Of a stretch of 64,000 nt of DNA, positions 1 through 64,000 are shown piece after piece. How positions within the stretch are numbered: the stretch's first letter is position 1; each line of letters starts with the position of its first letter. Under the pieces are notes generated by a model. It had not been told where the DNA came from. It made no database searches and worked only from the letters and a program-made list of their open reading frames with translations. The position numbers were made by a program, and so were the translations under genes. The stretch comes from Rubrobacter taiwanensis (GTDB lineage: Bacteria > Actinomycetota > Rubrobacteria > Rubrobacterales > Rubrobacteraceae): contig NZ_SKBU01000003.1 in assembly GCF_004337705.1 (NCBI RefSeq), forward strand, positions 1 to 64,000, given 5' to 3'.

Positions 1-228
1 TAGGAGACTGAAAGGTGCGTCGCCGGCGTTGGCGTCGATGGGCGCGCAATTGCAGACCCCACTCCGCCAGATAGGAGACTGAAAGTCCATGTCCTCCTCG
101 GGAATGAGGTGGTAGAAGGTGTCGATTGCAGACCCCACTCCGCCAGATAGGAGACTGAAAGCTCTCCGGCGAGGCGGAGAGGTGGAGCGCCCGCTACGGA
201 TTGCAGACCCCACTCCGCCAGATAGGAG
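1..228 (+). CRISPR. CRISPR array, trailer end (cut by the left edge)
   Basis: Two complete 37-nt repeats lie at 49-85 and 125-161. They begin ATTGCAGACCCCACTCC and end GATAGGAGACTGAAAG. The 3' part of a further repeat is at 1-14, and a repeat matching only its first 29 nt is at 200-228. Spacers are 15-48 (34 nt), 86-124 (39 nt) and 162-199 (38 nt), all different. The repeat ends in GAAAG, which resembles the 5' handle of crRNAs in many type I and III systems, so the array probably runs left to right. The degenerate repeat at 200-228 marks the trailer end. Leader and cas genes would lie left of the window, so the subtype cannot be assigned. The array abuts the 3' end of the convergent DAHP synthase gene. 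Confidence 0.95.
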
Positions 229-247
229 GCTTTTCGGCTGCATCACG

Positions 248-1516
248 TTATTTTTTCCGAGCGGAGCGGCGAGTCCGGACTGCTTCCGCGAGCTCGCGCA
301 GCAGGGGCACCGTCATCTCCCAGCCCATGCAAGGATCGGTGATGCTCTGTCCGTAGACGAGGGAGGATTTGTCTACCAGATCCTGGCGTCCATCCACGAG
401 GAAGCTCTCCATCATAACCCCGATAATCCCGGTCTCACCGGAGCTGACCTGATCCGCCACCTCGCGCGCCGCGACTGGCTGGCGGCGGTAGTCTTTGCCG
501 CTGTTGCCGTGGCTGGTGTCTATCATCAGGCGCGGCGGCAAATCCGCTATCCGCAGCGCCTGAAGCGTTCTCTGGACGCTGTCCGCATCGTAGTTGGGAC
601 CGCTCTTGCCGCCGCGCAGGATCACGTGACAGTCCGGGTTGCCGCGGGTCTGCACGATACCGGCGAGCCCCTGCTCGGTGACGCCCAGAAAGCTGTGCGG
701 CGAGGAGACCGCGCGCACCGCGTCTATGGCGATCTGGATACCGCCGCCGGTGCCGTTCTTGAACCCCACCGGCATGGAGAGGCCGGAGGTGAGCTGCCGG
801 TGCACCTGACTCTCAGTGGTGCGCGCCCCGATCGCGCCCCAGGTTACGGCATCGGCAAAAAACTGAGGAGAGATGGGGTCCAGAAACTCGCAACCCACGG
901 GAAGGCCGAGCCCGGTGAGGTCCAGAAGCAGCTGGCGAGCCATGCGCAGCCCCTCGTTGATAGCGAAGCTGCCGTCGAGATAGGGGTCGTTGATCAACCC
1001 CTTCCAGCCCACGGTCGTCCGGGGCTTCTCGAAGTACACGCGCATGATTATGCAGAGATCCCCGGCGAGCTCGTCGGCCAGATGCTTGAGCCGCCGCGCG
1101 TAGTCGAGAGCAGCCTCCGGATCGTGGATGGAGCAGGGACCCACTACCACCATTAGGCGGTCGTCCCGGCCGTTCAGGATGCGGACCACCTCCTCGCGGG
1201 CCCGGATCACGCCCAGCGCACTCTCCTCGGGCAGCGGTAATTGCTCGATCAGGATCGCCGGCGGTATGAGCGGCCGGATGCTCTCGATCCGGAGATCTCG
1301 AGTCATAGGAGGCTCGGATCCGCCGTCTACCACCTCCTCCACACCAGGCAACCGCTCCAGAAGAACCTGGATCTCGGAAGAAACCTCGCCTTCTATGTCC
1401 ACTACCGTATACTCTTTTCCCTCGAAAACGTTCGTGTCGAGGCCCGCTTCCCGGACCCGGCTCCGTACCGCCTCCACAGCCCCCCGGGAGCTGCCGGACC
1501 GCATTACCACGAACAT
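248..1516 (-). CDS. aroG: 3-deoxy-7-phosphoheptulonate (DAHP) synthase, class I-alpha with N-terminal ferredoxin-like domain
   Basis: This 422-aa enzyme condenses phosphoenolpyruvate with erythrose 4-phosphate, the first step of the shikimate pathway. Residues 1-66 (MFVVMRSG to VEEVVDGG) look like the small regulatory ferredoxin-like domain of class I-beta enzymes. The rest follows the AroG/AroF/AroH type: VVGPCSIHDP, MRVYFEKPRTTVGWKG, GARTTESQVHR, VGFKNGTGG, RGGKSGPNYD and DTSHGNSGK. The start ATG at 1516 has the site GAAGGAGAG about six bases upstream. The frame stays open further upstream, but that part has no family similarity and overlaps the attenuator. The gene is transcribed alone behind a leader with attenuator structure. 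Confidence 0.93.
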   Translation of the reverse strand: MFVVMRSGSSRGAVEAVRSRVREAGLDTNVFEGKEYTVVDIEGEVSSEIQVLLERLPGVEEVVDGGSEPPMTRDLRIESIRPLIPPAILIEQLPLPEESALGVIRAREEVVRILNGRDDRLMVVVGPCSIHDPEAALDYARRLKHLADELAGDLCIIMRVYFEKPRTTVGWKGLINDPYLDGSFAINEGLRMARQLLLDLTGLGLPVGCEFLDPISPQFFADAVTWGAIGARTTESQVHRQLTSGLSMPVGFKNGTGGGIQIAIDAVRAVSSPHSFLGVTEQGLAGIVQTRGNPDCHVILRGGKSGPNYDADSVQRTLQALRIADLPPRLMIDTSHGNSGKDYRRQPVAAREVADQVSSGETGIIGVMMESFLVDGRQDLVDKSSLVYGQSITDPCMGWEMTVPLLRELAEAVRTRRSARKK

Positions 1517-1554
1517 ACTCTCTCCTTCTCTCTGTTTGCCGATCCCTTTACTCA

Positions 1555-1663
1555 AGACAAAACAAAAAGCAGAGGCCCTAAGCCCCTGCCCTTCGACTAA
1601 CAGCCGGCTCACCGCGCTACATCAGACGCGCCCAAGTAACCGGCCCGCCCCGCCGAAGGGCAG
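1555..1663 (-). promoter_or_regulatory. Transcription attenuator of DAHP synthase (terminator versus antiterminator)
   Basis: Read on the minus strand, an 8-bp stem (arms 1589-1582 and 1576-1569, one G-U pair, loop UUAGG) is followed at once by UUUUUGUUUUGUCUU, a terminator valid only in this direction. The segment CGAAGGGCAG (1595-1586) overlaps the 5' arm. It is exactly complementary over 10 nt to CTGCCCTTCG (1663-1654) inside the upstream leader ORF, which gives a mutually exclusive antiterminator. CTGCCC can instead pair locally with GGGCGG inside an outer ACCGG/CCGGT stem, a protector hairpin whose 5' side begins at the third Tyr codon of the leader. This is the classical attenuation layout. 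The folding was done by hand. Confidence 0.75.
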
Positions 1664-1706
1664 ACCGGTACGGGTATCGTACGGAGATGTAGCCGCCCGC
1701 TCTCAT
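1617..1706 (-). CDS. Leader peptide with clustered Tyr codons (29 aa)
   Basis: Short ORF reading M-R-A-G-G-Y-I-S-V-R-Y-P-Y-R-S and ending V-T-W-A-R-L-M-stop. Tyr codons are at positions 6, 11 and 13, with one Trp at 25. The 11/13 pair lies just upstream of the antiterminator strand, where a stalled ribosome would have to sit to favour read-through. No good ribosome-binding site is seen: GGTGAG lies only 2 nt before the ATG. The predicted transcription start is within a few bases of the ATG, so it may be translated without a leader. An overlapping frame is also open, so coding is inferred from the regulatory geometry, not from conservation. Confidence 0.5.
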   Translation of the reverse strand: MRAGGYISVRYPYRSALRRGGPVTWARLM

Positions 1707-1714
1707 AGCTCACC

Positions 1715-1743
1715 AATGTATAGGGGCGCCGCCAGAACGTCAA
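1715..1743 (-). promoter_or_regulatory. Predicted sigma-A promoter of the DAHP synthase leader
   Basis: On the minus strand TTGACG (1743-1738) and TACATT (1720-1715) are separated by 17 bp. The predicted start lies just upstream of the leader-peptide ATG at 1706. The remaining upstream sequence, 1744 to 1968, shows no convincing gene. Confidence 0.5.
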
Positions 1744-1968
1744 GGAACTACAGACCGGCCAGCTTTGCAAGCGTTTTCATAAGAACCTGGCCTCCGGCGC
1801 TGCTGTAATCTAACCCTGTTTTAAAGGTTTAATGGGTTTCAGTTGGTTTTTAAGCGTGTTTTTGGCAGCATGGACGTCTTTTTTTCGCCTCCCACTAAGG
1901 TTGTAGTTGAGCTTTCAGGGGCAAATACGGAGCGGTTCCTGGGCCGGGAGGCGGGGCTCCGGTGCCGG

Positions 1969-2808
1969 TTACGGCAGATCCCGCCGGCGGAAGAGGAGGA
2001 GCGAGAGCAGGGCGAAGCCGGCCAGGTAGGCTCCTAGCACGAGTGCTGCCCGGGCGGGCTCTGCGGCTTCTTCTGGACCGGCGAAGCCCGGCGGTAGTTC
2101 GCCGAACGAGGCTGCGAGGTCCAGGGCGTTCCGGGTGGGCAGAGCCTGCCCGATGGACTCGACGAACTCGTTCTGCGGGGCGAGCCCGAGGAAGAGGTTT
2201 TCGAGCACCAGCAGGTAGACCAGGCCGAGCCCGATGGCCAGCGCCGTCCCCCGGAAGAGCGTGGCGAGGAGAATGCCCAGCGAGCAGAAGGTGGCGAGCA
2301 CCAGCCAGCCGGCTCCGGCGGCGCGCAGGATCTCTCCGGCCGGCGGCCAGCTCGCAGAAGCGCCTTCCAGAAGGGCGACGACGTAGCTGGAGAGAGCGCC
2401 GGCGGCCAGCATCGCCAGGGTAAAGACCAGCAGGACGGCGGCTACGGCGAGCAGCTTGCCGGTGAAGAGCGCGGTCCTGCCCGGTTTCTGGATCAGAGCG
2501 CTTCTGAAGGTCTCCCAGCCGTACTCGCTGCCGATGGCGAGCGCGCCGAGGACGAGTGCCAGCGCCGAGCCGAACCCCACGAAGCCGTTGGAGAGCACGT
2601 TGATCAGGAAGTTCTCCGGGAGCAGGTACTCGCGGAAGATCTCGGCGGCCTCCGGCGCCGGTGCCACGTCTTCCGGCGCTCCGACCACGAAGATGTAGGT
2701 GAAGACGTACCCGAAGAGCGCCAGGGCCACGACGGAGACGGCGACCATCACCCAGGTCGCCGGGCGCTTGCGCAGCTTCAGGAGCTCGGCTGCGAAGCTG
2801 CCCATCAC
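1969..2808 (-). CDS. ABC transporter permease (ABC-2 type)
   Basis: This 279-aa integral membrane protein has an amphipathic N-terminus (FAAELLKLRKRPATW) typical of ABC-2 permeases, then about six hydrophobic segments. It is the membrane partner of the ATPase directly upstream. The start is GTG (2808) or the adjacent ATG (2805), and it overlaps the ATPase stop codon, so the two are probably translationally coupled. The pair resembles the YhaQ/NatA-NatB-like exporter layout in which one ATPase serves one large permease. The substrate cannot be told from sequence. Confidence 0.85.
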   Translation of the reverse strand: MMGSFAAELLKLRKRPATWVMVAVSVVALALFGYVFTYIFVVGAPEDVAPAPEAAEIFREYLLPENFLINVLSNGFVGFGSALALVLGALAIGSEYGWETFRSALIQKPGRTALFTGKLLAVAAVLLVFTLAMLAAGALSSYVVALLEGASASWPPAGEILRAAGAGWLVLATFCSLGILLATLFRGTALAIGLGLVYLLVLENLFLGLAPQNEFVESIGQALPTRNALDLAASFGELPPGFAGPEEAAEPARAALVLGAYLAGFALLSLLLFRRRDLP

Positions 2809-3710
2809 TCTGCGTCACCCTCGCCGGTAAGTTGCAGGAAGACCTCCTCCAGCGTGCGCCCCGAGGGCCGGAGCTCGCTCACCCGCAGCCCGGCGGATAC
2901 CAGCTTCCGGTTTATCTCCGCCGCGGCTTCGGGAGCGGCGGTTATCCTGAGCGCGCCGTCCTCCACCTGGACCCCTTCAACCTCCTCCAGACGAGCCGCC
3001 ACCGCGGCGGCCTGCTCCAGAGGCTCGGCCCTCACCAGAAGGCCGCCTCCGCCCCGCAGCTCGGCCACCGTTCCCTCGGCCACCAGCCGGCCGCGCCGGA
3101 TCACGCCCACCCGGTCGCATATCTGCTCGACCTCCGAGAGAAGGTGGCTGCTGAGGAGCACGGTGCGCTCTCCCGTGCCGAGGCGGCGGATGAGGGAGCG
3201 CATCTCGGCCATGCCCCTGGGGTCCAGGCCGTTGGTCGGCTCGTCGAGGATCAGAAGCTCGGGCTCCTTGAGCAGCGCGGCGGCCACCCCGAGCCGCTGC
3301 TTCATCCCCAGGGAATACTTCCTGTACCTGTCCCGGGCCCTCTCCGCAAGCTCTACCTGCTCCAGAACCGCCTCCACCCGCGAACCCGGGACTCCGGAGT
3401 AGCGGGCCATGACCCGGAGGTTGTCCCGGCCGGAGAGGTAGGGGTAGAAGGCCGGAGACTCCACCAGCGCCCCCACCCGGGCGAGGCTTGAGGGATCTCC
3501 CGGCCGCTCCCCCATCACCGTCGCCGAGCCGGAGGTCGGCCGGATCAAACCCAGCAGCATCCGCAAGGTGGTCGTCTTGCCCGCACCGTTGGGCCCGAGG
3601 AAACCGTACACCTCGCCCCGGCGCACGGTGAGGTCCAATCCCTCGACCACGGGGACCCGGCCGTAGTGCTTGGTCAGCTTCCGCGTCTCGACCACCAGAG
3701 TGTCGTTCAA
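2805..3710 (-). CDS. ABC transporter ATP-binding protein (ABC-2 exporter type)
   Basis: This 301-aa ATPase powers the exporter encoded just downstream. Walker A is GPNGAGKTT (about residue 40), the signature is LGMKQRLGV, Walker B is LLILDEPTNGLDP, and the switch His is in LLSSHLLSEVEQ. A C-terminal extension of about 80 residues after the ATPase core is usual in this DrrA/CcmA-like subfamily. The ATG at 3710 follows GGGAGG. The upstream intergenic 3711-3950 shows no clear gene. Confidence 0.92.
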   Translation of the reverse strand: MNDTLVVETRKLTKHYGRVPVVEGLDLTVRRGEVYGFLGPNGAGKTTTLRMLLGLIRPTSGSATVMGERPGDPSSLARVGALVESPAFYPYLSGRDNLRVMARYSGVPGSRVEAVLEQVELAERARDRYRKYSLGMKQRLGVAAALLKEPELLILDEPTNGLDPRGMAEMRSLIRRLGTGERTVLLSSHLLSEVEQICDRVGVIRRGRLVAEGTVAELRGGGGLLVRAEPLEQAAAVAARLEEVEGVQVEDGALRITAAPEAAAEINRKLVSAGLRVSELRPSGRTLEEVFLQLTGEGDAE

Positions 3711-3950
3711 GAACAGCCTCCCTCCTGACTACCGGCGGACCAGATCAATCACGGCTCGCAGCCTACACCCTGCCCCTGCGGCAAGGTCAAACGTCTCCAC
3801 CGCCCGGTCGTCTATACCACTCTAACAGCCTCCGGTGCTGGCCTGCATCCGACGAAAGTAGGAGCCTGCACCATGGCTCCGGTCACGGCTGTACTGGCGG
3901 GCCGGGTAGTGTTAGGGTAGCTGTGTACGGAATCGAGAGAAGGACAGAGC

Positions 3951-4169
3951 TTGGGGAAGAGCTGGTACATGATCCCGGTCACCCTGATCGTCGCGGTCCT
4001 GAACCCGTACCTGGGGCTCGTAGCCGGCGCGATAAGCACCTTCTTCGCCCATCTGCGCGGAGAGCCGGTAACGCGCAACATTCTCGCGGCGGTAACGCTT
4101 TTGATCCTGCTCTACGTCCTGGCCCTCGTTTTGGGGTATGTGCCGGAAGACGGTGAGATAGCGCTCTAG
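3951..4169 (+). CDS. Small two-helix membrane protein, unknown function
   Basis: This predicted 72-aa protein has two hydrophobic segments (VTLIVAVLNPYLGLVAGAIS and ILAAVTLLILLYVLALVLGY) and a short acidic tail. The start is TTG at 3951, with AAGGA at 3941-3944 well placed. The stop TAG shares the four bases CTAG with the stop codon of the convergent NAD synthetase gene. I do not recognise the family. The good ribosome-binding site and membrane-like composition support a real gene, but the product is short and conservation is unknown. Confidence 0.55.
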   Translation: MGKSWYMIPVTLIVAVLNPYLGLVAGAISTFFAHLRGEPVTRNILAAVTLLILLYVLALVLGYVPEDGEIAL

Positions 4170-5887
4170 TCCGAGAGCAGCCGGCCGAACCGGTTGGTGA
4201 TCGGCATCCGGCGGTCACGGCCGAAGGCCCTTCCCGTGACTTTGATCCCGATCGGGGCCTGGCGCCTCTTGTACTCGGCGCGGTCCACCATCTTCACCAC
4301 GCGCCGTACGTCCTCTTCGCTGTAGCCGAGCGCCACGATCTCCTCTATCCCCTTGTCCTCCTCGATATAGGCCTCCAGGATCGGGTCCAGCACCTCGTAG
4401 GGCGGCAGGGAGTCCACATCCCGCTGGCCTGGCCTGAGCTCCGCCGAGGGCTCCTTGGTCAAGACGGAGTCCGGGATCACCTCCCGGCCCTTCACCTCGT
4501 TGATGTGGCGCGCGATACGGTAGACGAGCGTCTTCGGGACGTCGCTGATGACGGCAAACCCGCCGGCCATGTCGCCGTACAGGGTAGAGTATCCGACGCT
4601 CAACTCGCTCTTGTTGCCGGTGGAGAGCACGATCCAGCCGAACTTGTTGGAGAGCGCCATCAGGATGTTGCCCCTTATCCTGGCCTGAATGTTCTCCTCG
4701 GCCACATCCTCCGGCAATCCCTTGAAGCTCTCCGCCAGCATCTCGAGGTAGGCATCGAAAGCCGGATTTATGGGGATCTCCTGCACCCTTATGCCGAGGT
4801 TCTTGGCCAGCGCGCGGGCGTCGGTCACGCTCCCCTCTGAGGAGTACCGGCTCGGCATGATGACGCCGCTAACGTTCGCAGGGCCCAGAGCCTCAACCGC
4901 TATGGCGGCCGCCAGCGAGGAGTCTATCCCGCCCGAGAGACCGAGTACCGCGCGCGAGAAGCCGTTCTTGCGGAAGTAGTCCTTAAGACCCCGCACCAGA
5001 GCTGCCAGTACCTCGCCCTCCTCGGACAGGAGCTCCTCCACCCGGGGCTCGACGGGCTCGCGGGCGGTGTGCTCCACGGCGGGGACATCTACCGGCTCTT
5101 CCACGCGTTCGTAGCGCTCCTTACGGCCCCGCGGGTCGTGCAGGCGGCGGATCAGGGCCTCCTCCGGCAGGATGTCTGCCACCAGCAGATCCTCCTCGAA
5201 CTGTTTCGCCCGGGCGACGAGCCTGCCCTCCGGGTCGAAGATGAGGCTGTGACCGTCGAAGACCAGCTCGTCCTGACCGCCGACCAGGTTGCAGAAGAGC
5301 ACGTAGCAGCCGTAGTCCGAGGCCCGCACGCCCAGCATCCGCTCCCGCATCATCCCCTTGAGCCGGTGGTAGGGCGAGGCGGAGATGTTCAGGATCACGC
5401 TCGCCCCCTTGAGCGCCTGCTCGCGCGCCGGACCGCCCGGATACCAGATGTCCTCGCAGACGCTCATCCCGATGATCGAGTGCCCGAGCTGCGCCACCGG
5501 AGCCTCCCCGCCCTCGCGGAAGTACCGGTTCTCGTCGAAGACCCCGTAGTTGGGCAGATACCGCTTGTGGTAGCGGTAGAGGACCTCGCCGCCGGAGACC
5601 AGAGCGCAGGCGTTGTAGAGATCCTCCCGCAGATCCACGAACCCCACGAACGCCGCAACCCCCTCCGGAACCCGCCCGGCGAACTCCTCCAGCGCCCGCA
5701 GGTTCTCCTGCACGAAGTCCGGTCGCAGAAGCAGGTCCTCCGGCGGGTAGCCGGTGATCGCGAGCTCCGGGAAGGCCACCACCTCCGCCCCGGCCTCCAG
5801 TGCCCGCTCCAGCGCCTCGGCGGCCCGCTCCACGTTGCCCGGTATGTCCCCGACGGTGGTGTTGATCTGGGCCAGCGCCACTCTCAT
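4166..5887 (-). CDS. nadE: Glutamine-dependent NAD+ synthetase
   Basis: This 573-aa two-domain enzyme converts nicotinate adenine dinucleotide to NAD+. The N-terminal nitrilase-type glutaminase domain (to about residue 250) carries the Glu in AFPELAITGY, the Lys in YHKRYLPNYG and the catalytic Cys in MSVCEDIWYPGG. The C-terminal synthetase domain has the PP-loop LGLSGGIDSS near residue 317 and STGNKSELSVGY for NaAD binding. Length and domain order are normal for the fused form, which takes its ammonia from glutamine. It stands alone and is convergent with the small membrane-protein gene. Confidence 0.95.
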   Translation of the reverse strand: MRVALAQINTTVGDIPGNVERAAEALERALEAGAEVVAFPELAITGYPPEDLLLRPDFVQENLRALEEFAGRVPEGVAAFVGFVDLREDLYNACALVSGGEVLYRYHKRYLPNYGVFDENRYFREGGEAPVAQLGHSIIGMSVCEDIWYPGGPAREQALKGASVILNISASPYHRLKGMMRERMLGVRASDYGCYVLFCNLVGGQDELVFDGHSLIFDPEGRLVARAKQFEEDLLVADILPEEALIRRLHDPRGRKERYERVEEPVDVPAVEHTAREPVEPRVEELLSEEGEVLAALVRGLKDYFRKNGFSRAVLGLSGGIDSSLAAAIAVEALGPANVSGVIMPSRYSSEGSVTDARALAKNLGIRVQEIPINPAFDAYLEMLAESFKGLPEDVAEENIQARIRGNILMALSNKFGWIVLSTGNKSELSVGYSTLYGDMAGGFAVISDVPKTLVYRIARHINEVKGREVIPDSVLTKEPSAELRPGQRDVDSLPPYEVLDPILEAYIEEDKGIEEIVALGYSEEDVRRVVKMVDRAEYKRRQAPIGIKVTGRAFGRDRRMPITNRFGRLLSD

Positions 5888-6051
5888 GCTCCCTATGATA
5901 ACTCCTGACCGCCCCTCCCGCCCCGGACGGAGAATTTCTCCGATTTGTATCCCGGCTGTTATGCGGTTGTTACTTTTGTGGTCAACACTTCTCTTGAAAA
6001 GTTGTAGGCGAGGCGCTGAGAAGCGACCGGGAGACGGAGGCTAGACGGGAG

Positions 6052-6771
6052 ATGGAGGCTAGATACTGGGAAGGCGAGAGGAGCGCTCTCTCCGACTACA
6101 TGGTCCGCATCTCCAGCCGGCCGCTCCTGACGCCGGAGGAGGAGCGGGAGCTGGGCCGGCGCATCCGGGAGGGCGACGAGGAGGCTTGGAGGAAACTGGT
6201 CGAGCACAACCTGCGGCTGGTGGTCTCTCTAGCCCGGCCTTACGCCATGAAGGGTGCGCCGCTGGCCGACGTCATTCAGGCCGGGAATCTGGGCCTGATG
6301 CGCGCCGCCCGCTCGTTCGACCCGGACCGCGGGACCCGGTTCGCCACCTACGCGGGGTGGTGGATCCGGCAGCATATCCAGCGCGCGCTCCCGAACGAGA
6401 GCGGGAACATCCGCATCCCGGAGCACATCGAGCGGCAGAAGCGTCAGGGCCTTATTGACGACGACCTCCCCTACACGGTCTCGCTGGAGTCTCCCATCGG
6501 GGACGACGGGACGCTCGGCGAGCTCATCCCGGATCAGAGGGCCGAGGAGATAGACAACGCGGTCACCGGCATCGCGCTGCGGGAGGCGCTGAAAGAGCTC
6601 CCCGGCCGCGACGCCCGGGTACTCGCCATGCGCTACGGCCTGGATGGGGTGGCCCACTCGTTTACCGAGATCGGGCGCGCGCTGAAGGTGACCTCCACCC
6701 GCGCCCGCCAGCTGCACGACCGGGCGATCAAGAACCTCCGGACCGCTCTGGAGAACCCTGCCGTGAGCTAA
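6052..6771 (+). CDS. Sigma-70 family RNA polymerase sigma factor lacking most of the sigma-3 domain
   Basis: In this 239-aa protein, region 1.2 lies at about residues 25-50. Region 2 (NLRLVVSLARPY, DVIQAGNLGLMRA, FATYAGWWIRQHI) ends near 122 with IRIPEHIE. Region 4 runs from about 172 to 232, with the HTH FTEIGRALKVTSTRARQ. Only about 17 residues separate IRIPEHIE from the region-3.2-like stretch VSLESPIGDDGTLGELI. Group 1 and 2 sigma factors have some 60 more residues there, the sigma-3 domain. The start ATG at 6052 has GGGAG immediately upstream and GGAGG about 11 nt upstream. ATG 6101 is possible, but its upstream region lacks a site. Confidence 0.9.
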   Translation: MEARYWEGERSALSDYMVRISSRPLLTPEEERELGRRIREGDEEAWRKLVEHNLRLVVSLARPYAMKGAPLADVIQAGNLGLMRAARSFDPDRGTRFATYAGWWIRQHIQRALPNESGNIRIPEHIERQKRQGLIDDDLPYTVSLESPIGDDGTLGELIPDQRAEEIDNAVTGIALREALKELPGRDARVLAMRYGLDGVAHSFTEIGRALKVTSTRARQLHDRAIKNLRTALENPAVS

Positions 6772-6783
6772 AATCTCGCCCGT

Positions 6784-7227
6784 ATGGGCGAACGGATCGA
6801 GATACTCGCCGCGGCGCGGGCAGCGGAGCTTCTGGAACGGGCGTGCGAAGCTGCAAGCTCCCCGCACGCCGAACTCGTACGCGAGCTGGCCCGCGAGCTG
6901 GGCGGAGAGCTCGGCGCTCTGATGTGTGGCGTTCCGGCGGCTATCCCTGCCCGGCTCATCGAGGCGCAGCTGCGGGCCGCCGACCTCTCCAACCTCGCCG
7001 CTTGCGCCCTGCCGGAGCTCCCTCCGGAGCGCGTCCCGGACGCGGCGGCGGCCGCTCACCTGGCAGCGGGCGCGGCCCGCGCGCTCGGCGTGCTGGCCGA
7101 CGCGGCCTCCGGGGAACTGGAAGATCCTCTCCGGGACAACACCCGCCGGGACACCCGCAGCGCCGGGTGGCGGGCCAGACTCGCCGCCCGGCAGACGGAC
7201 GAGGCACTAGAAGATCTCTCCCGGTAG
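6784..7227 (+). CDS. Hypothetical alanine-rich helical protein
   Basis: The gene would encode 147 aa and starts 12 nt after the sigma factor, so it is likely co-transcribed. The product is rich in Ala, Leu, Glu and Arg and predicted all-helical, with one conserved-looking stretch (ELGALMCGVPAAIPARLIEAQ). No catalytic motif, membrane segment or signal peptide is visible. No ribosome-binding site is seen, so translation may be coupled to the gene before it. Its last 21 bases overlap the end of the convergent Nudix gene. I do not recognise the family, and a spurious ORF in this GC-rich DNA is possible. Confidence 0.5.
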   Translation: MGERIEILAAARAAELLERACEAASSPHAELVRELARELGGELGALMCGVPAAIPARLIEAQLRAADLSNLAACALPELPPERVPDAAAAAHLAAGAARALGVLADAASGELEDPLRDNTRRDTRSAGWRARLAARQTDEALEDLSR

Positions 7228-7821
7228 CTCTCCGGATGCGAGGGCCCGGGCCGCGCGGGCGACGCGCAGCGTGTAGGCGTCCCCGTCCGGGATGAAGTCT
7301 TCGAGGCGCACCGGGACCTCGCGGCAAGCCCCGTCCCGCCACTCCTCGCCCGCGACGGTCTCCCCGGCGAAGACCCGCTCTACGGCCTCCAGGTGCAGCC
7401 GGACTACGGCGGCCACCTCCTCCGGCTGGAGGCGGAGGCTCCCGGGCGGGGTGGGGTCCGGCAGCAGGTACACCTCCTGGAGCTCGCGTTCGAAGCGTCC
7501 CGGCTCGCGCAGAACCATGCGCCGGGTTCCCAGGAAGACCAGGCGCTCCGGCTCGACCCGGAGCCCGAGCTCCTCCTCCAGCTCCCGCAGCCCGTCCATG
7601 ACCTCCTCTCCGGCCCGCAGGTGCCCGGCGGCGGTCACGTCCAGCCGGCCCGGCCAGAGCTCCTTGCGCGGAGCCCGCCGCTGCACGAGCAGGTACTCGC
7701 CGTCTGAGATCCAGCAGTGAAACGCCCGGTGCCAGAGCCCCCGGCGGTGCGCCACGCTCTTCCAGGCGACCTTTCCGGTCGGCCGCCCGAGCTCGTCCAG
7801 TACGTCCAGCCGCTCGTCCAC
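7207..7821 (-). CDS. Nudix hydrolase, isopentenyl-diphosphate-isomerase-like subfamily
   Basis: This 204-aa protein carries a Nudix box from Gly-His (GHLRAGEE) to RELEEELGL. The spacing between the first Glu and the REL triplet is one residue shorter than the textbook box, a feature I associate with the COG1443-like group (AGHxxAGE..DGxRE). The N-terminus LDVLDELGRPTGKVAWKSVAH and the following HCWI also fit that group. It likely hydrolyses a nucleoside diphosphate derivative; the substrate is unknown. The start GTG at 7821 has no clear ribosome-binding site. It is divergent from the dehydrogenase gene. Confidence 0.85.
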   Translation of the reverse strand: MDERLDVLDELGRPTGKVAWKSVAHRRGLWHRAFHCWISDGEYLLVQRRAPRKELWPGRLDVTAAGHLRAGEEVMDGLRELEEELGLRVEPERLVFLGTRRMVLREPGRFERELQEVYLLPDPTPPGSLRLQPEEVAAVVRLHLEAVERVFAGETVAGEEWRDGACREVPVRLEDFIPDGDAYTLRVARAARALASGELPGEIF

Positions 7822-7875
7822 CGGGACAGGGTATCACGTGTAGGATGTAGGGAGCAGCGAACCGGGAGGAGGCGC

Positions 7876-8907
7876 ATGGTAACGGTCGTCATAGCGGGCA
7901 TTCTGGAGGAGGAGCACGTCGAGCGCATCCGGGAGCTGGAGGGCGTCCGGGTGCTCCACGACCCCGAGCTCGTCCCGCCGCCCCGCTGGCCGGGAGACAA
8001 CGTGGGCGATCTGAGCTGGCGGCGCACCCCCGAGCAGGAGGAGCGATGGCTGGGGATGCTCGCAGAGGCCGAGGTTCTCTACGACTTCGACCGGGCGCAC
8101 CTGCGGGATCTGACCGAGGTGGCGCCGAAGCTCCGCTGGGTGCAGGCCAGCTTCGCCGGGGCCGGGGAGGTCGCGGAGAAGGCCGGGCTCCGGGGCACCG
8201 GTGTGACCGTCACCACGGCGAGCGGGGTCTTCTCCCGGCCGCTGGCCGAGTTCACGCTGGCGGCGATGCTGGCGCACGTCAAGCAGTTCGCCCGGCTGGA
8301 GCGGGATAAGGGGGCTAAGCGCTGGCGCGAGCTGCCCGCCGACACGCTGGAGGGCAAGACGTTGTGTGTCGTGGGCTTCGGAAGCATCGGGCAGGAGATC
8401 GCGCACCTCGCCCGGCCGTTCGGGGTGCGGATACTGGGCGTCAAGCGCAGCGTGCGGAAGGACGATCCGGCACTCGGGCTCGCGGATGAGCTCTACGCTA
8501 CGGAGGATCTGCGCGGCGCTCTGGGCGCGGCGGACTACGTAGCCGTCACGCTGCCGCACACGCCCGAGACCCGCCGCCTCATAGACGCCGGAGCCTTCCG
8601 GGCCATGAAGCCCGGCGCGTACCTCGTGAACGTGGGGCGCGGCCAGGTGGTAGACGAGGCGGCGCTGGCGGAGGCATTGAGGAGCGGGCGCCTCTCCGGG
8701 GCGGCGCTGGACGTGTTCGAGGTGGAGCCGCTGCCCGAGGAGAGCCCGCTGTGGGAGCTGGAGAACGTCATCGTAAGCCCGCACTCCACCTGCGACATCC
8801 CGCACGTGAGCAACCGCCTGCAGGCCGACCTCTTCATAGAGAATCTGCGCCGGTACCTGGCCGGAGAGTCGCTTCGGAACGTGCTGGACATGGAGCGGCT
8901 CTACTGA
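7876..8907 (+). CDS. D-isomer-specific 2-hydroxyacid dehydrogenase
   Basis: This 343-aa NAD(P)-dependent oxidoreductase of the phosphoglycerate/formate dehydrogenase superfamily interconverts a 2-keto acid and a D-2-hydroxy acid. The nucleotide-binding loop is VVGFGSIGQEIA. The catalytic Arg is in NVGRGQVVDE, the Glu in DVFEVEPLPEESPLW and the His in VSPHSTCDI. The start ATG at 7876 follows GGGAGGAGG with good spacing. The open frame extends upstream without family similarity. The substrate is not evident; it most resembles the GhrA/YcdW-type branch. Confidence 0.92.
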   Translation: MVTVVIAGILEEEHVERIRELEGVRVLHDPELVPPPRWPGDNVGDLSWRRTPEQEERWLGMLAEAEVLYDFDRAHLRDLTEVAPKLRWVQASFAGAGEVAEKAGLRGTGVTVTTASGVFSRPLAEFTLAAMLAHVKQFARLERDKGAKRWRELPADTLEGKTLCVVGFGSIGQEIAHLARPFGVRILGVKRSVRKDDPALGLADELYATEDLRGALGAADYVAVTLPHTPETRRLIDAGAFRAMKPGAYLVNVGRGQVVDEAALAEALRSGRLSGAALDVFEVEPLPEESPLWELENVIVSPHSTCDIPHVSNRLQADLFIENLRRYLAGESLRNVLDMERLY

Positions 8908-8934
8908 GCGCACCCTCCCCCGCGTTCGCGACCC

Positions 8935-8963
8935 TTGTCAAATGCGGCGGGGTGATATATCTT
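8935..8963 (+). promoter_or_regulatory. Predicted sigma-A promoter for the CNNM/CBS gene
   Basis: TTGTCA (8935-8940) and TATCTT (8958-8963) are separated by exactly 17 bp. The predicted start is near 8970, just before a foldable leader. Confidence 0.5.
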
Positions 8964-8979
8964 CTCCCCAGCGTATGAA

Positions 8980-9054
8980 CGTGAGCGAGTCATCAAGTAC
9001 CAACGCGCCGCCTCCTGGGCGGCGCGGTGCGGCTAACACTCACGCCGGGGGGAG
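8980..9054 (+). promoter_or_regulatory. Structured 5' leader, candidate cis-regulatory RNA
   Basis: Three nested helices can form. CGTGAG (8980-8985) pairs with CTCACG (9039-9044), GTACC (8997-9001) with GGTGC (9026-9030, one G-U), and GCGCCGCC (9005-9012) with GGCGGCGC (9018-9025) around a 5-nt loop. The asymmetric internal loops are CGAGTCATCAA and GGCTAACA. The outer helix ends three bases before the purine-rich ribosome-binding site GGGGGGAG (9047-9054). There is no U-run, so it does not look like a terminator. It matches no riboswitch class I can recall. Confidence 0.4.
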
Positions 9055-9057
9055 TCT

Positions 9058-10413
9058 CTGAACGAGTACCTTTTCGACGGCTTTCTCGTACTCTTCGCGC
9101 TCTTCCTCGTAGCTCTGAACGCCCTCTTCGTGGCAGCCGAGTTCGCCTTCGTAAGGATCCGCAACGCGCAGGTCGAGCGTCTGGTGCAGGAGGGGCGGGC
9201 CTCCTCCCGGCTCGTCCGGGAGGCGACCCGCAAGCTGGACGCCTACCTCTCGGTCTGCCAGCTCGGGATCACGATCGCCTCGCTGGGGTTGGGGTGGATC
9301 GGTGAGCCCGCCTTTGCCCACCTCATCGAGCCGCTGCTGAAACCCCTTGGCATCCCGGAGGGGAGCATCCGCATCATATCCTTCGGGGTCGCCTTCGGCA
9401 CCATAACCTTCCTGCATGTGGTGCTCGGCGAGCTCGCGCCCAAGAGCGTAGCCATCTCCCGGGCGGAGGGCACCTCGCTCTTTGTCGCACCGTTCATGAA
9501 GCTCTTCTACTACCTCTTCCGCCCCGGAGTGATAGTCTTCAACGGCACGGCCAACGCCATCGTGCGGATGTTCGGCGTGCCGCCCGCCTCCGAGATGCAG
9601 GAGATACACACCGAGGAGGAGATCCGGCGCATCATAGCCCACTCCACCCGCTTCGGGGCTCTGGAGGAGGAAGAGGAGGACATGATAGAGGCCGTCTTCG
9701 ACCTCGGCGATACGGTGGCGCGCGAGATCATGGTCCCCAAGCCGGACGTGATCTCCATCCCGGCAGACATGTCGCTCAGGGAGCTCGTGGCGCTCGCCGC
9801 CGAGGGGAGCTTCACCCGCTACCCGGTCTACGAGGTAGACAACCCGGACACCATTATCGGGGCGGTGCACGTCAAGGACGTGTTGCGCGCCGTGCACTCC
9901 GAGGGAGGCATCCAGGGAGATCTGACGGCTCAGAACATCCTGCGCAAGGTGCTCGTCGTGCCGGAGAACCGCCCGATAGACGAGATCCTGGCGGACTTCC
10001 AGCGGCAGGAGATCCAGATGGCGATCGTCATAGACGAGTGGGGATCGTTCGAGGGGCTGATCACGATCGAGGATATCCTGGAGGAGATCGTGGGCGAGAT
10101 CCGGGACGAGTTCGATCAGGAGGAGCCCGCCATCCGGGAGCTGAAGGACGGCTCCTATATCATAGACGGCCGCATCCCGATTCAGGTCGTCAACGACGCC
10201 TTGGACACGGAGTTCGAGAGCAAGGACTTCGACACCATCGGCGGTCTGGTGCTGGGCTCGCTCGGGCGTCCGCCGGAGGTCGGAGACGAGGTGAGAGAGG
10301 ACGGCTACGTCCTGCGCGTGGAGGAGGTGGACGGGGCGCGCGTCGCGCTGGTGCTCGTCCGCGAGACCCCGGAGCGTGCCACCCGCCGGGAGCGGGAAGA
10401 GGAGGAGGAGTAG
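9058..10413 (+). CDS. CNNM-domain / CBS-pair membrane protein (HlyC/CorC family, possible Mg2+/divalent cation transporter)
   Basis: The protein has about 451 aa: an N-terminal CNNM membrane domain of three to four helices (to about residue 190), two CBS motifs (about 215-335; DVISIPADMSLRELV and ENRPIDEILADFQ) and a C-terminal CorC_HlyC transporter-associated domain (GSYIIDGRIPIQVVND). Homology to the first membrane helix (FDGFLVLFALFLVALNALF) continues upstream of the first GTG at 9130. The only candidate start there is CTG at 9058, three bases after GGGGGGAG, with a stop codon upstream at 9034. Family members are linked to magnesium or cobalt efflux and homeostasis. Confidence 0.88.
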   Translation: MNEYLFDGFLVLFALFLVALNALFVAAEFAFVRIRNAQVERLVQEGRASSRLVREATRKLDAYLSVCQLGITIASLGLGWIGEPAFAHLIEPLLKPLGIPEGSIRIISFGVAFGTITFLHVVLGELAPKSVAISRAEGTSLFVAPFMKLFYYLFRPGVIVFNGTANAIVRMFGVPPASEMQEIHTEEEIRRIIAHSTRFGALEEEEEDMIEAVFDLGDTVAREIMVPKPDVISIPADMSLRELVALAAEGSFTRYPVYEVDNPDTIIGAVHVKDVLRAVHSEGGIQGDLTAQNILRKVLVVPENRPIDEILADFQRQEIQMAIVIDEWGSFEGLITIEDILEEIVGEIRDEFDQEEPAIRELKDGSYIIDGRIPIQVVNDALDTEFESKDFDTIGGLVLGSLGRPPEVGDEVREDGYVLRVEEVDGARVALVLVRETPERATRREREEEEE

Positions 10414-10421
10414 AGAAAGAG

Positions 10422-12224
10422 CTACCGCGCCGCCTGCTGCAGGGCGTGCAGCCCGGCGTAGCGCCCTCCCCGGCGGATCAGTTCCTCGTGCGTCCCCCGC
10501 TCTACTATCCTCCCGCCTTCGATCACCAGTATGAGGTCCACGCCGCGCACCAGCCGCAGCTCGTGCGAGATCAAAAACGTCGTCCTGCCGCGCGTCAGGT
10601 CGCGCCAGCTCTCCTCGACGACCGACGCGATCTCGGCGTCCAGCCCGGCGGCGGGCTCGTCCAGAACGAGTATGGGGGTGTCGCGCAGCATGGCGCGGGC
10701 GAGTGAGATGCGCTGGCGCTGCCCGCCCGAGAGGCTCTCGCCCCGCTCGGCCAGCAGGGTCTCGTAGCCCTCCGGCAGCTCCTCTATGAACCCGGCGGCC
10801 CCGGCCAGCTCCGCGGCGCGCCGGATCTCCTCTTGTGTCGCCTCGGGCCGGCCGTAGGCTATGTTCTCGGCGACGGTGCCCCGGAAGAGCATCGGCTCCT
10901 GGGGCACGAACGTCACGGCGCCGCGCACCGACTCCAGCGTGTAGCGCCGCACGTCCCCGCCGTCTATGAGGACGCGGCCGCGCTGCGGGTCGTAGAGCCG
11001 GGCGATGAGGCTCGTGATCGTGGTCTTCCCCGACCCGCTCACGCCCACGAGCGCGACCCGGGAGCCGGGCGGAACGTCGAAGCTCACACCGCGCAGCACG
11101 GGACCGGCCTCCTCCTCGTCGTCGTAGGCGAACCAGACGTCCTCGAAGGTCACGCGGCCCTCCGTGCGAGGCATCGGGACTGCATCCGGAGCGTCCTTCA
11201 CGGCGGCCCCGGTCTCCAGCACCTCCACTATGCGCTCGCCGGAGACGAGGGCCTTACCGATCTGGTTCACCTGCCGGCTCATGGTCCACAGCGGCGTGTA
11301 GACGCTGCCCAGATAGGTTATGAAAACGATCAGGTCCCCGGCGGTCATGTTCCCGGCGAGCACCTGCCGGGTGCCGACGTACAGCACGGCCGCCGTCCCG
11401 ATCCCGGCCACGACCCCGACCATCCAGCTGAACTTGGCCTCGATGAGGGAGCTCTCCACCCCGGCCTTCAGCGAACCGGAGCTCTCCTCCCGGAAACGCC
11501 CGAGCTCGTCCTCCTCCCGGCCGAAGAGCTTTACGGCCCGGATGCCGGTGACCGCCTCCTGCACCACCGAGGCGATCGCACCTTCCCGTCGGCGCACTAC
11601 CCGCATCCGCTCGATGAGCGCCCGCCGGTAGCGGTGGACGGCGAGCGCCAGGAACGGTACGGTGATCAGCGCGACGAGGGTGAGGTGCCAGTTCAGGATG
11701 AACATCACGACCAGCATCCCGGTCAGGATGAGCGCGGCCGAGCCGATCTCCACGATCGAGTCCACGAGCAGCGTGCGCACCTCGCGCACGTCGTCGGTGA
11801 GGCGGGTGATGGTGTCGCCGGTGCGGCGCCGGCCGTGGTAGTCGAGGCCGAGCTCGTGCACCTTCCGGTAGAGCGCGTTGCGCAGGTCGAAGACCGTCTC
11901 CTGCCCGAGCTTGTTGAGCAGAAACCGCCGCATCGCGGCCAGACCGCGGGTCGCCACCGCTATGGCGACCGCGAGCCCCGCCACGACTACCAGCAGCAGG
12001 CCCGCATCCGGCTCCACTACGGGCAGTTCCTCGCCCCCGATCACGTAGTCGAGGACGATCTTCAGCGGCCAGGGCTGGGCCAGGTTGGCGAAGGTCTCCA
12101 GGATCAGGAGGAGGAGCGCCGCTGAGAGCCCCCGCCGGCGGGCCCTGAGGAACGGGGTGAAGTGCGAGAGAGCCTGCTGCGTGCGCCGCAGGTCGCCCCT
12201 CAGTCTGTCCGCTCTGGAGCCCAC
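10422..12224 (-). CDS. ABC transporter, fused permease and ATPase (multidrug/lipid exporter type)
   Basis: This 600-aa half-transporter has an N-terminal six-helix exporter domain (about 30-320) and a C-terminal ATPase. Walker A is GVSGSGKTT, the Q-loop is FVPQEPMLFRG, the signature is LSGGQRQR and Walker B is ILVLDEPAAGLD. The switch His is in LISHELRLVRG. The D-loop reads AAGLD where most relatives have TSALD. It would function as a homodimer or with another half-transporter and resembles the MsbA/BmrA group; the substrate is not predictable. It is convergent with the CBS protein gene, with 8 bases between stop codons. Confidence 0.93.
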   Translation of the reverse strand: MGSRADRLRGDLRRTQQALSHFTPFLRARRRGLSAALLLLILETFANLAQPWPLKIVLDYVIGGEELPVVEPDAGLLLVVVAGLAVAIAVATRGLAAMRRFLLNKLGQETVFDLRNALYRKVHELGLDYHGRRRTGDTITRLTDDVREVRTLLVDSIVEIGSAALILTGMLVVMFILNWHLTLVALITVPFLALAVHRYRRALIERMRVVRRREGAIASVVQEAVTGIRAVKLFGREEDELGRFREESSGSLKAGVESSLIEAKFSWMVGVVAGIGTAAVLYVGTRQVLAGNMTAGDLIVFITYLGSVYTPLWTMSRQVNQIGKALVSGERIVEVLETGAAVKDAPDAVPMPRTEGRVTFEDVWFAYDDEEEAGPVLRGVSFDVPPGSRVALVGVSGSGKTTITSLIARLYDPQRGRVLIDGGDVRRYTLESVRGAVTFVPQEPMLFRGTVAENIAYGRPEATQEEIRRAAELAGAAGFIEELPEGYETLLAERGESLSGGQRQRISLARAMLRDTPILVLDEPAAGLDAEIASVVEESWRDLTRGRTTFLISHELRLVRGVDLILVIEGGRIVERGTHEELIRRGGRYAGLHALQQAAR

Positions 12225-12290
12225 GCTCTTAGGATACCGCGCCGCCGGCGGTTAGAATGTAGGTGAAGAGACACAGAGGAGCGTATCGCC

Positions 12291-12653
12291 TTGCCGAAGA
12301 AAGTAGTAGCAGCTGTGCAGGACCTGATGTTCCGGAGCAAGATCCTGGAGGCCGCCGGGAGCGTGGGCGCGGAGGTGAAGTTCCCCCGCAGCCCGGCGAA
12401 GCTGCTGGATCTCACGCGCTCCGAACGGCCGGATCTCGTCGTCCTGGACCTGGCTTCCGAGCACTACGGGCCGCTAGAGCTGCTAAAGCGGCTGAAGTCC
12501 GACCCCGAGCTGGACTCGGTCTTCACGCTGGGCTACCTGCCACACGTGCGCCAGGATCTCGCCGCCGCGGCCTGGGAGGCGGGCTGCGACCGGGTTCTAC
12601 CGCGTGGAGCGTTCGCCAAACACCTGCCGGAGATCCTCGCAAGTGGCGGTTGA
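12291..12653 (+). CDS. Degenerate response-regulator-receiver-like protein
   Basis: This 120-aa single domain has receiver-like alternation of strands and helices. VVLDLA would hold the Asp of the phosphorylation site, but the acidic pair near the N-terminus is reduced to one Asp (AAVQDLMF), and the conserved C-terminal Lys is not clear. It may be a pseudo-receiver. The start TTG at 12291 follows AGGAG. Its end overlaps the next gene, suggesting an operon with the Nudix and GNAT genes. There is no output domain. Confidence 0.6.
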   Translation: MPKKVVAAVQDLMFRSKILEAAGSVGAEVKFPRSPAKLLDLTRSERPDLVVLDLASEHYGPLELLKRLKSDPELDSVFTLGYLPHVRQDLAAAAWEAGCDRVLPRGAFAKHLPEILASGG

Positions 12654-13188
12654 GCCCTGGAGACGGCTCTCCAGAGAGTACGTCCTCAAGACCCCGTATG
12701 TGAACCTGCGCTCCGAGAGCTTCCGCCTCCCGGACGGGAAGATCAAAGACCCCTACTACGTAGTCGAGCGGCCGGATGCGGTCTTCGTCTTCCCCGTAAC
12801 CCCGGCCGGAGAGGTGGTGCTGGTACGCCAGTACCGCCCCGCCATAGACCTCATCGAGCTCGGCCTCCCGGCCGGGCTTCTGGACCCGGGCGAGGATGCG
12901 GAGAAGGCCGCCCGGCGGGAGCTGCTGGAGGAGACCGGCTACGGCGGCGGCGAGTGGCAGTTTCTCATAAAGCTCTCCTCCTCCCCGGGCCTCAAGGACA
13001 ACTGGGCGCACATGTACCTGGCCCGCGGCGTGGAGCGCATCTCCGAACCCGTCCCCGACGAGCACGAGCGGCTAGAGGTGGTGACGGTCCCGGCCGGGGA
13101 GATGCCGGAGCGCGTGCTGGCCGGGGAGATCGTGAGCGCCAGCGGCGTGGCCGCGACACTGCTGGCGCTGCGGAAGCTGGGGCTTTGA
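12643..13188 (+). CDS. nudF: Nudix hydrolase, ADP-ribose pyrophosphatase type
   Basis: This 181-aa protein has a canonical Nudix box (GLLDPGEDAEKAARRELLEE followed by TG) near residues 80-105. Upstream, VFVFPVTPAGEVVLVRQYRP is typical of ADP-ribose pyrophosphatases. It likely cleaves ADP-ribose to AMP and ribose 5-phosphate. The start GTG at 12643 lies inside the end of the receiver-like gene, with GGAG about 10 nt upstream. An in-frame GTG at 12604 would add unrelated residues. Its stop overlaps the start of the following acetyltransferase gene, so the three genes look coupled. Confidence 0.88.
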   Translation: MAVEPWRRLSREYVLKTPYVNLRSESFRLPDGKIKDPYYVVERPDAVFVFPVTPAGEVVLVRQYRPAIDLIELGLPAGLLDPGEDAEKAARRELLEETGYGGGEWQFLIKLSSSPGLKDNWAHMYLARGVERISEPVPDEHERLEVVTVPAGEMPERVLAGEIVSASGVAATLLALRKLGL

Positions 13189-13625
13189 GCCGCATCGAGA
13201 GGCTCGGTCCGGAGCATCTGGAGCCCGGAGCGCGCCTGCTGGCCGAGGTCTTCAACCGCGCCCCCTGGAACGAGCGCTGGACGCCGGAGACGGCCCGCGC
13301 GGAGCTGGAGCACGTCCTGAACACGCCGGGCTCCTTCGGGCTGGTGATCTACGCCGGAGGGTCGCTCGCCGGTCTCGCCGCCGGCCACCGCCACCCGCTC
13401 GACCGGGGCGAGGCTTACTATCTGCGGGAGATGTACGTGAGGCCCGAACTTCAGGGCCGGGGACTGGGCAGCGAGCTTATGCGGGAGTTGAAGCGCGCCC
13501 TGAAGGACCGGGGCGTCAGCATCCTGTACCTGATCACGCACCGCGGCATCCCGGCGGAGTCTTTCTACCGCATGCACGGCTGCAAGGTGAGCCGCCGGGA
13601 CGTGCTCATGTACGTCGAGCTCTAG
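13185..13625 (+). CDS. GNAT family N-acetyltransferase
   Basis: This 146-aa protein has the acetyl-CoA loop VRPELQGRGLGSELM and a C-terminal SFYRMHGCK strand-helix typical of the Gcn5 fold. The start TTG at 13185 overlaps the TGA of the preceding Nudix gene (TTGA), a coupling seen elsewhere in this window. The same frame continues upstream inside the Nudix gene, but that part is a shadow. The substrate is unknown. Confidence 0.82.
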   Translation: MSRIERLGPEHLEPGARLLAEVFNRAPWNERWTPETARAELEHVLNTPGSFGLVIYAGGSLAGLAAGHRHPLDRGEAYYLREMYVRPELQGRGLGSELMRELKRALKDRGVSILYLITHRGIPAESFYRMHGCKVSRRDVLMYVEL

Positions 13626-13654
13626 CTCTCAGGAGAAGAACCCGCGGGCGGGGG

Positions 13655-14119
13655 CTAGCCCTCGATCGCCGGAGCCCCTTCCGCCGCCTCGACGGCGATC
13701 TTCTTCGGCTGCCCCTCGGCTACCGCGCCGGGCAGCACGATCTCCAGAACGCCGTTTCTCAGCGCGGCCTTAACCGACTCGGGCTCCACGCCCTCCGGGA
13801 CGGCCACGCTCCGGCGGAACGGTCCGAACGGCGCCTCCCTCAGGTAGTACCCGCCGTCTCCGGCGAGGCCCTTGCGCTCGCCGCTGATGGTCAGCATGTT
13901 GCCCTCGAGGGTGATGTCCAAGTCCTCCAGCCCGACCCCCGGCAGGTAGGCGTGTATCACCAGATCACCCTCCCGGGCGTAAGCGTCCAGCAGCGGCGTC
14001 CACGTCCGGGCCGTCTCGGCGTCCGTCCGCCGCCCGAACAGGTTCCTCACCATCCTGTCGAACATGCGGTCGATCTCGTTCTGCACATCCCAGAACCCGC
14101 GGAACGGCGCGAGCGTCAT
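13655..14119 (-). CDS. Small heat-shock protein, Hsp20/alpha-crystallin family
   Basis: This 154-aa holdase chaperone has an alpha-crystallin domain at about residues 40-140, with DLVIHAYLPGVGLEDLDI and the hallmark AALRNGVLEIVLPG (A-x-x-x-n-G-v-L). It binds unfolding proteins without ATP, probably as a large oligomer. An excellent ribosome-binding site, AAAGGAGGTGAT, precedes the ATG, suggesting high expression. No CIRCE or HAIR operator is visible upstream. It lies about 80 bases downstream of the eRF1-like gene on the same strand. Confidence 0.95.
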   Translation of the reverse strand: MTLAPFRGFWDVQNEIDRMFDRMVRNLFGRRTDAETARTWTPLLDAYAREGDLVIHAYLPGVGLEDLDITLEGNMLTISGERKGLAGDGGYYLREAPFGPFRRSVAVPEGVEPESVKAALRNGVLEIVLPGAVAEGQPKKIAVEAAEGAPAIEG

Positions 14120-14199
14120 GGCACATCACCTCCTTTCCTCGGGGATTCCCGTCACCTTCCACTTCCTTTAAATAGCGAGCGATCCGTGCGGCGCAAGCC

Positions 14200-15312
14200 C
14201 TAGAACCGGGTGAGCCCCGCCAGCCCCCCGAATTCCTCCCTGAGCGTCCGCGCATTCCCGGCGCGCATGAACTCGATCCGGGCGTCCCGGGCCCCGGCCA
14301 GCTCCAGAAGCGCGTCCGCAAGCGGCCGCTCGCGGACGGGACCGCCGCAATACCGGCAGCTCCCGTTGGCGGGCCTCCCGGCGAACGCCAGCCTGCAGGA
14401 GTCGCACCAGTACGCCTCGCCCTCCAGAGGCCACGGCGCGAGCAGCAGGTAGATCCTCCCCTCCTGCAGCGCGCTCAGGGTGGCGTCCAGCCCCGCGATC
14501 CCCTCCTCCGCAGCCCTTCCGAGCAGCTCCCGCTCGTGCCGGCGCTCCAGCCGTTCCTGCAGCTCGGAGACCCGCCGCAGCACCTCGCCTTCCGAAGCGT
14601 CCGCGGGCAGGTGCGCGCTGGCCGCCACCAGCGCCTCTATCTCCCGCGGGAGCACCGAGCGCAGCTCGGCAGTGCGCTTCTCGGGTCCGGCCAGGATCAG
14701 GCGCCGGATGCCGAACCTCTCGACGGTCTGCCGGAGCTCCCCGGCCACCTCCCGGTAGAAGCGCCGCGTCCACTCCTCCAGCCGCTGCTCGAAGAGATCC
14801 CGCGCCGTCCCGCCGCGCGGGCGCGCCGTGGAAGGCGAGATGGTTATCTCGCGCCAGCCGGCGGTGTCGAAGACGTTGGCGTCCTTGAGCTCCTCTCCGA
14901 CCTGCCCGAGCGCGGTGACGAAGAAGCGGAACCGCTTCGCGTCGAAGAGAGCTATGCCGGTCGGCTCGTACTCGTCGAGAGCCAGCTCCAGGGGCGCCAC
15001 GTACGGCTCGCCCCACCGGACCTCCTCCGGCAGCTCCGCCTGCAGCCAGTAGGTCTCGAATCGCCCCTCGGGCGCGGCGAAGAGCACCAGCGTGCGCATG
15101 CGCGGCCGCTCCGACTCCACATAGGAGAGGACGCGCTCCATCAGATCCCCCGGCACCTCGTTCTCCCGGAGCGCATCTTTCAGGCGGATCACGTAAGCCT
15201 TGCGCCGGTTCTCGGCGCTGGCGGGATTCACGTTCAGGTACACCGAGAGGGCCGGCACGGGATAGCCGGAGACGCGCTCCCCGATCGCCCTCAGATCCTC
15301 AGGGGCCAGCAA
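14200..15312 (-). CDS. Bacterial eRF1-like protein (baeRF family) with zinc ribbon
   Basis: This 370-aa protein resembles archaeo-eukaryotic release factor 1 domains 2-3. Residues 164-180 read like the eRF1 loop region (RPRGGTARDLFEQRLEE), but the catalytic GGQ tripeptide is GGT at 167-169. The next part resembles the peptidyl-release/Pelota domains (RRLILAGPEKRTAELRS). A C-terminal zinc ribbon has Cys303, Cys306, Cys319 and Cys322. Such proteins are thought to act on stalled or hibernating ribosomes under stress (family knowledge; direct data are scarce). The gene sits directly upstream of hsp20 and is bounded on the other side by a terminator. Confidence 0.72.
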   Translation of the reverse strand: MLAPEDLRAIGERVSGYPVPALSVYLNVNPASAENRRKAYVIRLKDALRENEVPGDLMERVLSYVESERPRMRTLVLFAAPEGRFETYWLQAELPEEVRWGEPYVAPLELALDEYEPTGIALFDAKRFRFFVTALGQVGEELKDANVFDTAGWREITISPSTARPRGGTARDLFEQRLEEWTRRFYREVAGELRQTVERFGIRRLILAGPEKRTAELRSVLPREIEALVAASAHLPADASEGEVLRRVSELQERLERRHERELLGRAAEEGIAGLDATLSALQEGRIYLLLAPWPLEGEAYWCDSCRLAFAGRPANGSCRYCGGPVRERPLADALLELAGARDARIEFMRAGNARTLREEFGGLAGLTRF

Positions 15313-15340
15313 CCTCTACCTCCGCTCGCAAGAAAGTGGA

Positions 15341-15370
15341 AGAGAGCCGGACGCATGCGTCCGGCTCTCT
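15341..15370. terminator. Perfect 30-nt palindrome, probable terminator
   Basis: AGAGAGCCGGACGCA is followed by its exact reverse complement, so either strand folds into a long GC-rich hairpin. It lies between the IscA-type gene (transcribed toward it) and the eRF1-like gene. U-runs are short, so termination strength is uncertain. Confidence 0.7.
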
Positions 15371-15394
15371 CTTTAAGAACGGTCTGGATCTCGC

Positions 15395-15739
15395 CTAGCA
15401 GGTGAAGGAGCCGCCACAGCCGCAGGAGCTCTGGACGTTGGGGTTGTTGACGGTGAATCCGGCGCCCATGAGGCCGTCCACGTAGTCGAACTCGCTGCCC
15501 ATGATGTAAGGGACGCTCATGGCGTCTATCACGACCCTGAGCCCCTTGGTCTCGACGACCTCGTCGTCCTCGTTGATCTCGTCGTCGAAGTAGATGGAGT
15601 ACTGGAACCCGGAGCAGCCGCCCGGCCGCACGGCGACACGCAGCGCGAGGTCCTCCTCGCCCTCTTCCCGCATGAGTGCTCTGACCTTCTCGGCTGCGTT
15701 GTCCGTGATGGTTATGAGGGTGTCCTGCCTGGCCTCCAT
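15395..15739 (-). CDS. erpA: Iron-sulfur cluster carrier, HesB/IscA/ErpA family
   Basis: This 114-aa A-type carrier delivers Fe-S clusters to apoproteins. The three conserved cysteines are in RPGGCSGFQY and the C-terminal CGCGGSF; an extra Cys ends the protein. The ATG at 15739 has GGAGG five bases upstream; a GTG six bases earlier overlaps that site and is less likely. It is monocistronic, with a terminator after it. ErpA and IscA/SufA cannot be separated by sequence alone. Confidence 0.92.
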   Translation of the reverse strand: MEARQDTLITITDNAAEKVRALMREEGEEDLALRVAVRPGGCSGFQYSIYFDDEINEDDEVVETKGLRVVIDAMSVPYIMGSEFDYVDGLMGAGFTVNNPNVQSSCGCGGSFTC

Positions 15740-15812
15740 CAGCACCTCCAGAATGCTGCGCGTGTAGTCTCTTGTCTTGCATCTCTCATTATTACACCGG
15801 CCGGGGGGTTAT

Positions 15813-17990
15813 TCAACGAAAACTCCGGGCCGCCCGGCGCAGCCCGTTCCGCCCGCGCGCGGCGGACGCCCCGAGCCGGATCCTGAGGATCCGCACCAGC
15901 GAGGCCGGGTTCACGGCGGCCAGCGCGCGCCGCCATCCGGGAAGCCGCCGGAACTCCCGCAGCACCTCCCGGTAGGCCCGCCGCACATCAGAGGCGGGCT
16001 CAGCGGCGTAGAGGTGCTCGGAGTAGGCGCGGGCGAACCGCTCGAACGGCTCCTGCCGCACCCCGGCGGTCCCGGCAGCCCGCAGGATCCGCTCCCCGGG
16101 GGTGAGGGAGGGTGCGTCGACCCCTGCTTCCCGGACGCCCGATCCCGGGAGGTCGCGCAGCCGGCCCAGCACGTCGCGGTAGAGCGCCCGCGGTGTTCCC
16201 TCCGCGGCGAGCGCGCGCTTCGCCAGCGGAACACCGGCCGTGAGCACTCCGGCAAACGCCGCGTAGAGCAGGGCGGCGGGGATGCCGCCCTGCTCGTCCC
16301 CCGCACCGCCGGCCGGATCGTCCTCTCCCCGCTCGGGAGCACCCGGCTCCGAGGAAGAAGCGTTCGGGCCGCTGTGCCCGGGGCGCAGCGCGGGGTTCTC
16401 CGGCAGCACCCGCTGCGCACCGTAGATGTCAGAGAGGCTGGGCTCCGGGCGCGGAGCATTGGCCTCCATCGCCGGGGGCACCCCGAATCCCGGCGTAGGA
16501 TCGAACGGGTACCAGCCCACACCGGGGAAGTAGATCTCGACCCAGGTGTGCATGTTCCGGCCCCGGACGAGGTACTCGTTCTCACCGACCTCCTCGCCGG
16601 CGGTTGCGCCGTAGACGAGGCGGGAGGGGATGCCCATCTCCCGCGCGATGAGCGCCATGGCCGTGGCAAACTGCGTGCAGAAACCCTCGCGCCCCTCGCC
16701 GAGGAAGTCCTCCATGGCCCGGTCGGCGCGGCCGAAGTCCGCGTTGATGTTGTAGGTGAAGCCGCCGTCGTAGCGCAGATAACGCTCGATGGCCCGGGCC
16801 GCGTCATACGGCGTGTCCGGACCGTAGATGCGCTCTATCTCATCGGCGGTCTCGCCCACGACGCCAGGCAGGCTGCCGGGCAGCTGGAGGTAGCGCTCCC
16901 GCACCTCGTCCGGATAGTCGGAGCCGCTCCGCTGCAGCTGCCGGGCGGTCGGCTGCGGTACCTCGGAGACCACCCGGTACTCGTCGCCCTCCGAGAGCAG
17001 CCGGGGTGCCGTCCAGGAGCCGTCGAAGCTCCGGTCCGCACCCCTGATAGAGGTGTAGACGATCTGGTACCCGCCGAAGATCAGGTCCGTCTCAGATCCG
17101 AGCATCTCCACGTGCTGCTCGACCCGCCGCCGCGGGACCCCGTACTCTATCTCCGGCCCCCCCTCCTCTGAGTGGCGGGCGGTGCTGAGCCAACGCACGC
17201 CGTTGAAGTAGTCCAGCGTGGCGCCGCGCCAGTGCAGCGGCTCCTCGGAGCGGACCCTGAAGAGCGGCACGTCCTCGCCACCGGTCAGGTAGCTGCCGAC
17301 GTCGGCCTGGGCGCTGAGGTTCGCGTTGCCGCCCCCGGCTCCCCACTTGGTCCAGTCCACGAGCGGCGGACGGATGGCGGCCTGAGCTACCTGAGGCACG
17401 AGCAGCACCCCGACTACGATCAGGGCCGCCGCCAGGGCCCCCCTGCCCTGCGCCCCGGGCATCCCGGAGTAGAGCAACAGCGCCGCCGATGCCCCGAGGA
17501 AGAGGGCGAAGTACGTCCCAACACCGGTCTCGAAGTTCAGCGTGCTGATGACCCCGATGGTCAGGCCCAGCACGGCGACCGAGATTACCGGGCTCTCCTC
17601 GTACAGAGCGGCCGAGGTGGCGAAGACGACCACCACGAAGACCACAGGAAGCAGGATTACGAGCAGCCCCGGCGCGGGTTCGTACGGCAGCGGCTGAGCG
17701 TACATGATCCCGGCGGCCGCGTACACGTCCTCGCCCATCCGCAGGGCGAGCCGGCTCCAGCTCTCCCGCGAGAGCGGGACCTCCCGGTAGACCGCGAGCA
17801 GTACGTACAGCGTCAGGGAGGGGATGAGCAGCAGAAACCTGAAGCGCGCCAGCGAGCCGACCAGCGCCGCGAGCGCGGCCGCCCCGAGAAAGAGGTGCAG
17901 CACGCCGCCGGTGAAGAAGGTGCTGAAGGCCCCGGCGGTCGCCAGACCCGCGATATACAGCGGTATCCTGACCCCGAGCCTGGCCGTCAT
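15813..17990 (-). CDS. Membrane transglutaminase-like protein (TgpA type)
   Basis: This 725-aa protein has six or seven N-terminal helices (to about 205), an extracytoplasmic transglutaminase-core domain with the triad Cys438 (GFCTQFA), His481 (MHTWVEIYF) and Asp497 (FDPTP), another helix near 590, and a C-terminal DUF4129-like cytoplasmic segment. Proteins of this layout nearly always follow MoxR and DUF58 genes, as here. They are believed to modify or process cell-envelope proteins; the precise reaction is unknown. The start ATG overlaps the DUF58 stop by 4 nt. Confidence 0.9.
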   Translation of the reverse strand: MTARLGVRIPLYIAGLATAGAFSTFFTGGVLHLFLGAAALAALVGSLARFRFLLLIPSLTLYVLLAVYREVPLSRESWSRLALRMGEDVYAAAGIMYAQPLPYEPAPGLLVILLPVVFVVVVFATSAALYEESPVISVAVLGLTIGVISTLNFETGVGTYFALFLGASAALLLYSGMPGAQGRGALAAALIVVGVLLVPQVAQAAIRPPLVDWTKWGAGGGNANLSAQADVGSYLTGGEDVPLFRVRSEEPLHWRGATLDYFNGVRWLSTARHSEEGGPEIEYGVPRRRVEQHVEMLGSETDLIFGGYQIVYTSIRGADRSFDGSWTAPRLLSEGDEYRVVSEVPQPTARQLQRSGSDYPDEVRERYLQLPGSLPGVVGETADEIERIYGPDTPYDAARAIERYLRYDGGFTYNINADFGRADRAMEDFLGEGREGFCTQFATAMALIAREMGIPSRLVYGATAGEEVGENEYLVRGRNMHTWVEIYFPGVGWYPFDPTPGFGVPPAMEANAPRPEPSLSDIYGAQRVLPENPALRPGHSGPNASSSEPGAPERGEDDPAGGAGDEQGGIPAALLYAAFAGVLTAGVPLAKRALAAEGTPRALYRDVLGRLRDLPGSGVREAGVDAPSLTPGERILRAAGTAGVRQEPFERFARAYSEHLYAAEPASDVRRAYREVLREFRRLPGWRRALAAVNPASLVRILRIRLGASAARGRNGLRRAARSFR

Positions 17991-19207
17991 CCGGCCCCCT
18001 TCATCGCGGTCCCGTTCAGCCCGGACTCCACGCCCTCGGCGCGGCGTATCACGCGCACCGGAATCCCCAGCTGCACCAGCCTGCCGAGCGTGGCGATGAA
18101 CCCGGCCTCACGCATCCGGGCGTCGGGAGCGCGCATGGCGCGGTAGGTGTGCGCCGCAACGGCCACGACCGAGACCGTAAGCCCCCGCCTCAGGAGGCTG
18201 TGCGCAGCCTCCACCAGCGGTCCGCCGGTCTCGCGGGTGACGAGCACCACACCGTCCCCGAGCCGCTCGCCGCGGGAGTTGAGGAGGTCTGTAAGCCGCT
18301 CCCGGCCGTCGGCCCGGATGCGGGCCAGCAACTCCATCGCCTCCCGGTAGCCTTCCCCGAAGCCTGTAGAGCTGGCGGCCGCGTCGCTGGCCAGCAGGCG
18401 GAACTCCAGCCGGTTCTCGTTCAGATACCCGAGGACGGACGCAGCGGCGGAGACGGCGTCCTCGACCTCCCGCCCGGAGCCGCCCCGCGTCCGGCGTGCC
18501 ATGTCCAGCGCCACCGTGTAGCTCCGGGGGACGCTGGCCGCGAACTCCTTGACCATCAGCTCCCCGGTACGGGCCACGCTCTTCCAGTGTATGTGGCGGG
18601 GGTCGTCGCCCCGCCGGTACTCCCTGAGACCGTGGAACTCGTCGCCCCGCTGCACGGCCCGGCTGCGGGCGCCGGAACCCTCCGCTCTCCGGCTGCCGAG
18701 CGGGAAGTCCGCCAGTTCGAAGACCTCGGGGTAGACCACGACCTCCGAGCCTCCGGCCAGCCGCCGGGTCATCCGGACGAGCCGGAAAGGGTCCGTGAGA
18801 TGCAGCGCAGCGGGCCCCAGCTCGTAGACCCCGCGCCGCTCAAAGCGAACCGGTAACGAGATGGAGGCCCGGTCCCGGCCCTCTATGCGGCTCACCCGGA
18901 AGGTCTCGCGGCGGGGCAGCCGGTCGGTTATCTCCAGCGGCGGGCTCGGGGACCGGCTCCCGTTCTCCACCACGATCTCTATCCGCGACTCCCGGCCGGC
19001 CATAAGCCGGGTTCCGGAACCCCGGCGCAGAAGCCGGATCTCGCGCCCGCCCAGGAGAGCCAGCACGAACGCCGCCGCCAACAGAGCCAGCAGCGCGAAA
19101 GAGAGCTGGTAGAGCTGGGTGGTCCCGAAGAGGCGGGCTCCCCCGTAGGTCAGCCCCCCGACGACGAGAATCTGCCAGCCCCTCCCCGTGAGCCGGAACG
19201 CGCGCAC
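17987..19207 (-). CDS. DUF58 domain protein
   Basis: This 406-aa protein has two N-terminal helices (ILVVGGLTYGGARLF, FALLALLAAAFVLALLGG), a beta-rich region, and the DUF58 core with the signature RRGDDPRHIHWKSVARTGEL near residues 200-220. The core is followed by a von-Willebrand-A-like fold (YTVALDMARR) in which the metal site is degenerate. In MoxR operons it is thought to be the client or adaptor of the AAA+ chaperone. It sits between moxR, four bases upstream, and the transglutaminase gene. Confidence 0.9.
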   Translation of the reverse strand: MRAFRLTGRGWQILVVGGLTYGGARLFGTTQLYQLSFALLALLAAAFVLALLGGREIRLLRRGSGTRLMAGRESRIEIVVENGSRSPSPPLEITDRLPRRETFRVSRIEGRDRASISLPVRFERRGVYELGPAALHLTDPFRLVRMTRRLAGGSEVVVYPEVFELADFPLGSRRAEGSGARSRAVQRGDEFHGLREYRRGDDPRHIHWKSVARTGELMVKEFAASVPRSYTVALDMARRTRGGSGREVEDAVSAAASVLGYLNENRLEFRLLASDAAASSTGFGEGYREAMELLARIRADGRERLTDLLNSRGERLGDGVVLVTRETGGPLVEAAHSLLRRGLTVSVVAVAAHTYRAMRAPDARMREAGFIATLGRLVQLGIPVRVIRRAEGVESGLNGTAMKGAG

Positions 19208-19211
19208 GGTC

Positions 19212-20150
<939 letters not shown>

Positions 20151-20254
20151 TGAGACCCCTGACGTCTCTCTCGCACACGCCTTCCACGATCGCTCCGGTC
20201 GGGCGACGTCAAGAGATTATAGCAGGCTCTCTCGTACCCTCCGGCTATGTTTCC

Positions 20255-20283
20255 TTACCTGGAGCATCCGGGAAATGTAATAT
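20255..20283 (+). promoter_or_regulatory. Possible promoter of the sphingolipid operon
   Basis: TAATAT (20278-20283) is preceded by a TG, and a weak TTACCT lies 17 bp upstream (20255-20260). The start would lie about 20 nt before the GTG at 20309, with AAAGGAGGGAG between. Confidence 0.3.
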
Positions 20284-20308
20284 GAAGATATAAAGGAGGG
20301 AGAGAATC

Positions 20309-21571
20309 GTGACCGGTGAACAGCCTCAGCCCGAAGAGCCAGAGAGGAACCCCCGCAGCGACCTGAAGGCTTCCGACCGCGCCGACATCTTCGAGAAAGC
20401 CTACCGCTTCACCCGGGCGGACGAGGCCAAGGCTTTAGGGTTCTACCCCTACTTCAAACCCATCTCATCCCAGCACGGCGGCACCGTCACGGTCGGGAAC
20501 CGGGAGATGATCATAACCGGCTCCAACGACTACCTGGGCCTCACCCAAGACCCCCGGCTCAAGGAGGCCGCCACGGCCGCATTCAAGAACTACGGCACCA
20601 GCTGCACCGGCTCGCGCTTTCTGACCGGCACCCTCGCCCTGCACGAGGAGCTGGAGGAGCGTCTGGCAGAGTTTCTGGGGGCCGAGGCGGTGCTGACCTT
20701 CACCACCGGGTTTTTGGGCATGCTCTCTGTCCTGAGCGCACTGGCCGGCAGGCAGGACGTCCTCTACTTCGACCGCGACAACCACGCCTCCCTCTACGAC
20801 GGGGCACGCCTCTCCTTCGGCACCCTGCGCAAGTACCGCCACAACGACCTTGCGGACCTGGAGCGCCTGCTGGAGCGGGACGCGGGCAGGAGGGCGGGAG
20901 GGCGCCTGATCGTAACCGACGGCGTCTTCTCCATGAGCGGCCACATAGCGGATCTTCCGGGCATCGTGCAGCTCGCCCGCGCCTACGGCGCCCGCGTGCT
21001 CGTGGACGACGCGCACGCCACCGGAGTTCTGGGAGAGAGCGGCCGGGGCACCGCCGAGCACTTCGGGCTTGAGGGGGAGGTGGACCTGATCGTGGGCACC
21101 TTCTCCAAGTCCTTTGCCTCGGTGGGAGGCTTTGCGGCCGGGCCGCGGCCCGTGATCAACTACATCAAGCATCACGCGCGCCCCTTCATCTTCACCGCAG
21201 CGCTGCCGGCTCCGCAGGTGGCCACCGTGATCAAGGCGCTTGAGATCATGCAGACGGAGCCTGAGCACCGCCAGAAGCTGCACCGCAACGCCGAGCGGCT
21301 GCGCGGCGGCCTGAAGTCTCTGGGCTTCGACATCCTGGGCTCGGAGAGCCACATCGTGCCGGTCCTGATCGGTCAAGACGAGCACACCGCGCTCTTCTGG
21401 CGGGGTTTGTGGGATGCGGGCATCTTCACGACCCCCGCCCTGCCCCCCAGTGTCCCTCCGGGTCAGGGCATCATCCGCACCAGCGTGAACGCCAACCACA
21501 CCTTCGAGCAGATAGACCGCCTGATCGAGGCCTTCGGCGAGGTCGGAAGGCGTCTGGGCGTTATCGGCTGA
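20309..21571 (+). CDS. spt: Alpha-oxoamine synthase, predicted serine palmitoyltransferase
   Basis: This 420-aa PLP enzyme is of the BioF/KBL/SPT/HemA family. Motifs are GSNDYLGL, NYGTSCTGSRFLTGT, the DDAHATGVLG aspartate and the PLP lysine in GTFSKSFASVGGF. BioF and Kbl have very similar folds. I prefer serine palmitoyltransferase, which joins serine and an acyl thioester to 3-ketosphinganine. The reasons are the length (as I recall, that of the Sphingomonas enzyme), the longer N-terminus, and the two following genes, which match the other ceramide-pathway steps. The start GTG follows AAAGGAGGGAG. Confidence 0.8.
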   Translation: MTGEQPQPEEPERNPRSDLKASDRADIFEKAYRFTRADEAKALGFYPYFKPISSQHGGTVTVGNREMIITGSNDYLGLTQDPRLKEAATAAFKNYGTSCTGSRFLTGTLALHEELEERLAEFLGAEAVLTFTTGFLGMLSVLSALAGRQDVLYFDRDNHASLYDGARLSFGTLRKYRHNDLADLERLLERDAGRRAGGRLIVTDGVFSMSGHIADLPGIVQLARAYGARVLVDDAHATGVLGESGRGTAEHFGLEGEVDLIVGTFSKSFASVGGFAAGPRPVINYIKHHARPFIFTAALPAPQVATVIKALEIMQTEPEHRQKLHRNAERLRGGLKSLGFDILGSESHIVPVLIGQDEHTALFWRGLWDAGIFTTPALPPSVPPGQGIIRTSVNANHTFEQIDRLIEAFGEVGRRLGVIG

Positions 21572-21587
21572 GCATGGGGATCCGCGC

Positions 21588-22697
21588 GTGACCGAAGTCC
21601 TCCCCGTACGCTCCCGGTCGGATCTGCGGCGGTTCATCCGCTACCCCTTCGCCCTCTACCGGAACGACCCGCACTGGGTCCCCCCGCTCCTGATCGAGGA
21701 GCGGCGCAGGTTCGACCCGAAGAAGAACCCCTTCTACGAGCACGCCCGCATAGAGCTCTTCCTCGCCCGCCGAGCCGGCGAGGTCGTCGGCCGCGTCGCC
21801 GCCATCGACGACGACAGCCACAACCGGACCCATGGCGACAACCTGATCTTCTTCGGCTTCTTCGAAGCGGCCGACCGGGAGGCTGCCGAAGCTCTGTTCG
21901 CCCGCGTCGAGGCGGCGGCGCGCGAGCTGGGCCGGACCGCCGTGCGCGGCCCGGCCAACCCCTCGCTGAACGAGGGCGCGGGCTTCCAGCTGGACGCCTT
22001 CGACACCGATCCCTACGTCATGATGCCCTACAACCCGCCCGCATACCCGCGCTACGCCGAGGCCGCCGGCTACCGCAAGGCGAAGGACCTGCACGCCTGG
22101 CTCTTCGAGCGCGACCAGCCGCTGGGCGAGAAGATCGGCCGGCTGGCCGCGCGGGTCCGCAAGCGCTACGCCCCGGTGGTCCGCCCCGCCGATGCGGGGC
22201 GCTTCAAGGAGGAGCTGGCGACCCTCAAGTACCTGTACGACCGGGCCTGGGAGAGAAACTGGGGCTTCGTGAAGTACACGGACGCGGAGTTCGACCGGCT
22301 GGCGAAGGATCTGCGGCTCGTCGTGGATCCCGACCTCGTCCTCTTCGTCGAGATGGAGGGGCGACCGGCCGGCGTGGGTCTCTGCATCCCGGACGTCAAT
22401 CAGGTCCTCAAGCGGATGCGGGGCCGGCTGCTGCCCTTCGGCATCCTCCACTTCCTGCGGCGCCGCAGGATCATGGACCGCCTCCGGCTGGCGATCCTGG
22501 GCCTCCTGCCGGAGTACCGCAACCGGGGGCTCGAAGCGCTGATCGTGCACGAGCTCTACGGGCGCGCCATAGCCAAGGGATACCGGCAGTGCGAGTGCTC
22601 GTGGGTCCTGGAGGACAACCGGGCGATGAACCGGGGCCTCAAGGCCGCCGGCGCACGCCTCTACAAGACCTACAGGATCTACGAGAAGGAGCTCTGA
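21588..22697 (+). CDS. bcerS: GNAT-fold N-acyltransferase, predicted bacterial ceramide synthase
   Basis: This 369-aa protein matches the conserved bCerS-type N-terminus: FIRYPFALYRNDPHWVPPLL, then NPFYEHARIELFLARR. An acetyltransferase-like core contains RGPANPSLNEGAGF and LGLLPEYRNRGLEALIVHE. In Caulobacter the homologous family acylates 3-ketosphinganine on nitrogen to form 3-oxo-ceramide (established there). It starts at GTG 21588, 17 bases after the synthase gene, with GGGGA at proper spacing. Another member of this subfamily could acylate a different amine, but position between spt and a reductase argues for ceramide. Confidence 0.75.
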   Translation: MTEVLPVRSRSDLRRFIRYPFALYRNDPHWVPPLLIEERRRFDPKKNPFYEHARIELFLARRAGEVVGRVAAIDDDSHNRTHGDNLIFFGFFEAADREAAEALFARVEAAARELGRTAVRGPANPSLNEGAGFQLDAFDTDPYVMMPYNPPAYPRYAEAAGYRKAKDLHAWLFERDQPLGEKIGRLAARVRKRYAPVVRPADAGRFKEELATLKYLYDRAWERNWGFVKYTDAEFDRLAKDLRLVVDPDLVLFVEMEGRPAGVGLCIPDVNQVLKRMRGRLLPFGILHFLRRRRIMDRLRLAILGLLPEYRNRGLEALIVHELYGRAIAKGYRQCECSWVLEDNRAMNRGLKAAGARLYKTYRIYEKEL

Positions 22698-22698
22698 G

Positions 22699-23640
22699 GT
22701 GCCGGAGCGCGTGCTCCTCACGGGCGCTACGGGCTTCGTCGGCAGCCACATAGCCGAGGCGCTGGCCTCGGCGGGCTGCGAGGTGCGCTGCGCCGTCCGC
22801 AACACCAGCGATCCGCGCTGGCTCTCCGGCCTGAAGGTCCGGCTCGTTCGAGCGGACTTCGGCCGTCCAGAGGATCTCGCCCGCCTGGCCAAGGGAGCGG
22901 ACGCCGTGGTGCACGCCGCAGGCATAACCCGGGCCCGGCGGCCGGAGGACTTCTACGCGGTCAACGCCGGGATCACCCGACGGCTCGCCGCGGCGGCCGC
23001 CCGCGCCGGAGCGCGGCGCTTCGTCCTGATCAGCAGCCTCGCAGCCCGCGGCCCCGACGGAGAGGACGGACCGGTGAGCCACTACGGCCGCAGCAAGCTG
23101 CAGGCCGAGCAGTGCCTGCGGGAGTTCGGGGAGCTGCGCCCCGTGATCCTGCGCCCGGCGGCCGTCTACGGCCCGCGCGACCGGGACTTCCTGCCCCTCT
23201 TCCGGCTGGCGCGCAGCGGCTGGCTGCCGGTCCCCGCCAGCGCGAATCCCCTCCAGCCCGTCTACGCGGCCGACGTGGCGCGGGCCGTGCTGCTGGCGCT
23301 CCGGAAGGACGGCCCCGGCCCCTTCCCGCTGGCGGAGGAGGCCCGGTACTCCTGGCGCGAGGTGGCCGAAGCCCTGGAGGCCGCGCTCGGCCGGCGCGTG
23401 CGGCCCGTCCGGCTCCCCACCGCCGGGTTCGTGCTGGCGGGGCGCGCGGCCGGGCTGACGGCGCGGCTGCGCGGCGCGCCACCGGCCTTCGACGAGCGGC
23501 GCGCCCGGGATATCGCGGTGCACGCCTGGACCTGCGACCCCTCCGCCGCCGAACGCGCCCTGGGCTGGCGCGCCGGGGTGCCGCTGCCCGAGGGCCTCGG
23601 GCACACGGCAGGCTGGTACCGGCGGGAGGGCTGGCTCTAG
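22699..23640 (+). CDS. cerR: NAD(P)-dependent epimerase/reductase, predicted ceramide reductase
   Basis: This 313-aa extended short-chain dehydrogenase has the Rossmann motif LLTGATGFVGSH at the N-terminus, LISSLAARG with the catalytic Ser, and the YxxxK pair in HYGRSK. In the bacterial ceramide pathway an enzyme of this family reduces the 3-oxo group of oxidised ceramide. The start GTG lies 1 base after the stop of the acyltransferase gene, with AAGGAG upstream, so all three genes form an operon. Alone it would be called only an epimerase-like reductase; the assignment depends on context. Confidence 0.72.
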   Translation: MPERVLLTGATGFVGSHIAEALASAGCEVRCAVRNTSDPRWLSGLKVRLVRADFGRPEDLARLAKGADAVVHAAGITRARRPEDFYAVNAGITRRLAAAAARAGARRFVLISSLAARGPDGEDGPVSHYGRSKLQAEQCLREFGELRPVILRPAAVYGPRDRDFLPLFRLARSGWLPVPASANPLQPVYAADVARAVLLALRKDGPGPFPLAEEARYSWREVAEALEAALGRRVRPVRLPTAGFVLAGRAAGLTARLRGAPPAFDERRARDIAVHAWTCDPSAAERALGWRAGVPLPEGLGHTAGWYRREGWL

Positions 23641-24062
23641 CCCCAGAGGAGCGAGACCCCGAACCTGGCCGCGCCGGTGAGGATCGCTCCCCACACCATC
23701 ACACTCGGCACCATCCAGAAGAGCAGGGAGCGCGTAGGAGCCCCGAGGGCCAGGGCCACGACGGTGGCCGTCGGCGTCCCGCTCAGCAGCGGAGCCTGCA
23801 ACGCCACACCCACCACCCCGTACTTCTCCCAGAAGCGCTCAACGCGCTTGCGGCGCTTGGCGAGCCAGCGGTTGCTGAAGACCCACGGCCGCAACCGGTC
23901 ACCGGCCAGGAAGGCCACCGCCACCACGCTGAGATTCCCCGCGACCGCGGCGGCCCACACCAGAACGGCCGGAAGCCCCAGCACAAAGCCGGTGGGTATC
24001 CCGACCCACAGATCCACGGCCCCCGCCAGGAAGGTGGAGACGAGCTTTACTATCAAGCCCAC
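23637..24062 (-). CDS. Small integral membrane protein, COG2426 / small multidrug export-like
   Basis: This protein of about 141 aa has three or four hydrophobic segments. The soluble linker KRRKRVERFWEKYGVVGVALQAPLLSG resembles COG2426-type proteins. These carry the label small multi-drug export protein without solid functional proof. The start is GTG 24062 or TTG 24056; its reading frame overlaps the end of the sulfatase gene by 10 nt, so the two are co-transcribed. Its stop overlaps that of the convergent reductase gene. Confidence 0.7.
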   Translation of the reverse strand: MGLIVKLVSTFLAGAVDLWVGIPTGFVLGLPAVLVWAAAVAGNLSVVAVAFLAGDRLRPWVFSNRWLAKRRKRVERFWEKYGVVGVALQAPLLSGTPTATVVALALGAPTRSLLFWMVPSVMVWGAILTGAARFGVSLLWG

Positions 24063-25975
24063 CTCTCCCCGTCTCTCCCGTAGTACCAGCTCAGCAGCTC
24101 ACCGCGCCGCTGACGAACCCTCCGGGGGAGCTTCCGCGCCAGATTGCGCCGCTCGGCAGGGTCCAGCGAGAGGTCGAAGAGCTCGTCGGGCCGGTCGCCG
24201 TAGTGGTAGATGTACTTCTCGTCGCCCCGGAGGCTCGCCAGACACCTGTCCCGGTTGAAGCAGCTGAACATCAAGGGGCGATCCGGGGGCACCGGCCGCA
24301 GGAGAGAGCGCCCCTCCCCGCCCTCCGGCTCGTAGCCCAGCAGCTCGGCCACCGTCGGCAGGATATCGGCGAGGCTCGCCGGACCCTCGATCCTCCCGCC
24401 CCCCAGCAGCCCGGGAGCGTGGAAGATCAAAGGCACCCTGATCCCCTCCTCGTAGGGAACGTCCTCGTGCCCGTAGCGGCCGTGCTCCCCGAAGCCCTCG
24501 CCGTGATCGCCGTAGATGACGAAGATGGTCTCCTCGTACAGCCCGAGCCGCCGGTACTGCTCCACCAGCCGGCGCACGAAGAAGTCCTGGTAGCGGACGC
24601 AGTTCAGGTAGCGGTTTAGCAGCTCATCCTCCGAGAACCTCACGATCCCGTAGCGGGCAGGGGGACGGTAGTCGTGATGCGCCACCCCCGTCAGGTAGGT
24701 GATCACGAAGGGCTCGCCCGCCCCCTCCCCGATCCAACCCTCGGCCGGAGCCAGCATGACCTCGTCCTCGTACCCGAAGTAGTTCGCCCGCTCGAATCCC
24801 CCCGTCTCCATATCCTCTATCGAGTAGTAGTCCTCATACCCCAGATTGCCGGCCAGATTCTCGAAGTCCTCAAACTCCCTGGTGGAAGACTGGAAGAAGG
24901 CCGTCCTGTAGCCTTCCTCCCCCAACAGGGCCGCGATCCCCCTGACTTCGAGCCCGCCCGGCGCGGCCTCAACGGGCTCCTGTAGCGGAGGCGGGAAGAT
25001 ACCGCAGTTGGCCGACACGGCCGCCTTGGAGGTGTGCGGAACCGCACTGTAAGCCCTCTCAACCAGCAGGCTGCTCTCCGCCAGCTCCGCCAGAAAGGGG
25101 GTCGAGCGCAGCCCCGGGCTGTAGGGCGTGACGGACGACGCCCGGGTAGACTCCAGATGAACCAGAACGAGATTGCGCCTCCGGCTCCCGCCCCGGAGCC
25201 TGACGCCGGCGGGCCGCCGGCGCACGGCCTCCGGCTCCCGCCGGGGAGCGAGCCGCTCTAGAGCGGTCAGCGCCACGTGGAGGACCGGGTCCCTGGCAGA
25301 CGACCGGCCCCAGCCCGCCGGAAGGTGGCCGGGCCACAGCGCCAGAACACCGCAGCCGAACGCCACGTCCCAGAAGGCGCGGGCCCGCCGCAGATCCCCC
25401 CCGCCCCTATCCCGCACCCGCCCGAAGCGCCGCGCCAGCAGCCGGGGGCCCGCAACCGTATACAGACAGGCGGCGGCGAGGAGCGCCCACGCCAGCGGCG
25501 GTACACCGCGGGTGAGCATGGACCTGAGCTGCCCCAGCCGGGGGAGCCACAGCGCAATGACGTGGCAGTCGAGAGCAGTCCCGGTCTCCCGAAAGTACCG
25601 GTGGGCGACGGTCTTCAACACGACCACCAACCCCGTCACGACGTGAAAGAGCCCCCCCACCACCCACCGCAGAAACCTCCCCCGAACCGCCGCGAACGCT
25701 CCGGCCCAGAAAGCAGCATGCGCCAGACTGAAGAACAACTCCGAACGCAGCAGCATCAGGACTCCCCCCAGCCCCGGAGCACCACGCCGGAAGAGAACGT
25801 TGGAGAGCCTGAGCACGAGGCCGTAAACCCCAAGCGGGAACAACAGCCCGGCGAGGTAGATGCGGTCCCGCTCCGCAAGCGCCGGCGAAACCCCGCCCCG
25901 GAGCCCCGCGAAGACCCTCAGCGAGACCGCCAGAATGGCAGCCAGCGCAAACGGCACCCTCAACAGCCTCCTCAC
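24053..25975 (-). CDS. Membrane-anchored sulfatase/phosphotransferase (LtaS/EptA-like alkaline phosphatase fold)
   Basis: This protein of 640 aa has a hydrophobic N-terminal third of five or six helices, followed by an extracytoplasmic sulfatase-fold domain beginning NLVLVHLESTRASSV. The candidate nucleophile region is VPHTSKAAVSANCG, and the metal-binding block is IYGDHGEGFGEHGRYGHED. Relatives transfer phosphoglycerol or phosphoethanolamine, or hydrolyse sulfate esters. The start GTG at 25975 has GGAGGG nearby; the frame continues upstream into the HNH gene without similarity. It lies next to the ceramide operon in convergent orientation, so it could add a head group to a lipid (inference only). 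Confidence 0.78.
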   Translation of the reverse strand: MRRLLRVPFALAAILAVSLRVFAGLRGGVSPALAERDRIYLAGLLFPLGVYGLVLRLSNVLFRRGAPGLGGVLMLLRSELFFSLAHAAFWAGAFAAVRGRFLRWVVGGLFHVVTGLVVVLKTVAHRYFRETGTALDCHVIALWLPRLGQLRSMLTRGVPPLAWALLAAACLYTVAGPRLLARRFGRVRDRGGGDLRRARAFWDVAFGCGVLALWPGHLPAGWGRSSARDPVLHVALTALERLAPRREPEAVRRRPAGVRLRGGSRRRNLVLVHLESTRASSVTPYSPGLRSTPFLAELAESSLLVERAYSAVPHTSKAAVSANCGIFPPPLQEPVEAAPGGLEVRGIAALLGEEGYRTAFFQSSTREFEDFENLAGNLGYEDYYSIEDMETGGFERANYFGYEDEVMLAPAEGWIGEGAGEPFVITYLTGVAHHDYRPPARYGIVRFSEDELLNRYLNCVRYQDFFVRRLVEQYRRLGLYEETIFVIYGDHGEGFGEHGRYGHEDVPYEEGIRVPLIFHAPGLLGGGRIEGPASLADILPTVAELLGYEPEGGEGRSLLRPVPPDRPLMFSCFNRDRCLASLRGDEKYIYHYGDRPDELFDLSLDPAERRNLARKLPRRVRQRRGELLSWYYGRDGERWA

Positions 25976-26025
25976 AGACCCTCCGGCGGCGTGTCCACCC
26001 GGCTCATCCCCGCCGGGGCGCTCCC

Positions 26026-26559
26026 CTAGACGGCCTCGCCGTAGAACTGCTCGACGTAGCGCCGCTGAACAGCGTTCAGACCGCGCGAGTACCAGACCAT
26101 CACCACGTACCGCGGCTCCTTGGGCGTGCTCCTCGGATACATGCCGCACTCCATCGGAAGCCGATTCCCCTTGCGCGCGTTGCACCGGGTGCAGGCCGTA
26201 ACCACGTTGTCCCAAGTGTTCCCCCCACCCCGGGAGATCGGCTTGACGTGATCCCGGGTCAGACTCTCCCCGCGCCGCAGCTCATCCCGGTGCTTGCCGC
26301 AGTACTGACACCGGTAGCCGTCCCGCGCGAAGAGAATGGCATTCGTCACGTGCCTGCGCAACTTGCGCGGTATCTCCACGAAGCGCACCAGCCGAATCAC
26401 CAGCGGATACGGCAGCTCCGCCTTCTCCGAACGGATCTTGCGCTCCAGATTGGCCTCCACGATCTCGGCCTTCTCAGAGACAACGAGGACGATGGCCCTC
26501 TTTACCGGGACGAGAGCCAGAGGTTCGTAACTGGCGTTAAGGGTCAAACACCGTCCCAT
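26026..26559 (-). CDS. HNH endonuclease
   Basis: This 177-aa protein has a zinc-supported HNH nuclease domain at its centre: CQYCG, TRDHVKPISRGGGNTWDN, then CTRCNARKGNR. It is of the McrA-like type common as a stand-alone gene in thermophilic and actinobacterial genomes; the biological role is unknown. No ribosome-binding site precedes the ATG at 26559, but TAACAT lies 7 bp before it, so the message may be leaderless. An in-frame GTG at 26580 is the alternative. Confidence 0.85.
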   Translation of the reverse strand: MGRCLTLNASYEPLALVPVKRAIVLVVSEKAEIVEANLERKIRSEKAELPYPLVIRLVRFVEIPRKLRRHVTNAILFARDGYRCQYCGKHRDELRRGESLTRDHVKPISRGGGNTWDNVVTACTRCNARKGNRLPMECGMYPRSTPKEPRYVVMVWYSRGLNAVQRRYVEQFYGEAV

Positions 26560-26637
26560 GCATAAAATGTTAGCATACACCCCGGCCGCCGCTACTCGAA
26601 GAGACGTAAAAAATTCGTAAAAATTTCCGCCCCCGGT

Positions 26638-26668
26638 TATTGCTAATGAATCTCAAAACCTCTATACT
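26638..26668 (+). promoter_or_regulatory. Promoter of the iron importer with overlapping operator-like repeat
   Basis: TTGCTA (26640-26645) and TATACT (26663-26668) are separated by exactly 17 bp. The -35 region sits in an AT-rich imperfect repeat (TTATTGCTAATGAAT) that loosely resembles Fur-type boxes. Iron repression is expected for this operon but the operator is not certain. Confidence 0.45.
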
Positions 26669-26766
26669 GCCGATCGGTTCCGGGCGTCTGGAATCGGGGA
26701 CGCGGTTCATGGAGTGCGGGGGAAGTAGTTGTGCAAATACCGTTTGCGTGGAGGTGAGCGACTGCC

Positions 26767-27822
26767 TTGCGAGCGAGAGTCAGGGTGTCTCTGATCGGGG
26801 TTCTGCTGGCGGCGTTGGTTTTGGCCGGGTGTGGTCAGGAGGAGCCGGCCGCCGGCGAGGCCGGAGAGGAGCGGGCCGCTGCGGGAGAGGAGAGCGGTGA
26901 GCTTGTCATCTACTCCGGGCGCAATGAGGAGCTTGTAGGTCCCATTCTGGAGCGGTTCGAGGAGGAGAGCGGCATAGAGACCCAGGTCCGCTATGGGGAC
27001 ACGGCCGAGCTGGCCGCGACCATTCTGGAGGAGGGGGAGAACAGTCCGGCGGACGTGTTCTTCGCTCAGGATGCGGGCGCTCTGGGTGCGGTATCCGAGG
27101 AGGGGCTCTTCCGGGAGCTGCCCGGGAGCATTCTGGACCGGGTGGAGGAGCGTTTCCGCGACCCGGAGGGTGAGTGGGTCGGCATCTCCGGCCGGGCGCG
27201 TGTCGTGGCGTACAACACCGAGCGTCTGAGTGAGGAGGATCTGCCGGACTCGATCCTGGAGTTCACCGATCCCGAGTGGGAAGGCAGGATAGGCTGGGCT
27301 CCTACCAACGGCTCCTTCCAGGCGTTTGTGACCGCGCTGCGGGTGGTGGAGGGCGATGACGTGGCCCGGGAGTGGCTGGAGGGTATAGTCGCCAACAACC
27401 CGCGCGTCTACGAGAACAACACGGCCATACTGGAGGGCGTCGCGGCCGGCGAGGTGGACGTCGGGTTCGTCAACCACTACTATCTCTTCCGGGCGCTGGA
27501 GGAGCAGGGCCAGGACTACCCGGCCCGCAACTACTACCTCAAGAATGGGGATCCCGGGGCTCTGATCAACGTCGCCGGCGCGGGAATACTCAACACCTCG
27601 GACAGCCCGGAAGAAGCGCAGCGGCTGCTGGAGTTCCTGCTCTCCGAGGAGGCTCAGCGGTACTTCGCCGACGAGACCTACGAGTACCCGCTGGCCGCCG
27701 GGGTTGAAGCTCAGGACGAGCTCGTGCCGCTGGAGGAGATAGAGAGCCCCGACATAGACCTCGGCAGTCTGGAGGATCTCGAGGGCACCCTCCAGCTCCT
27801 GCAGGAGACGGGAGCGCTCTAG
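26767..27822 (+). CDS. fbpA: Ferric iron ABC transporter substrate-binding lipoprotein
   Basis: This 351-aa lipoprotein has a signal peptide with the lipobox VLAGCG (Cys at about 22), a short acidic linker, then a periplasmic-binding fold. The adjacent tyrosines in FVNHYYLFRAL match the Fe3+-ligand pair of FbpA/FutA proteins. TTG at 26767 is the start, with GGAGGTGA nine bases upstream. It delivers ferric iron to the permease encoded 14 bases downstream; the operon is fbpABC. Confidence 0.93.
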   Translation: MRARVRVSLIGVLLAALVLAGCGQEEPAAGEAGEERAAAGEESGELVIYSGRNEELVGPILERFEEESGIETQVRYGDTAELAATILEEGENSPADVFFAQDAGALGAVSEEGLFRELPGSILDRVEERFRDPEGEWVGISGRARVVAYNTERLSEEDLPDSILEFTDPEWEGRIGWAPTNGSFQAFVTALRVVEGDDVAREWLEGIVANNPRVYENNTAILEGVAAGEVDVGFVNHYYLFRALEEQGQDYPARNYYLKNGDPGALINVAGAGILNTSDSPEEAQRLLEFLLSEEAQRYFADETYEYPLAAGVEAQDELVPLEEIESPDIDLGSLEDLEGTLQLLQETGAL

Positions 27823-27835
27823 GAGGAGGGCTGCT

Positions 27836-29437
27836 TTGGCCCCAGCGGGCGAGAGAGCCGGTTCTGGCCTCCGGCCGCCGGCGGCAGTATGGGTCCCCGC
27901 CGCTCTGGTGGCGGGGGCCATGCTGCTGCCGCCGGCCTATCTCTTCGTGCGTTCCTTCGAAGACGGAGTGGGAAACGTCCTGGAGGTGGCGCTGGAGGGG
28001 AGGACGCTGGCGGTGCTGCTCCGGAGCGTGGTGCTGGCCGCCGCCGTCACGGCGGCCACGGTGCTCGTGGCGGTCCCGCTGGCCTGGCTCACCGCCCGCA
28101 CCGACCTGCCGGGCAGGGACGCGTGGACGGTGCTCGCCGCGCTGCCGCTCGTGATCCCCTCCTACGTCGGCGGGTTCGTGTTCGTGAGCATGCTCGGCCC
28201 GCGCGGCATCCTGCAGGGACATCTGGAGCGCCTGTTCGGCATTCAGGAGCTGCCCTCGATCTACGGCTTCCCCGGAGCGTTCCTCGCGCTCACGCTCTTC
28301 ACCTACCCGTACGTCTTCCTGACCGTCCGGGCTGCCCTGCGGGGCATGGACCCCGCACTGGAGGAGGCGGCGCGCAGCCTGGGCAGCAGCGGGTGGGAGA
28401 CCTTCTTCCGGGTGACGCTGCCCCAGCTCCGGCCGGCCGCGGCCGCCGGAGCGCTTCTGGTGGCGTTGTACGTGCTCAGCGACTTCGGGGCGGTCTCCCT
28501 GTTGCAATACGACTCCTTCACCCGCGCCATCTACATCCAGTACCGGGCGGCCTTCGACAGAACCCCGGCCGCCATCATGGGGCTGATGCTAATCATGCTC
28601 ACGCTCGCCATCCTGTACGTCGAGGCCCGCACCCGGGGCCGGGCGCGGTACCACCGGAGCACCGCCGGGGCCGTAAGGCCGGCGCCCACCGTGCGCCTGG
28701 GAGGATGGAAGTGGCCGGCCCTGGCGTACTGTGGCACCATCGTGGCCCTGGCGCTAATCATGCCCGTCGGGGTGCTGGGCTTCTGGCTCGCGAGGGGGCT
28801 GGCGCACGGCGAGCCCCTCAGGCTCGTGTGGGATGCGGCGCTCAACTCGGTGTACGTCTCCTCCCTCGCGGCGCTGGCGACGGCGCTGGCCGCCCTCCCG
28901 GTCGCCATCCTGGCGGTCCGGTTCCCCGGAGCCATCTCGGGTGCCATTGAGCGCCTCACCTACGTTGGGTTCGCACTGCCGGGGATAGTGCTGGCCCTCT
29001 CGCTCGTCTTCTTCGGGTCCAACTACGCCCCCTGGCTCTACCAGGGGCTGGCCATGCTCATCTTCGCCTACGCCGTGCACTTCCTGCCACAGGCCATCGG
29101 CTCCACCCGGGCCGCCCTGCTGCAGGCGAGCCCCCGCGTGGAGGAGGCCGCCCGGAGCCTCGGCAGAAGCCCCCTGAAGACCATGGCCACCGTGACCGCA
29201 CCGCTGGCCCGCTCCGGAATCCTCGCCGGCATGGCTCTGGTATTCTTGACGACCATGAAGGAGCTCCCGGCGACCCTGCTGCTGAGCCCCACGGGCTTCG
29301 ACACCCTGGCGACCCGCATCTGGACGGCGACCTCGGAGGCTTTCTTCGCCCGGGCGGCGGCCCCGGCGCTGCTCTTGATCGCGGTCTCCGCGATACCCAT
29401 GTACCTACTCACGATCAGAGACAGGATGAAGCTGTGA
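27836..29437 (+). CDS. fbpB: Ferric iron ABC transporter permease (two fused permease halves)
   Basis: This 533-aa membrane protein has about 12 helices. Each half ends with an ATPase-coupling EAA loop: LEEAARSLGSSGWETFFRVT in the first and VEEAARSLGRSPLKTMATVT in the second. This duplicated form is typical of FbpB/SfuB. The start TTG at 27836 follows AGGAGGAGG. Its stop overlaps the start of the ATPase gene. Confidence 0.93.
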   Translation: MAPAGERAGSGLRPPAAVWVPAALVAGAMLLPPAYLFVRSFEDGVGNVLEVALEGRTLAVLLRSVVLAAAVTAATVLVAVPLAWLTARTDLPGRDAWTVLAALPLVIPSYVGGFVFVSMLGPRGILQGHLERLFGIQELPSIYGFPGAFLALTLFTYPYVFLTVRAALRGMDPALEEAARSLGSSGWETFFRVTLPQLRPAAAAGALLVALYVLSDFGAVSLLQYDSFTRAIYIQYRAAFDRTPAAIMGLMLIMLTLAILYVEARTRGRARYHRSTAGAVRPAPTVRLGGWKWPALAYCGTIVALALIMPVGVLGFWLARGLAHGEPLRLVWDAALNSVYVSSLAALATALAALPVAILAVRFPGAISGAIERLTYVGFALPGIVLALSLVFFGSNYAPWLYQGLAMLIFAYAVHFLPQAIGSTRAALLQASPRVEEAARSLGRSPLKTMATVTAPLARSGILAGMALVFLTTMKELPATLLLSPTGFDTLATRIWTATSEAFFARAAAPALLLIAVSAIPMYLLTIRDRMKL

Positions 29438-30456
29438 TGAGCGAGACCATCGTTCGTCTCAGCGGGGTGAGCAAGCGCTTCGGCCCGGTTGAGGCCGTGC
29501 GTAACCTGCACCTCACGCTGCAGAAGGGCCGCATCCTCGCCCTGCTCGGTCCCTCCGGCTGCGGCAAGACGACCACCCTGCGCCTGCTGGCGGGATTCGA
29601 GCGCCCGGACTCCGGCGAGATCGAGATAGCCGGCCGGACGGTCGCCGGCGGGGGCCGGCACGTGCCTCCAGAGCACCGCCGGGTGGGGATGGTCTTCCAG
29701 GACTACGCCCTCTTTCCGCACCTGAGCGTGCAGCAGAACATCGCCTACGGACTCCCCCGGGACGGCAAGCGCGCAGACCGTATCAGGGAGGTACTCGCCC
29801 TCGCGGGGCTGACCGGACTGGAAGACCGGATGCCGCACGAGCTCTCCGGCGGCCAGCAGCAGCGGGTGGCGCTGGCGCGGGCCCTGGCCCCGGAACCGGC
29901 CATCATCCTGCTGGACGAGCCCTTCTCCAACCTGGACGCCGCGCTGCGGGCGCGGGTGCGCGCGGAGGTGCGCGAGATCATCACCGCCGCCGGGACCACG
30001 GCGATCTTCGTCACCCACGACCGGGAAGAAGCCCTGAGCCTGGCCGACGAGGTGGCGGTGATGCTGGATGGCGAGCTGGTGCAGTCCGCACCCCCGGAAG
30101 AGCTGTACACCCGGCCCGTGAACCGGGAGGTGGCCACTCTGGTGGGCGAAGCGAACTTCCTGCCGGCCGAAGCGCGCGGCGGCCACGCCCGGTGCGAACT
30201 GGGCGAGGTGCCCCTGCTGCAAGATGCCCGGGGGCCCGTGGAGATCATGCTCCGGCCCGAACTGCTCCGGCTGCACCCCTCGGAGAACGGTTCCGCCACC
30301 GTCACGGGCCGGGAGTTCTACGGTCACGACCAGCTCGTGCGCCTGCGCCTCGACTCCGGCACCGTCCTCGCCTGCCGGCTGGGCTTCGGCCCGCGGTTTA
30401 AGCCCGGAGACCGGGTGGAGATCAGCGCCTCCGGCCCGGCCGTGGCGTACGGATGA
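29434..30456 (+). CDS. fbpC: Ferric iron ABC transporter ATP-binding protein
   Basis: This 340-aa ATPase has Walker A GPSGCGKTT, signature LSGGQQQRVALARAL, Walker B IILLDEPFSN and switch His FVTHDREEAL. A C-terminal TOBE-like domain (MLRPELLRLHPSENG) follows, as in FbpC/PotA/CysA. GTG 29434 or ATG 29437 starts it within the permease stop codon. It energises uptake through FbpB. Confidence 0.93.
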   Translation: MMSETIVRLSGVSKRFGPVEAVRNLHLTLQKGRILALLGPSGCGKTTTLRLLAGFERPDSGEIEIAGRTVAGGGRHVPPEHRRVGMVFQDYALFPHLSVQQNIAYGLPRDGKRADRIREVLALAGLTGLEDRMPHELSGGQQQRVALARALAPEPAIILLDEPFSNLDAALRARVRAEVREIITAAGTTAIFVTHDREEALSLADEVAVMLDGELVQSAPPEELYTRPVNREVATLVGEANFLPAEARGGHARCELGEVPLLQDARGPVEIMLRPELLRLHPSENGSATVTGREFYGHDQLVRLRLDSGTVLACRLGFGPRFKPGDRVEISASGPAVAYG

Positions 30457-30462
30457 AGGCCC

Positions 30463-30864
30463 CTAGTTCTCGGAGAATCCGAGCGGGCAGTCCGAACAGG
30501 GCAGGCCCAGAGCAGGGAGCGGCTGAATGTCCTCCAGCTGCCCGAGCGCCCGGCACACCAGCCGGCAGAAGGCCTCAAACTCCTCCGGGCCGAACCACAG
30601 GGTGAAGTCGTCGTGGACCACCATGACCTGCCCCATCGCACACTTCACCACCTGACCGCCGGAGCCCCGGGCCAGCTCCCCCCTCCGGACGGGACAGCCG
30701 ACGGCCTCGGAGAGAACCCCGGCCAACTCCACGAACTCCCCCTGACTCATCTTTACCGTTACCGGTCCCCAGGAGACGTGAATGCGCCCCCCGGCGTCCC
30801 GCAGAACCCGGTTGCGCGAGCTGTAGGACGCCAGCACCACGGCCCTGAGCCCGGGGCCGATCAC
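30463..30864 (-). CDS. Unknown protein with internal duplication, possibly iron-linked
   Basis: This 133-aa protein has two similar halves. The pattern GRIHVSWGPVTVKMSQGEFV is echoed by GQVMVVHDDFTLWFGPEEFE, each followed by a helix. It ends with a Cys pair (PCSDCPLG). No signal or membrane segment is visible. It lies between fbpC and ferritin, convergent with fbpC. An imperfect repeat, ATTGACAATCATT, stands at 30890-30902, in the promoter region. I do not recognise the family; a role in iron handling is suggested only by place. Confidence 0.65.
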   Translation of the reverse strand: MIGPGLRAVVLASYSSRNRVLRDAGGRIHVSWGPVTVKMSQGEFVELAGVLSEAVGCPVRRGELARGSGGQVVKCAMGQVMVVHDDFTLWFGPEEFEAFCRLVCRALGQLEDIQPLPALGLPCSDCPLGFSEN

Positions 30865-30941
30865 ACCCTACCCCGAAGGATCATCCGGCATTGACAATCA
30901 TTCGCAAACACTTGAAGGCATGATAGCCTCCGGAGGGACGG

Positions 30942-30983
30942 GAATCAAGCCGGGCCGGAGCTTTACGCTCCGGCCCCTGATTC
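30942..30983 (-). terminator. Terminator downstream of ferritin
   Basis: A perfect 10-bp stem (30952-30961 with 30967-30976, loop of 5) is enclosed by a second stem GAATCA/TGATTC across an internal loop. It begins 17 bases after the ferritin stop; the following U-run is weak. Confidence 0.65.
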
Positions 30984-30999
30984 GCCTCCGTAGCGGGAT

Positions 31000-31512
31000 C
31001 TACTCGCCCCGCTCGCCGAGTTCGCGGTCCAGCAGCAGGATCGCCGAGCCGTCGTCGCCGGCCAGCCTGAGGCGGTCGACGATCTCGGAGGTCATCTGCT
31101 CCTCCTCGACCTGCTCCTCGATGAACCACTGCAGCAGCACCTGCGCCGGGTAGTCGTTCTCCCGGACGGCGAGCTCGTACAGCTCGTGGATGCGGCCGGT
31201 GATGAACTTCTCGTGCTCCAGCGCCTGCTCGAAGGCGTCCAGCGGAGTCCGGAAGGAGTCCGGCGGCTGGTCTATGCCCAGCAGCCGCACGTGCTCCCCA
31301 CGGTCCAGCAGGAAGTTCATGAACTTCTTGCCGTGCTCCAGCTCCTCCTCGCTCTGATGCCGCATCCAGCGCGCCATGCCCGGCAGGCTCGCCTCCTCGA
31401 ACGAAGCCGCCATCGAAAGGTAGATGTAGGCCGACTCGAATTCGTGCTTGATCTGCTCGTTGATCGCCTCGCTTACCGCTCCCTTCATCGGAGTCTGCGC
31501 CGTCTCGCCCAT
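31000..31512 (-). CDS. ftnA: Ferritin
   Basis: This 170-aa four-helix-bundle protein oxidises Fe2+ and stores it in a 24-mer shell. Ferroxidase-site residues are visible in KHEFESAYIYL, HQSEEELEHGKKF and the C-terminal WFIEEQVEEEQM. It is a non-heme bacterial-type ferritin with no signal peptide. The ATG at 31512 has GGGAG five bases upstream. A perfect palindrome overlaps its predicted promoter, so expression is likely under direct repressor or activator control, plausibly by iron. Confidence 0.95.
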   Translation of the reverse strand: MGETAQTPMKGAVSEAINEQIKHEFESAYIYLSMAASFEEASLPGMARWMRHQSEEELEHGKKFMNFLLDRGEHVRLLGIDQPPDSFRTPLDAFEQALEHEKFITGRIHELYELAVRENDYPAQVLLQWFIEEQVEEEQMTSEIVDRLRLAGDDGSAILLLDRELGERGE

Positions 31513-31537
31513 CCATGCTCCCTTCCTCTCAGCTTCC

Positions 31538-31585
31538 AGATCAAGAATCGTTCTTGATCTTACACCATCCCGTTCCTTCTGTCCA
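31538..31585 (-). promoter_or_regulatory. Ferritin promoter with palindromic operator
   Basis: On the minus strand, TGGACA (31585-31580) and TAAGAT (31562-31557) are 17 bp apart. The sequence from 31538 to 31560 is a perfect inverted repeat: AGATCAAGAA, three bases, TTCTTGATCT. It covers the -10 element and the first transcribed bases. There is no U-run, so it is not a terminator. The motif differs from standard Fur and DtxR/IdeR boxes. Confidence 0.65.
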
Positions 31586-31606
31586 GAGCGCCTGATCTGG
31601 GGGAGG

Positions 31607-32650
31607 CTATGAGGTTTCGGGCGAGGTCTTCGGGGAGGCGAGCGCCGCTTCGAGGATGGGTTCTGCGCCGAACCGCACCGGGTCGCAGGCGGGGAGGCCG
31701 GTCTCCCTGGAGATCTGCTGCAGGTAGTCCCGGGCGGCGGCTTCGGCGAGGGCGCTGGTGTTGGCGCTCACGGCGACGACCGGGGCGGGTTTGACCAGAG
31801 CTGCCACCTCTTCGTAGAGGTGGATCAGGCGGGGCAGCTCCGGCGTGGGGATGCGGGGGAAGACCTCTTCGCGCGCGGCGTCGGTGCAGAGCACCAGGCA
31901 GTCCGGGCAGGAGCCGTGCATCAGCGAGAGGGTGACGCCGGAGTAGGCGGGATGTCCGAGCGAGCCCTGGCCCTCGACCAAGATGAGGTCCGGCTCACGC
32001 CGGGCGGCCTCCAGCACGAGTTGCTCGGCGGCGCCGGCGGTGAAGTCTGAGACCACGGCGTCCACGCAGATGCCCCATCCCGAGATGATGATCCCGGTCT
32101 GGCCGGTGGCCACGAACTCGGAGCGCAGTCCGGCGTCCCTCGCGGTCCGCTCCATCTCCAGCGTGGCGGTCATCTTGCCGATCGCGCTGCTGGTGCCGAC
32201 CGTGTGGACTATCTTCGGCTCCACGTCGAAGCCCGCGCCGGAGAAGAGGGGGATATCCTTCGGGGGCTCGCGCACGTCCCAGACCTCGGCGCCGGGCAGC
32301 TCGGGGGCCAGCCGCTGGTGCAGGCCGTTCACTATCTCCAGTCCCGCCTCCGCCGCCTCCCGCAGCATCCGCATCCACTCCCCGGGCAGTCTGCCCCCGG
32401 GCGGGGCGAGCCCGACGAGGAGGGAGGTGGGATCGTACTCCAGCGCCTCCCGCAGGGTGGAGACTATGGGGGCCTTGCGGCGCAGGTCGGCCCTCACGTC
32501 CAGGGTCGTCTTACCGGCTTGCGTGGAGTCCAGAACGGCGACCACCTCGTCCCTGCCGTAGCGGAGGAGGCCGTGGGCCGTCTTGGCGTGGCGGTTCGCG
32601 AACCAGCCTTCGGCCAGGATCGCGTACCGGCGCTCGCGCCGTTCCATCAT
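31607..32650 (-). CDS. dgcN: DUF1611 protein, predicted D-glutamate N-acetyltransferase DgcN
   Basis: This 347-aa protein has an N-terminal Rossmann-like part (YAILAEGWFANRHAKTAHGL) and a C-terminal P-loop domain with GTSSAIGKMTAT and LILVEGQGSLGHPAYSG. DUF1611 proteins paired with an enolase-superfamily epimerase were described in marine bacteria as DgcN-DgcA, which convert D-glutamate through its N-acetyl form (as I recall that work). Here the same pair occurs with overlapping ATGA. The open frame runs further upstream, but that is the shadow of dgcA. Confidence 0.78.
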   Translation of the reverse strand: MMERRERRYAILAEGWFANRHAKTAHGLLRYGRDEVVAVLDSTQAGKTTLDVRADLRRKAPIVSTLREALEYDPTSLLVGLAPPGGRLPGEWMRMLREAAEAGLEIVNGLHQRLAPELPGAEVWDVREPPKDIPLFSGAGFDVEPKIVHTVGTSSAIGKMTATLEMERTARDAGLRSEFVATGQTGIIISGWGICVDAVVSDFTAGAAEQLVLEAARREPDLILVEGQGSLGHPAYSGVTLSLMHGSCPDCLVLCTDAAREEVFPRIPTPELPRLIHLYEEVAALVKPAPVVAVSANTSALAEAAARDYLQQISRETGLPACDPVRFGAEPILEAALASPKTSPETS

Positions 32651-33642
32651 CGCGGCTCCACTCCCAGCCCGGGCCGCTCCGGGACCACCACCCTGCCCCC
32701 CTCGAAGCTGAGTCCCTCGAACGGATCGTCGGCGAGCAGCAGGAAACCGTCCAGATCCACGAAGTCCGCGAGCCCGGAGATCTGGGCGGCGGCGGAGATC
32801 CCGAGCGAGGTCTCGACCATGCAGCCGAGCATCACCAGCATCCCGTGGGCGCGGGCGGTGTGGATCATCTCCAGCGCCCGCCGGATACCGCCGCACTTGG
32901 CGAGCTTCACGTTCACCCCGCTCACGCACCCGGAGAGGCGGGGCACGTCTCTGGCGGTGAGCGAGCTCTCGTCCGCGATCACGGGCAGCGGGTAGACGGC
33001 GTCGGTGACCCGCTTCAGGGCTTCCGGCCCGGCGGCCGCGGGCACCGGCTGCTCCAGCATGCCGATCCCGGCATCCTTCAGCTCCCGCGCGGCCTCCGGG
33101 GCCTCGTCCGGAGAGAAGGCCTCGTTGGCGTCGACCCAGAGCTCGGCGTGGGAGCGTTTCCGGACCTCCCGCACGGTCTCCAGATCCCTCCACCCTCCTA
33201 CCTTGATCTTCAGGATGGGGTGGCCGGAGAGCCGCTCCAGGTCCGCGAGGGTCGTGTCCAGGTCGGCTATGCCGAGCGTGTAGGCCGTACGCGGGACCGG
33301 GCGGGCGTAGCCCAGCAGACGCCAGACCGGGACGCCGAGGCGCTTTCCCGCCAGGTCGTGCAGGGCGGCGTCCAGCGCGGCGAGCGCCGATGCCGGGAGG
33401 GCTCCGTTAGCACGCAGGGTGCCCTCCATGTCCCAGGGGTCCGACACCTTCACCGCCTGCAGGGCGGCCGCGTCGGACTCCGGGCTCTGGCCGTAGTACC
33501 CGGTAGAGGCCGCCTCGCCGCGGCCCACCGTTCCCCCCGCCCCCAGCTCCAAGATCACGCGCCCGAAGGCGGAGGCGGAGCTGCGGGCGATGGTGAAGGT
33601 GCGTTGTGTATGTACGGTCGTTCTCCGGACGCGTACGTTCAG
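32647..33642 (-). CDS. dgcA: Enolase-superfamily racemase/epimerase, predicted N-acetyl-D-glutamate racemase DgcA
   Basis: This protein of about 331 aa shows the muconate-cycloisomerase subgroup pattern: LKIKVGG with the catalytic KxK, metal ligands in WVDANEAF, MLEQPV and VIADESS, and a second lysine in NVKLAKCGG. Dipeptide epimerases look alike; the neighbour DgcN favours the N-acetyl-glutamate racemase role. Family similarity (RRTTVHTQRTFTIARSS) extends upstream of the first GTG (33558) to a CTG at 33642, six bases after GGGAGG. No ATG, GTG or TTG exists in that stretch. Confidence 0.8.
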   Translation of the reverse strand: MNVRVRRTTVHTQRTFTIARSSASAFGRVILELGAGGTVGRGEAASTGYYGQSPESDAAALQAVKVSDPWDMEGTLRANGALPASALAALDAALHDLAGKRLGVPVWRLLGYARPVPRTAYTLGIADLDTTLADLERLSGHPILKIKVGGWRDLETVREVRKRSHAELWVDANEAFSPDEAPEAARELKDAGIGMLEQPVPAAAGPEALKRVTDAVYPLPVIADESSLTARDVPRLSGCVSGVNVKLAKCGGIRRALEMIHTARAHGMLVMLGCMVETSLGISAAAQISGLADFVDLDGFLLLADDPFEGLSFEGGRVVVPERPGLGVEPR

Positions 33643-33730
33643 ATGGAGCCTCCCTCACTCGCCTCTCTGGAAGATTTTAAAGCAGGTTCCGGCGGGGCGC
33701 AGGCGGGATGAACCGACCGGCCTCGCGCGG

Positions 33731-33736
33731 TATACT
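33731..33736 (+). promoter_or_regulatory. Possible -10 element of the two-component operon
   Basis: TATACT stands 33 bases before the response-regulator ATG. No good -35 is seen at the expected distance, so the site could need an activator. Confidence 0.3.
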
Positions 33737-33768
33737 AGGCACGTGCTGCGAAAGGCTGCAGAGTAAAG

Positions 33769-34479
33769 ATGGCTGCCGAGATTCTGGTAGTCGAAGACGA
33801 TCAGGTCATACTAAACACCCTGGCGTACAACCTGACCCGCCAGGGATTCACCGTACACCAGACCACCACCGGGGCCGAGGCCCTCAAGCTGGCCCGCCAG
33901 CTGCGCCCGGACCTCATCCTGCTGGACATCATGCTGCCCGGCGAGAGCGGCATCAAGGTCTGCCAGCAGATCCGCAGGTGGGACCGGGATGTGGTCATCG
34001 TCATGATCACGGCCAAGGACAGCGAAGAGGACAAGGTGAAGGGGTTCGAGGCCGGGGCCGATGACTACGTGACCAAGCCCTTCGGCATGAAGGAGCTCGT
34101 GGCCCGGATCAGGGCCAACCTCAAGCGCAGCGACGTGGGGGATCGCGGCAAGATCCTGCAGGCCGGGGATCTCTGGATAGACACCAAGAACTTCGTCGCC
34201 CGGGTCGGCGGGGAGCCGCTGGAGCTGCGCGTCAAGGAGTTCGAGCTGCTGGCGGCGCTGGCCTCTGAGCCGGGCGAGCTCAAGAGCCGGGAGGACCTGG
34301 CCCGGCGGGTCTGGGGGCATCCGGACGTGGGCACCTCCCGCACCATAGACGTGCACATCCGGCGCATCCGGGCCGCGCTTGAGGAGCGCTCGGCCTACGA
34401 TTTCATCCACACCGTGCGCGGTCTGGGCTACCGCTTTGAGCCCAAGCCGCGGGCCATGGCCGACGCCACCCGGGAGTGA
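33769..34479 (+). CDS. Response regulator, OmpR/PhoB family
   Basis: This 236-aa protein has a receiver domain with acidic residues VVEDDQV, the phospho-acceptor Asp in LILLDIMLPGE and the Lys in YVTKPFGMKE. It is joined to a winged-helix DNA-binding domain ending SRTIDVHIRRIRAAL and TVRGLGYRF. It is a DNA-binding regulator controlled by the kinase gene 8 bases downstream and most resembles PhoB/RegX3. Targets are unknown. Confidence 0.94.
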   Translation: MAAEILVVEDDQVILNTLAYNLTRQGFTVHQTTTGAEALKLARQLRPDLILLDIMLPGESGIKVCQQIRRWDRDVVIVMITAKDSEEDKVKGFEAGADDYVTKPFGMKELVARIRANLKRSDVGDRGKILQAGDLWIDTKNFVARVGGEPLELRVKEFELLAALASEPGELKSREDLARRVWGHPDVGTSRTIDVHIRRIRAALEERSAYDFIHTVRGLGYRFEPKPRAMADATRE

Positions 34480-34486
34480 GGCGGCC

Positions 34487-35251
34487 TTGATCGAGAGCGG
34501 CCGGCACCGGGCGGCGGAGTCCGAGAGCCTCCTTGAGCTCCAGCGCGTCAACAAGATGCGCCGGGACTTCGTGGCCAACGTGTCGCACGAACTGAAGACC
34601 CCGGCGACCAGCCTGAAGCTGCTGGCCGAGAGCCTGGTGGACGTGATGGACGAGGACCCCGAGCAGGCCCGATTTTTCGCCGGCCAGCTCAAGAGCGAGA
34701 CCGACCGGCTGGCGCAGCTGATCACGGACCTGCTGGACCTGGCCAAGCTGGAGAGCCAGGAGGAGGTCCCCAACCCCCGGCCGGTGGACGTGTGGGCCGT
34801 GGTCGAGAGCGTGATGCTGATGATGCGCCCCGCAGCCGAGAGGAAGGAGATCGAGCTCGCCACCCGGGAGAGCGAGTCCTGCAGCAACCGGCGCGACTGT
34901 GTGATCCGCGGGGACGAGACCCAGCTGAACTCCATGTTCTCCAACCTGGTGGACAACGCTATCAAGTACACCCCGCCCGGCGGGCGGGTCGAGGCCGTCT
35001 GCGAGGTGGCGGACGGCGAGGTCGTAATCCACGTCTCGGACACGGGCATAGGCATCCCGGAGAGCAAGCTGCCCCGCATCTTCGAGCGCTTCTACCGGGT
35101 GGATAAGGCCCGCTCCAAGGAGACCGGCGGCACGGGCCTGGGGCTCTCGATAGTCAAGCACACGGTCGAGAACCACGGCGGCCGCATCTCGGTGCAGAGC
35201 CGCCCCGGCGCGGGGACCACTTTCTCTGTGTACCTGCCCAGGATCGAGTAG
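34487..35251 (+). CDS. Histidine kinase, PhoR-like core without a sensor domain
   Basis: This protein of 254 aa carries the dimerisation/phosphoacceptor box FVANVSHELKTP (His near residue 30) and the ATPase boxes LVDNAIKYT (N), DTGIGIP (G1), IFERFYRVD (F) and GGTGLGLSIV (G2). TTG at 34487 is the likely start, with GAGG five bases upstream. Only about 25 residues precede the H-box, with no transmembrane helix, PAS or HAMP domain. Longer frames upstream overlap the regulator gene and have no similarity. Signal input must come from a partner protein. Confidence 0.9.
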   Translation: MIESGRHRAAESESLLELQRVNKMRRDFVANVSHELKTPATSLKLLAESLVDVMDEDPEQARFFAGQLKSETDRLAQLITDLLDLAKLESQEEVPNPRPVDVWAVVESVMLMMRPAAERKEIELATRESESCSNRRDCVIRGDETQLNSMFSNLVDNAIKYTPPGGRVEAVCEVADGEVVIHVSDTGIGIPESKLPRIFERFYRVDKARSKETGGTGLGLSIVKHTVENHGGRISVQSRPGAGTTFSVYLPRIE

Positions 35252-35253
35252 AG

Positions 35254-35288
35254 AAGAGGCCGGCTCCGAAGGGAGGAGCCGGCCTCTT
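35254..35288. terminator. Bidirectional terminator
   Basis: A perfect 14-bp stem (AAGAGGCCGGCTCC with GGAGCCGGCCTCTT, loop of 7) is followed by a pyrimidine-rich tract (CCCTTTCCCCTCTC). It separates the kinase gene from the convergent respiratory cluster. Confidence 0.8.
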
Positions 35289-35305
35289 CCCTTTCCCCTC
35301 TCAGG

Positions 35306-35449
35306 TTATTCTTCCTTGCTGATCCAGTACGTGAACAGCAGCGCGCTGCCGAAGATTATCGCGATGAGGAAGAAGGCAGCGAAGAACCTGAACAGGCCGA
35401 CCGTGTCCAGGCCGTTCTGCTGCAGCAGTATCAGTGCGGCATCTGCCAT
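35306..35449 (-). CDS. Small single-helix membrane protein of the respiratory cluster (47 aa)
   Basis: This protein has a short N-terminus (MADAALILLQQNGLDTVG), one strong transmembrane helix (FFAAFFLIAIIFGSALLF) and the acidic end SKEE. The ATG follows GGAGGAGGGGG and lies 3 bases after the stop of the CydA-like gene, so it is the last gene of the operon. Small one-helix subunits such as CydX accompany bd oxidases, and bc/b6f complexes also have single-helix subunits. A structural subunit is therefore likely, but no sequence match to CydX is claimed. Confidence 0.75.
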   Translation of the reverse strand: MADAALILLQQNGLDTVGLFRFFAAFFLIAIIFGSALLFTYWISKEE

Positions 35450-35452
35450 CGC

Positions 35453-36799
35453 CTAGCCCCCTCCTCCTTGCACTTCCTCGGGCGCAACCCCGGCGGGGCA
35501 TCCCTCCTGGACGATCTCCTGATCCATGGTGATGCAGTTGTAGAGCAGGTAGCCCGGATCGTCGTCCAGCCGGCGCGCCGTCTCCCTGGTGTAGCCCATC
35601 GTGATCATGGTAAGTACCACCACCACGGCGCACGTCATGAGCGCCCACTGGCTCCAGCGGCTGGAGCCTCCCCAGTGGAACCCCTCGGCCGTGGCCTTCA
35701 GGTAGATCGCCAGAACGAAGAGCCCCACGATCATCATCCCGATAAGCCCGATGTACTTCCACGGGTACATCGACCCGAGCGGGATGAGGGTGTCCTGCCC
35801 GTCGGCGAAGACCAGCCCCAGCTGCGGCACCAGACTGGCGTTGGAGGGGATCAGGTTCAGAGCGCTGAAGAGCGCCATGAAAGCCAGAGCACCCACCGAC
35901 ATCTTGCGAATCGTCTCCATCGGCCGCACGGCGAAGCGCAGCCGGTGCAGGAAGTAGGCCACCGAAGCGACGCCCATGATCGCCATCCAGACCATGAGCA
36001 GGTTGAACGTCCACGCCTTGTCGCCGAGCATGATGACGTTGAAAGCCTCCGGAGAGCTCTCCCGGATCGCCTTGAGATAGCCGTAGCCGATGACCGGCTG
36101 CAGGATGGTGAACCCGAAGCCCCAGATCATGCCCCAGTGCCCCATCCAGTCGTAGTACTCCCGGTCATCCTCGCGCACAGAGCGCAGGTAGCGCCACGCA
36201 GCCCACCCGGCGATCAAAAACCCGGCGTAGCCGAAGTTGCCCACGAAACGGTGCATGTTGAGCGGGACGAAGGTCTGGTTCAGGAACGCCCGCCCCAGAT
36301 CGGTAGCCGGAGCCTCGGCGGGGGTGAGCATGTAGGAGGCCACCGCGTTGATCATGGTCATCGCCATCAGGCCGAAGAAACCGGCGATGAATCCGAAGAC
36401 CACGTGCAGGCTCTTGCGGTAGGCCAGCTTGTCCCACACGTTGTACCAGGCGTAGACGATGATGATCTGACCGAGGAACATGAACGCCTCGACCAGAAAC
36501 ACCCAGAAGAAGATGTTCTGCAGGTAGCTGAAGAAGACGGGGAAGAGCGTGATCAAAGCCAGAACGAACGTTATCGCCAGCGCCGCGCCCGAGGCGAAGA
36601 GCAGAACCACAAACCGGGCCAGCGAACGGGCGAACCGCTCGTACTTGGGCTGCTTGGTGACCATGCCCATGTACTCGCTGGTCGCAGCGATGATCACGGC
36701 CCCGATGATGAACGCGGCGAAGAGGATGTGGGTCTGGACTAGTACGGCAATGGTGGCGTTCTTGCCGAGTACGGGTACGTCCAAATCTCCTATAGGCAC
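35453..36799 (-). CDS. CydA-like heme subunit I (cytochrome bd superfamily)
   Basis: This 448-aa protein has about nine helices. His24 (VQTHILFAAF) and His183 (NMHRFVGN) correspond to the heme b595 and b558 axial His of E. coli CydA. A Glu (E104) lies in the third helix. The quinol-binding GRQPW motif is missing; at that place it reads YTRETARRLDDD. The usual Met ligand region reads WKYIGLIGMM and may not supply Met. No CydB is encoded nearby. These traits fit the oxidoreductase (OR) branches of the superfamily, which are not thought to oxidise quinol themselves. Confidence 0.85.
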   Translation of the reverse strand: MPIGDLDVPVLGKNATIAVLVQTHILFAAFIIGAVIIAATSEYMGMVTKQPKYERFARSLARFVVLLFASGAALAITFVLALITLFPVFFSYLQNIFFWVFLVEAFMFLGQIIIVYAWYNVWDKLAYRKSLHVVFGFIAGFFGLMAMTMINAVASYMLTPAEAPATDLGRAFLNQTFVPLNMHRFVGNFGYAGFLIAGWAAWRYLRSVREDDREYYDWMGHWGMIWGFGFTILQPVIGYGYLKAIRESSPEAFNVIMLGDKAWTFNLLMVWMAIMGVASVAYFLHRLRFAVRPMETIRKMSVGALAFMALFSALNLIPSNASLVPQLGLVFADGQDTLIPLGSMYPWKYIGLIGMMIVGLFVLAIYLKATAEGFHWGGSSRWSQWALMTCAVVVVLTMITMGYTRETARRLDDDPGYLLYNCITMDQEIVQEGCPAGVAPEEVQGGGG

Positions 36800-36811
36800 C
36801 TCTATCCTCCT

Positions 36812-37315
36812 CTAGCCCTGCGGGAAGTTAATAACCCGGCTGATGGCCAGCAGCATGTTCAGGACCACGACCATAATGACCAGAAGCCCCGTCACCGTCG
36901 CGAACGGCCGTTTCATCGGGCTGTAGTGCGGGCTGCGGTCCAGCCACGGCACCGCGAACAGGAGCACCACGAAGACCGTGGGGATTATCACGGCTCCGAA
37001 GCTGATGAGCGCGTAGCCGGGGAAGAACATGAGTATCTGCTCGTAGAAGAAGAAGAACCACTCCGGCCGCGGCACATACTGCGTCTCCGCCAGATCCGCC
37101 GGCTCGGCCAGCGGAGCCGGGAACACGTACGAGAGCACCGTGCAGGCAATCAGGAGGGCGGCAGCCACGTAACCGTCCCGGAGCACCTGTCCCGGGAAGA
37201 AGGCCATGGTCTCATCCGGCCGGTCGAAGACGTTCTCCTCGGTTATGACCTCCTCTTCGACCGGCTTCGCCGGAGCGGCCCGGCCCTGGTCCGCGTCCCT
37301 GTGTACTTCCGTCAC
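36812..37315 (-). CDS. Cytochrome b6f/bc-type subunit IV (PetD-like)
   Basis: This 167-aa protein, the C-terminal half of a split cytochrome b, has a soluble N-terminus of about 45 residues and three helices. The Qo-site motif PEWY appears as PEWF (VPRPEWFFFFYEQ). Together with the b6 protein it forms the quinol-oxidising core. It lies between the cytochrome b6 and CydA-like genes with short gaps. Confidence 0.88.
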   Translation of the reverse strand: MTEVHRDADQGRAAPAKPVEEEVITEENVFDRPDETMAFFPGQVLRDGYVAAALLIACTVLSYVFPAPLAEPADLAETQYVPRPEWFFFFYEQILMFFPGYALISFGAVIIPTVFVVLLFAVPWLDRSPHYSPMKRPFATVTGLLVIMVVVLNMLLAISRVINFPQG

Positions 37316-37390
37316 TTCTCACCTCCTCCCGACTGCCCGTATTCTACCCCGAATGCTAACCCTCGCATGCCGGTCCCGTAGTAAGAGCTT

Positions 37391-38176
37391 TTACTCCCGC
37401 CGTTCCTCTTCCTCCTCCCCGAGCCCGTAGCGGCGCTCGTACTCCTCCAGCCGCTGGCGCTCCTTGAGCTTGGCAAGCCGCTCGGTGTACTCGAACTCGG
37501 AGCCGAACTCCCCGTGCCGCCGCAGAAGGTAGAGATGGACCCCGATCAGCGGTGCCAGGATCGCCGGCAGGAGCCACACGTGGATGGCGAAGAATCGCGA
37601 GAGCGTGGCGGGCCCGATCACGTCCCCGCCGATGAGGAAGTTGACCACATACCCCCCGATGAACGGCGAGTAGGAGCCGATCTTGATGCCCACGACGCTG
37701 GCCCAGAAGCCGTCCTGGTCCCACCGGAGCAGGTACCCGGTGAACGCCAGCACGATGACCAGCAGGAAGAGGACGACCCCCACGACCCAGTTGAGCTCCC
37801 GCGGAGCCTTATATGCCCCGCTGAAGAAGGTGCGGGCCATGTGCAGCCCGATCACGGCCATCAGGAAGTTGGCCGACCAGTAGTGGATGCCCCGGATGAG
37901 CTGCCCGAAGTACGCCTCGTTCATGATGTAGTAGACGGAGTTCCAGGCGTGATCCACGGTCGGCACGTAGTAGAAGAGCAGCAGGATGCCGGTCAGAAAC
38001 TGCAGCACGATGAGGAAGAGCGTGGCGCTCCCTAAAGTATAGAGCCAGGCTCCCCGCTTGGGCACCGGCTCGTAGAGGAACTTCTCCATCATGCTGACCG
38101 CGCCGGTGCGATCCTCGATCCAGTCGGCCAGCAGCTTGCCGGTCTCTACGGTCTGCGCCTTGACTCTCCCTATCAT
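37391..38176 (-). CDS. Cytochrome b6-type di-heme subunit (PetB-like)
   Basis: This 261-aa protein has four helices, a heme-ligand pair His98/His112 and a second pair His199/His214. The second pair is separated by 14 residues, the b6-type spacing, against 13 in bc1. RGIHYWSANFLMAVIGLHMA is well conserved. The Cys that carries heme c-n in b6f appears absent near residues 30-45. A long charged tail (about 45 residues) follows the last helix. It is the electron-bifurcating heart of a menaquinol-oxidising complex. Confidence 0.92.
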   Translation of the reverse strand: MIGRVKAQTVETGKLLADWIEDRTGAVSMMEKFLYEPVPKRGAWLYTLGSATLFLIVLQFLTGILLLFYYVPTVDHAWNSVYYIMNEAYFGQLIRGIHYWSANFLMAVIGLHMARTFFSGAYKAPRELNWVVGVVLFLLVIVLAFTGYLLRWDQDGFWASVVGIKIGSYSPFIGGYVVNFLIGGDVIGPATLSRFFAIHVWLLPAILAPLIGVHLYLLRRHGEFGSEFEYTERLAKLKERQRLEEYERRYGLGEEEEERRE

Positions 38177-38189
38177 GCTCCCGGCTCCC

Positions 38190-38825
38190 CTAAACTATAT
38201 ACGGATCCCCGTCGAACTCGTGCGTTATGTAGATGAACCCGTCCTCGCGGATCTCGAACGTGTAGCGGTAGAGATCCCGCGGCGGCGGGCCGCCGATATG
38301 CTCCCCGTTGATGTCGTACAGACCGCCGTGACAGGGGCACAGCAGCTCCTCCACCTCGGCCACCCAGCGCACCGGACACCCCAGATGCGCGCAGGTGCTG
38401 TTCATGACGTTAAGATGCTGCGTGAGCTCCTCGATCTGATCCCGGGAGACCTCGTCCCCCTCGCCGATGCCCCCCAACACCTCCGGCGGTTGGCCGTCGC
38501 GCCAGGAGACCCACACGCCGTTGCGGACCGTGAACTCCTGCTGGGAGACGCCACTCTCCTCCTGGATGCGGTCGTCCCCGTAGGTCTGCCGGATGGGAAA
38601 CTCTATGACGTAGGAGACCGGCTCGCCCTCCGGGATGTTGGCGACGTGATCCACTCGCTCCCACGTACGGAGCACGTCCGACTCTCCCTCGACCTCGGTC
38701 TTAATCAGCGGGGTCAGGACGAACGCAACCGGAGGGATGGTGAGGATGGTGCCCATCACGGCACCTATAACGCCCAGACCCAGAAAGTCGCTTCGGGTTA
38801 TGGGATCTTTCTGTAGCTCCGCCAA
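38190..38825 (-). CDS. Rieske 2Fe-2S protein
   Basis: This 211-aa protein has an N-terminal anchor helix at about residues 14-40 and a C-terminal Rieske fold. Box 1 is CAHLGC (Cys145, His147, disulfide Cys150); box 2 is CPCHGG (Cys163, disulfide Cys165, His166). The N-terminus has only one Arg before the helix (ITRSDFLG), so Tat targeting is possible but not obvious. It takes the first electron from quinol bound at cytochrome b. The normal next acceptor would be a c-type cytochrome, which this operon lacks. Confidence 0.94.
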   Translation of the reverse strand: MAELQKDPITRSDFLGLGVIGAVMGTILTIPPVAFVLTPLIKTEVEGESDVLRTWERVDHVANIPEGEPVSYVIEFPIRQTYGDDRIQEESGVSQQEFTVRNGVWVSWRDGQPPEVLGGIGEGDEVSRDQIEELTQHLNVMNSTCAHLGCPVRWVAEVEELLCPCHGGLYDINGEHIGGPPPRDLYRYTFEIREDGFIYITHEFDGDPYIV

Positions 38826-38836
38826 TCTAACCCTCT

Positions 38837-40150
38837 CTACTCGCCCACCAGCTGCTCGCCGAAGTCAGTCGGCGGCCGCTCCTCCTCCACCTGATATGCA
38901 GGCTGATTATATATCGTGTACGGAACGCGCGAGTTGGACTTCATGAAACCCATGTTGAGGGTCAGCACCGCGGTCAGAACCCCGAGCGCTATCAACACCC
39001 CGCGGTACCACCCGTTGGGGCTGCCGTACCTAAACCTCACCCGCCCCCGGATGTAGGAGACGAGCGCGCCCAGCGTCGCCAGCACCATCACGCCCATCAT
39101 GATGTAGCGCATGTGCAGGAACGGGAACTGGGCGAACGGCGAGATGGCGTACAGCCCGCTCAGCGCCGCGATGAGCCCGAAGATTCTTATCGCGTTGCGC
39201 CCGGCCCGCTCCGGATGCCTCACGGCCCCCAGGTACATCGCCACGTTCGCCAGGATGAACATGCCGACGACCATGATCGTGTTTATGTACAGCAGGCTGG
39301 AGGTCGCCCCGGTAGTGAGCCGGTCGTAAGCCCCGGTCTCACCGGCTATGGCCGGGTCGGCCGGAGCTGCGGCCTGCATGCTCAAGACCAGCAGATACCC
39401 GACCACCGGCATCGTCAGCAGGAAGATGGTCCCCCACATGGTGCCCATCGAGGCCACCCAGTCGTAGTAGGACTTGTCTTCGGCGCTCTTGGCGCGGGCG
39501 TACTTGAAGCCGGCCCAGGCCGCCACCGCGAACGCGGGCCACGAGAGGTTGCCGAACGTCCGGTGCAGCACCATCTCGATGAACATCGGGTTGAACAGGT
39601 TGCGGACCGACTCCACGAACCCCACGGTGAGCGCCTCGTTGCTGATTATCTCCTCCTCTGAGCCCCCGGTGACCATGAAGGTGTCGATGCCGCTCATGAT
39701 CACCATCCACACCCAGATGAAGAAGCCGGCAGCGGCCCCGTACGCTATGTGCCGCCCTTTGTGCACCACGCTGTAGCGGTCCCACTTGTAGTAGTAGACG
39801 TAGATCATCCACAGCGTGAGCACCATAGAGGCCATCGCTATGATGATGAAGTAGAAGAACCCGGTGAAGAGCGCCGCCGTGACCCGCGGGTAGAGCCCGA
39901 CCAGCAGCACCATGAACATGACCGCGAACGTGGCCCCCACGCTGAAGGTCAGGACGTTGAAGCGGATCAGCGACCGGGCCAGCCGCTCCATGCGCGGCTT
40001 GCCGGTGCGGGCTCCCCACCACTCCAGAATCGGCGCGGCCATGGCGTAGCCCACAAAGAGCGTGGCGAAGAAGATGTGGGTGAGCATCACAGCTCCCGTC
40101 AGGAACCGGGCCCCGAAGACCGGGATCTCTATCGCTGGAAGATCTAGCAC
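38837..40150 (-). CDS. Second CydA-like heme subunit (cytochrome bd superfamily)
   Basis: This 437-aa protein has about nine helices. His25 (VMLTHIFFAT) and His194 (MVLHRTFGN) match heme ligands, and FLHMRYIMMG in a late helix may give the Met ligand. GRQPW is absent, replaced by MKSNSRVPY. The third helix carries no acidic residue. It is clearly homologous to the other CydA-like protein (same length, and the pattern HRFVGN versus HRTFGN followed by WAAW/WAGF) but strongly diverged. The two may form a heterodimer like CydAA' or CydAB. Confidence 0.85.
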   Translation of the reverse strand: MLDLPAIEIPVFGARFLTGAVMLTHIFFATLFVGYAMAAPILEWWGARTGKPRMERLARSLIRFNVLTFSVGATFAVMFMVLLVGLYPRVTAALFTGFFYFIIIAMASMVLTLWMIYVYYYKWDRYSVVHKGRHIAYGAAAGFFIWVWMVIMSGIDTFMVTGGSEEEIISNEALTVGFVESVRNLFNPMFIEMVLHRTFGNLSWPAFAVAAWAGFKYARAKSAEDKSYYDWVASMGTMWGTIFLLTMPVVGYLLVLSMQAAAPADPAIAGETGAYDRLTTGATSSLLYINTIMVVGMFILANVAMYLGAVRHPERAGRNAIRIFGLIAALSGLYAISPFAQFPFLHMRYIMMGVMVLATLGALVSYIRGRVRFRYGSPNGWYRGVLIALGVLTAVLTLNMGFMKSNSRVPYTIYNQPAYQVEEERPPTDFGEQLVGE

Positions 40151-40162
40151 TCCATGCCCCTC

Positions 40163-40804
40163 CTAAGCTCCCTGAGCGCCCGAGACGCGCTCACCTCCAC
40201 CACTCGCCCGGACCCGGTGCAGCACGGCCCCGCTGACCGCCTTGGGCTCCAGCTTGCGCTCCACGATGTAGTAGGAGCCGCCGTGCTTCTGGATGATGTC
40301 CCGGGCCCTGCGGATATGCTCCCTGTCCCGGACGACCTGGAAGACGAGGGTCTTGCCCTCCTCGAACTCGTCGTTCCAGAAGCCGGACTCCTCGCGCGGA
40401 GCCTCCATGTCTATGAGGATGGGAGCGACCCCCACCCGGGTGAACGACCCGGCGATCAGGATCGCCGCCAGCGAGATGAAGACTATGAAGGTCGGGATCC
40501 CGATGGCCGGGGTGGTGATGGCGAAGAAGAGGCCGACCACGACGAAGACTATGGCGAAGCCTATCGGCACTTCCATCCCCGAGGAGTTGTCGGGGACGAT
40601 GATGTAGCGCACATCCTCCGGCAGCGACTCGGGCTCCTCAGGGTCCTGGCGCTTGAGGATGACGGTGAGATCGTCCCGCTCGCCGCCCAGAGCTTTCAGC
40701 TCCGCGGCGGCCCGCCCCACGGGATCCCCGTCGTCCAGGATCCCGACTACCGTGTACTCTCCCCGGTCCGCTTCGGTCTCTCGCCGCTCCCGAGCCTCAG
40801 TCAA
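40163..40804 (-). CDS. Two-helix membrane protein with flanking cytosolic domains, first gene of the respiratory cluster
   Basis: This 213-aa protein has an N-terminal alpha/beta domain (VVGILDDGDPVGRAAAELKA), two adjacent helices (about 83-120) and a C-terminal alpha/beta domain (TLVFQVVRDREHIRRARDII). The topology recalls ActD of alternative complex III or DUF1269-type stress proteins, but I see no diagnostic motif. The start TTG follows GGGGAGG. It precedes the second CydA-like gene by 12 bases and presumably assembles with the complex. Confidence 0.7.
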   Translation of the reverse strand: MTEARERRETEADRGEYTVVGILDDGDPVGRAAAELKALGGERDDLTVILKRQDPEEPESLPEDVRYIIVPDNSSGMEVPIGFAIVFVVVGLFFAITTPAIGIPTFIVFISLAAILIAGSFTRVGVAPILIDMEAPREESGFWNDEFEEGKTLVFQVVRDREHIRRARDIIQKHGGSYYIVERKLEPKAVSGAVLHRVRASGGGERVSGAQGA

Positions 40805-41038
40805 GACAGCCTCCCCATCAGAACGCCCCGGGCGTAGATCCCGCCGCGGCTCAACTCCGAGTTGAATCCAGCCATCTCACCGCTTTCGACCCCGATGACA
40901 CAGGACAAACGCACGCGCACAGAATAACATCCCCCCGCTCCGCCGCACCACCCCGGCTGCAAGTTCTTTCACACAAAGACCGCCCGGCGCCGAGAAGATG
41001 TGAACCCGGTCCCGACCGGCCGGGGAGTTTCTTATAAA

Positions 41039-41728
41039 ATGGGGTTCGTGGAGGTCAGGCAGGACAGCGTCGCACAGGCCGGAGAGCAAAGCGGCGGAGA
41101 GTACCGGGAGCGGGGCCTGATACCCTGGTGCAAGCGCAACTCGTGGCTTCTGGTCAGGCTCTTCATGGCGCTGGTCTTCACCTTCGGAGCCTCCACCACG
41201 GCGGCGAACTTCTCCTACGGCCTGCAGGAACAGCCGAAGGTACTCTCGGCGGCGGATCTCAACCGGGGCTACCTGCCGCCCGGGGTCGAACTCGGTGACT
41301 ACGTGGAGATCCGGGGCACGCCGGTCTACGGCGAGGATACGACCAACATAGGCACCGAGGAGTCGGGCATCGCGGTCTCCTCCCGCTACAGCACCTTCTA
41401 CTTCTACTTCCCGCTGCGGGAGACCGGAGACAACCTCCTGATCCAGACCGCCCAGACGCCTCCCGACGTGAACGACCGCGGCGAGCGGGTCTGGCGCGGC
41501 AAGCTGGCCACGGTGGGGACCGTGATCTTCTACAGCACCACCCAGGAATCCCTGGAGCGGGCCGGGCTTCCGCACGCGACCACCATCCCGGTAATAGAGA
41601 CGGGAGACACGCCCGAGTACTACCGGCAGATCTTCCCGGCCTACTCGGCGATCCTGGTGCTCTGGCTCGTCTCGGTAGTCTGGCTGCTCTGGAAGCGCAA
41701 CGCGCCGCTTCAGGGCATGGACAAGTAG
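41039..41728 (+). CDS. Unknown membrane protein with external beta-rich domain
   Basis: This protein has about 229 aa: a soluble N-terminus of some 35 residues, a helix (WLLVRLFMALVFTFGASTTA), an external region of about 130 residues (GVELGDYVEIRGTPVYGEDT, SRYSTFYFYFPLRE) and a C-terminal helix with a short cytoplasmic Arg/Lys tail. ATG 41039 or GTG 41048 may start it. TATAAA lies just upstream, so the transcript could have almost no leader. It is divergent from the respiratory cluster, with 234 bases between. I do not recognise the family. Confidence 0.6.
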   Translation: MGFVEVRQDSVAQAGEQSGGEYRERGLIPWCKRNSWLLVRLFMALVFTFGASTTAANFSYGLQEQPKVLSAADLNRGYLPPGVELGDYVEIRGTPVYGEDTTNIGTEESGIAVSSRYSTFYFYFPLRETGDNLLIQTAQTPPDVNDRGERVWRGKLATVGTVIFYSTTQESLERAGLPHATTIPVIETGDTPEYYRQIFPAYSAILVLWLVSVVWLLWKRNAPLQGMDK

Positions 41729-41797
41729 AGCGACCCGCCGCCCCCCTGCTATATTGGCCGCTGGCCGGTTCCCGAGCGCGACCTAGAGAGGAGCAGG

Positions 41798-43162
41798 GTG
41801 GAGAATTTCTTCAGGTTCTCCGAGCGGGGCACGACCCTCCGCACGGAGATCATAGCCGGGCTGACCACGTTCATGACGATGGCCTACATCATCTTCGTCA
41901 ACCCGGCCATCCTGGGGACCGAGGGGACCGGGCTCTCGATCGAAGGGGTGTTCTTCGCCACCTGCCTGGCCGCCGCGGCGACTACCATAGCGATGGGAAT
42001 CTTAGCCAACTACCCGATAGCTCTGGCCCCGGGCCTGGGGTTGAACGCGGTGGTGGCCTTCACGCTCATCCTGGGGATGGGGCTGCCGTGGCAGACGGCG
42101 ATGGCGGTCATAGTCATCGAGGGGATCGTGATCTTCATCCTGGTGCTCACGAACCTCAGAGAGGCGGTCCTGAACGCGATCCCCCTCCCGCTGAAGTTCG
42201 CCATAGCGGTCGGCATCGGACTGTTTATAGCGTTCATCGGGCTCAGAAACGGCGGCATCGTGGTGGCGGACCCGGTCACCTACGTCACACTCGGGGACTT
42301 CACGCAGCCGGCGGTGCTGCTGGCGGCGGGCGGTCTGGCCTTCACGATGGCCATGATCGCCTGGGGTGTTCGGGGCGGGATCCTGATCGGGATCGTCGGA
42401 ACCGCGGTGGCGGGGATGGTCTTCGGCATCATCCCGCTGCCGGAAGAGGTCGTGGACTTCCGCTTCGACACCTCGACCATAGGCGGCGGGATCACGGCCA
42501 TCCCGGACGCGCTGCAGGTAACGCTTATCCCTATCATCTTCGCCCTCTTCATGACGGACTTCTTCGACACCGTGGGCACGGTCATCGCCGTGGGCCAGGA
42601 GGGCGGGCTGCTGGACGAGGAGGGCCGGCTGCCGGGCATGAAGCGCGTGCTGCTGGTGGACTCTTTAGGCACCATCGCCGGCGGAGCAACGGGCGCGAGC
42701 TCCGTAACCAGCTATATCGAGAGCGGCTCGGGCGTAGCCGAGGGTGGCCGGACGGGGCTGGCCAGCGTGGTCGTGGGGCTGCTCTTCTTGCTCGCACTGC
42801 CGTTCGCCCCGGTCATCGCGGTGGTCGGAGGCTCGATCCCGATCCCCGGTCCGAACGGGGAGGAGATCCTGGTCTCCCCGGTCACGGCCCCGGCGCTGAT
42901 AGTGGTCGGGTTTCTGATGATGACCGCGGTGCGCTTTATCCCGTGGGACGACTTCGAATCCTCGATACCGGCCTTCCTGACCATCCTCACCCTGCCGTTG
43001 ACGTTCAACATAGCGTACGGGATCGGGTTCGGCTTCATCTCGTACGTGGTCATCAAGGTAGCGCGCGGCAAGTTTAAAGAGGTGCACCCCTTCATGTACG
43101 TGGTCGCCGTCCTGTTCGCCATGGACTTCGTCTCGGACTACATACAGGGACTGCTCTCCTAG
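41798..43162 (+). CDS. NCS2 family purine permease (AzgA/PbuG type)
   Basis: This 454-aa transporter has 13-14 helices. Diagnostic segments are TEIIAGLTTFMTMAYIIFVN, NYPIALAPGLGLNA, ALFMTDFFDTVGTVIAV and GATGASSVTSYIESGSG. Family members import adenine, guanine or hypoxanthine with protons. The start GTG follows GAGAGGAG. No purine riboswitch is visible in the 69 bases upstream. The next gene follows after 2 bases. Confidence 0.93.
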   Translation: MENFFRFSERGTTLRTEIIAGLTTFMTMAYIIFVNPAILGTEGTGLSIEGVFFATCLAAAATTIAMGILANYPIALAPGLGLNAVVAFTLILGMGLPWQTAMAVIVIEGIVIFILVLTNLREAVLNAIPLPLKFAIAVGIGLFIAFIGLRNGGIVVADPVTYVTLGDFTQPAVLLAAGGLAFTMAMIAWGVRGGILIGIVGTAVAGMVFGIIPLPEEVVDFRFDTSTIGGGITAIPDALQVTLIPIIFALFMTDFFDTVGTVIAVGQEGGLLDEEGRLPGMKRVLLVDSLGTIAGGATGASSVTSYIESGSGVAEGGRTGLASVVVGLLFLLALPFAPVIAVVGGSIPIPGPNGEEILVSPVTAPALIVVGFLMMTAVRFIPWDDFESSIPAFLTILTLPLTFNIAYGIGFGFISYVVIKVARGKFKEVHPFMYVVAVLFAMDFVSDYIQGLLS

Positions 43163-43164
43163 GA

Positions 43165-44091
43165 ATGCTGCACGACCGCCACCTGACACTCGATACCGGC
43201 CGGACGCGGATAGACTTCTCAGAACGGGTCGCCGTGATGGCGATCCTGAACGCCACCCCGGACTCCTTCTTCGACAGGGGCCGCCACTACGGTCTTGAGC
43301 GCGGCGTGCGGCGGGCGCGCGAGATCCTGCGGGCCGGAGCAGACATCCTGGACATCGGCGGCGTGAAGGCTGCGGCCGGGAAGCCCGTACCGCCGGAGGA
43401 GGAGCTCCGGCGCGTCATACCCCTCCTGCGGCGGGTGCGGGAGATGACCGAGGCCCCCATCTCCGTGGACACCTTCTCGCCGGAGGTGGCGCGCGAGGCG
43501 TTGCGGGCCGGAGCGGACATCATCAACGACACCTCCGGGCTGCGCGATCCCCGCCTCATCGAGGAGATAGCCGCCGCCGGAGCGTACGTGGTGCTGATGC
43601 ACATCGCCGGTCCCCCGCGTACCTGGCGCCCGTTCCGACACTACTCGGACGTGACGGCCGAGGTCGCGGAGTTCCTGGAGGAGCGCGTGGAGGCCGCCGC
43701 AGAAGGGGGCATCGAGCGGGAGAAGATACTCCTTGACCCCGGCCTGGACTTCGACAAAGACACCCCCTACTCGCTGGAGCTGCTGCGCAACCTGCCGGAG
43801 CTAAAGCGGTTCGGGCTCCCGATCCTGGTCGCGGCGAGCCGCAAGGACTTTGTAGGCGAGGTGCTGGGCGGGCTGCCGCCGGAGGAGCGCCTGGCCGGGA
43901 CGGCCGCCGCGGTCACCTACGCCATCGCGCGCGGCGCAAACATCGTACGCGTGCACGACGTGGAGTTCATGCGGCAGGTCGCGCACATGACCGAGGCGCT
44001 GGTCGGGCTGGGCCGCTGGCGGCCTGAGGCACTGCGGAAGTGGTGGGTTCCGCGCCGGAAGAGCATACTGCGCGGCCCCCCGAAAGAGTAG
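43165..44091 (+). CDS. folP: Dihydropteroate synthase homologue with altered active-site loop
   Basis: This 308-aa TIM-barrel protein has conserved NATPDSFFDRG, SVDTFSPEVA, NDTSGL, LMHIAGPPRTW, the Lys in AASRKDFVG and RVHDVEFM. The loop that normally reads DIGGESTRPG is DIGGVKAAAG (residues 63-72), so the Ser-Thr-Arg-Pro segment that contacts pterin and p-aminobenzoate is gone. DPGLDFDKDT also differs from DPGIGFGKT. It may be a paralogue like actinobacterial FolP2 rather than the main enzyme. No other folate gene is close; it follows the purine permease directly. Confidence 0.8.
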   Translation: MLHDRHLTLDTGRTRIDFSERVAVMAILNATPDSFFDRGRHYGLERGVRRAREILRAGADILDIGGVKAAAGKPVPPEEELRRVIPLLRRVREMTEAPISVDTFSPEVAREALRAGADIINDTSGLRDPRLIEEIAAAGAYVVLMHIAGPPRTWRPFRHYSDVTAEVAEFLEERVEAAAEGGIEREKILLDPGLDFDKDTPYSLELLRNLPELKRFGLPILVAASRKDFVGEVLGGLPPEERLAGTAAAVTYAIARGANIVRVHDVEFMRQVAHMTEALVGLGRWRPEALRKWWVPRRKSILRGPPKE

Positions 44092-44127
44092 CGGCGGGAG
44101 GCGCTCCGATCCGGCCACCCGGTGCGA

Positions 44128-44943
44128 TCAGACCTCCTCACCCCGCCCGGAAGACGGCTCGCGCTTCTCGACGACGTTGTCCAGGAAGTGCGAGTTGGGG
44201 ATGAGGTAGAGCCGGCCGTCGGTGGCCCGCACCTTGGTCATGGCGTACCCGATCTGCTCCACCGTGCCGGAGACCTCTCCGAGCCGGATCTCATCCCCTT
44301 CCTCCACGCCTTCGGAGATGTAGCGCCCGGCGGCGATGTTCTGCGAGAGCCCGCGCAGGCCCAGACCCAGCGCCAGGGCCGCCGTGAGCGCCGCTCCGCC
44401 GAGCGCGATCACCAGCAGCACGATGAGGACCGTAACCTCGATGCCGAGCACGGCAGCGGCCAGGATGGCGGCTACGAGGATCACGGCGTAGCGCACGAAC
44501 GACTTGAAGCCGCCGGTGCGCTCCACTCCGGCGCGGGAGAGCCCGCGCCCGGTGAGCTCGGCCAGGATGCCGGCGGCCGCGGTGCCGAGCATCAGGATCA
44601 GGACCGCCACCAGCACGCGGGGAGCGTAGAGGATGACCTGGTTCAGCGTGTCGGCCAGAAAGTCCAGCCCCAGGGGACCGAGAGCGGCCAGGATCGCCAG
44701 CACCACCACCGCGTAGAACACGATGACGCCCGCGAACTGCGCCGGGGTACGCTCTATGCCGCCCTCGCGCATGAGCCGCGTCAGCCCGATGCGCTCGCAG
44801 GCGGCGTCGAAGTTCAGCCGGCCCAGCACCGTGGCAGTCAGCCGCCGGGCTATCCCCGCCAGCACGAAGCCCAGCCCGGCTATCACCAGGGCGAAGATGA
44901 CCCGCGGTATATAAGAGAGGACCGTACCTACAAGCTCGGCCAA
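44128..44943 (-). CDS. MscS-type mechanosensitive ion channel
   Basis: This 271-aa membrane protein has four or five helices. The pore helix ALTAALALGLGLRGLSQNIA is Gly/Ala-rich as in MscS, and it is followed by the beta domain GEVSGTVEQIGYAMTKVRAT and IPNSHFLDN. It opens under membrane tension to release solutes. The large C-terminal vestibule of E. coli MscS is missing. The start TTG follows GGAGGGTGA. It is the last gene of the ECF sigma operon. Confidence 0.88.
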   Translation of the reverse strand: MAELVGTVLSYIPRVIFALVIAGLGFVLAGIARRLTATVLGRLNFDAACERIGLTRLMREGGIERTPAQFAGVIVFYAVVVLAILAALGPLGLDFLADTLNQVILYAPRVLVAVLILMLGTAAAGILAELTGRGLSRAGVERTGGFKSFVRYAVILVAAILAAAVLGIEVTVLIVLLVIALGGAALTAALALGLGLRGLSQNIAAGRYISEGVEEGDEIRLGEVSGTVEQIGYAMTKVRATDGRLYLIPNSHFLDNVVEKREPSSGRGEEV

Positions 44944-44956
44944 TTCACCCTCCCGT

Positions 44957-45271
44957 TCACACCAGCCTCAGATAATAGACTATAGCCCGGCCGTACGCCC
45001 CGAGCAGATCCCCGGCTATATCCGCGGCCGCCCGGACGTAGGTCCTGAGCGCCACCTGCATCGCCACCCGGGACTCCAGATCCCGCGGCGCCTCCACCTC
45101 TTCTGCGGCCGCGGCCGCGAGGAGCACGAAGAGCCGCTCGTAGCGGCGCAGCTCCTCCCGCAGACGCGGCGACCCCTCGAGAGCGGCCTCGACCCGCCGC
45201 CGCTCCTCCCCGGAGAGCTCCCCGGCGACGTAGGCCGGGATGAGATCGCGTATGTCGTCCACACCGTTCAA
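44957..45271 (-). CDS. Putative anti-sigma factor without zinc ligands
   Basis: This protein of about 104 aa begins with an anti-sigma-domain-like region: DLIPAYVAGELSGEERRRVE, then ALEGSPRLREELRRYERLF. The His-x3-Cys-x2-Cys motif of ZAS proteins is absent. A C-terminal stretch (YGRAIVYYLRLV) may associate with membrane but is short. TTG 45271 overlaps the TGA of the sigma gene and has GGGAG eight bases upstream. Its position after the ECF sigma gene supports the assignment. Confidence 0.65.
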   Translation of the reverse strand: MNGVDDIRDLIPAYVAGELSGEERRRVEAALEGSPRLREELRRYERLFVLLAAAAAEEVEAPRDLESRVAMQVALRTYVRAAADIAGDLLGAYGRAIVYYLRLV

Positions 45272-45810
45272 AGCAGCAGCTCCCTGAGCCTTCTGCGCCC
45301 CCGGCTCACCCATCCCTTGGCCGTTCCCGGGGGCACCTCCAGAGCTTCGGCTACCTCCTCGTAGGTAAGCCCTTCCAGATCGCGCAGCACCACCGCCGCC
45401 CGGTGGTTCGGCTTGAGGCTCCGCAGCGCCCGGTGCAGCCGGGCAACCTCATCGGCGGCGACCGCCGCCTCTTCGGGACCGGACCCGGAATCTGCCTCCA
45501 GGAGCTCGGGCGGCAAGGGTCTGCGGCGGCTCCGCTCGTTCAGGCTCACGTTCACCGCCAGGCGCAGCATCCAGGTCCGGAAGGCGCTGCGCCCCTGGAA
45601 GGTGTCTATCTTGCCGTAGGCCCGAATGAAAGCCTCCTGCGCGGCGTCCCGCGCGTCCTCGCGGTCGCCGAGCACCCGGTAGCATACCCTGTAGACGGCC
45701 GTCTGGTGGCGCCGCACCAGCTCGGAGAAGGCCCGGCGGTCTCCGGCCTGACTCCGGGCTACCAGCGCCCCGTCGTCCGGCTCTACTCTTTTAGACAGCT
45801 TCCGGCCCAG
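45268..45810 (-). CDS. ECF sigma factor
   Basis: Region 2 reads LVRRHQTAVYRVCYRVLGDR, AAQEAFIRAYGKID and RTWMLRLAVNVSLNERSRR. Region 4 reads LKPNHRAAVVLRDLEGLTYE, then EVAEALEVPPGTAKGWVSRG. The first GTG (45717) would cut off the start of region 2. The conserved N-terminal part LVARSQAGDRRAFSEL continues upstream in the same frame, where only CTG codons (45798 and 45810) could serve as start. The exact start is uncertain; the C-terminal limit is firm. It is predicted to drive the divergent envelope-stress operon. Confidence 0.85.
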   Translation of the reverse strand: MGRKLSKRVEPDDGALVARSQAGDRRAFSELVRRHQTAVYRVCYRVLGDREDARDAAQEAFIRAYGKIDTFQGRSAFRTWMLRLAVNVSLNERSRRRPLPPELLEADSGSGPEEAAVAADEVARLHRALRSLKPNHRAAVVLRDLEGLTYEEVAEALEVPPGTAKGWVSRGRRRLRELLL

Positions 45811-45913
45811 CTCCGTTACTCTTCCCTCGCATTTCCCAAGCAGTATATTTCCCTAAAAGGGTTTATGCTTACAAGGTGCGGGGTAGAAGTCCGGAGGAAT
45901 TTTCCGGCCGGGG

Positions 45914-45943
45914 TGTAACCGAAAGGCGGCGGCTCCGGTCTAA
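45914..45943 (+). promoter_or_regulatory. ECF-type promoter of the envelope-stress operon
   Basis: TGTAACC (45914-45920) and GTCTAA (45938-45943) are separated by 17 bp. This resembles ECF promoters (-35 with AACC, -10 with GTC) and stands 46 bases before the first gene of the operon. Confidence 0.45.
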
Positions 45944-45988
45944 TGGTCGTAGAAAAGTATCGAGAGACGGGGAGGTGAAGTCCTAAAG

Positions 45989-46246
45989 ATGGGCATACTA
46001 TCGTGGATAATCGTGGGGCTCATCGCAGGCCTGCTGGCAAAATTCATCATGCCGGGGCCCGACCCGGGCGGGATCATCGTCACGATCCTGATCGGCATCG
46101 TCGGCGCGTTCATCGGCGGGTTCATCACGAGTAACCTGATCGGGGTCGGAGTCACGGGGCTGAACATAAGCACCATCCTGGTAGCTACTCTGGGTGCGAT
46201 CATCCTGCTGGCCATCTACCGGGCGCTGACACGCCGGACGGTCTAG
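45989..46246 (+). CDS. GlsB/YeaQ/YmgE family stress membrane protein
   Basis: This 85-aa protein has three hydrophobic segments: SWIIVGLIAGLLAKFIMPG, TILIGIVGAFIGGFIT and TILVATLGAIILLAIYRAL. It belongs to the small transglycosylase-associated (Tag) family induced by envelope or acid stress. GGAGGTGA lies upstream of the ATG. It is the first gene behind the ECF-type promoter. Confidence 0.88.
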   Translation: MGILSWIIVGLIAGLLAKFIMPGPDPGGIIVTILIGIVGAFIGGFITSNLIGVGVTGLNISTILVATLGAIILLAIYRALTRRTV

Positions 46247-46301
46247 TAGGGCATACTGTGGCTTGTAGGGAAGACACCGCAGAGAAAGGAGAGATCGGGC
46301 A

Positions 46302-46784
46302 ATGAGCGAGCAGAGGCAGCAGGAGCAGCAGCGGCAGCAGCAGGCGCGGCAGAGGAGCCCGCTGCAGAGCGAGCGCGGCGCCACGCGGGTCGAGGACAGC
46401 GTCGTGGCCAAGATCGCCGGCATGGCGGCGCAGGAGGTTGAGGGCGTCCGCATGGGCGGCGGGGCCTCGCGCGCCCTCGGCGGCATCGTGGACTCCGTGA
46501 CCGGCGGTGGCGGCGGCCAGACCCGCGGTGTCTCCGTGGAGGTCGGCGAGGTAGAGACCGCCATAGACCTCACGATGGCCGTGGACTACGGTAAGTCCAT
46601 CCCGCAGCTCACCGAGAGCGTGCGCAAGAACGTCATCCAGCGCGTCGAGAACCTCGTCGGGCTCAACGTGAAGGAGGTCAACATCACGGTCAACGACGTG
46701 ATCCTCCCGCAGCAGGAACGCGAGGAAGAGGAGCGGGAGCGGCGCGAGCTGGAGAGCGCGCAGGAAGAGCCCCGCGTCCGTTAA
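46302..46784 (+). CDS. asp23: Asp23/Gls24 family envelope stress protein
   Basis: This 160-aa protein has a Gln/Arg-rich N-terminal tail of about 25 residues, then the Asp23 core: VEDSVVAKIAGMAAQEVEGV, VGEVETAIDLTMAVDYGKSI and NLVGLNVKEVNITVNDV. A charged C-terminal tail follows. Asp23 forms a submembrane layer anchored by AmaP (known from Staphylococcus). AAGGAGAG precedes the ATG. Confidence 0.92.
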   Translation: MSEQRQQEQQRQQQARQRSPLQSERGATRVEDSVVAKIAGMAAQEVEGVRMGGGASRALGGIVDSVTGGGGGQTRGVSVEVGEVETAIDLTMAVDYGKSIPQLTESVRKNVIQRVENLVGLNVKEVNITVNDVILPQQEREEEERERRELESAQEEPRVR

Positions 46785-46802
46785 GGGTCGCGACTTGAAA
46801 AG

Positions 46803-47108
46803 ATGGTTGATGACCTGAAACTTGCCAGGGCCGTCGCCGAGGCGGCCCTCTCCACTAGGGGGGTCCACGCCCTAGGTCGGGGCCGCTACGCCGAGGCGGC
46901 CACCTACGGGCCGGGCGAGAAGGTGCTCGGCGTCGTGGTCGGCCCCGGAAGCGTGCGGGTGCACGTGGTCGCCGGCTACCCGGAGGGGACCCCGCTGCCG
47001 GAGCTCGTCCGGCGGCTGAAGGAGCGGGTGACTCCCGCGGCCGACGGCAGAGAGGTGGAAGTCGTGGTGGAAGACATATACCTGGCGGAAGAAGATGCGG
47101 ATCTTTAA
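46803..47108 (+). CDS. Second, short Asp23-like protein
   Basis: This 101-aa protein begins LKLARAVAEAALSTRGVHAL and ends VEVVVEDIYLAEED, the outline of a minimal Asp23 domain without the tails. It lies between asp23 and the first amaP gene and overlaps the latter by 14 nt. It could form mixed layers with Asp23. Confidence 0.75.
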   Translation: MVDDLKLARAVAEAALSTRGVHALGRGRYAEAATYGPGEKVLGVVVGPGSVRVHVVAGYPEGTPLPELVRRLKERVTPAADGREVEVVVEDIYLAEEDADL

Positions 47109-47676
47109 CCGGATACTCATGATACTGCTCTTCGCCGGGCTCTTCCTGCTGGGGGTCTTCGGGGTCCTCTACAGCTTCGACCTCGCCGGGTACCGGCTGG
47201 CCGACCTGCCGGGACAGCTGAACCTCCCGGGGATCTACTCCGGCATCGAGGGAGCGGTAACGAGCCTGGAGGAGGGCAACCCCCCGCCTGCCCTGATAGC
47301 CGTCCTGATAGCGGTGGCGCTGGTGGGCCTCATACTGCTCATCGCCGAGCTCAAGCCGCCCGCACCCCGCAGGGTGCGGCTGGATGGCGGCACCTACGCC
47401 ACCCGCGGCGCCGTCCGGCGGGAAGCCGAAGCGGTCGCCATGCGGGACCCGGACGTGCTTGACGCATCGGCCGGCGTGAAAGCCCGGCGCGGCCGGGGGG
47501 CGAAAGTAAATCTGAGGCTCAAGGTGCGCCGCGGCGAGGATCTACGGGCGATCCGCGAAAGGGTACGCGGGCAGCTCCAGCAGGATCTGCAGGAGAGCGC
47601 CGGCATCCGGCTCCGGCGACTCAAGATCCGGCTGATCGAGACGGACCCCCGCGATGCGAAGGTGAGGGTGAAATGA
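47095..47676 (+). CDS. amaP: Alkaline shock response membrane anchor AmaP-like protein (copy 1)
   Basis: This 193-aa protein has two N-terminal helices (ILMILLFAGLFLLGVFGVLY and ALIAVLIAVALVGLILLIAE) separated by an external loop. Its cytoplasmic C-terminal part (AEAVAMRDPDVLDASAGVK) resembles the Asp23 fold. AmaP anchors Asp23 to the membrane. The start overlaps the preceding gene, and the stop overlaps the next. Confidence 0.82.
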   Translation: MRIFNRILMILLFAGLFLLGVFGVLYSFDLAGYRLADLPGQLNLPGIYSGIEGAVTSLEEGNPPPALIAVLIAVALVGLILLIAELKPPAPRRVRLDGGTYATRGAVRREAEAVAMRDPDVLDASAGVKARRGRGAKVNLRLKVRRGEDLRAIRERVRGQLQQDLQESAGIRLRRLKIRLIETDPRDAKVRVK

Positions 47677-48251
47677 ACGTCTTCAACCGCCTCATACTCA
47701 TCATCTTCTCCCTGCTTCTGATCGCGGTCCCGGTAGGGCTGCTCCTGATAGCCTTCGGTGTCGTCTCCCCCGAGCAGGTCAACGCCTACACCGGTTACCG
47801 GGCGGCCCTGGACTCTCTGGGAGGTCTCTCGGTGGACGCCTTCGACACCCGCACGCGCGTGATCGCCGGGATCGCGAGCGGCCTGGTGGCATTCTTCGCG
47901 CTGCTGCTCCTGCTGCGCGAGCTGACCTTCGGCCGGCGCGTGGCCCGGCGGGCGGTCCTTGAGGACGTTCCGGGCCGGGAGACGGCGGTGAGCGCCCGCG
48001 CCGTTCGGCACCTCGCCGAGGGCGCAGCGCTGGAGGCCGGAGCCCTCTCTCCCAGGGCCATCCTCACCTCCCGCAACGGGGGGTATGACGTCGCCTGCGA
48101 GATCACCGCGCCGCGGACCGGAGACCTGAGCGAGACGGCCGCCCGGACGCGGGAGAACATCCGGAAGGTTCTCGAGGACCAGCAGGTGCCCTTCGGAGAC
48201 GTGGAGGTCACCGTGCGCGGCACCGAGCGACAGGAAGGAGCTTTACCATGA
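47673..48251 (+). CDS. AmaP-like protein (copy 2)
   Basis: This 192-aa protein has the same layout as the gene before it (two helices LIIFSLLLIAVPVGLLLIAF and VIAGIASGLVAFFALLLLLR, then a cytoplasmic domain) but low identity. It begins MNVFNRLILI, against MRIFNRILMI in copy 1. Start and stop overlap neighbours by 4 nt. Duplication suggests hetero-oligomeric anchors. Confidence 0.78.
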   Translation: MNVFNRLILIIFSLLLIAVPVGLLLIAFGVVSPEQVNAYTGYRAALDSLGGLSVDAFDTRTRVIAGIASGLVAFFALLLLLRELTFGRRVARRAVLEDVPGRETAVSARAVRHLAEGAALEAGALSPRAILTSRNGGYDVACEITAPRTGDLSETAARTRENIRKVLEDQQVPFGDVEVTVRGTERQEGALP

Positions 48252-48448
48252 ACTGGACCATGAAGAATTACGGAGCCCTGATCGGAGGGATCATAGTCTT
48301 CCTGATCGTCTGGCTGGGCTTCGCAAGCGCGGTGCTCGTGGTGGCCGGAGCCATCATCGGGTACTTCATCGGGAGGTTTCTGGACGGGGAGCTGGATCTC
48401 TCCGACCTTCAGGACCGTGCCCGGGGCTCCCGCCGCCGGGAGTACTGA
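48248..48448 (+). CDS. DUF2273 small membrane protein
   Basis: This 66-aa protein has two helices (YGALIGGIIVFLIVWLGF and SAVLVVAGAIIGYFIGRFL) and a charged tail. DUF2273 genes regularly accompany amaP and asp23. It is the last gene of the operon, and a strong terminator follows. Confidence 0.88.
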   Translation: MNWTMKNYGALIGGIIVFLIVWLGFASAVLVVAGAIIGYFIGRFLDGELDLSDLQDRARGSRRREY

Positions 48449-48472
48449 GAAGCGCGGCCGAAGACTGCTTCT

Positions 48473-48513
48473 AGTAAGAAACGGGGCCTAAAGAGTAGGC
48501 CCCGTTTCTTACT
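48473..48513. terminator. Bidirectional terminator
   Basis: A perfect 18-bp stem (48473-48490 with 48496-48513, loop AAGAG) ends the envelope-stress operon. Its right arm contains the stop codon of the convergent JAMM peptidase gene. Both strands show TTTCTTACT-like pyrimidine runs in the 3' arm. Confidence 0.85.
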
Positions 48514-48907
48514 GGACCTTGAGCCCCAGCGGTTTCAGCCGGCCATCGGAGATGCGGTGGGCCCGCAGCTCCGGCTCCTCCCCGGCGAGCGAGAGGATGA
48601 GGTGGGCGAGATCCGGGTAGAGCGCCAGGCTCCGGTCCCGCGCCGAAGGGTCTGCCGGGGTACGCGGGTGGGAGTGGTAGGTGCCCACGATCTCCAGCCC
48701 CCTCCGTTCTATCTCGCGCATGGCGGCCAGCTGCGCCCCGGGCTCCATCAGGAAGCGCAGCTCGGGAGCGTCCGCCACATTGGGGACGGGGTGTATCTCC
48801 CGCACCCGCCCCTCCGCGCCGGCGAGCCATCCGCACACCTCCCTCGGGGCCTCTCGCCGGGCGTGTGTGACCATCTCCTCCAGCAGCCGTTCGGGGAGCT
48901 CTATCAT
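48509..48907 (-). CDS. JAMM/MPN family metallopeptidase (M67)
   Basis: This 132-aa protein carries the complete JAMM motif: Glu in REVCGWLAG and His-x-His-x10-Asp in THYSHP-type context (TYHSHPRTPADPSARD). Zn2+ peptidases of this group remove peptides from the C-terminus of ubiquitin-like sulfur carriers; Mec+ of mycobacteria acts on CysO (established). The ATG overlaps the stop of thiO, so it is the last gene of the thiamin operon. The partner here may be the ThiS part of the ThiS-ThiG fusion. Confidence 0.88.
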   Translation of the reverse strand: MIELPERLLEEMVTHARREAPREVCGWLAGAEGRVREIHPVPNVADAPELRFLMEPGAQLAAMREIERRGLEIVGTYHSHPRTPADPSARDRSLALYPDLAHLILSLAGEEPELRAHRISDGRLKPLGLKVQ

Positions 48908-50031
48908 CGGGCGGCGGTCTGCAGAGCCCGCTCGTAAGAGAAGGGAGCAACATCCACCGGCGGCCGATCTCCCAGAGCCAGTGAGGCCACGATCTCGCCC
49001 GTGATCGGGGCCAGCAGCACCCCGTTGCGGTGGTGACCCGTAGCGATAAGAAGCCCCTCCCATCCTCCGGCCGGGCCGAGCACGGGGCGGCCGTCGGGCG
49101 TGCCGGGCCTGAGCCCGCCCCAGGCGTTCAGAAACGTAGCCCCGGAGAGGGCGGGGACGAGCCCGACCGCCGCGCCGGAGAGCGTGGCCACCCCGCCCAG
49201 AGTGGGCCGCCGGTCGTAGACGCCCGGCTCCTGTGTCGCGCCGATCACCACCCGGCCGTCCCGCTTGGGGACCAGATAACAGCGGTCGTCCCAGACGTTG
49301 GCGGTTACGGGAGCGGGGAGCGCGGCGACGGAGATGATCTCGCCCTTCACCGGAGAGACCGGCAGGCGCAGACCGAGCTCGCCCGCGAGCAGGGCGCTCG
49401 CCGCCCCGCCCGCGAGCACCACGCATCCGGCGGCCACTTCCTCCCCCCGCGCGGTGCGCACGCCGGTCACCCGCTCCCCCGCAACCGCGAAGCCGGTAAC
49501 GCGGGCCGCCTCCAGGAACCGGACGCCCAGACGGGCCCCGGCCTGCGCCAGCGCGTGCACGAGCCGGGGCGAGTTGACCTGACCGTCTTCGGGCAGATAC
49601 AGGGCGGCGAGCGCCCCGCGGGAGAGGTTCGGCTCCAGCTCGCGGGCCTCCTCCCCGCTCAGCCACCGGGCCGGGAGCCCGGCCTCCCGCTGCCAGGAAT
49701 ATGTCCGGCGCAGCTCGGCGGCGAAGCGCTCCTCCGTAGCGACGCGCAGCGTGCCTTCCCAGACGTACTCCGGGTCCGGCCCCCCGGCGTCCCGGAGTTC
49801 CTCCGCGAACGAGCGGTGCCGCTCCCGCCCCTTCAGCAGCAGACGCAGGAAGGCGTCCTCGCCACGAGCCTCGGCCTGGGCGTTGAGCATCCCGGCAGCG
49901 GCTCCAGAGGCTCCGGCTCCGAGCCGCTCCGCCTCCAGAAGCACCACCCGCGCGCCGCGCCGGGCGGCGTGGTAGGCGGCCGAGCACCCGATCACCCCCC
50001 CGCCCACCACCGCCAGGTCTACCGGGCGCAT
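48904..50031 (-). CDS. thiO: Glycine oxidase
   Basis: This 375-aa FAD-dependent amine oxidase begins with the dinucleotide motif DLAVVGGGVIGCSAAYHAARRG and ends with the flavin-contact region WGGLRPGTPDGRPVLG and TGHHRNGVLLAP. It oxidises glycine to iminoglycine, the dehydroglycine used by ThiG to form the thiazole. Its place between thiSG and the peptidase gene gives the ThiO assignment over other D-amino-acid oxidases. Confidence 0.9.
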   Translation of the reverse strand: MRPVDLAVVGGGVIGCSAAYHAARRGARVVLLEAERLGAGASGAAAGMLNAQAEARGEDAFLRLLLKGRERHRSFAEELRDAGGPDPEYVWEGTLRVATEERFAAELRRTYSWQREAGLPARWLSGEEARELEPNLSRGALAALYLPEDGQVNSPRLVHALAQAGARLGVRFLEAARVTGFAVAGERVTGVRTARGEEVAAGCVVLAGGAASALLAGELGLRLPVSPVKGEIISVAALPAPVTANVWDDRCYLVPKRDGRVVIGATQEPGVYDRRPTLGGVATLSGAAVGLVPALSGATFLNAWGGLRPGTPDGRPVLGPAGGWEGLLIATGHHRNGVLLAPITGEIVASLALGDRPPVDVAPFSYERALQTAAR

Positions 50032-50034
50032 CTC

Positions 50035-51012
50035 TCACCCTCCGACCGGCACACCCCGCACCGGGCTGGAAGGCACGGCGGCGGCGCTCACGGGCATCCG
50101 GCCCGCCAGGTAAGCGAGCCGCCCGGCCTCCACCGCCAGCCTCATAGCCTCCGCCATTCTCACCGGATTTCCGGCGCGGGCTACCGCGGTGTTGACGAGC
50201 ACCGCGTCACAGCCGAGCTCCATCGCCAGCGCCGCGTCGGAGGGGACCCCGATCCCGGCGTCCACGACCACGGGCACGGAGATGCGCCGCGCTATGCGGT
50301 GTATGCTCGCCCAGTCCGGCATCCCCTGCCCGGAGCCGATCGGGGAGGCCAGCGGCATGACGGTCGCGGCCCCGGCCTCTTCCAGCCGGATGGCGGCCAC
50401 CAGGTCCGGGCTGGTGTACGGCAGCACCACGAATCCGTCCTCGACCAGGATCCTGGTCGCCTCGACCGTCGCCGCGGTATCGGGCCAGAGGGTTTCCTGA
50501 TCTCCGATGACCTCCAGCTTGATCCACTCCGTGCCGGTGGCCTCCCGCGCAAGATGCGCCATCCTGACCGCGTCCTCTACGGTCTTCGCCCCGGCGGTGT
50601 TCGGGAGCAGCCGGTAGCGCGAGAGGTCGAGCTGCTCCAGGATGGAGCGGTCTCCGGAGAGGTCCATGTGCCGGATCGCCACAGTGACCATCTCCGTTCC
50701 GGAGCGCTCCAGCGCGGCGACCATCGTCTCCGGGCTGTCGTACTTGCCCGTGCCGAGAAAGAGCCGGGAGGAGAACCGCTCGCCCCCTATCTCCAGCTCG
50801 TCCTCCCCGCCACCTCCGGCCACGGCGTGCACGATCTCCACCTCGTCCCCCTCCCGGATCCGGCGCGAGTCCCACTCCTCCCGCCGGACGACCTCTCCGC
50901 CTATCGCCACGGCCACCGACTCATGGGGCAGCCCCCGCTCGGCCAGCAGCTCTCTTACCGTGATACCCTCCTCCCCGAGCTCCACGGGCTCGCGGTTTAT
51001 CTTAACCTGCAT
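50035..51012 (-). CDS. thiG: ThiS-ThiG fusion: sulfur carrier protein joined to thiazole synthase
   Basis: In this 325-aa protein, residues 1-67 are ThiS-like (MQVKINREPVELGEEGITVR to VHAVAGG). ThiG follows from about residue 73 (LEIGGERFSSRLFLGTGKYD), with the Schiff-base Lys in WIKLEVIGD and phosphate loops PVVVDAGIG and AVLVNTAVARAGNP. Free ThiS must end in Gly-Gly to be adenylated and loaded with sulfur. Here Gly66-Gly67 are internal, within a GGGG run. The fusion gives stoichiometric products but requires cleavage or another way to act. The start overlaps thiE by 11 nt. Confidence 0.93.
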   Translation of the reverse strand: MQVKINREPVELGEEGITVRELLAERGLPHESVAVAIGGEVVRREEWDSRRIREGDEVEIVHAVAGGGGEDELEIGGERFSSRLFLGTGKYDSPETMVAALERSGTEMVTVAIRHMDLSGDRSILEQLDLSRYRLLPNTAGAKTVEDAVRMAHLAREATGTEWIKLEVIGDQETLWPDTAATVEATRILVEDGFVVLPYTSPDLVAAIRLEEAGAATVMPLASPIGSGQGMPDWASIHRIARRISVPVVVDAGIGVPSDAALAMELGCDAVLVNTAVARAGNPVRMAEAMRLAVEAGRLAYLAGRMPVSAAAVPSSPVRGVPVGG

Positions 51013-51679
51013 AGCGCTCCTTTCGTCCGCCCGGTTCCGGAAAGGGGTGCCCCGGCCGGTGCCGGGAGCCGTCCACCGCCGCCCGCAGCTCGCGCGCCGC
51101 GGCCTCCGGGTCCGGCGCGGCCAGGATCGAAGAGATCACGGCCACCCCGCTCGCCCCGGCCGCAAGCACCTCCCCGACGTTGGACGCGTCTATCCCGCCG
51201 ACGGCCAGCACCGGAACGTCCACACCCTCCACGATCCGCGCCAGCTCGCGCACGCCCCGCGGCGGCAATCCCGGCTTGGAGGCGGTCGGGTAGACGTGCC
51301 CGAAGGTCACGTAGTCCGCTCCCGCCCCGACCGCTTCGCGCGCCGCCGCCAGACCGTGCACCGAAACCCCCAGCAGCATCTCCCCGACGAGTCTCCGCGT
51401 CACGCCGGGCGGCAGGCTCTTCGCCGCCAGGTGAACCCCGTCGGCCCCGGTGGCGAGCGCGACGTCCACCCGGTCGTTGACGAGAACCCCCGCCCCGGCC
51501 GCCCGGGCTACCGGCAGGATGCGGCGCACCGCCGCGTAGAGCTCCAGCGCCGGACTACCCTTCTCCCGCACCTGTACCCAGTCCACGCCGCCGCGCACGG
51601 CGGCGGCGACCGCGTCCGAGAGATCCCCCCGGACCTGCCGGCGGTCGGTTATGAGGTGTATGTGAAAGCGGTGCGCCAT
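51002..51679 (-). CDS. thiE: Thiamine-phosphate synthase
   Basis: This 225-aa TIM-barrel enzyme couples the thiazole and pyrimidine moieties to thiamin phosphate. Motifs are HLITDRRQV, WVQVREKGSPALELY, LVNDRVDVALATGADGVHL, YVTFGHVYPTASKPG and VLAVGGIDASNV. The ATG at 51679 follows GAGGAGGG. The frame reads upstream through the riboswitch expression platform without similarity. It is the first gene of thiE-thiSG-thiO-peptidase; thiF, thiC and thiD are not in the window. Confidence 0.93.
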   Translation of the reverse strand: MAHRFHIHLITDRRQVRGDLSDAVAAAVRGGVDWVQVREKGSPALELYAAVRRILPVARAAGAGVLVNDRVDVALATGADGVHLAAKSLPPGVTRRLVGEMLLGVSVHGLAAAREAVGAGADYVTFGHVYPTASKPGLPPRGVRELARIVEGVDVPVLAVGGIDASNVGEVLAAGASGVAVISSILAAPDPEAAARELRAAVDGSRHRPGHPFPEPGGRKERYAG

Positions 51680-51709
51680 CCGGAGCCCTCCTCTTCCGGG
51701 CGGCCCCGC

Positions 51710-51751
51710 AAAGAATGAGGCCGCCACGCCACTCTCAGGAGGCGCGGCGGC
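51710..51751 (-). terminator. Riboswitch-controlled terminator
   Basis: An 11-bp stem (51751-51741 with 51730-51720, one G-U) is followed by CTCATTCTTT on the minus strand. It lies between the TPP aptamer and thiE and is the probable expression platform. Confidence 0.6.
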
Positions 51752-51773
51752 AACGCCAGTCTCGCTGCCCGTA

Positions 51774-51855
51774 TCCACGCTTCCCTCCGCCGGTACTACC
51801 CGGTTCAGGTTCCGAGGGTATGCTCTCAGCCTCGGTGAGGCACCCCTAGCGTGTT
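51774..51855 (-). promoter_or_regulatory. TPP riboswitch (THI element)
   Basis: On the minus strand the sequence has the conserved elements GGGGTGCC, GGCTGAGA, ACCCTCGGAACCTGA and GCGGAGGGAAGCG. Helix P1 is CACGCT (51853-51848) with AGCGTG (51781-51776). It represses the thiamin operon when thiamin pyrophosphate is bound. Confidence 0.95.
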
Positions 51856-51914
51856 CGGAATTCAGTATAGCATACTGGTATCTTGCGCCCGCAAGAAAGA
51901 GCGAAGGAGGTAAT

Positions 51915-53588
51915 TTGAGGCTGAGCTACGACCGGTATCTGAGATACGAGGAGCTGGGTGCGGCGCTGCACGGGCTGGCGAGGGAGTACCCCGAGCTATG
52001 CCGCGTCTACTCGATCGGGAAGAGCTACGAGGGGCGGGAGCTCTGGCTCGCGGAGGTCACGAATTCCGCGACCGGCCCGGCGGAGGAGAAGCCGGCGTTC
52101 TGGGTGGACGGCAACACGCACGCCGGGGAGGTGACCGGCTCGATGGCCGCGCTCTACCTGGTAGACTACCTGCTCTCCGGCTACGGCGAGGAGGAGCGCG
52201 TAACGCGTCTTCTGGATCAGAAGGCATTCTACGTCCTGCCGCGGCTCTCGCCCGACGGTGCGGAGCGGTATCTGACCACGCCCCACACCCTGCGCGCCAC
52301 CGTGCGGCCCTGGCCCTACGAGGAAGAAGAGCCGGGGTTGCACGCGGACGACGTAGACGGGGACGGCGAGATCCTGCAGATGCGGGTGGAGGACGAAAAC
52401 GGGGAGTGGAAGGTCTCGGAGCACGATGACCGCCTGATGATCCCGCGCGGGCCGGACGAGTTCGGCGGGACTTATTACCGCCTCTACCGCGAAGGGTACC
52501 TCAGGGACTATGACGGGTTCGAGATCAAGATCGCTCGCCCCCTCCACGGGCTGGACATGAACCGCCAGTATCCCTACGCCTGGGAGGGCGAGGAGCGTCA
52601 GGAGGGTGCGGGTCCGTACCCGCTCTCCGAACCCGAGGCGCGGGCGCAGGTGGAGTTCATCCTGAAGCGCAAGAACGTCTTCGGGGTGCACACCTACCAC
52701 ACCTTCTCCGGCGTGCTGCTGCGGCCTCACTCGGACAAGCCGGACGAGAAGATGCCCGAGCAAGACCTGGGCGCGTACCGGGCGATAGGGGAGCGGGGGC
52801 GCGAGATCACAGGCTACCCGCCCCTCTCCGTCTACCACGACTTCCGCTACAGCCGCGACCGCGCCATCACCGGCACGTTCGACGACTGGGCCTACGAGGG
52901 CTACGGCGTTCTCGCCTGGACCATAGAGCTGTGGTCCATGGCGGAGAGGGCTGGGGTGGAGATCCGGGACTACATAGAGTTCTTCCGCAACCCGAAGGAA
53001 GAGGACGGGCTCAGGCTGCTGCGCTGGAACGACGCGGAGCTCGGCGGGAAGGGGTTCGTGCGCTGGCGGGAGTTCGAGCACCCGCAGCTCGGCAGGGTGG
53101 AGATCGGGGGCTGGCGTCCGAAGTACACCTTCCAGAACCCGCCCCCGCACCTGCTGGAGGAGGAGTGCCGCAAGGTCGCCCTCTTCTCCGTCTCCCACGC
53201 CGCGGCCGGACCGCACCTGGAGGCGGAGCTGCATGTCCGGGAGCTGGGCGCGGGGCTGCGGCGCGTGGAGCTGCGGGTCGAGAACGCAGGATACCTGCCC
53301 ACCAACGTCACGCAGCTCGCGCTGGAGAGGAATCTGGTACGCGAGCTAGAGGCCGAAATCACGCTGCCTGCCGGCGCGGGCCTGGAGTCCGGCGAGCCGG
53401 TCACGAAGCTCGGGCACCTCGCCGGGCGTTCGGCGCTGGACGGCGGCGCGTGGAGATCGCCGGGGTTCTTCGCCGGGCGCCCCTCGGACTACAGGCGCCG
53501 CGCGGTATGGGTCGTGCGCGGTCCGGGAAAGATAGGGGCAGAGGTCCGGAGCGAACGCGCCGGAACCCTGCGGCTGGAAGCAGAGTAG
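51915..53588 (+). CDS. M14 family zinc carboxypeptidase
   Basis: This 557-aa protein has zinc ligands in GNTHAGEVTG (His-x2-Glu) and in the later VHTYHTF. Substrate-binding residues lie in MNRQYPYAW, and the catalytic Glu in WTIELW. A C-terminal region of about 150 residues (VELRVENAGYLPTNVTQLAL) looks like a beta-sandwich. No signal peptide is present, so it is probably cytoplasmic or exported in another way. The start TTG follows AAGGAGGT. It is divergent from the thiamin operon. Confidence 0.9.
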   Translation: MRLSYDRYLRYEELGAALHGLAREYPELCRVYSIGKSYEGRELWLAEVTNSATGPAEEKPAFWVDGNTHAGEVTGSMAALYLVDYLLSGYGEEERVTRLLDQKAFYVLPRLSPDGAERYLTTPHTLRATVRPWPYEEEEPGLHADDVDGDGEILQMRVEDENGEWKVSEHDDRLMIPRGPDEFGGTYYRLYREGYLRDYDGFEIKIARPLHGLDMNRQYPYAWEGEERQEGAGPYPLSEPEARAQVEFILKRKNVFGVHTYHTFSGVLLRPHSDKPDEKMPEQDLGAYRAIGERGREITGYPPLSVYHDFRYSRDRAITGTFDDWAYEGYGVLAWTIELWSMAERAGVEIRDYIEFFRNPKEEDGLRLLRWNDAELGGKGFVRWREFEHPQLGRVEIGGWRPKYTFQNPPPHLLEEECRKVALFSVSHAAAGPHLEAELHVRELGAGLRRVELRVENAGYLPTNVTQLALERNLVRELEAEITLPAGAGLESGEPVTKLGHLAGRSALDGGAWRSPGFFAGRPSDYRRRAVWVVRGPGKIGAEVRSERAGTLRLEAE

Positions 53589-53589
53589 C

Positions 53590-56500
53590 CTACGCCTTCT
53601 TGCCCCGCAACCGTCTCCGGGCGCTCTCCAGCACCGAGTAGCCCACGGGGACCACGAAGAGCGTCAGCAGCGTGGAGGTCGCGAGCCCCCCGATGACCGT
53701 GAGCGCGAGGCTGGTGGAGATGAGCAGGCTGCCGCCTTCGGCCAGCCCCAGCCCCAGCGGGAGCAGGGCGAAGATGGTCGCCAGCGCCGTCATCAGGATC
53801 GGGCGCAGCCGGGCCCGGCCGGCCTCTACGACGGCCTCGTCCGCGTCCTCGTGTCGCTCCCGGGCCCGGGTGGCGAAGTCTATGAGCAAGATGGAGTTGG
53901 AGACCACGATCCCGATGAGCAGCAGGAACCCGAGCAGCGCCGGGACGCTCAGCGCCGTGTTCGTGATCAGCAGCGCGCCGAACGCTCCGACGGTGGTGAG
54001 CGGCACGGCGAGCATGATCACCAGCGGGTAGAGCAGCGAGCTGAAGAAGACGACCAGGATCAGGTACACCAGCGCGATGGCCACCGCGATGGAGATCCCG
54101 AGGTTGCGGAAGCTCTCGGCGATATCCTCGGAGACGCCGCCGATGCTGGCCGTGGTCCCGACCGGAAGGTCGAGCTCAGAGACGGCCTCGCCCACCTCGC
54201 GCGAGACGGTGTCGGTATCCTGAACGGTGATGCGGCCGGTCACCGAGACCGCCCGTTCGCCGTCGATGCGCGTGATGGCCGCCGGAGCTTCGGCCTCCTC
54301 TACCTCGGCCACGTCCCCCACCCGCACACCGGGAGCGAGGGGGAGCCCCCGGATCTTCTCCAGCGAGTTCAGCGACTCCTCCGGAGCTCCGAGCGAGACC
54401 GGCACGCCCCCGAACTCCAGCTCGAAATCGCTGCCGAACAGGGCGGCGAGCACGCCGGAGACCGCCTCCGGCGAGAGCCCGGCCCCGGCGGCGCGCCGGT
54501 TGTCCACCACAACGTTCACCTCCGGAGCGACATCCCCGGCGGTAGTCCGCACGTTGGCGACATCCTCGTTCTCGCGCAGCTCGTCCACGACCAGCTGCGC
54601 GGCCTCCTCCAGATCCTCCTGCGAGTCGCCGGTTACGGTCACCTCCAGATCCCCGGCTGGCGGGCCCTGCTCTATGGCGGCGATCCGGAAGTTCTCCTCC
54701 CCGAAGATCTCCTCCCCCTCCCGCTCCAGGCGCCGCCGGGTCTCCTCCACCCCGGCCTCCTCGCCAACGATAACGAAGGCCCGGGCCTCGTCGTCGCCGC
54801 GCAGCGGCGCGTCAGGCGTGAAGGTGTCCTCGCCGCCGACCGAGATCTGGTAGCTCTCGACCCCGGGGTCGTCCATCATCACCGCCTCGAACGGCCGCAC
54901 CTCCCCGCCGGAGCGCTCCAGACTCGTCCCCGGCTCCAGCTCTATGTCCGCGACCAGGATGCGCTCGGTGCTCGGGGGCAGGAAGTTGACCGGGAGCAGC
55001 GGGATCACGAAGAGCCCGCCGGCGAAGGCAGCCGCCGCCAGCGTCAGCACCGCCGCCCGGTACCGCAGGCTCCAGCGCAGTGCCGGCGTGTAGAGCCGCA
55101 CGAGCCGCCCCTCCTCCCCGCTCCGGCTCAGCCCGCCGACGGCGAAGAAGATCGCCGCCGCGGCCACCGCACCCGCGGCGGCCGCGACCGGGGGGACGCC
55201 GAAGAGCCCGAAGGTGTCCGCCAGCAGGTAGGCGCCGGCGGCGAGCAGAGTGACCGTCAGCGCGGCGGCCACCTTGTAGCCCCGGCTGCGGGCGAATCCC
55301 GCATACGCCCGCACGGCTAGCGGCGCCTCCCGCACGTCCCGCCGCCGGATGAAGGCGCTCACCAGCACGGGGATGAGGGTTACCGCTACCACCAGCGAGG
55401 CCACGAGCGCCAGAGCCACCGTTATGGAGAGCGGCAGGAAGAACTTGCTCACGATCCCGCCGACCAGCCCCAGCGGCAGGAAGACGGCTATCGCCACGAG
55501 GGTGGAGCTGGTTATGGCGCTGGCGACCTCCGTGGTGCCCCTGAGCGCCGCCTCATCCGGACCGTAGCCCCGCTGAATGTAACGGTAGGAGTTCTCCAGC
55601 ACCACGATGGCGTCGTCCACCACCCGCCCGATGGCGATGGTCAGCCCGGCCAGCGTGATTATGTTGAGCGTCAGATCCTGCACCCACGAGAAGAGCAGCG
55701 CCGCCAGCACCGAGGTGGGCAGCGAGACCGCCGTGACGAGCGTGGCCCGCAGCGTGCCGAGGAAGAGGAAGATCACGAGCAGCGCCAGCACCGCCCCGAG
55801 AACGGCCTTCTCGACGAGCCCGCTCACCGAGTTTTCGACCGCCGTTGCGGAGGTGAAGAGGACCTTGACCTGCTCCTCACCCAGCTCGCCCTGGACTTCA
55901 TCCAGCGCCGCCTCCACCTGGCGCGAGACCTCCACCGTGTTGGCCTCGGGCTCCTTGCTGACGCTGAGGCCCAGACTGGGCTCCCCATCGGTGCGCGAGA
56001 TGCCCGCCAGATCGGTCTCGACCTCCCGCACCTCCGCCACATCCCCGAGCAGTACCGGCTCGGGAGCGCCGCCGGGGAAGCCGCCCACCACCCCTCCGGG
56101 AGCCCCTGCCGGACCTCCCCCGGCCTCTGCGGGTATCCCACTCCCAACGGGCAGGTCCCTCAGGGCCTCCAGATCCCCGGCCTCCACAACGACGCGCACC
56201 GGGGTAGAGAAGCCGTCCACCGGAACGTCTCCGACCGGCGCGTTGACCTCCGCACCCCGAATGGCCTCGAGCACCTGCGCCGCCGAAACGCCCCGCTCCT
56301 CCAGCTCCTCCGGCAAGAGCTCGACCCGCGCCACGCTCTCCGCTCCGCCGAGAAGATCCACGCTCGCCACGCCCTCGACGCTTTCCAGAAGCGGGATTGC
56401 CTCCTCTTCGGCGTACCGCGTGAGCGCTACCAGATCCTCATCCCCGGCCGCGAGCGAGACGTTCATCACCGGAAACTCGGCAGCGGAGAGCTCCTGCACC

Positions 56501-56877
56501 TCCGGCCGCTGCGCCTGCGCGGGCAGCTCTACGCCTTCCAGCGCGGCCCGGATCTCGTCCGAAGCCTCCCCAACATCCGCCTCCAGCGAAAGCTCCAGCA
56601 CCACCGCCGAGAAGCCCTGAGCCGAGGTGGTCTGAACGCTCTCGACCCCCTCTACCGAACCCACGGCCTGCTCGATGGGCTGCGTGACCTGCTCGTCCAC
56701 CACGTCGGGACCGGCCCCGGGAACCGGCGTGGAGACGACGACCAGCGGGAACTCGATGTCCGGCAACAGCTCCTGATTGAGCTGCGCGGCCGCGTAGGTG
56801 CCACCGGCCACCAGCAGCACCGTCGCCAGCGCGACCACGGAACGGTTCTTCAGACACCAGCCGACGATTGCGCGCAT
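53590..56877 (-). CDS. RND superfamily efflux pump (AcrB/SwrC-like)
   Basis: This 1095-aa protein has 12 helices and two large external loops after helices 1 and 7. Motifs are NQELLPDIEFP, the proton-relay segment GRVVDDAIVVLENSY (two Asp in helix 4) and INRIDGERAVSVTG-like periplasmic parts. Gram-positive relatives export lipopeptides, drugs or fatty acids without an outer-membrane channel. It lies 7 bases after the MarR gene and is very likely repressed by it. Confidence 0.93.
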   Translation of the reverse strand: MRAIVGWCLKNRSVVALATVLLVAGGTYAAAQLNQELLPDIEFPLVVVSTPVPGAGPDVVDEQVTQPIEQAVGSVEGVESVQTTSAQGFSAVVLELSLEADVGEASDEIRAALEGVELPAQAQRPEVQELSAAEFPVMNVSLAAGDEDLVALTRYAEEEAIPLLESVEGVASVDLLGGAESVARVELLPEELEERGVSAAQVLEAIRGAEVNAPVGDVPVDGFSTPVRVVVEAGDLEALRDLPVGSGIPAEAGGGPAGAPGGVVGGFPGGAPEPVLLGDVAEVREVETDLAGISRTDGEPSLGLSVSKEPEANTVEVSRQVEAALDEVQGELGEEQVKVLFTSATAVENSVSGLVEKAVLGAVLALLVIFLFLGTLRATLVTAVSLPTSVLAALLFSWVQDLTLNIITLAGLTIAIGRVVDDAIVVLENSYRYIQRGYGPDEAALRGTTEVASAITSSTLVAIAVFLPLGLVGGIVSKFFLPLSITVALALVASLVVAVTLIPVLVSAFIRRRDVREAPLAVRAYAGFARSRGYKVAAALTVTLLAAGAYLLADTFGLFGVPPVAAAAGAVAAAAIFFAVGGLSRSGEEGRLVRLYTPALRWSLRYRAAVLTLAAAAFAGGLFVIPLLPVNFLPPSTERILVADIELEPGTSLERSGGEVRPFEAVMMDDPGVESYQISVGGEDTFTPDAPLRGDDEARAFVIVGEEAGVEETRRRLEREGEEIFGEENFRIAAIEQGPPAGDLEVTVTGDSQEDLEEAAQLVVDELRENEDVANVRTTAGDVAPEVNVVVDNRRAAGAGLSPEAVSGVLAALFGSDFELEFGGVPVSLGAPEESLNSLEKIRGLPLAPGVRVGDVAEVEEAEAPAAITRIDGERAVSVTGRITVQDTDTVSREVGEAVSELDLPVGTTASIGGVSEDIAESFRNLGISIAVAIALVYLILVVFFSSLLYPLVIMLAVPLTTVGAFGALLITNTALSVPALLGFLLLIGIVVSNSILLIDFATRARERHEDADEAVVEAGRARLRPILMTALATIFALLPLGLGLAEGGSLLISTSLALTVIGGLATSTLLTLFVVPVGYSVLESARRRLRGKKA

Positions 56878-56884
56878 AGAACCC

Positions 56885-57340
56885 CTACTCCTCGGAAGCG
56901 GCCACCAGCATCTTGAGCCCCTTCAGGAAGGCCCGGGCCTCCTCCTCACTCATGCGATCTACCACCCGAGAGATCCAAGCCCGACGACGGTTCACGAGCC
57001 GGGCCGCAACCTCCCGCATCACCGGCACGTACTCCACCAGCACCACCCGCCGGTCCCCAGGATGAGGCCGCCGGCGCACCATCCCATGCCCCTCCAGCCG
57101 GTCCAAAATCTGAGTCATCGCCGGCCGCGAAACCCCCACCGCCTCCGCGAGCTCCCCCACCGAACGGGGGCCCCGGCTGAGCGCGATCAGAGCCTGAATG
57201 TGCCCCGTGGAGAGCTGCACATCCACCGGCAACCCGCACCGGACGATCTCCTCCAGCTCCCCCGCACTCGGCCGCCCCAGCTCCCGGCCCAGTACCGGCA
57301 GCAACATGAGGATCTCGTCCACTATCTCTTGCCGCCCCAT
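56885..57340 (-). CDS. MarR family transcriptional regulator
   Basis: This 151-aa winged-helix protein reads RSVGELAEAVGVSRPAMTQI for the recognition helix and VRRRPHPGDRRVVLVEYVP for the wing. ATG 57340 (MGRQEIVDEIL) is preferred to GTG 57352, whose spacing from GGGGAG is too short. It is cotranscribed with the RND pump, and a near-palindromic operator lies upstream. A typical ligand would be a toxic phenolic or lipid compound. Confidence 0.92.
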   Translation of the reverse strand: MGRQEIVDEILMLLPVLGRELGRPSAGELEEIVRCGLPVDVQLSTGHIQALIALSRGPRSVGELAEAVGVSRPAMTQILDRLEGHGMVRRRPHPGDRRVVLVEYVPVMREVAARLVNRRRAWISRVVDRMSEEEARAFLKGLKMLVAASEE

Positions 57341-57373
57341 CCCGCCCCACACTCCCCGTGATAGCTTTCACAA

Positions 57374-57392
57374 TAGTTAAGTTACTTAATTA
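57374..57392. promoter_or_regulatory. MarR-type operator
   Basis: TAGTTAAGTTACTTAATTA is a 19-bp inverted repeat centred at 57383 with one mismatch, in an AT-rich island between marR and the divergent hydrolase gene. Form and place fit an autoregulatory MarR box. Confidence 0.6.
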
Positions 57393-57447
57393 AGCGGGTT
57401 AAACAAATATCATGCGGGGCCGGAACTGTCAACGGGGGGCGTTTAGA

Positions 57448-58452
57448 ATGTTGCGGGTTGCGTCGAGGAGCTGGAGGTACGTGCAGAGAATGAAGTGGAA
57501 GTTGCTGGCGGGGGCTGGTGGGGTGGCCGGGGCGCTCTACGTGCGGCGTTTAGCCCGGGGGCGGGAGCTGCTGGAGAACCCGTTCGGGGAGGTGACCCGC
57601 TACTACCGGTGGCGGGGGGGCAAGATTGCCTACACGGTCGCGGGCGAGGGGGAGCCGGTGCTGCTGGTACACGGCATCTACGCCGGGGCCTCTTCGCATG
57701 AGTTCCGGCGCAACTTCGGTGAGCTCTCCCGCAGCTTCCGGGTTTACGCGGTAGATCTTCTGGGTTGCGGGCTATCTGACCGGCCGCGCCGGAGATACGT
57801 GCCGGCAGACATAACTGACCAGCTAGAGGACTTTGTACGGGAGGAGGTGGGGGAGGCTGCGCACGTGATCGCCAGTTCGCTCGGGGCGGCGCTCTTCATG
57901 CCGGCTGCGGTGCGCAGTCCCCGGCTCTTCAGGCGTCTCATCTTCATCTGCCCCACCGGTCTTCAGAGTCTCAACCGGAGGCCGGGGAGGTTGAACCGGG
58001 CTCTCTACGGCCTGCTCTACGGGCCCCTCGGCGACCCCTTCTACTATGCGCTAGTCTCGCGCCCGAGCCTCCGCTACTACCTGCGGAACATGGCCTACCA
58101 CCGGCCGGAGGCGGTCTCGGAGGGGGTACTGGAGCAATACTACCGGACGAGCCACCAGCCCGGCGCCAAGTATCTGCCTGCGGCCTTCATCTCTGGGATG
58201 CTCAATCTGGACGTACGGGGGCTGTACCCGCGGATTCCGCACCAGAGCCTCATCGTCTGGGGCAACGAGGCCCGCACGACGCCCGTCGGTCAGGCGGAGG
58301 CTTTCCTCTACGGCAACCCGCGGTCGAACCTCAGGATCTTCCGCGACGCCGCCCTGCTGCCCCACGACGAACGGGCCGGGAAGTTCAACGAGATCTCCCG
58401 CCGCTTCCTGCGCTCCGGCTCGCCGGGACACGCCGGCCGCCGGGCTACCTGA
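57448..58452 (+). CDS. Alpha/beta hydrolase fold protein with incomplete triad
   Basis: This protein of about 334 aa has VLLVHGIYAGASSHEFRR for the oxyanion region and VYAVDLLGCGLSDRP. The nucleophile Ser is in IASSLGAALF and the His in LLPHDERAGKF. The usual acid position after strand 7 reads VWGNEARTTP, where relatives have an Asp (WGxxDxxTP). A hydrophobic segment near the N-terminus (LLAGAGGVAGALYV) may anchor it. The start is uncertain among ATG 57448, GTG 57481 and ATG 57490. Its 3' end overlaps the convergent MFS gene by 8 nt. Confidence 0.8.
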   Translation: MLRVASRSWRYVQRMKWKLLAGAGGVAGALYVRRLARGRELLENPFGEVTRYYRWRGGKIAYTVAGEGEPVLLVHGIYAGASSHEFRRNFGELSRSFRVYAVDLLGCGLSDRPRRRYVPADITDQLEDFVREEVGEAAHVIASSLGAALFMPAAVRSPRLFRRLIFICPTGLQSLNRRPGRLNRALYGLLYGPLGDPFYYALVSRPSLRYYLRNMAYHRPEAVSEGVLEQYYRTSHQPGAKYLPAAFISGMLNLDVRGLYPRIPHQSLIVWGNEARTTPVGQAEAFLYGNPRSNLRIFRDAALLPHDERAGKFNEISRRFLRSGSPGHAGRRAT

Positions 58453-59890
58453 GGGCGTCCTTGGGCCGCCGGAGCCAGAGCGTGGCCGCGAGGGCGAGGA
58501 TGAGCGCCGGGCTCATAGCCAGGAAGGCGTCGCTGTAGGGTACGGCATCGAGGACGTAGAGCGGGTTGAGGGCGTCGGCACCGGCCTCGCGGCGGAAGGC
58601 CAGGAACGCGCCCAGAATGGCCGGTCCGAACCCGCCGCCCAGGAAGAAGAGCATCTGGAAGATGCCCAGCCCTACCCCCACCTCCGGGGGCGGCAGGGCG
58701 GCTGCGGCGGCATTGATCGAGGGTGAGTTGACGGAGGCGAATCCCACGCCGACACCGCACAGCAGCAGCGCCACCACCCAGGCCGGGGCCCCGGCTCCGA
58801 AGGTGGAGATGGCGAGCACGGAGATGAGGAGCGCGAGCAGCCCGAAGACGATGGGCGGCCGGAAGCCCAGGCGGTCCGAGATCCGGCCCGCATACGGCGA
58901 GAGCCCGGCCACCACCACTGCCGCCGGGACCATCGCCAGCCCCACCGCTCCGGGGGAGAGCCCGTTGACCTGGGCCAATAAGAGCGGCACCAGCACGACG
59001 CACGAGAGGTTCGCCAGCATGGTGAAGAACCCCACGACCGAGGCGGCCACGTACGCCGGTGCGCGGAAGAGCCGGGGCGAGACGAACGGCTCCGGAGCGC
59101 TCCGGATGCGCCACACGAAGAGGAGAGCGGCGACCGCGGCGGCGGCGAAGCTCCCCCAGGAGGCGGGGGACGCGAACCCGCCGGCCTGACCCTCGGTCAC
59201 GCCGAAGAGAGCCAGGCCCGCCGCGGAGGCCAGCAGCAGACCCCCGACCAGGTCGAACCCCCGCCGCCCGCCCGCTGCCCCCGCCACGTCCGGCAACAGG
59301 TTCCAGATGCCGGCGATCAGGACGGCCGAGAGCCCGAGCGTCCCGTAGAAGAGGAACGGCCAGCCCAGAAACTGGGTCACCACGCCTCCGACGACCGGCC
59401 CGACCGCCGCCCCGACCCCGACGCTGGAGACGATGAGGCCGAGCGCCGAGCCGCGCTCCCCCGGCGGCAGTACGCGCACGACCGTCGCACTGGAGAGCGC
59501 CGGCATCGCGGCGGACCCGGCCCCCTGAACGATGCGTCCCGCCACCAGCGACACCAGGTTCGGGGCCACCGCGCACAGGAGCGAGCCCGCCGCAAGCAAA
59601 AGCAGCCCCATACAGAAGATCTTACGCGCGCTATAGAAGTCCGAGAGACGGCCGTAGATCGGGATCCCGACCGCGAACGCCAGCATGTAGCCCGTGATCA
59701 CCCACCCCAGAGCTCCCTCAGAAGCCCCGAACCCGGCCTGGATCGCCGGCAGCGAAACATTGACCATCGTGTTGTTCAGGACCGAGACGAAGACCGCCGA
59801 TACTATAACCAGCAGCAGCAGCCGGGTGGAAACCCGCCGGGGATCGCTATGCTCGGCCGCCTCGCTCAAAACAGAGTCTAGTATATACAC
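58445..59890 (-). CDS. MFS multidrug exporter (DHA family)
   Basis: This protein of about 481 aa has at least 12 helices. Motif A is GRLSDFYSARK, and the helix-5 motif of drug exporters is SSVGVGAAVGPVVGGV. It is probably a proton-driven efflux pump of the EmrB/Bmr type. The start is GTG 59890 or TTG 59866; TATACT is nearby, so the message may be nearly leaderless. It is convergent with the hydrolase gene. Confidence 0.88.
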   Translation of the reverse strand: MYILDSVLSEAAEHSDPRRVSTRLLLLVIVSAVFVSVLNNTMVNVSLPAIQAGFGASEGALGWVITGYMLAFAVGIPIYGRLSDFYSARKIFCMGLLLLAAGSLLCAVAPNLVSLVAGRIVQGAGSAAMPALSSATVVRVLPPGERGSALGLIVSSVGVGAAVGPVVGGVVTQFLGWPFLFYGTLGLSAVLIAGIWNLLPDVAGAAGGRRGFDLVGGLLLASAAGLALFGVTEGQAGGFASPASWGSFAAAAVAALLFVWRIRSAPEPFVSPRLFRAPAYVAASVVGFFTMLANLSCVVLVPLLLAQVNGLSPGAVGLAMVPAAVVVAGLSPYAGRISDRLGFRPPIVFGLLALLISVLAISTFGAGAPAWVVALLLCGVGVGFASVNSPSINAAAAALPPPEVGVGLGIFQMLFFLGGGFGPAILGAFLAFRREAGADALNPLYVLDAVPYSDAFLAMSPALILALAATLWLRRPKDALR

Positions 59891-59914
59891 CCGGAACGTT
59901 GCGGCGGCAAAGAG

Positions 59915-59935
59915 CCCGCCCAGATTCGGGGCGGG
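59915..59935 (-). terminator. Possible terminator of the TIM-barrel isomerase gene
   Basis: A 7-bp GC stem, CCCGCCC/GGGCGGG, with a 7-nt loop is followed on the minus strand by GCTCTTTGCC. It is short and the U-run is weak. Confidence 0.3.
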
Positions 59936-59957
59936 AGGCGTTCGCCGGAGTCGGGGA

Positions 59958-60881
59958 TCAGGCCGGGGCTCGGGTCACCTCCGGTGCTCCGAGGTGCCGG
60001 GCGGCCTCCAGGGCTTCGGCGGCCAGGTGACCCAGGTCGGCTCGCAGCTCCACGCAGCAGCTCGGGCGGTGGAGGATCGGGAGCTGCTCCAGCGGGAGGC
60101 TCCCGCGCCCCGGCGGCAGGTGCAGGTCGCCGAAGCCGTAGGCGGAGCGCTCGGCGAGCCCGAAAGCGGCTCCGTCCTCCGCCGGTTCGGGCCGTCCCAG
60201 GTTGTCGTGGAGGTGAACGTGGCGGACGAGCGGCGCGGCGGCGGCGCACTCGGCCAGATAGTCGAAGCCGAAGAAGCTCGCGGCGACGGCCGCGTGGCCC
60301 ACATCGAGGCAGATCCCGACCGCCGGGTGATCCACGGCGGCCACCTGCTCGGCCAGCTCCGAGGGCCAGGCGGCGTAGGCGTAGACCTCTCCCCGCAGTA
60401 TGGGTCGCTCCGGGTAGGAGTTCTCCACGGCCAGCGTCACGCCGAGTTTGCCCGCCAGCTCTCCTATCCGCCGCAGCGCCTCCCGTTCGGCGGCGAGCTG
60501 CTCTCGCAGGCTGTGGCGCGCATCGCGGGTGTTTACCCGCTGCCCGGCGTGACAGACCACGACGTCCGCCCCGATCATCGCCGCGAAGCGCACGCTGGCC
60601 TCCAGAGCCCCCCGGTGCAGCTCGAAGGAGGCCGGGTCCATCAGGTTCAGGCGGTGTGGCGCGTGCACTGTGTAGGCCGGTCCCGCGTCGGCCAGCACCC
60701 CGGCCACCTCCTGCGTCCGGCGCTCATCCAGCCGCCCGCCGAGGATCACCCCCAGACCGTGCGGGCAGACCTCCACGAAGTCCGGGCCTGCGCGCCGGAG
60801 CGCTTCGAGGTCCGCGGCGAGCTCCGACACGTCGCCCAGATGGGTTCCGTTCAGATTGATGCCGACGCTCTGAAACTCCAT
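59958..60881 (-). CDS. Sugar phosphate isomerase/epimerase-like TIM-barrel protein
   Basis: This 307-aa protein of the xylose-isomerase/AP-endonuclease-2 superfamily has candidate metal ligands in VVCHAGQRV, LAVENSYPE, CLDVGHAAVA, RHVHLHDNLG and CVELRADLGH. Members isomerise sugars or act on abasic DNA; with no pathway neighbour, the substrate is open. The ATG follows GAGGAAGGA. It is divergent from the glycogen phosphorylase gene. Confidence 0.85.
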   Translation of the reverse strand: MEFQSVGINLNGTHLGDVSELAADLEALRRAGPDFVEVCPHGLGVILGGRLDERRTQEVAGVLADAGPAYTVHAPHRLNLMDPASFELHRGALEASVRFAAMIGADVVVCHAGQRVNTRDARHSLREQLAAEREALRRIGELAGKLGVTLAVENSYPERPILRGEVYAYAAWPSELAEQVAAVDHPAVGICLDVGHAAVAASFFGFDYLAECAAAAPLVRHVHLHDNLGRPEPAEDGAAFGLAERSAYGFGDLHLPPGRGSLPLEQLPILHRPSCCVELRADLGHLAAEALEAARHLGAPEVTRAPA

Positions 60882-60999
60882 TGCATCCTTCCTCTCGGGT
60901 GGTTCAGCCGGACACCACGTTAACCCGGAGAGGAGACGTTCGGGTTAAACCCCCGTCAAATCCGTGATAAAAACCCGTTAAAAGCGTGGATCGCTGGCA

Positions 61000-63165
61000 A
61001 TGGCGGACGAACCACCTAAAATTCCTCCCGTCCGTGAGAGTCGAGGAGAGGCGGTAACCGTTATGCGGCATGACATCCCCGGAGAACTGTCCCGGCTACC
61101 GGAGCTGGCGTACAATCTGTGGTGGACCTGGAGTCCTGAGGCTCAGGAGCTCTTCCGCCGCCTGGACCCCGGGCTCTGGGAGAGTACGGATCACAACCCG
61201 ATCCGGCTCCTGGCTCAGACAGATCGCCTGCGGGCGGCCGCATCAGATCCCGGATTCGCAGCGCTCTACGAGCGCGTGATGCGGGACTTCGGCGCCTACC
61301 TCGAGGGAGGGGAGCGCCCCTTCCGGGAGGACGGTTCTCGTGATCCGGTAGCGTACTTCTCGATGGAGTTCGGATTGCACGAGTCGCTCCCCATCTACTC
61401 CGGCGGTCTCGGGGTTCTGGCCGGTGACCACCTCAAGAGCGCCTCGGATCTCGGCGTACCCCTGGTAGGGGTCGGGGTGCTCTACGCGCAGGGGTACTTC
61501 CGCCAGCGCCTGAACGCCGAAGGCCGGCAGGAGGAAGCCTACGAGTCCTTCGAGCCGGGGCTGCGTCCTCTCCGGCTGGTCCGCAACGGAGCGGGGGAGG
61601 AGATCCGGGTCAGCGTGGAGCTGCCGGGCCGGGAGCTGAGGCTCAAGGTCTGGGAGGTCCGGGTGGGCCGGGTGCGGCTGCTGCTGCTGGATGCGGACAT
61701 TCCGGAGAACCGGGAAGAGGACCGCCGCCTCACCGCCCGGCTCTACGGCGGAGGCGAGAGGGTACGCCTCGCGCAGGAGCTGATCCTGGGCGTCGGAGGT
61801 GTGCGGGCGCTCCGGGCCGCCGGGTTGCACCCGGACGTCTACCACATGAACGAGGGACACGCCGCCTTTCTGGGGCTGGAGCGGATACGCGAGCTCGTGG
61901 CCGGGGGGCGCTCCTTCGAAGAGGCGCGCGAGCTCGTCGCGGAGAGCTCGGTCTTCACCACCCACACGCCCGTCCCCGCCGGGCACGACCGGTTCTCCCC
62001 CGAGCTGTTCTGGGAGTTCATGGGCGGCTGGCCGCGGGCTCTGGGAACGGACCGGGAGGGGCTCTGGAACCTGGGGCACAGGGAAGAGGAGTGGGGGCCG
62101 ACCTTCAACATGACCGTGCTGGCCCTCCGGCTCTCCCGCGCCCGCAACGCCGTCTCCGAGCTGCACGGCGAGGTCACGCGCGGGATGTGGGGCAACCTCT
62201 TCTCCGGCAACGGGAGCACCATCACCCACATCACCAACGGCGTCCACACCTGGAGCTGGCTCGCGGGCGAGCTGGGCGAGCTCTTCGACGAATACGCCGG
62301 GCCGGCCTGGCGGGAGCGGGTAGAAGATCCGGCAGTCTGGGAATTCGTGCGCGAGATCCCCGCCGGGGAGCTGTGGCGGGTGCACCTGAAGCTAAAAGAG
62401 CGGATGCTCCGCTTCGTAGAGGAGCGGCTGCGAGCACAGCGCGAGCGGGCCGGCCTCCCGCCGCTGCCCGCGTTCGACCCAGAGGCCCTCACTCTGGGCT
62501 TCGCACGCCGCTTCGCCACCTACAAGCGGGCGACCCTGATCCTCTCCGACATCGAGCGGCTGAAGCGGATCGTGCACGGGCCCGGCCGGCCCGTGCAGTT
62601 CGTCTTCGCCGGCAAGGCCCACCCGGCCGACGAACCGGGCAAGGAGTTCATCCGGGCCCTCTACCGGGCATCCGAAGAGGAGGGGCTCGCCGGCCGCTTC
62701 GTCATTCTGGAAGACTACGACATGAATATCGCCCGCCACCTGGTGCAGGGCTCGGACGTCTGGCTCAACAACCCCCGCCGCCCGCTGGAGGCCAGCGGAA
62801 CCTCGGGCCAGAAGGCCGCGCTCAACGGCGCGCCCAACTTCTCCGTGCTCGACGGCTGGTGGTGCGAAGCTTATGACGGCGAGAACGGCTGGGCCATCGG
62901 AGAGGAACGGAAGTACGCCTCGCCGGAGGAGCAGGACGCTGCGGATGCCGACTCGCTCTACCGGACGCTGGAGGAGGAGATAGTCCCCCTCTACTACCGG
63001 AGGGAGGGCTCGGGGGTGCCGGAGGGCTGGGTAGCGGTCATGAAGCGAGCCGTGAAGACCGTGGCGCCTGCCTTCTCCACCCAGCGGATGGTCCGGGAGT
63101 ACGCCGAACGCCTCTACTTCCCGCGCGCCGGGACGAGTCCGGGAAGATCCCGCCGGGAAGGGTGA
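61000..63165 (+). CDS. glgP: Alpha-glucan (glycogen/maltodextrin) phosphorylase
   Basis: This 721-aa enzyme releases glucose 1-phosphate from alpha-1,4-glucans. It is of the short bacterial/archaeal type (ELAYNLWWTWSPEAQELFRR, FSMEFGLHESLPIYSGGLGV). The PLP-binding Lys is K605 in SGTSGQKAALNG, where Met is more usual before the Lys; GWWCEAYDGENGWAIG follows. ATG 61000 has no clear ribosome-binding site; ATG 61063, with GAGAGG upstream, is an alternative that would still keep the family core. Confidence 0.93.
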   Translation: MADEPPKIPPVRESRGEAVTVMRHDIPGELSRLPELAYNLWWTWSPEAQELFRRLDPGLWESTDHNPIRLLAQTDRLRAAASDPGFAALYERVMRDFGAYLEGGERPFREDGSRDPVAYFSMEFGLHESLPIYSGGLGVLAGDHLKSASDLGVPLVGVGVLYAQGYFRQRLNAEGRQEEAYESFEPGLRPLRLVRNGAGEEIRVSVELPGRELRLKVWEVRVGRVRLLLLDADIPENREEDRRLTARLYGGGERVRLAQELILGVGGVRALRAAGLHPDVYHMNEGHAAFLGLERIRELVAGGRSFEEARELVAESSVFTTHTPVPAGHDRFSPELFWEFMGGWPRALGTDREGLWNLGHREEEWGPTFNMTVLALRLSRARNAVSELHGEVTRGMWGNLFSGNGSTITHITNGVHTWSWLAGELGELFDEYAGPAWRERVEDPAVWEFVREIPAGELWRVHLKLKERMLRFVEERLRAQRERAGLPPLPAFDPEALTLGFARRFATYKRATLILSDIERLKRIVHGPGRPVQFVFAGKAHPADEPGKEFIRALYRASEEEGLAGRFVILEDYDMNIARHLVQGSDVWLNNPRRPLEASGTSGQKAALNGAPNFSVLDGWWCEAYDGENGWAIGEERKYASPEEQDAADADSLYRTLEEEIVPLYYRREGSGVPEGWVAVMKRAVKTVAPAFSTQRMVREYAERLYFPRAGTSPGRSRREG

Positions 63166-63168
63166 GGG

Positions 63169-63306
63169 CTAAAGCGCTTCCTCCTCCAGCAGCGCCACGA
63201 CCTCCCGCACCCACTCCTCGTCTACGCCCATGCCGGCGGCTATCTCCTCCGGGGAGAGCCCCTGCCGCCACAGCCGCTCGACCTCGTTCACCAGACAGGT
63301 GTCCAC
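63169..63306 (-). CDS. Very small helix-turn-helix protein (45 aa)
   Basis: This predicted protein begins with GTG (VDTCLVNEVERLW). GGAG lies five bases upstream. The core RQGLSPEEIAAGMGVDEEWV fits a helix-turn-helix like region 4 of sigma factors or a MerR/HTH_23 type. It lies just after the terminator of clpC and ends 3 bases from the glgP stop on the other strand. It may bind DNA as a dimer or partner another protein. There is no homology evidence beyond the HTH pattern. Confidence 0.5.
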   Translation of the reverse strand: MDTCLVNEVERLWRQGLSPEEIAAGMGVDEEWVREVVALLEEEAL

Positions 63307-63328
63307 AGTAGCTCCATCATAAGGCAAA

Positions 63329-63354
63329 GGCTCCCCGGACGTAGCCGGGGAGCC
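63329..63354 (-). terminator. Terminator downstream of clpC
   Basis: A perfect 10-bp stem GGCTCCCCGG/CCGGGGAGCC (loop of 6) is followed on the minus strand by TTTGCCTTAT. The small HTH gene begins just beyond it. Confidence 0.75.
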
Positions 63355-63371
63355 CCTCGATCCCCCACATC

Positions 63372-64000
63372 TCAGGAGGGCACCCTCTCCCCAACGGTGA
63401 AGGAGAGGCCGTCTTCGGCACGGTCCACGATGACCGTGTCGCCGGATTCAAACTCGCCCTCGATAATGCGGCTGGAGAGCGGGTTCTCCAGGTGGCGCCG
63501 GATGGCGCGGGAGAGCGGCCGGGCCCCGAACTTGGGGTCGTAGCCCTCCTCGACCAGGAACTCCTTGGCCTCCTGCGTGACCTCAACCTGCACCTGCTGC
63601 GCCTTGAGGTTCCGGTTCAGCCGGGCGAGCATGATCTCTACGATCCGGATCACGTCCTCCTTCGCAAGCGGCTGGAAGACTATGATCTCGTCCACCCGGT
63701 TGATGAACTCCGGCCGGAAGGCACGGTGCAGAGCATCCAGCGCCCGCCGCTCGGTCTCCCGGAAGTCCACCCCGTCCCGGGCGGTGAACCCGAACTGCCG
63801 GTCGCTCACCAGGTGCTGGCTGCCGACGTTCGACGTCATGATTATGATGGTGTTCTGGAAGTTCACCGTGCGTCCCTGCGCGTCGGTGAGCCGTCCGTCG
63901 TCGAGCACCTGCAGCAGCGTGTTGAAGACGTCCGGGTGGGCCTTCTCGATCTCGTCGAAGAGCACCACGCTGTAGGGCTTGCGCCGGACCTGCTCGGTGA
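63372..64000 (-). CDS. clpC: ATP-dependent Clp protease ATP-binding subunit ClpC, C-terminal part (cut by the right edge)
   Basis: Only the last 209 residues or so are present. Visible are Walker B of the second AAA+ domain (VLFDEIEKAHPDVFN), the pore-loop-near GRLTDAQGRTVNFQN, sensor 1 IIMTSNVGSQ, the arginine-finger region FRPEFINRVDEIIVF, and the C-terminal D2-small domain with GYDPKFGARPL and the sensor-2 Arg (SRAIRR). It unfolds proteins for ClpP. ClpB has a very similar end; GARPLSRAIRRHLENPLS and the ending ERVPS favour ClpC. Confidence 0.9.
   Translation of the reverse strand, partial: TEQVRRKPYSVVLFDEIEKAHPDVFNTLLQVLDDGRLTDAQGRTVNFQNTIIIMTSNVGSQHLVSDRQFGFTARDGVDFRETERRALDALHRAFRPEFINRVDEIIVFQPLAKEDVIRIVEIMLARLNRNLKAQQVQVEVTQEAKEFLVEEGYDPKFGARPLSRAIRRHLENPLSSRIIEGEFESGDTVIVDRAEDGLSFTVGERVPS

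Follow-up and report, generated by a model that had tools for sequence, protein, structure and literature searches.

A block of seven genes in Rubrobacter taiwanensis, a member of the class Rubrobacteria, probably encodes a single menaquinol:O2 oxidoreductase in which complex III and a bd-type oxygen reductase are functionally fused and which works without cytochrome c; the complex, the direct electron transfer from the Rieske protein and O2 as the acceptor are inferred. In the usual account of aerobic respiration, the terminal enzyme is a heme-copper oxidase, a canonical bd quinol oxidase or an alternative oxidase, and cytochrome c or a cupredoxin links complex III to the oxidase. The block suggests that, in a whole bacterial class, a bd-type oxygen reductase is coupled directly to complex III, without cytochrome c or copper.

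The gene block and its conservation

The window analyzed was the 64,000-nucleotide stretch at the start of contig NZ_SKBU01000003.1. A first-pass annotation had described seven same-strand genes at positions 35306 to 40804, and all seven open reading frames were found there on the minus strand. The first gene encodes a 213-aa two-helix protein, TM2 (40163 to 40804), followed by the CydA-like protein CydA2 (437 aa, 38837 to 40150; Pfam PF01654, E = 1.4e-8), a Rieske [2Fe-2S] protein (211 aa, 38190 to 38825; PF00355), a cytochrome b6-type subunit (261 aa, 37391 to 38176; PF00033, E = 8e-48), a PetD-like subunit IV (167 aa, 36812 to 37315; PF00032, Cytochrom_B_C), a second CydA-like protein, CydA1 (448 aa, 35453 to 36799; PF01654, E = 1.7e-22), and a 47-aa single-helix protein with the C terminus FTYWISKEE (35306 to 35449), whose position is conserved in 19 loci. 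Counted from the 35306 end, the intergenic gaps are 3, 12, 75, 13, 11 and 12 bases. As the annotation had claimed, no product of the block contains a CxxCH motif, and none occurs in the family members from the loci that were examined.

A search for the same gene order in other genomes, which had been proposed as a check, found it intact in 19 of 19 Rubrobacteria loci, all those whose completeness allowed a judgment. Therefore, the block is not a chance arrangement. Four genomes carry a second copy of a six-gene block. In each of the six gene trees, the second copies fell together on one side of a branch (support, 0.986 to 1.0), and the six genes have therefore been duplicated and inherited together. 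A lone CydA1 paralog, 85% identical and without the other block genes, was found at C4:56605-57840, so that CydA1-type proteins may also function outside the block. Three genomes of one genus (G006 to G008) show no block and no other clear oxidase. No CydA1 relatives were found in plasmid records, and the distribution outside Actinobacteriota rests on a single scan of genome contigs.

The Rieske/cytochrome b module

The Rieske protein has the motif CAHLGC...LCPCHGG-Y, with residues C145, H147, C150, C163, C165 and H166 invariant and an invariant Gly standing where the HGS motif has its Ser. In yeast, the potential drops by about 130 mV when this Ser is lost (PMC12954380); by analogy, a low-potential Rieske center of this kind would suit menaquinol. 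The b6-type subunit has the heme-binding His pairs H98/H112 and H199/H214, and subunit IV carries an invariant PEWF as its Qo motif, a variant of PEWY. The module thus has the bis-His b hemes, Qo motif and Rieske cluster motif of a Rieske/cytochrome b complex; cytochrome c1 or f, or an equivalent c-type acceptor, is missing.

The best solved relatives of the b6-type subunit are the b6 cytochromes of b6f complexes (E = 9.4e-49), and the block resembles cytochrome b6f in its split b6 and subunit IV, its His spacing of 14 and 15 and its Rieske protein. Unlike b6f, it has no cytochrome f and PEWF in place of PEWY, and its inferred acceptor is the bd-type pair; the b6-type subunit contains no Cys at all and therefore no heme ci (cn). 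The actinobacterial bcc-aa3 supercomplex likewise joins complexes III and IV into a menaquinol-driven unit lacking a soluble cytochrome c, but one of its subunits is a diheme cytochrome c and its oxidase is of the heme-copper type.

Two different CydA-like proteins

Both CydA-like proteins contain the equivalents of H19 and H186 of Escherichia coli CydA. In CydA1, the active-site ligands are complete (H24, E104, H132, H183, E406 and R409); E104 corresponds to E99 and E406 to E445 of the E. coli protein. CydA2 keeps H25 and H196 and has lost the equivalents of E99, E107 and E445. The two proteins had initially been treated alike, a description that needs refining, since the acidic ligands E104 and E406 are kept in CydA1 only. 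CydA2 was monophyletic with a support of 100 in a tree made by a quick method, which compared only the loci found in this analysis and included no published OR-N/OR-C reference set. CydA1 is inferred from its ligands to be the O2-reducing catalytic subunit, and CydA2, on the same grounds, a noncatalytic, A'-like partner with an electron transfer or structural role.

Neither protein has K252, E257, M393, W441 or QPW, and the Q-loop residues K252 and E257, together with W441 and QPW, are missing from all CydA1 and CydA2 members aligned. The annotation had reported that both proteins keep the His ligands and lack the quinol motif GRQPW. The His ligands and the loss of quinol-site residues held; however, GRQPW is not purely a quinol motif because it sits inside GWxxxExGRQPW, which also carries the active-site heme ligand E445. 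CydA1 retains the E and the R of this motif (E406 and R409), and CydA2 retains only the R. M393 is the sixth ligand of the low-spin heme in canonical cytochrome bd, and as it is not conserved, the electron-entry heme of the pair remains unproven.

By homology and by the H19, E99 and E445 ligands, CydA1 belongs to the cytochrome bd superfamily; CydA2 is homologous and keeps only the His. The resemblance to canonical CydAB ends with this homology and the ligands of CydA1: the block has no CydB and no Q-loop, its second subunit is a CydA paralog, and the quinol-site residues K252, E257 and GRQPW that would define a CydAB quinol oxidase are lacking. The pair could nevertheless be a menaquinol oxidase in itself, with Rieske/b6 acting as a companion or regulator rather than as the donor. 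The archaeal CydAA' is said to have been shown by Murali in 2021 to be a quinol oxidase, which would be a precedent, and CydA1 paralogs do occur alone, without Rieske/b6. We regard this possibility as very unlikely in the face of the quinol-site losses in every member of both families; it would also leave the Rieske electrons without an acceptor in a genome lacking cytochrome c.

Search for other electron carriers and oxidases

A linked c-type cytochrome or an oxidase taking electrons from the Rieske protein had been set beforehand as the finding that would refute a single enzyme. It was sought genome-wide and not found. In the R. taiwanensis genome, which is 99.7% complete and has a single cytochrome b, searches detected no COX1/heme-copper oxidase (two models), no CBB3-type cytochrome c (the family tested) and no copper-bind (plastocyanin-type) protein; CydB, said to be absent, was indeed not found with PF02322. 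The COX1 negative is imperfect, as the control missed Corynebacterium glutamicum in both models, though a published survey independently reported Rubrobacteria to be without cytochrome c oxidase (PMC7901476). The search for an alternative oxidase had no working positive control, which limits the statement that no other O2 reductase was found. A CcsA/CcmC/CcmF protein is needed for making cytochrome c, and none was detected in any of the 39 Rubrobacteria genomes, while the controls matched. The absence of cytochrome c rests on these family searches and not on a genome-wide CxxCH census.

COX1 and CydB were both absent from the closed 3.2-Mb genome G014 and from G000, G002, G013, G021 and G022 (completeness of each, 92% or more). 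In these six genomes, therefore, no O2-reductase candidates other than the CydA-like proteins were found, and the same is true of R. taiwanensis. Some Rubrobacteria also carry CydAB. The annotation had left room for the pair being a reductase for another acceptor, for instance NO or peroxide, and not for O2 during growth. Sequence does not reveal whether heme d is present, the functions of bd-like relatives beyond the canonical family are mostly untested (PMC10839748), and nitrate is listed beside O2 as an electron acceptor of Rubrobacter radiotolerans (PMC4148983). That reading has lost ground and can hardly be credited now, as the class is aerobic (PMC4148983, PMC7901476) and in these near-complete or closed genomes nothing else was found that could reduce O2. 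A closed genome in which no other oxidase was found offers a clean experimental case for OR-type CydA function and energy conservation.

Relation to OR-type CydA pairs and other systems

The OR-type CydA families (OR-N/OR-C; Murali 2021) are described in PMC10839748, where cytochrome c is the proposed donor. The block shares with them two CydA-like paralogs, the loss of the quinol site, the active-site ligands in one member and the lack of CydB; it does not share a linked or fused cytochrome c donor, having neither CxxCH nor maturation genes. Of the six pair proteins found in Desulfobacteraceae and Phycisphaerales (L096 to L098), four have a CxxCH motif at the C terminus, and neither protein of the Rubrobacteria pair has one; the nearest pairs found elsewhere thus usually have a cytochrome c tail. 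The donor to the Rubrobacteria pair must be a different one, most likely the Rieske protein.

It is conceivable, if unlikely, that the operon encodes two separate enzymes that form no stable complex, Rieske/b6 reducing an unidentified extracytoplasmic carrier that CydA1/CydA2 then oxidizes. The cytochrome c thought to serve OR-type pairs elsewhere (PMC10839748), the tailed pair proteins and the copper-bind proteins present in 12 of the 39 Rubrobacteria genomes would all fit such a carrier. Against it, cytochrome c maturation is absent from all 39 genomes, copper-bind proteins are missing from R. taiwanensis, G014 and G015, and the joint duplication and gene order are strict.

In Nitrospira, complex III_1 occurs in one gene region with bd-like_1/bd-like_2 (OR-N CydAA'), and a supercomplex has been proposed (PMC6606698, PMC12342949). 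Rieske/cytochrome b genes and two bd-like CydA proteins are thus found together there as well, but that region encodes several c-type cytochromes, the proposed carriers, whereas none were found in Rubrobacteria. The system of Iwasaki 1995 (cited in PMC2946596) also joins Rieske/cytochrome b to an oxygen reductase without a c-type cytochrome. The Rubrobacteria block differs in having a bd-superfamily CydA pair, and in bacteria. The oxygen reductase of the Iwasaki system is reportedly a heme-copper oxidase.

Proposed enzyme

For the single menaquinol oxidase that we prefer, menaquinol would be oxidized at a Qo site made by b6 and subunit IV. In a Q cycle, the two b hemes would carry one electron across the membrane, and the other would pass to the low-potential Rieske center and from there directly to a heme of the CydA pair. 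CydA1 would hold the two-heme O2-reducing site, and CydA2, having lost the acidic ligands, would be the CydB/A'-like partner and may carry the electron-input heme. The inferred yield is about 2 charges per electron (one from the Q cycle and one from O2 reduction), whereas a plain bd quinol oxidase gives 1. We lean, with some reserve, toward a stable single bc-bd complex in which the Rieske protein directly reduces bd-superfamily hemes without a c-type heme or copper, which moves about twice as much charge as a bd quinol oxidase and which is the sole terminal oxidase of some aerobic bacteria.

That the two modules make up one enzyme, as first suggested, gains support from their joint inheritance and duplication and from the lack of any other detected electron taker. 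Gene content, conservation, ligand patterns and the absence of the carriers and oxidases searched for were likewise observed directly; the single complex and the direct transfer from Rieske to a CydA heme are inferences with no biochemical or structural evidence. The block also bears on the question of how electrons can get from a Rieske protein to a b-type heme.

Rubrobacteria, prominent desert-crust bacteria, have previously been reported to use a "cytochrome bd ubiquinol oxidase," and their "cytochrome bd" transcripts go up on rehydration (PMC11519504). Our results indicate that their enzyme differs from the one so named, which gives these reports a different reading.

Small and accessory proteins

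TM2, the 47-aa helix and the protein encoded by a divergent gene (41000 to 41728, plus strand) may be accessory or assembly subunits. TM2 and the 47-aa protein had no Pfam match (for TM2, at E = 0.01). TM2 is conserved in all loci and is predicted to consist of a soluble ferredoxin-like part and two TM helices (AF2 pLDDT, 76). Its best PDB folds were ActD of alternative complex III (8k9e_D, E = 6.7e-3, and 6lod_D), a weak fold match, with no sequence match to ActD or any solved chain; 13 of 18 family members matched YflT weakly (best E = 0.0018). It is possibly an ActD-like or YflT-like accessory subunit, judging from these models. This weak match of TM2 is the only resemblance to alternative complex III seen in the block, whose Pfam matches include no ActB/ActC-type molybdopterin-like or NrfD-like subunits.

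The divergent gene was picked out by neighbor conservation: it adjoins every primary-block locus reaching that far and is absent at second-copy loci. Its 242-aa product has an OB-like extracytoplasmic domain between two TM helices (AF2 pLDDT, 64, a low confidence; OB-fold matches weak). A 200-aa protein of similar build, encoded next to a Desulfobacteraceae CydA pair, showed no homology to it. We infer that the 242-aa protein is an accessory or assembly factor of the primary block whose function is unknown, and that the 47-aa helix is a small stabilizing subunit.

A seven-gene block with two CydA-like proteins

The first-pass annotation had described seven same-strand genes at 35306-40804, coding for a two-helix protein (TM2), CydA2, Rieske, cytochrome b6, subunit IV, CydA1 and a 47-aa helix. 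An ORF check recovered all seven on the minus strand, exactly as described, with short gaps between them, a spacing typical of one operon as judged from the sequence. Pfam assigned the CydA, cytochrome b6, subunit IV and Rieske families, and CxxCH was indeed absent from every product. The b6 protein is b6-like in sequence; NCBIfam placed it nearest cytochrome b6, below every curated cut-off, and its closest solved relatives were b6f cytochromes b6. It has His pairs 98/112 and 199/214 and, because it contains no cysteine, would lack heme ci. The Qo motif of subunit IV is an invariant PEWF. Rubrobacter uses menaquinone. The Rieske protein keeps both cluster motifs, with an invariant HGG in place of HGS. 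In yeast, a Rieske protein without this Ser has a potential ~130 mV lower (PMC12954380); by analogy, HGG fits a menaquinol chain.

CydA1 (35453..36799, 448 aa) and CydA2 (38837..40150, 437 aa) were aligned with E. coli CydA and the solved Geobacillus CydA. CydA1 retains H24 (H19 in the reference), E104 (E99), H132 (H126), H183 (H186), E406 (E445) and R409 (R448), all invariant or nearly so across 27 sequences. CydA2 retains H25, H196 and R408, without equivalents of E99, E107 and E445. The two His heme ligands ascribed to both proteins (H24 and H183; H25 and H196) were upheld. Of the GRQPW motif said to be missing, QPW is absent from both, as are K252, E257, M393 and W441 (E. coli numbering). 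We infer that CydA1 would be catalytic with CydA2 as its partner subunit and that neither would bind quinol in the canonical CydA manner. Phylogeny had been proposed with the annotation; a quick tree, built with the loci found here, placed CydA1 and CydA2 each as monophyletic and apart from canonical CydA (support, 100). CydA1 also has two invariant C-terminal-tail cysteines, C422 and C434, perhaps forming a disulfide, where relatives elsewhere bear CxxCH. In one genome a CydA1 paralog stands alone beside a SufR-like regulator gene and shares 85% identity with the CydA1 of the block (G000:C4:56605-57840; L005:8582-9913); lone copies in G014 and G015 (L112 and L114) have no such regulator.

TM2 (213 aa) was predicted to be ferredoxin-like with two transmembrane helices. 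Its two best PDB fold matches were ActD subunits of alternative complex III, at weak scores (E 6.7e-3, low TM-score), and sequence comparison gave no support for this likeness.

Conservation and duplication of the block

The CydA2 gene was found in 32 of 39 Rubrobacteria genomes and, across 396 genomes of the phylum, was confined to this class save for two weak partial matches. In a genome-contig scan the matches that bore names came from Rubrobacter species or from MAGs of Rubrobacteraceae, which places the window in class Rubrobacteria. Gene order was compared in twenty regions drawn from ten genera, and the seven-gene order that the annotation proposed to look for was carried by all 19 that were complete enough to judge. 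A divergent gene (41000..41728, plus strand, 242 aa), whose product probably has an OB-like domain flanked by two helices in the predicted model, lies upstream in every region extending that far. Three MAGs of one genus (G006, G007 and G008) had neither the block nor a clear COX1 or CydB, through either genuine loss or gaps in the assemblies.

The six large genes occur twice in four genomes (G001, G014, G015 and G023); the second copies, at loci L113, L115, L116 and L117, lack the divergent gene. Because the second copies formed one side of a branch in six of six gene trees (support, 0.986-1.0), the block was most simply duplicated once and inherited as a unit. Such a joint history would be difficult to account for with Rieske/b6 and CydA modules that worked independently. 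The E107 position of CydA1 is E in the second copies and Q or another residue in the primary block.

Search for other electron acceptors

A cytochrome oxidase or c-type cytochrome taking electrons from the Rieske protein had been named as refuting a joint enzyme. In the R. taiwanensis genome (3.04 Mb, 99.7% complete), neither COX1 (two models) nor CBB3-type cytochrome c was found, nor was a copper-bind protein; CydB was absent and there was only one Rieske/b-type cytochrome b. Two limits apply: the COX1 control was negative in Corynebacterium glutamicum, and no working control accompanied the search for alternative oxidase. Across the class, COX1 occurred in 2/39 genomes and CydB in 21/39 at E ≤ 0.001, 19 of which passed the curated cut-off. 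Neither was found in G000, G002, G013, G014 (one closed contig), G021 and G022, so the CydA-like proteins are the only O2-reductase candidates found there. PF01578 cytochrome c assembly proteins occur in both common cytochrome c maturation systems. As PF01578 was found in 0/39 Rubrobacteria genomes (9/14 controls positive), c-type cytochromes are apparently beyond the biosynthetic capacity of the class. The class is aerobic: R. radiotolerans is described as an aerobe that can use O2 and nitrate as electron acceptors (PMC4148983). Its strain RSPS-4 was reported positive in the cytochrome-oxidase test (PMC4148983), despite the apparent absence of cytochrome c from the class. The available part of a soil-crust study describes Rubrobacteria without cytochrome c oxidase, using "cytochrome bd ubiquinol oxidase," and mentions neither a missing quinol site in the CydA-like proteins nor the absence of CydB from part of the class (PMC7901476).

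Proposed mechanism and related systems

Menaquinol would be oxidized at the Qo site, with one electron recycled via the b hemes and the second passing from Rieske through CydA1/CydA2 to O2. By inference, about 2 charges per electron would be expected, compared with 1 for a bd quinol oxidase and 3 for bc1-aa3. The Sulfolobus oxidase supercomplex differs in using a heme-copper oxidase. It resembles the proposed enzyme in having no c-type cytochromes, with complexes III and IV fused, as far as the secondary account goes (Iwasaki 1995, cited in PMC2946596), and is by analogy the nearest functional precedent. Both halves of the block belong to known superfamilies. In the literature searched, no report was found of their joining without cytochrome c as the sole candidate oxidase in some genomes of an aerobic bacterial class; earlier mention elsewhere is not excluded.

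In Nitrospira, bd-like proteins likewise lie beside Rieske/cytochrome b, but amid several cytochrome c genes (PMC6606698). A single genome-contig scan gave relatives outside Rubrobacteria in Desulfobacteraceae, Phycisphaerales, another planctomycete and Calditrichaeota. The CydA-like genes of Desulfobacteraceae and Phycisphaerales (L096-L098) are adjacent, and four of the six proteins have a C-terminal CxxCH, consistent with the use of cytochrome c ascribed to OR-type CydA pairs in the literature (PMC10839748). The Rubrobacteria pair, in contrast, has no CxxCH tail and adjoins Rieske/b6 instead. One of the two exceptions, the second pair member of L097 (Desulfobacteraceae), reads CISYH where L096 has CIGCH, possibly a lost heme. 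A Planctomycetota MAG (L100:3329-12076) encodes CydA-like proteins of 653 and 579 aa. After each comes a protein bearing two CxxCH motifs, in a repeated module that also includes other cytochromes, both multiheme and monoheme.
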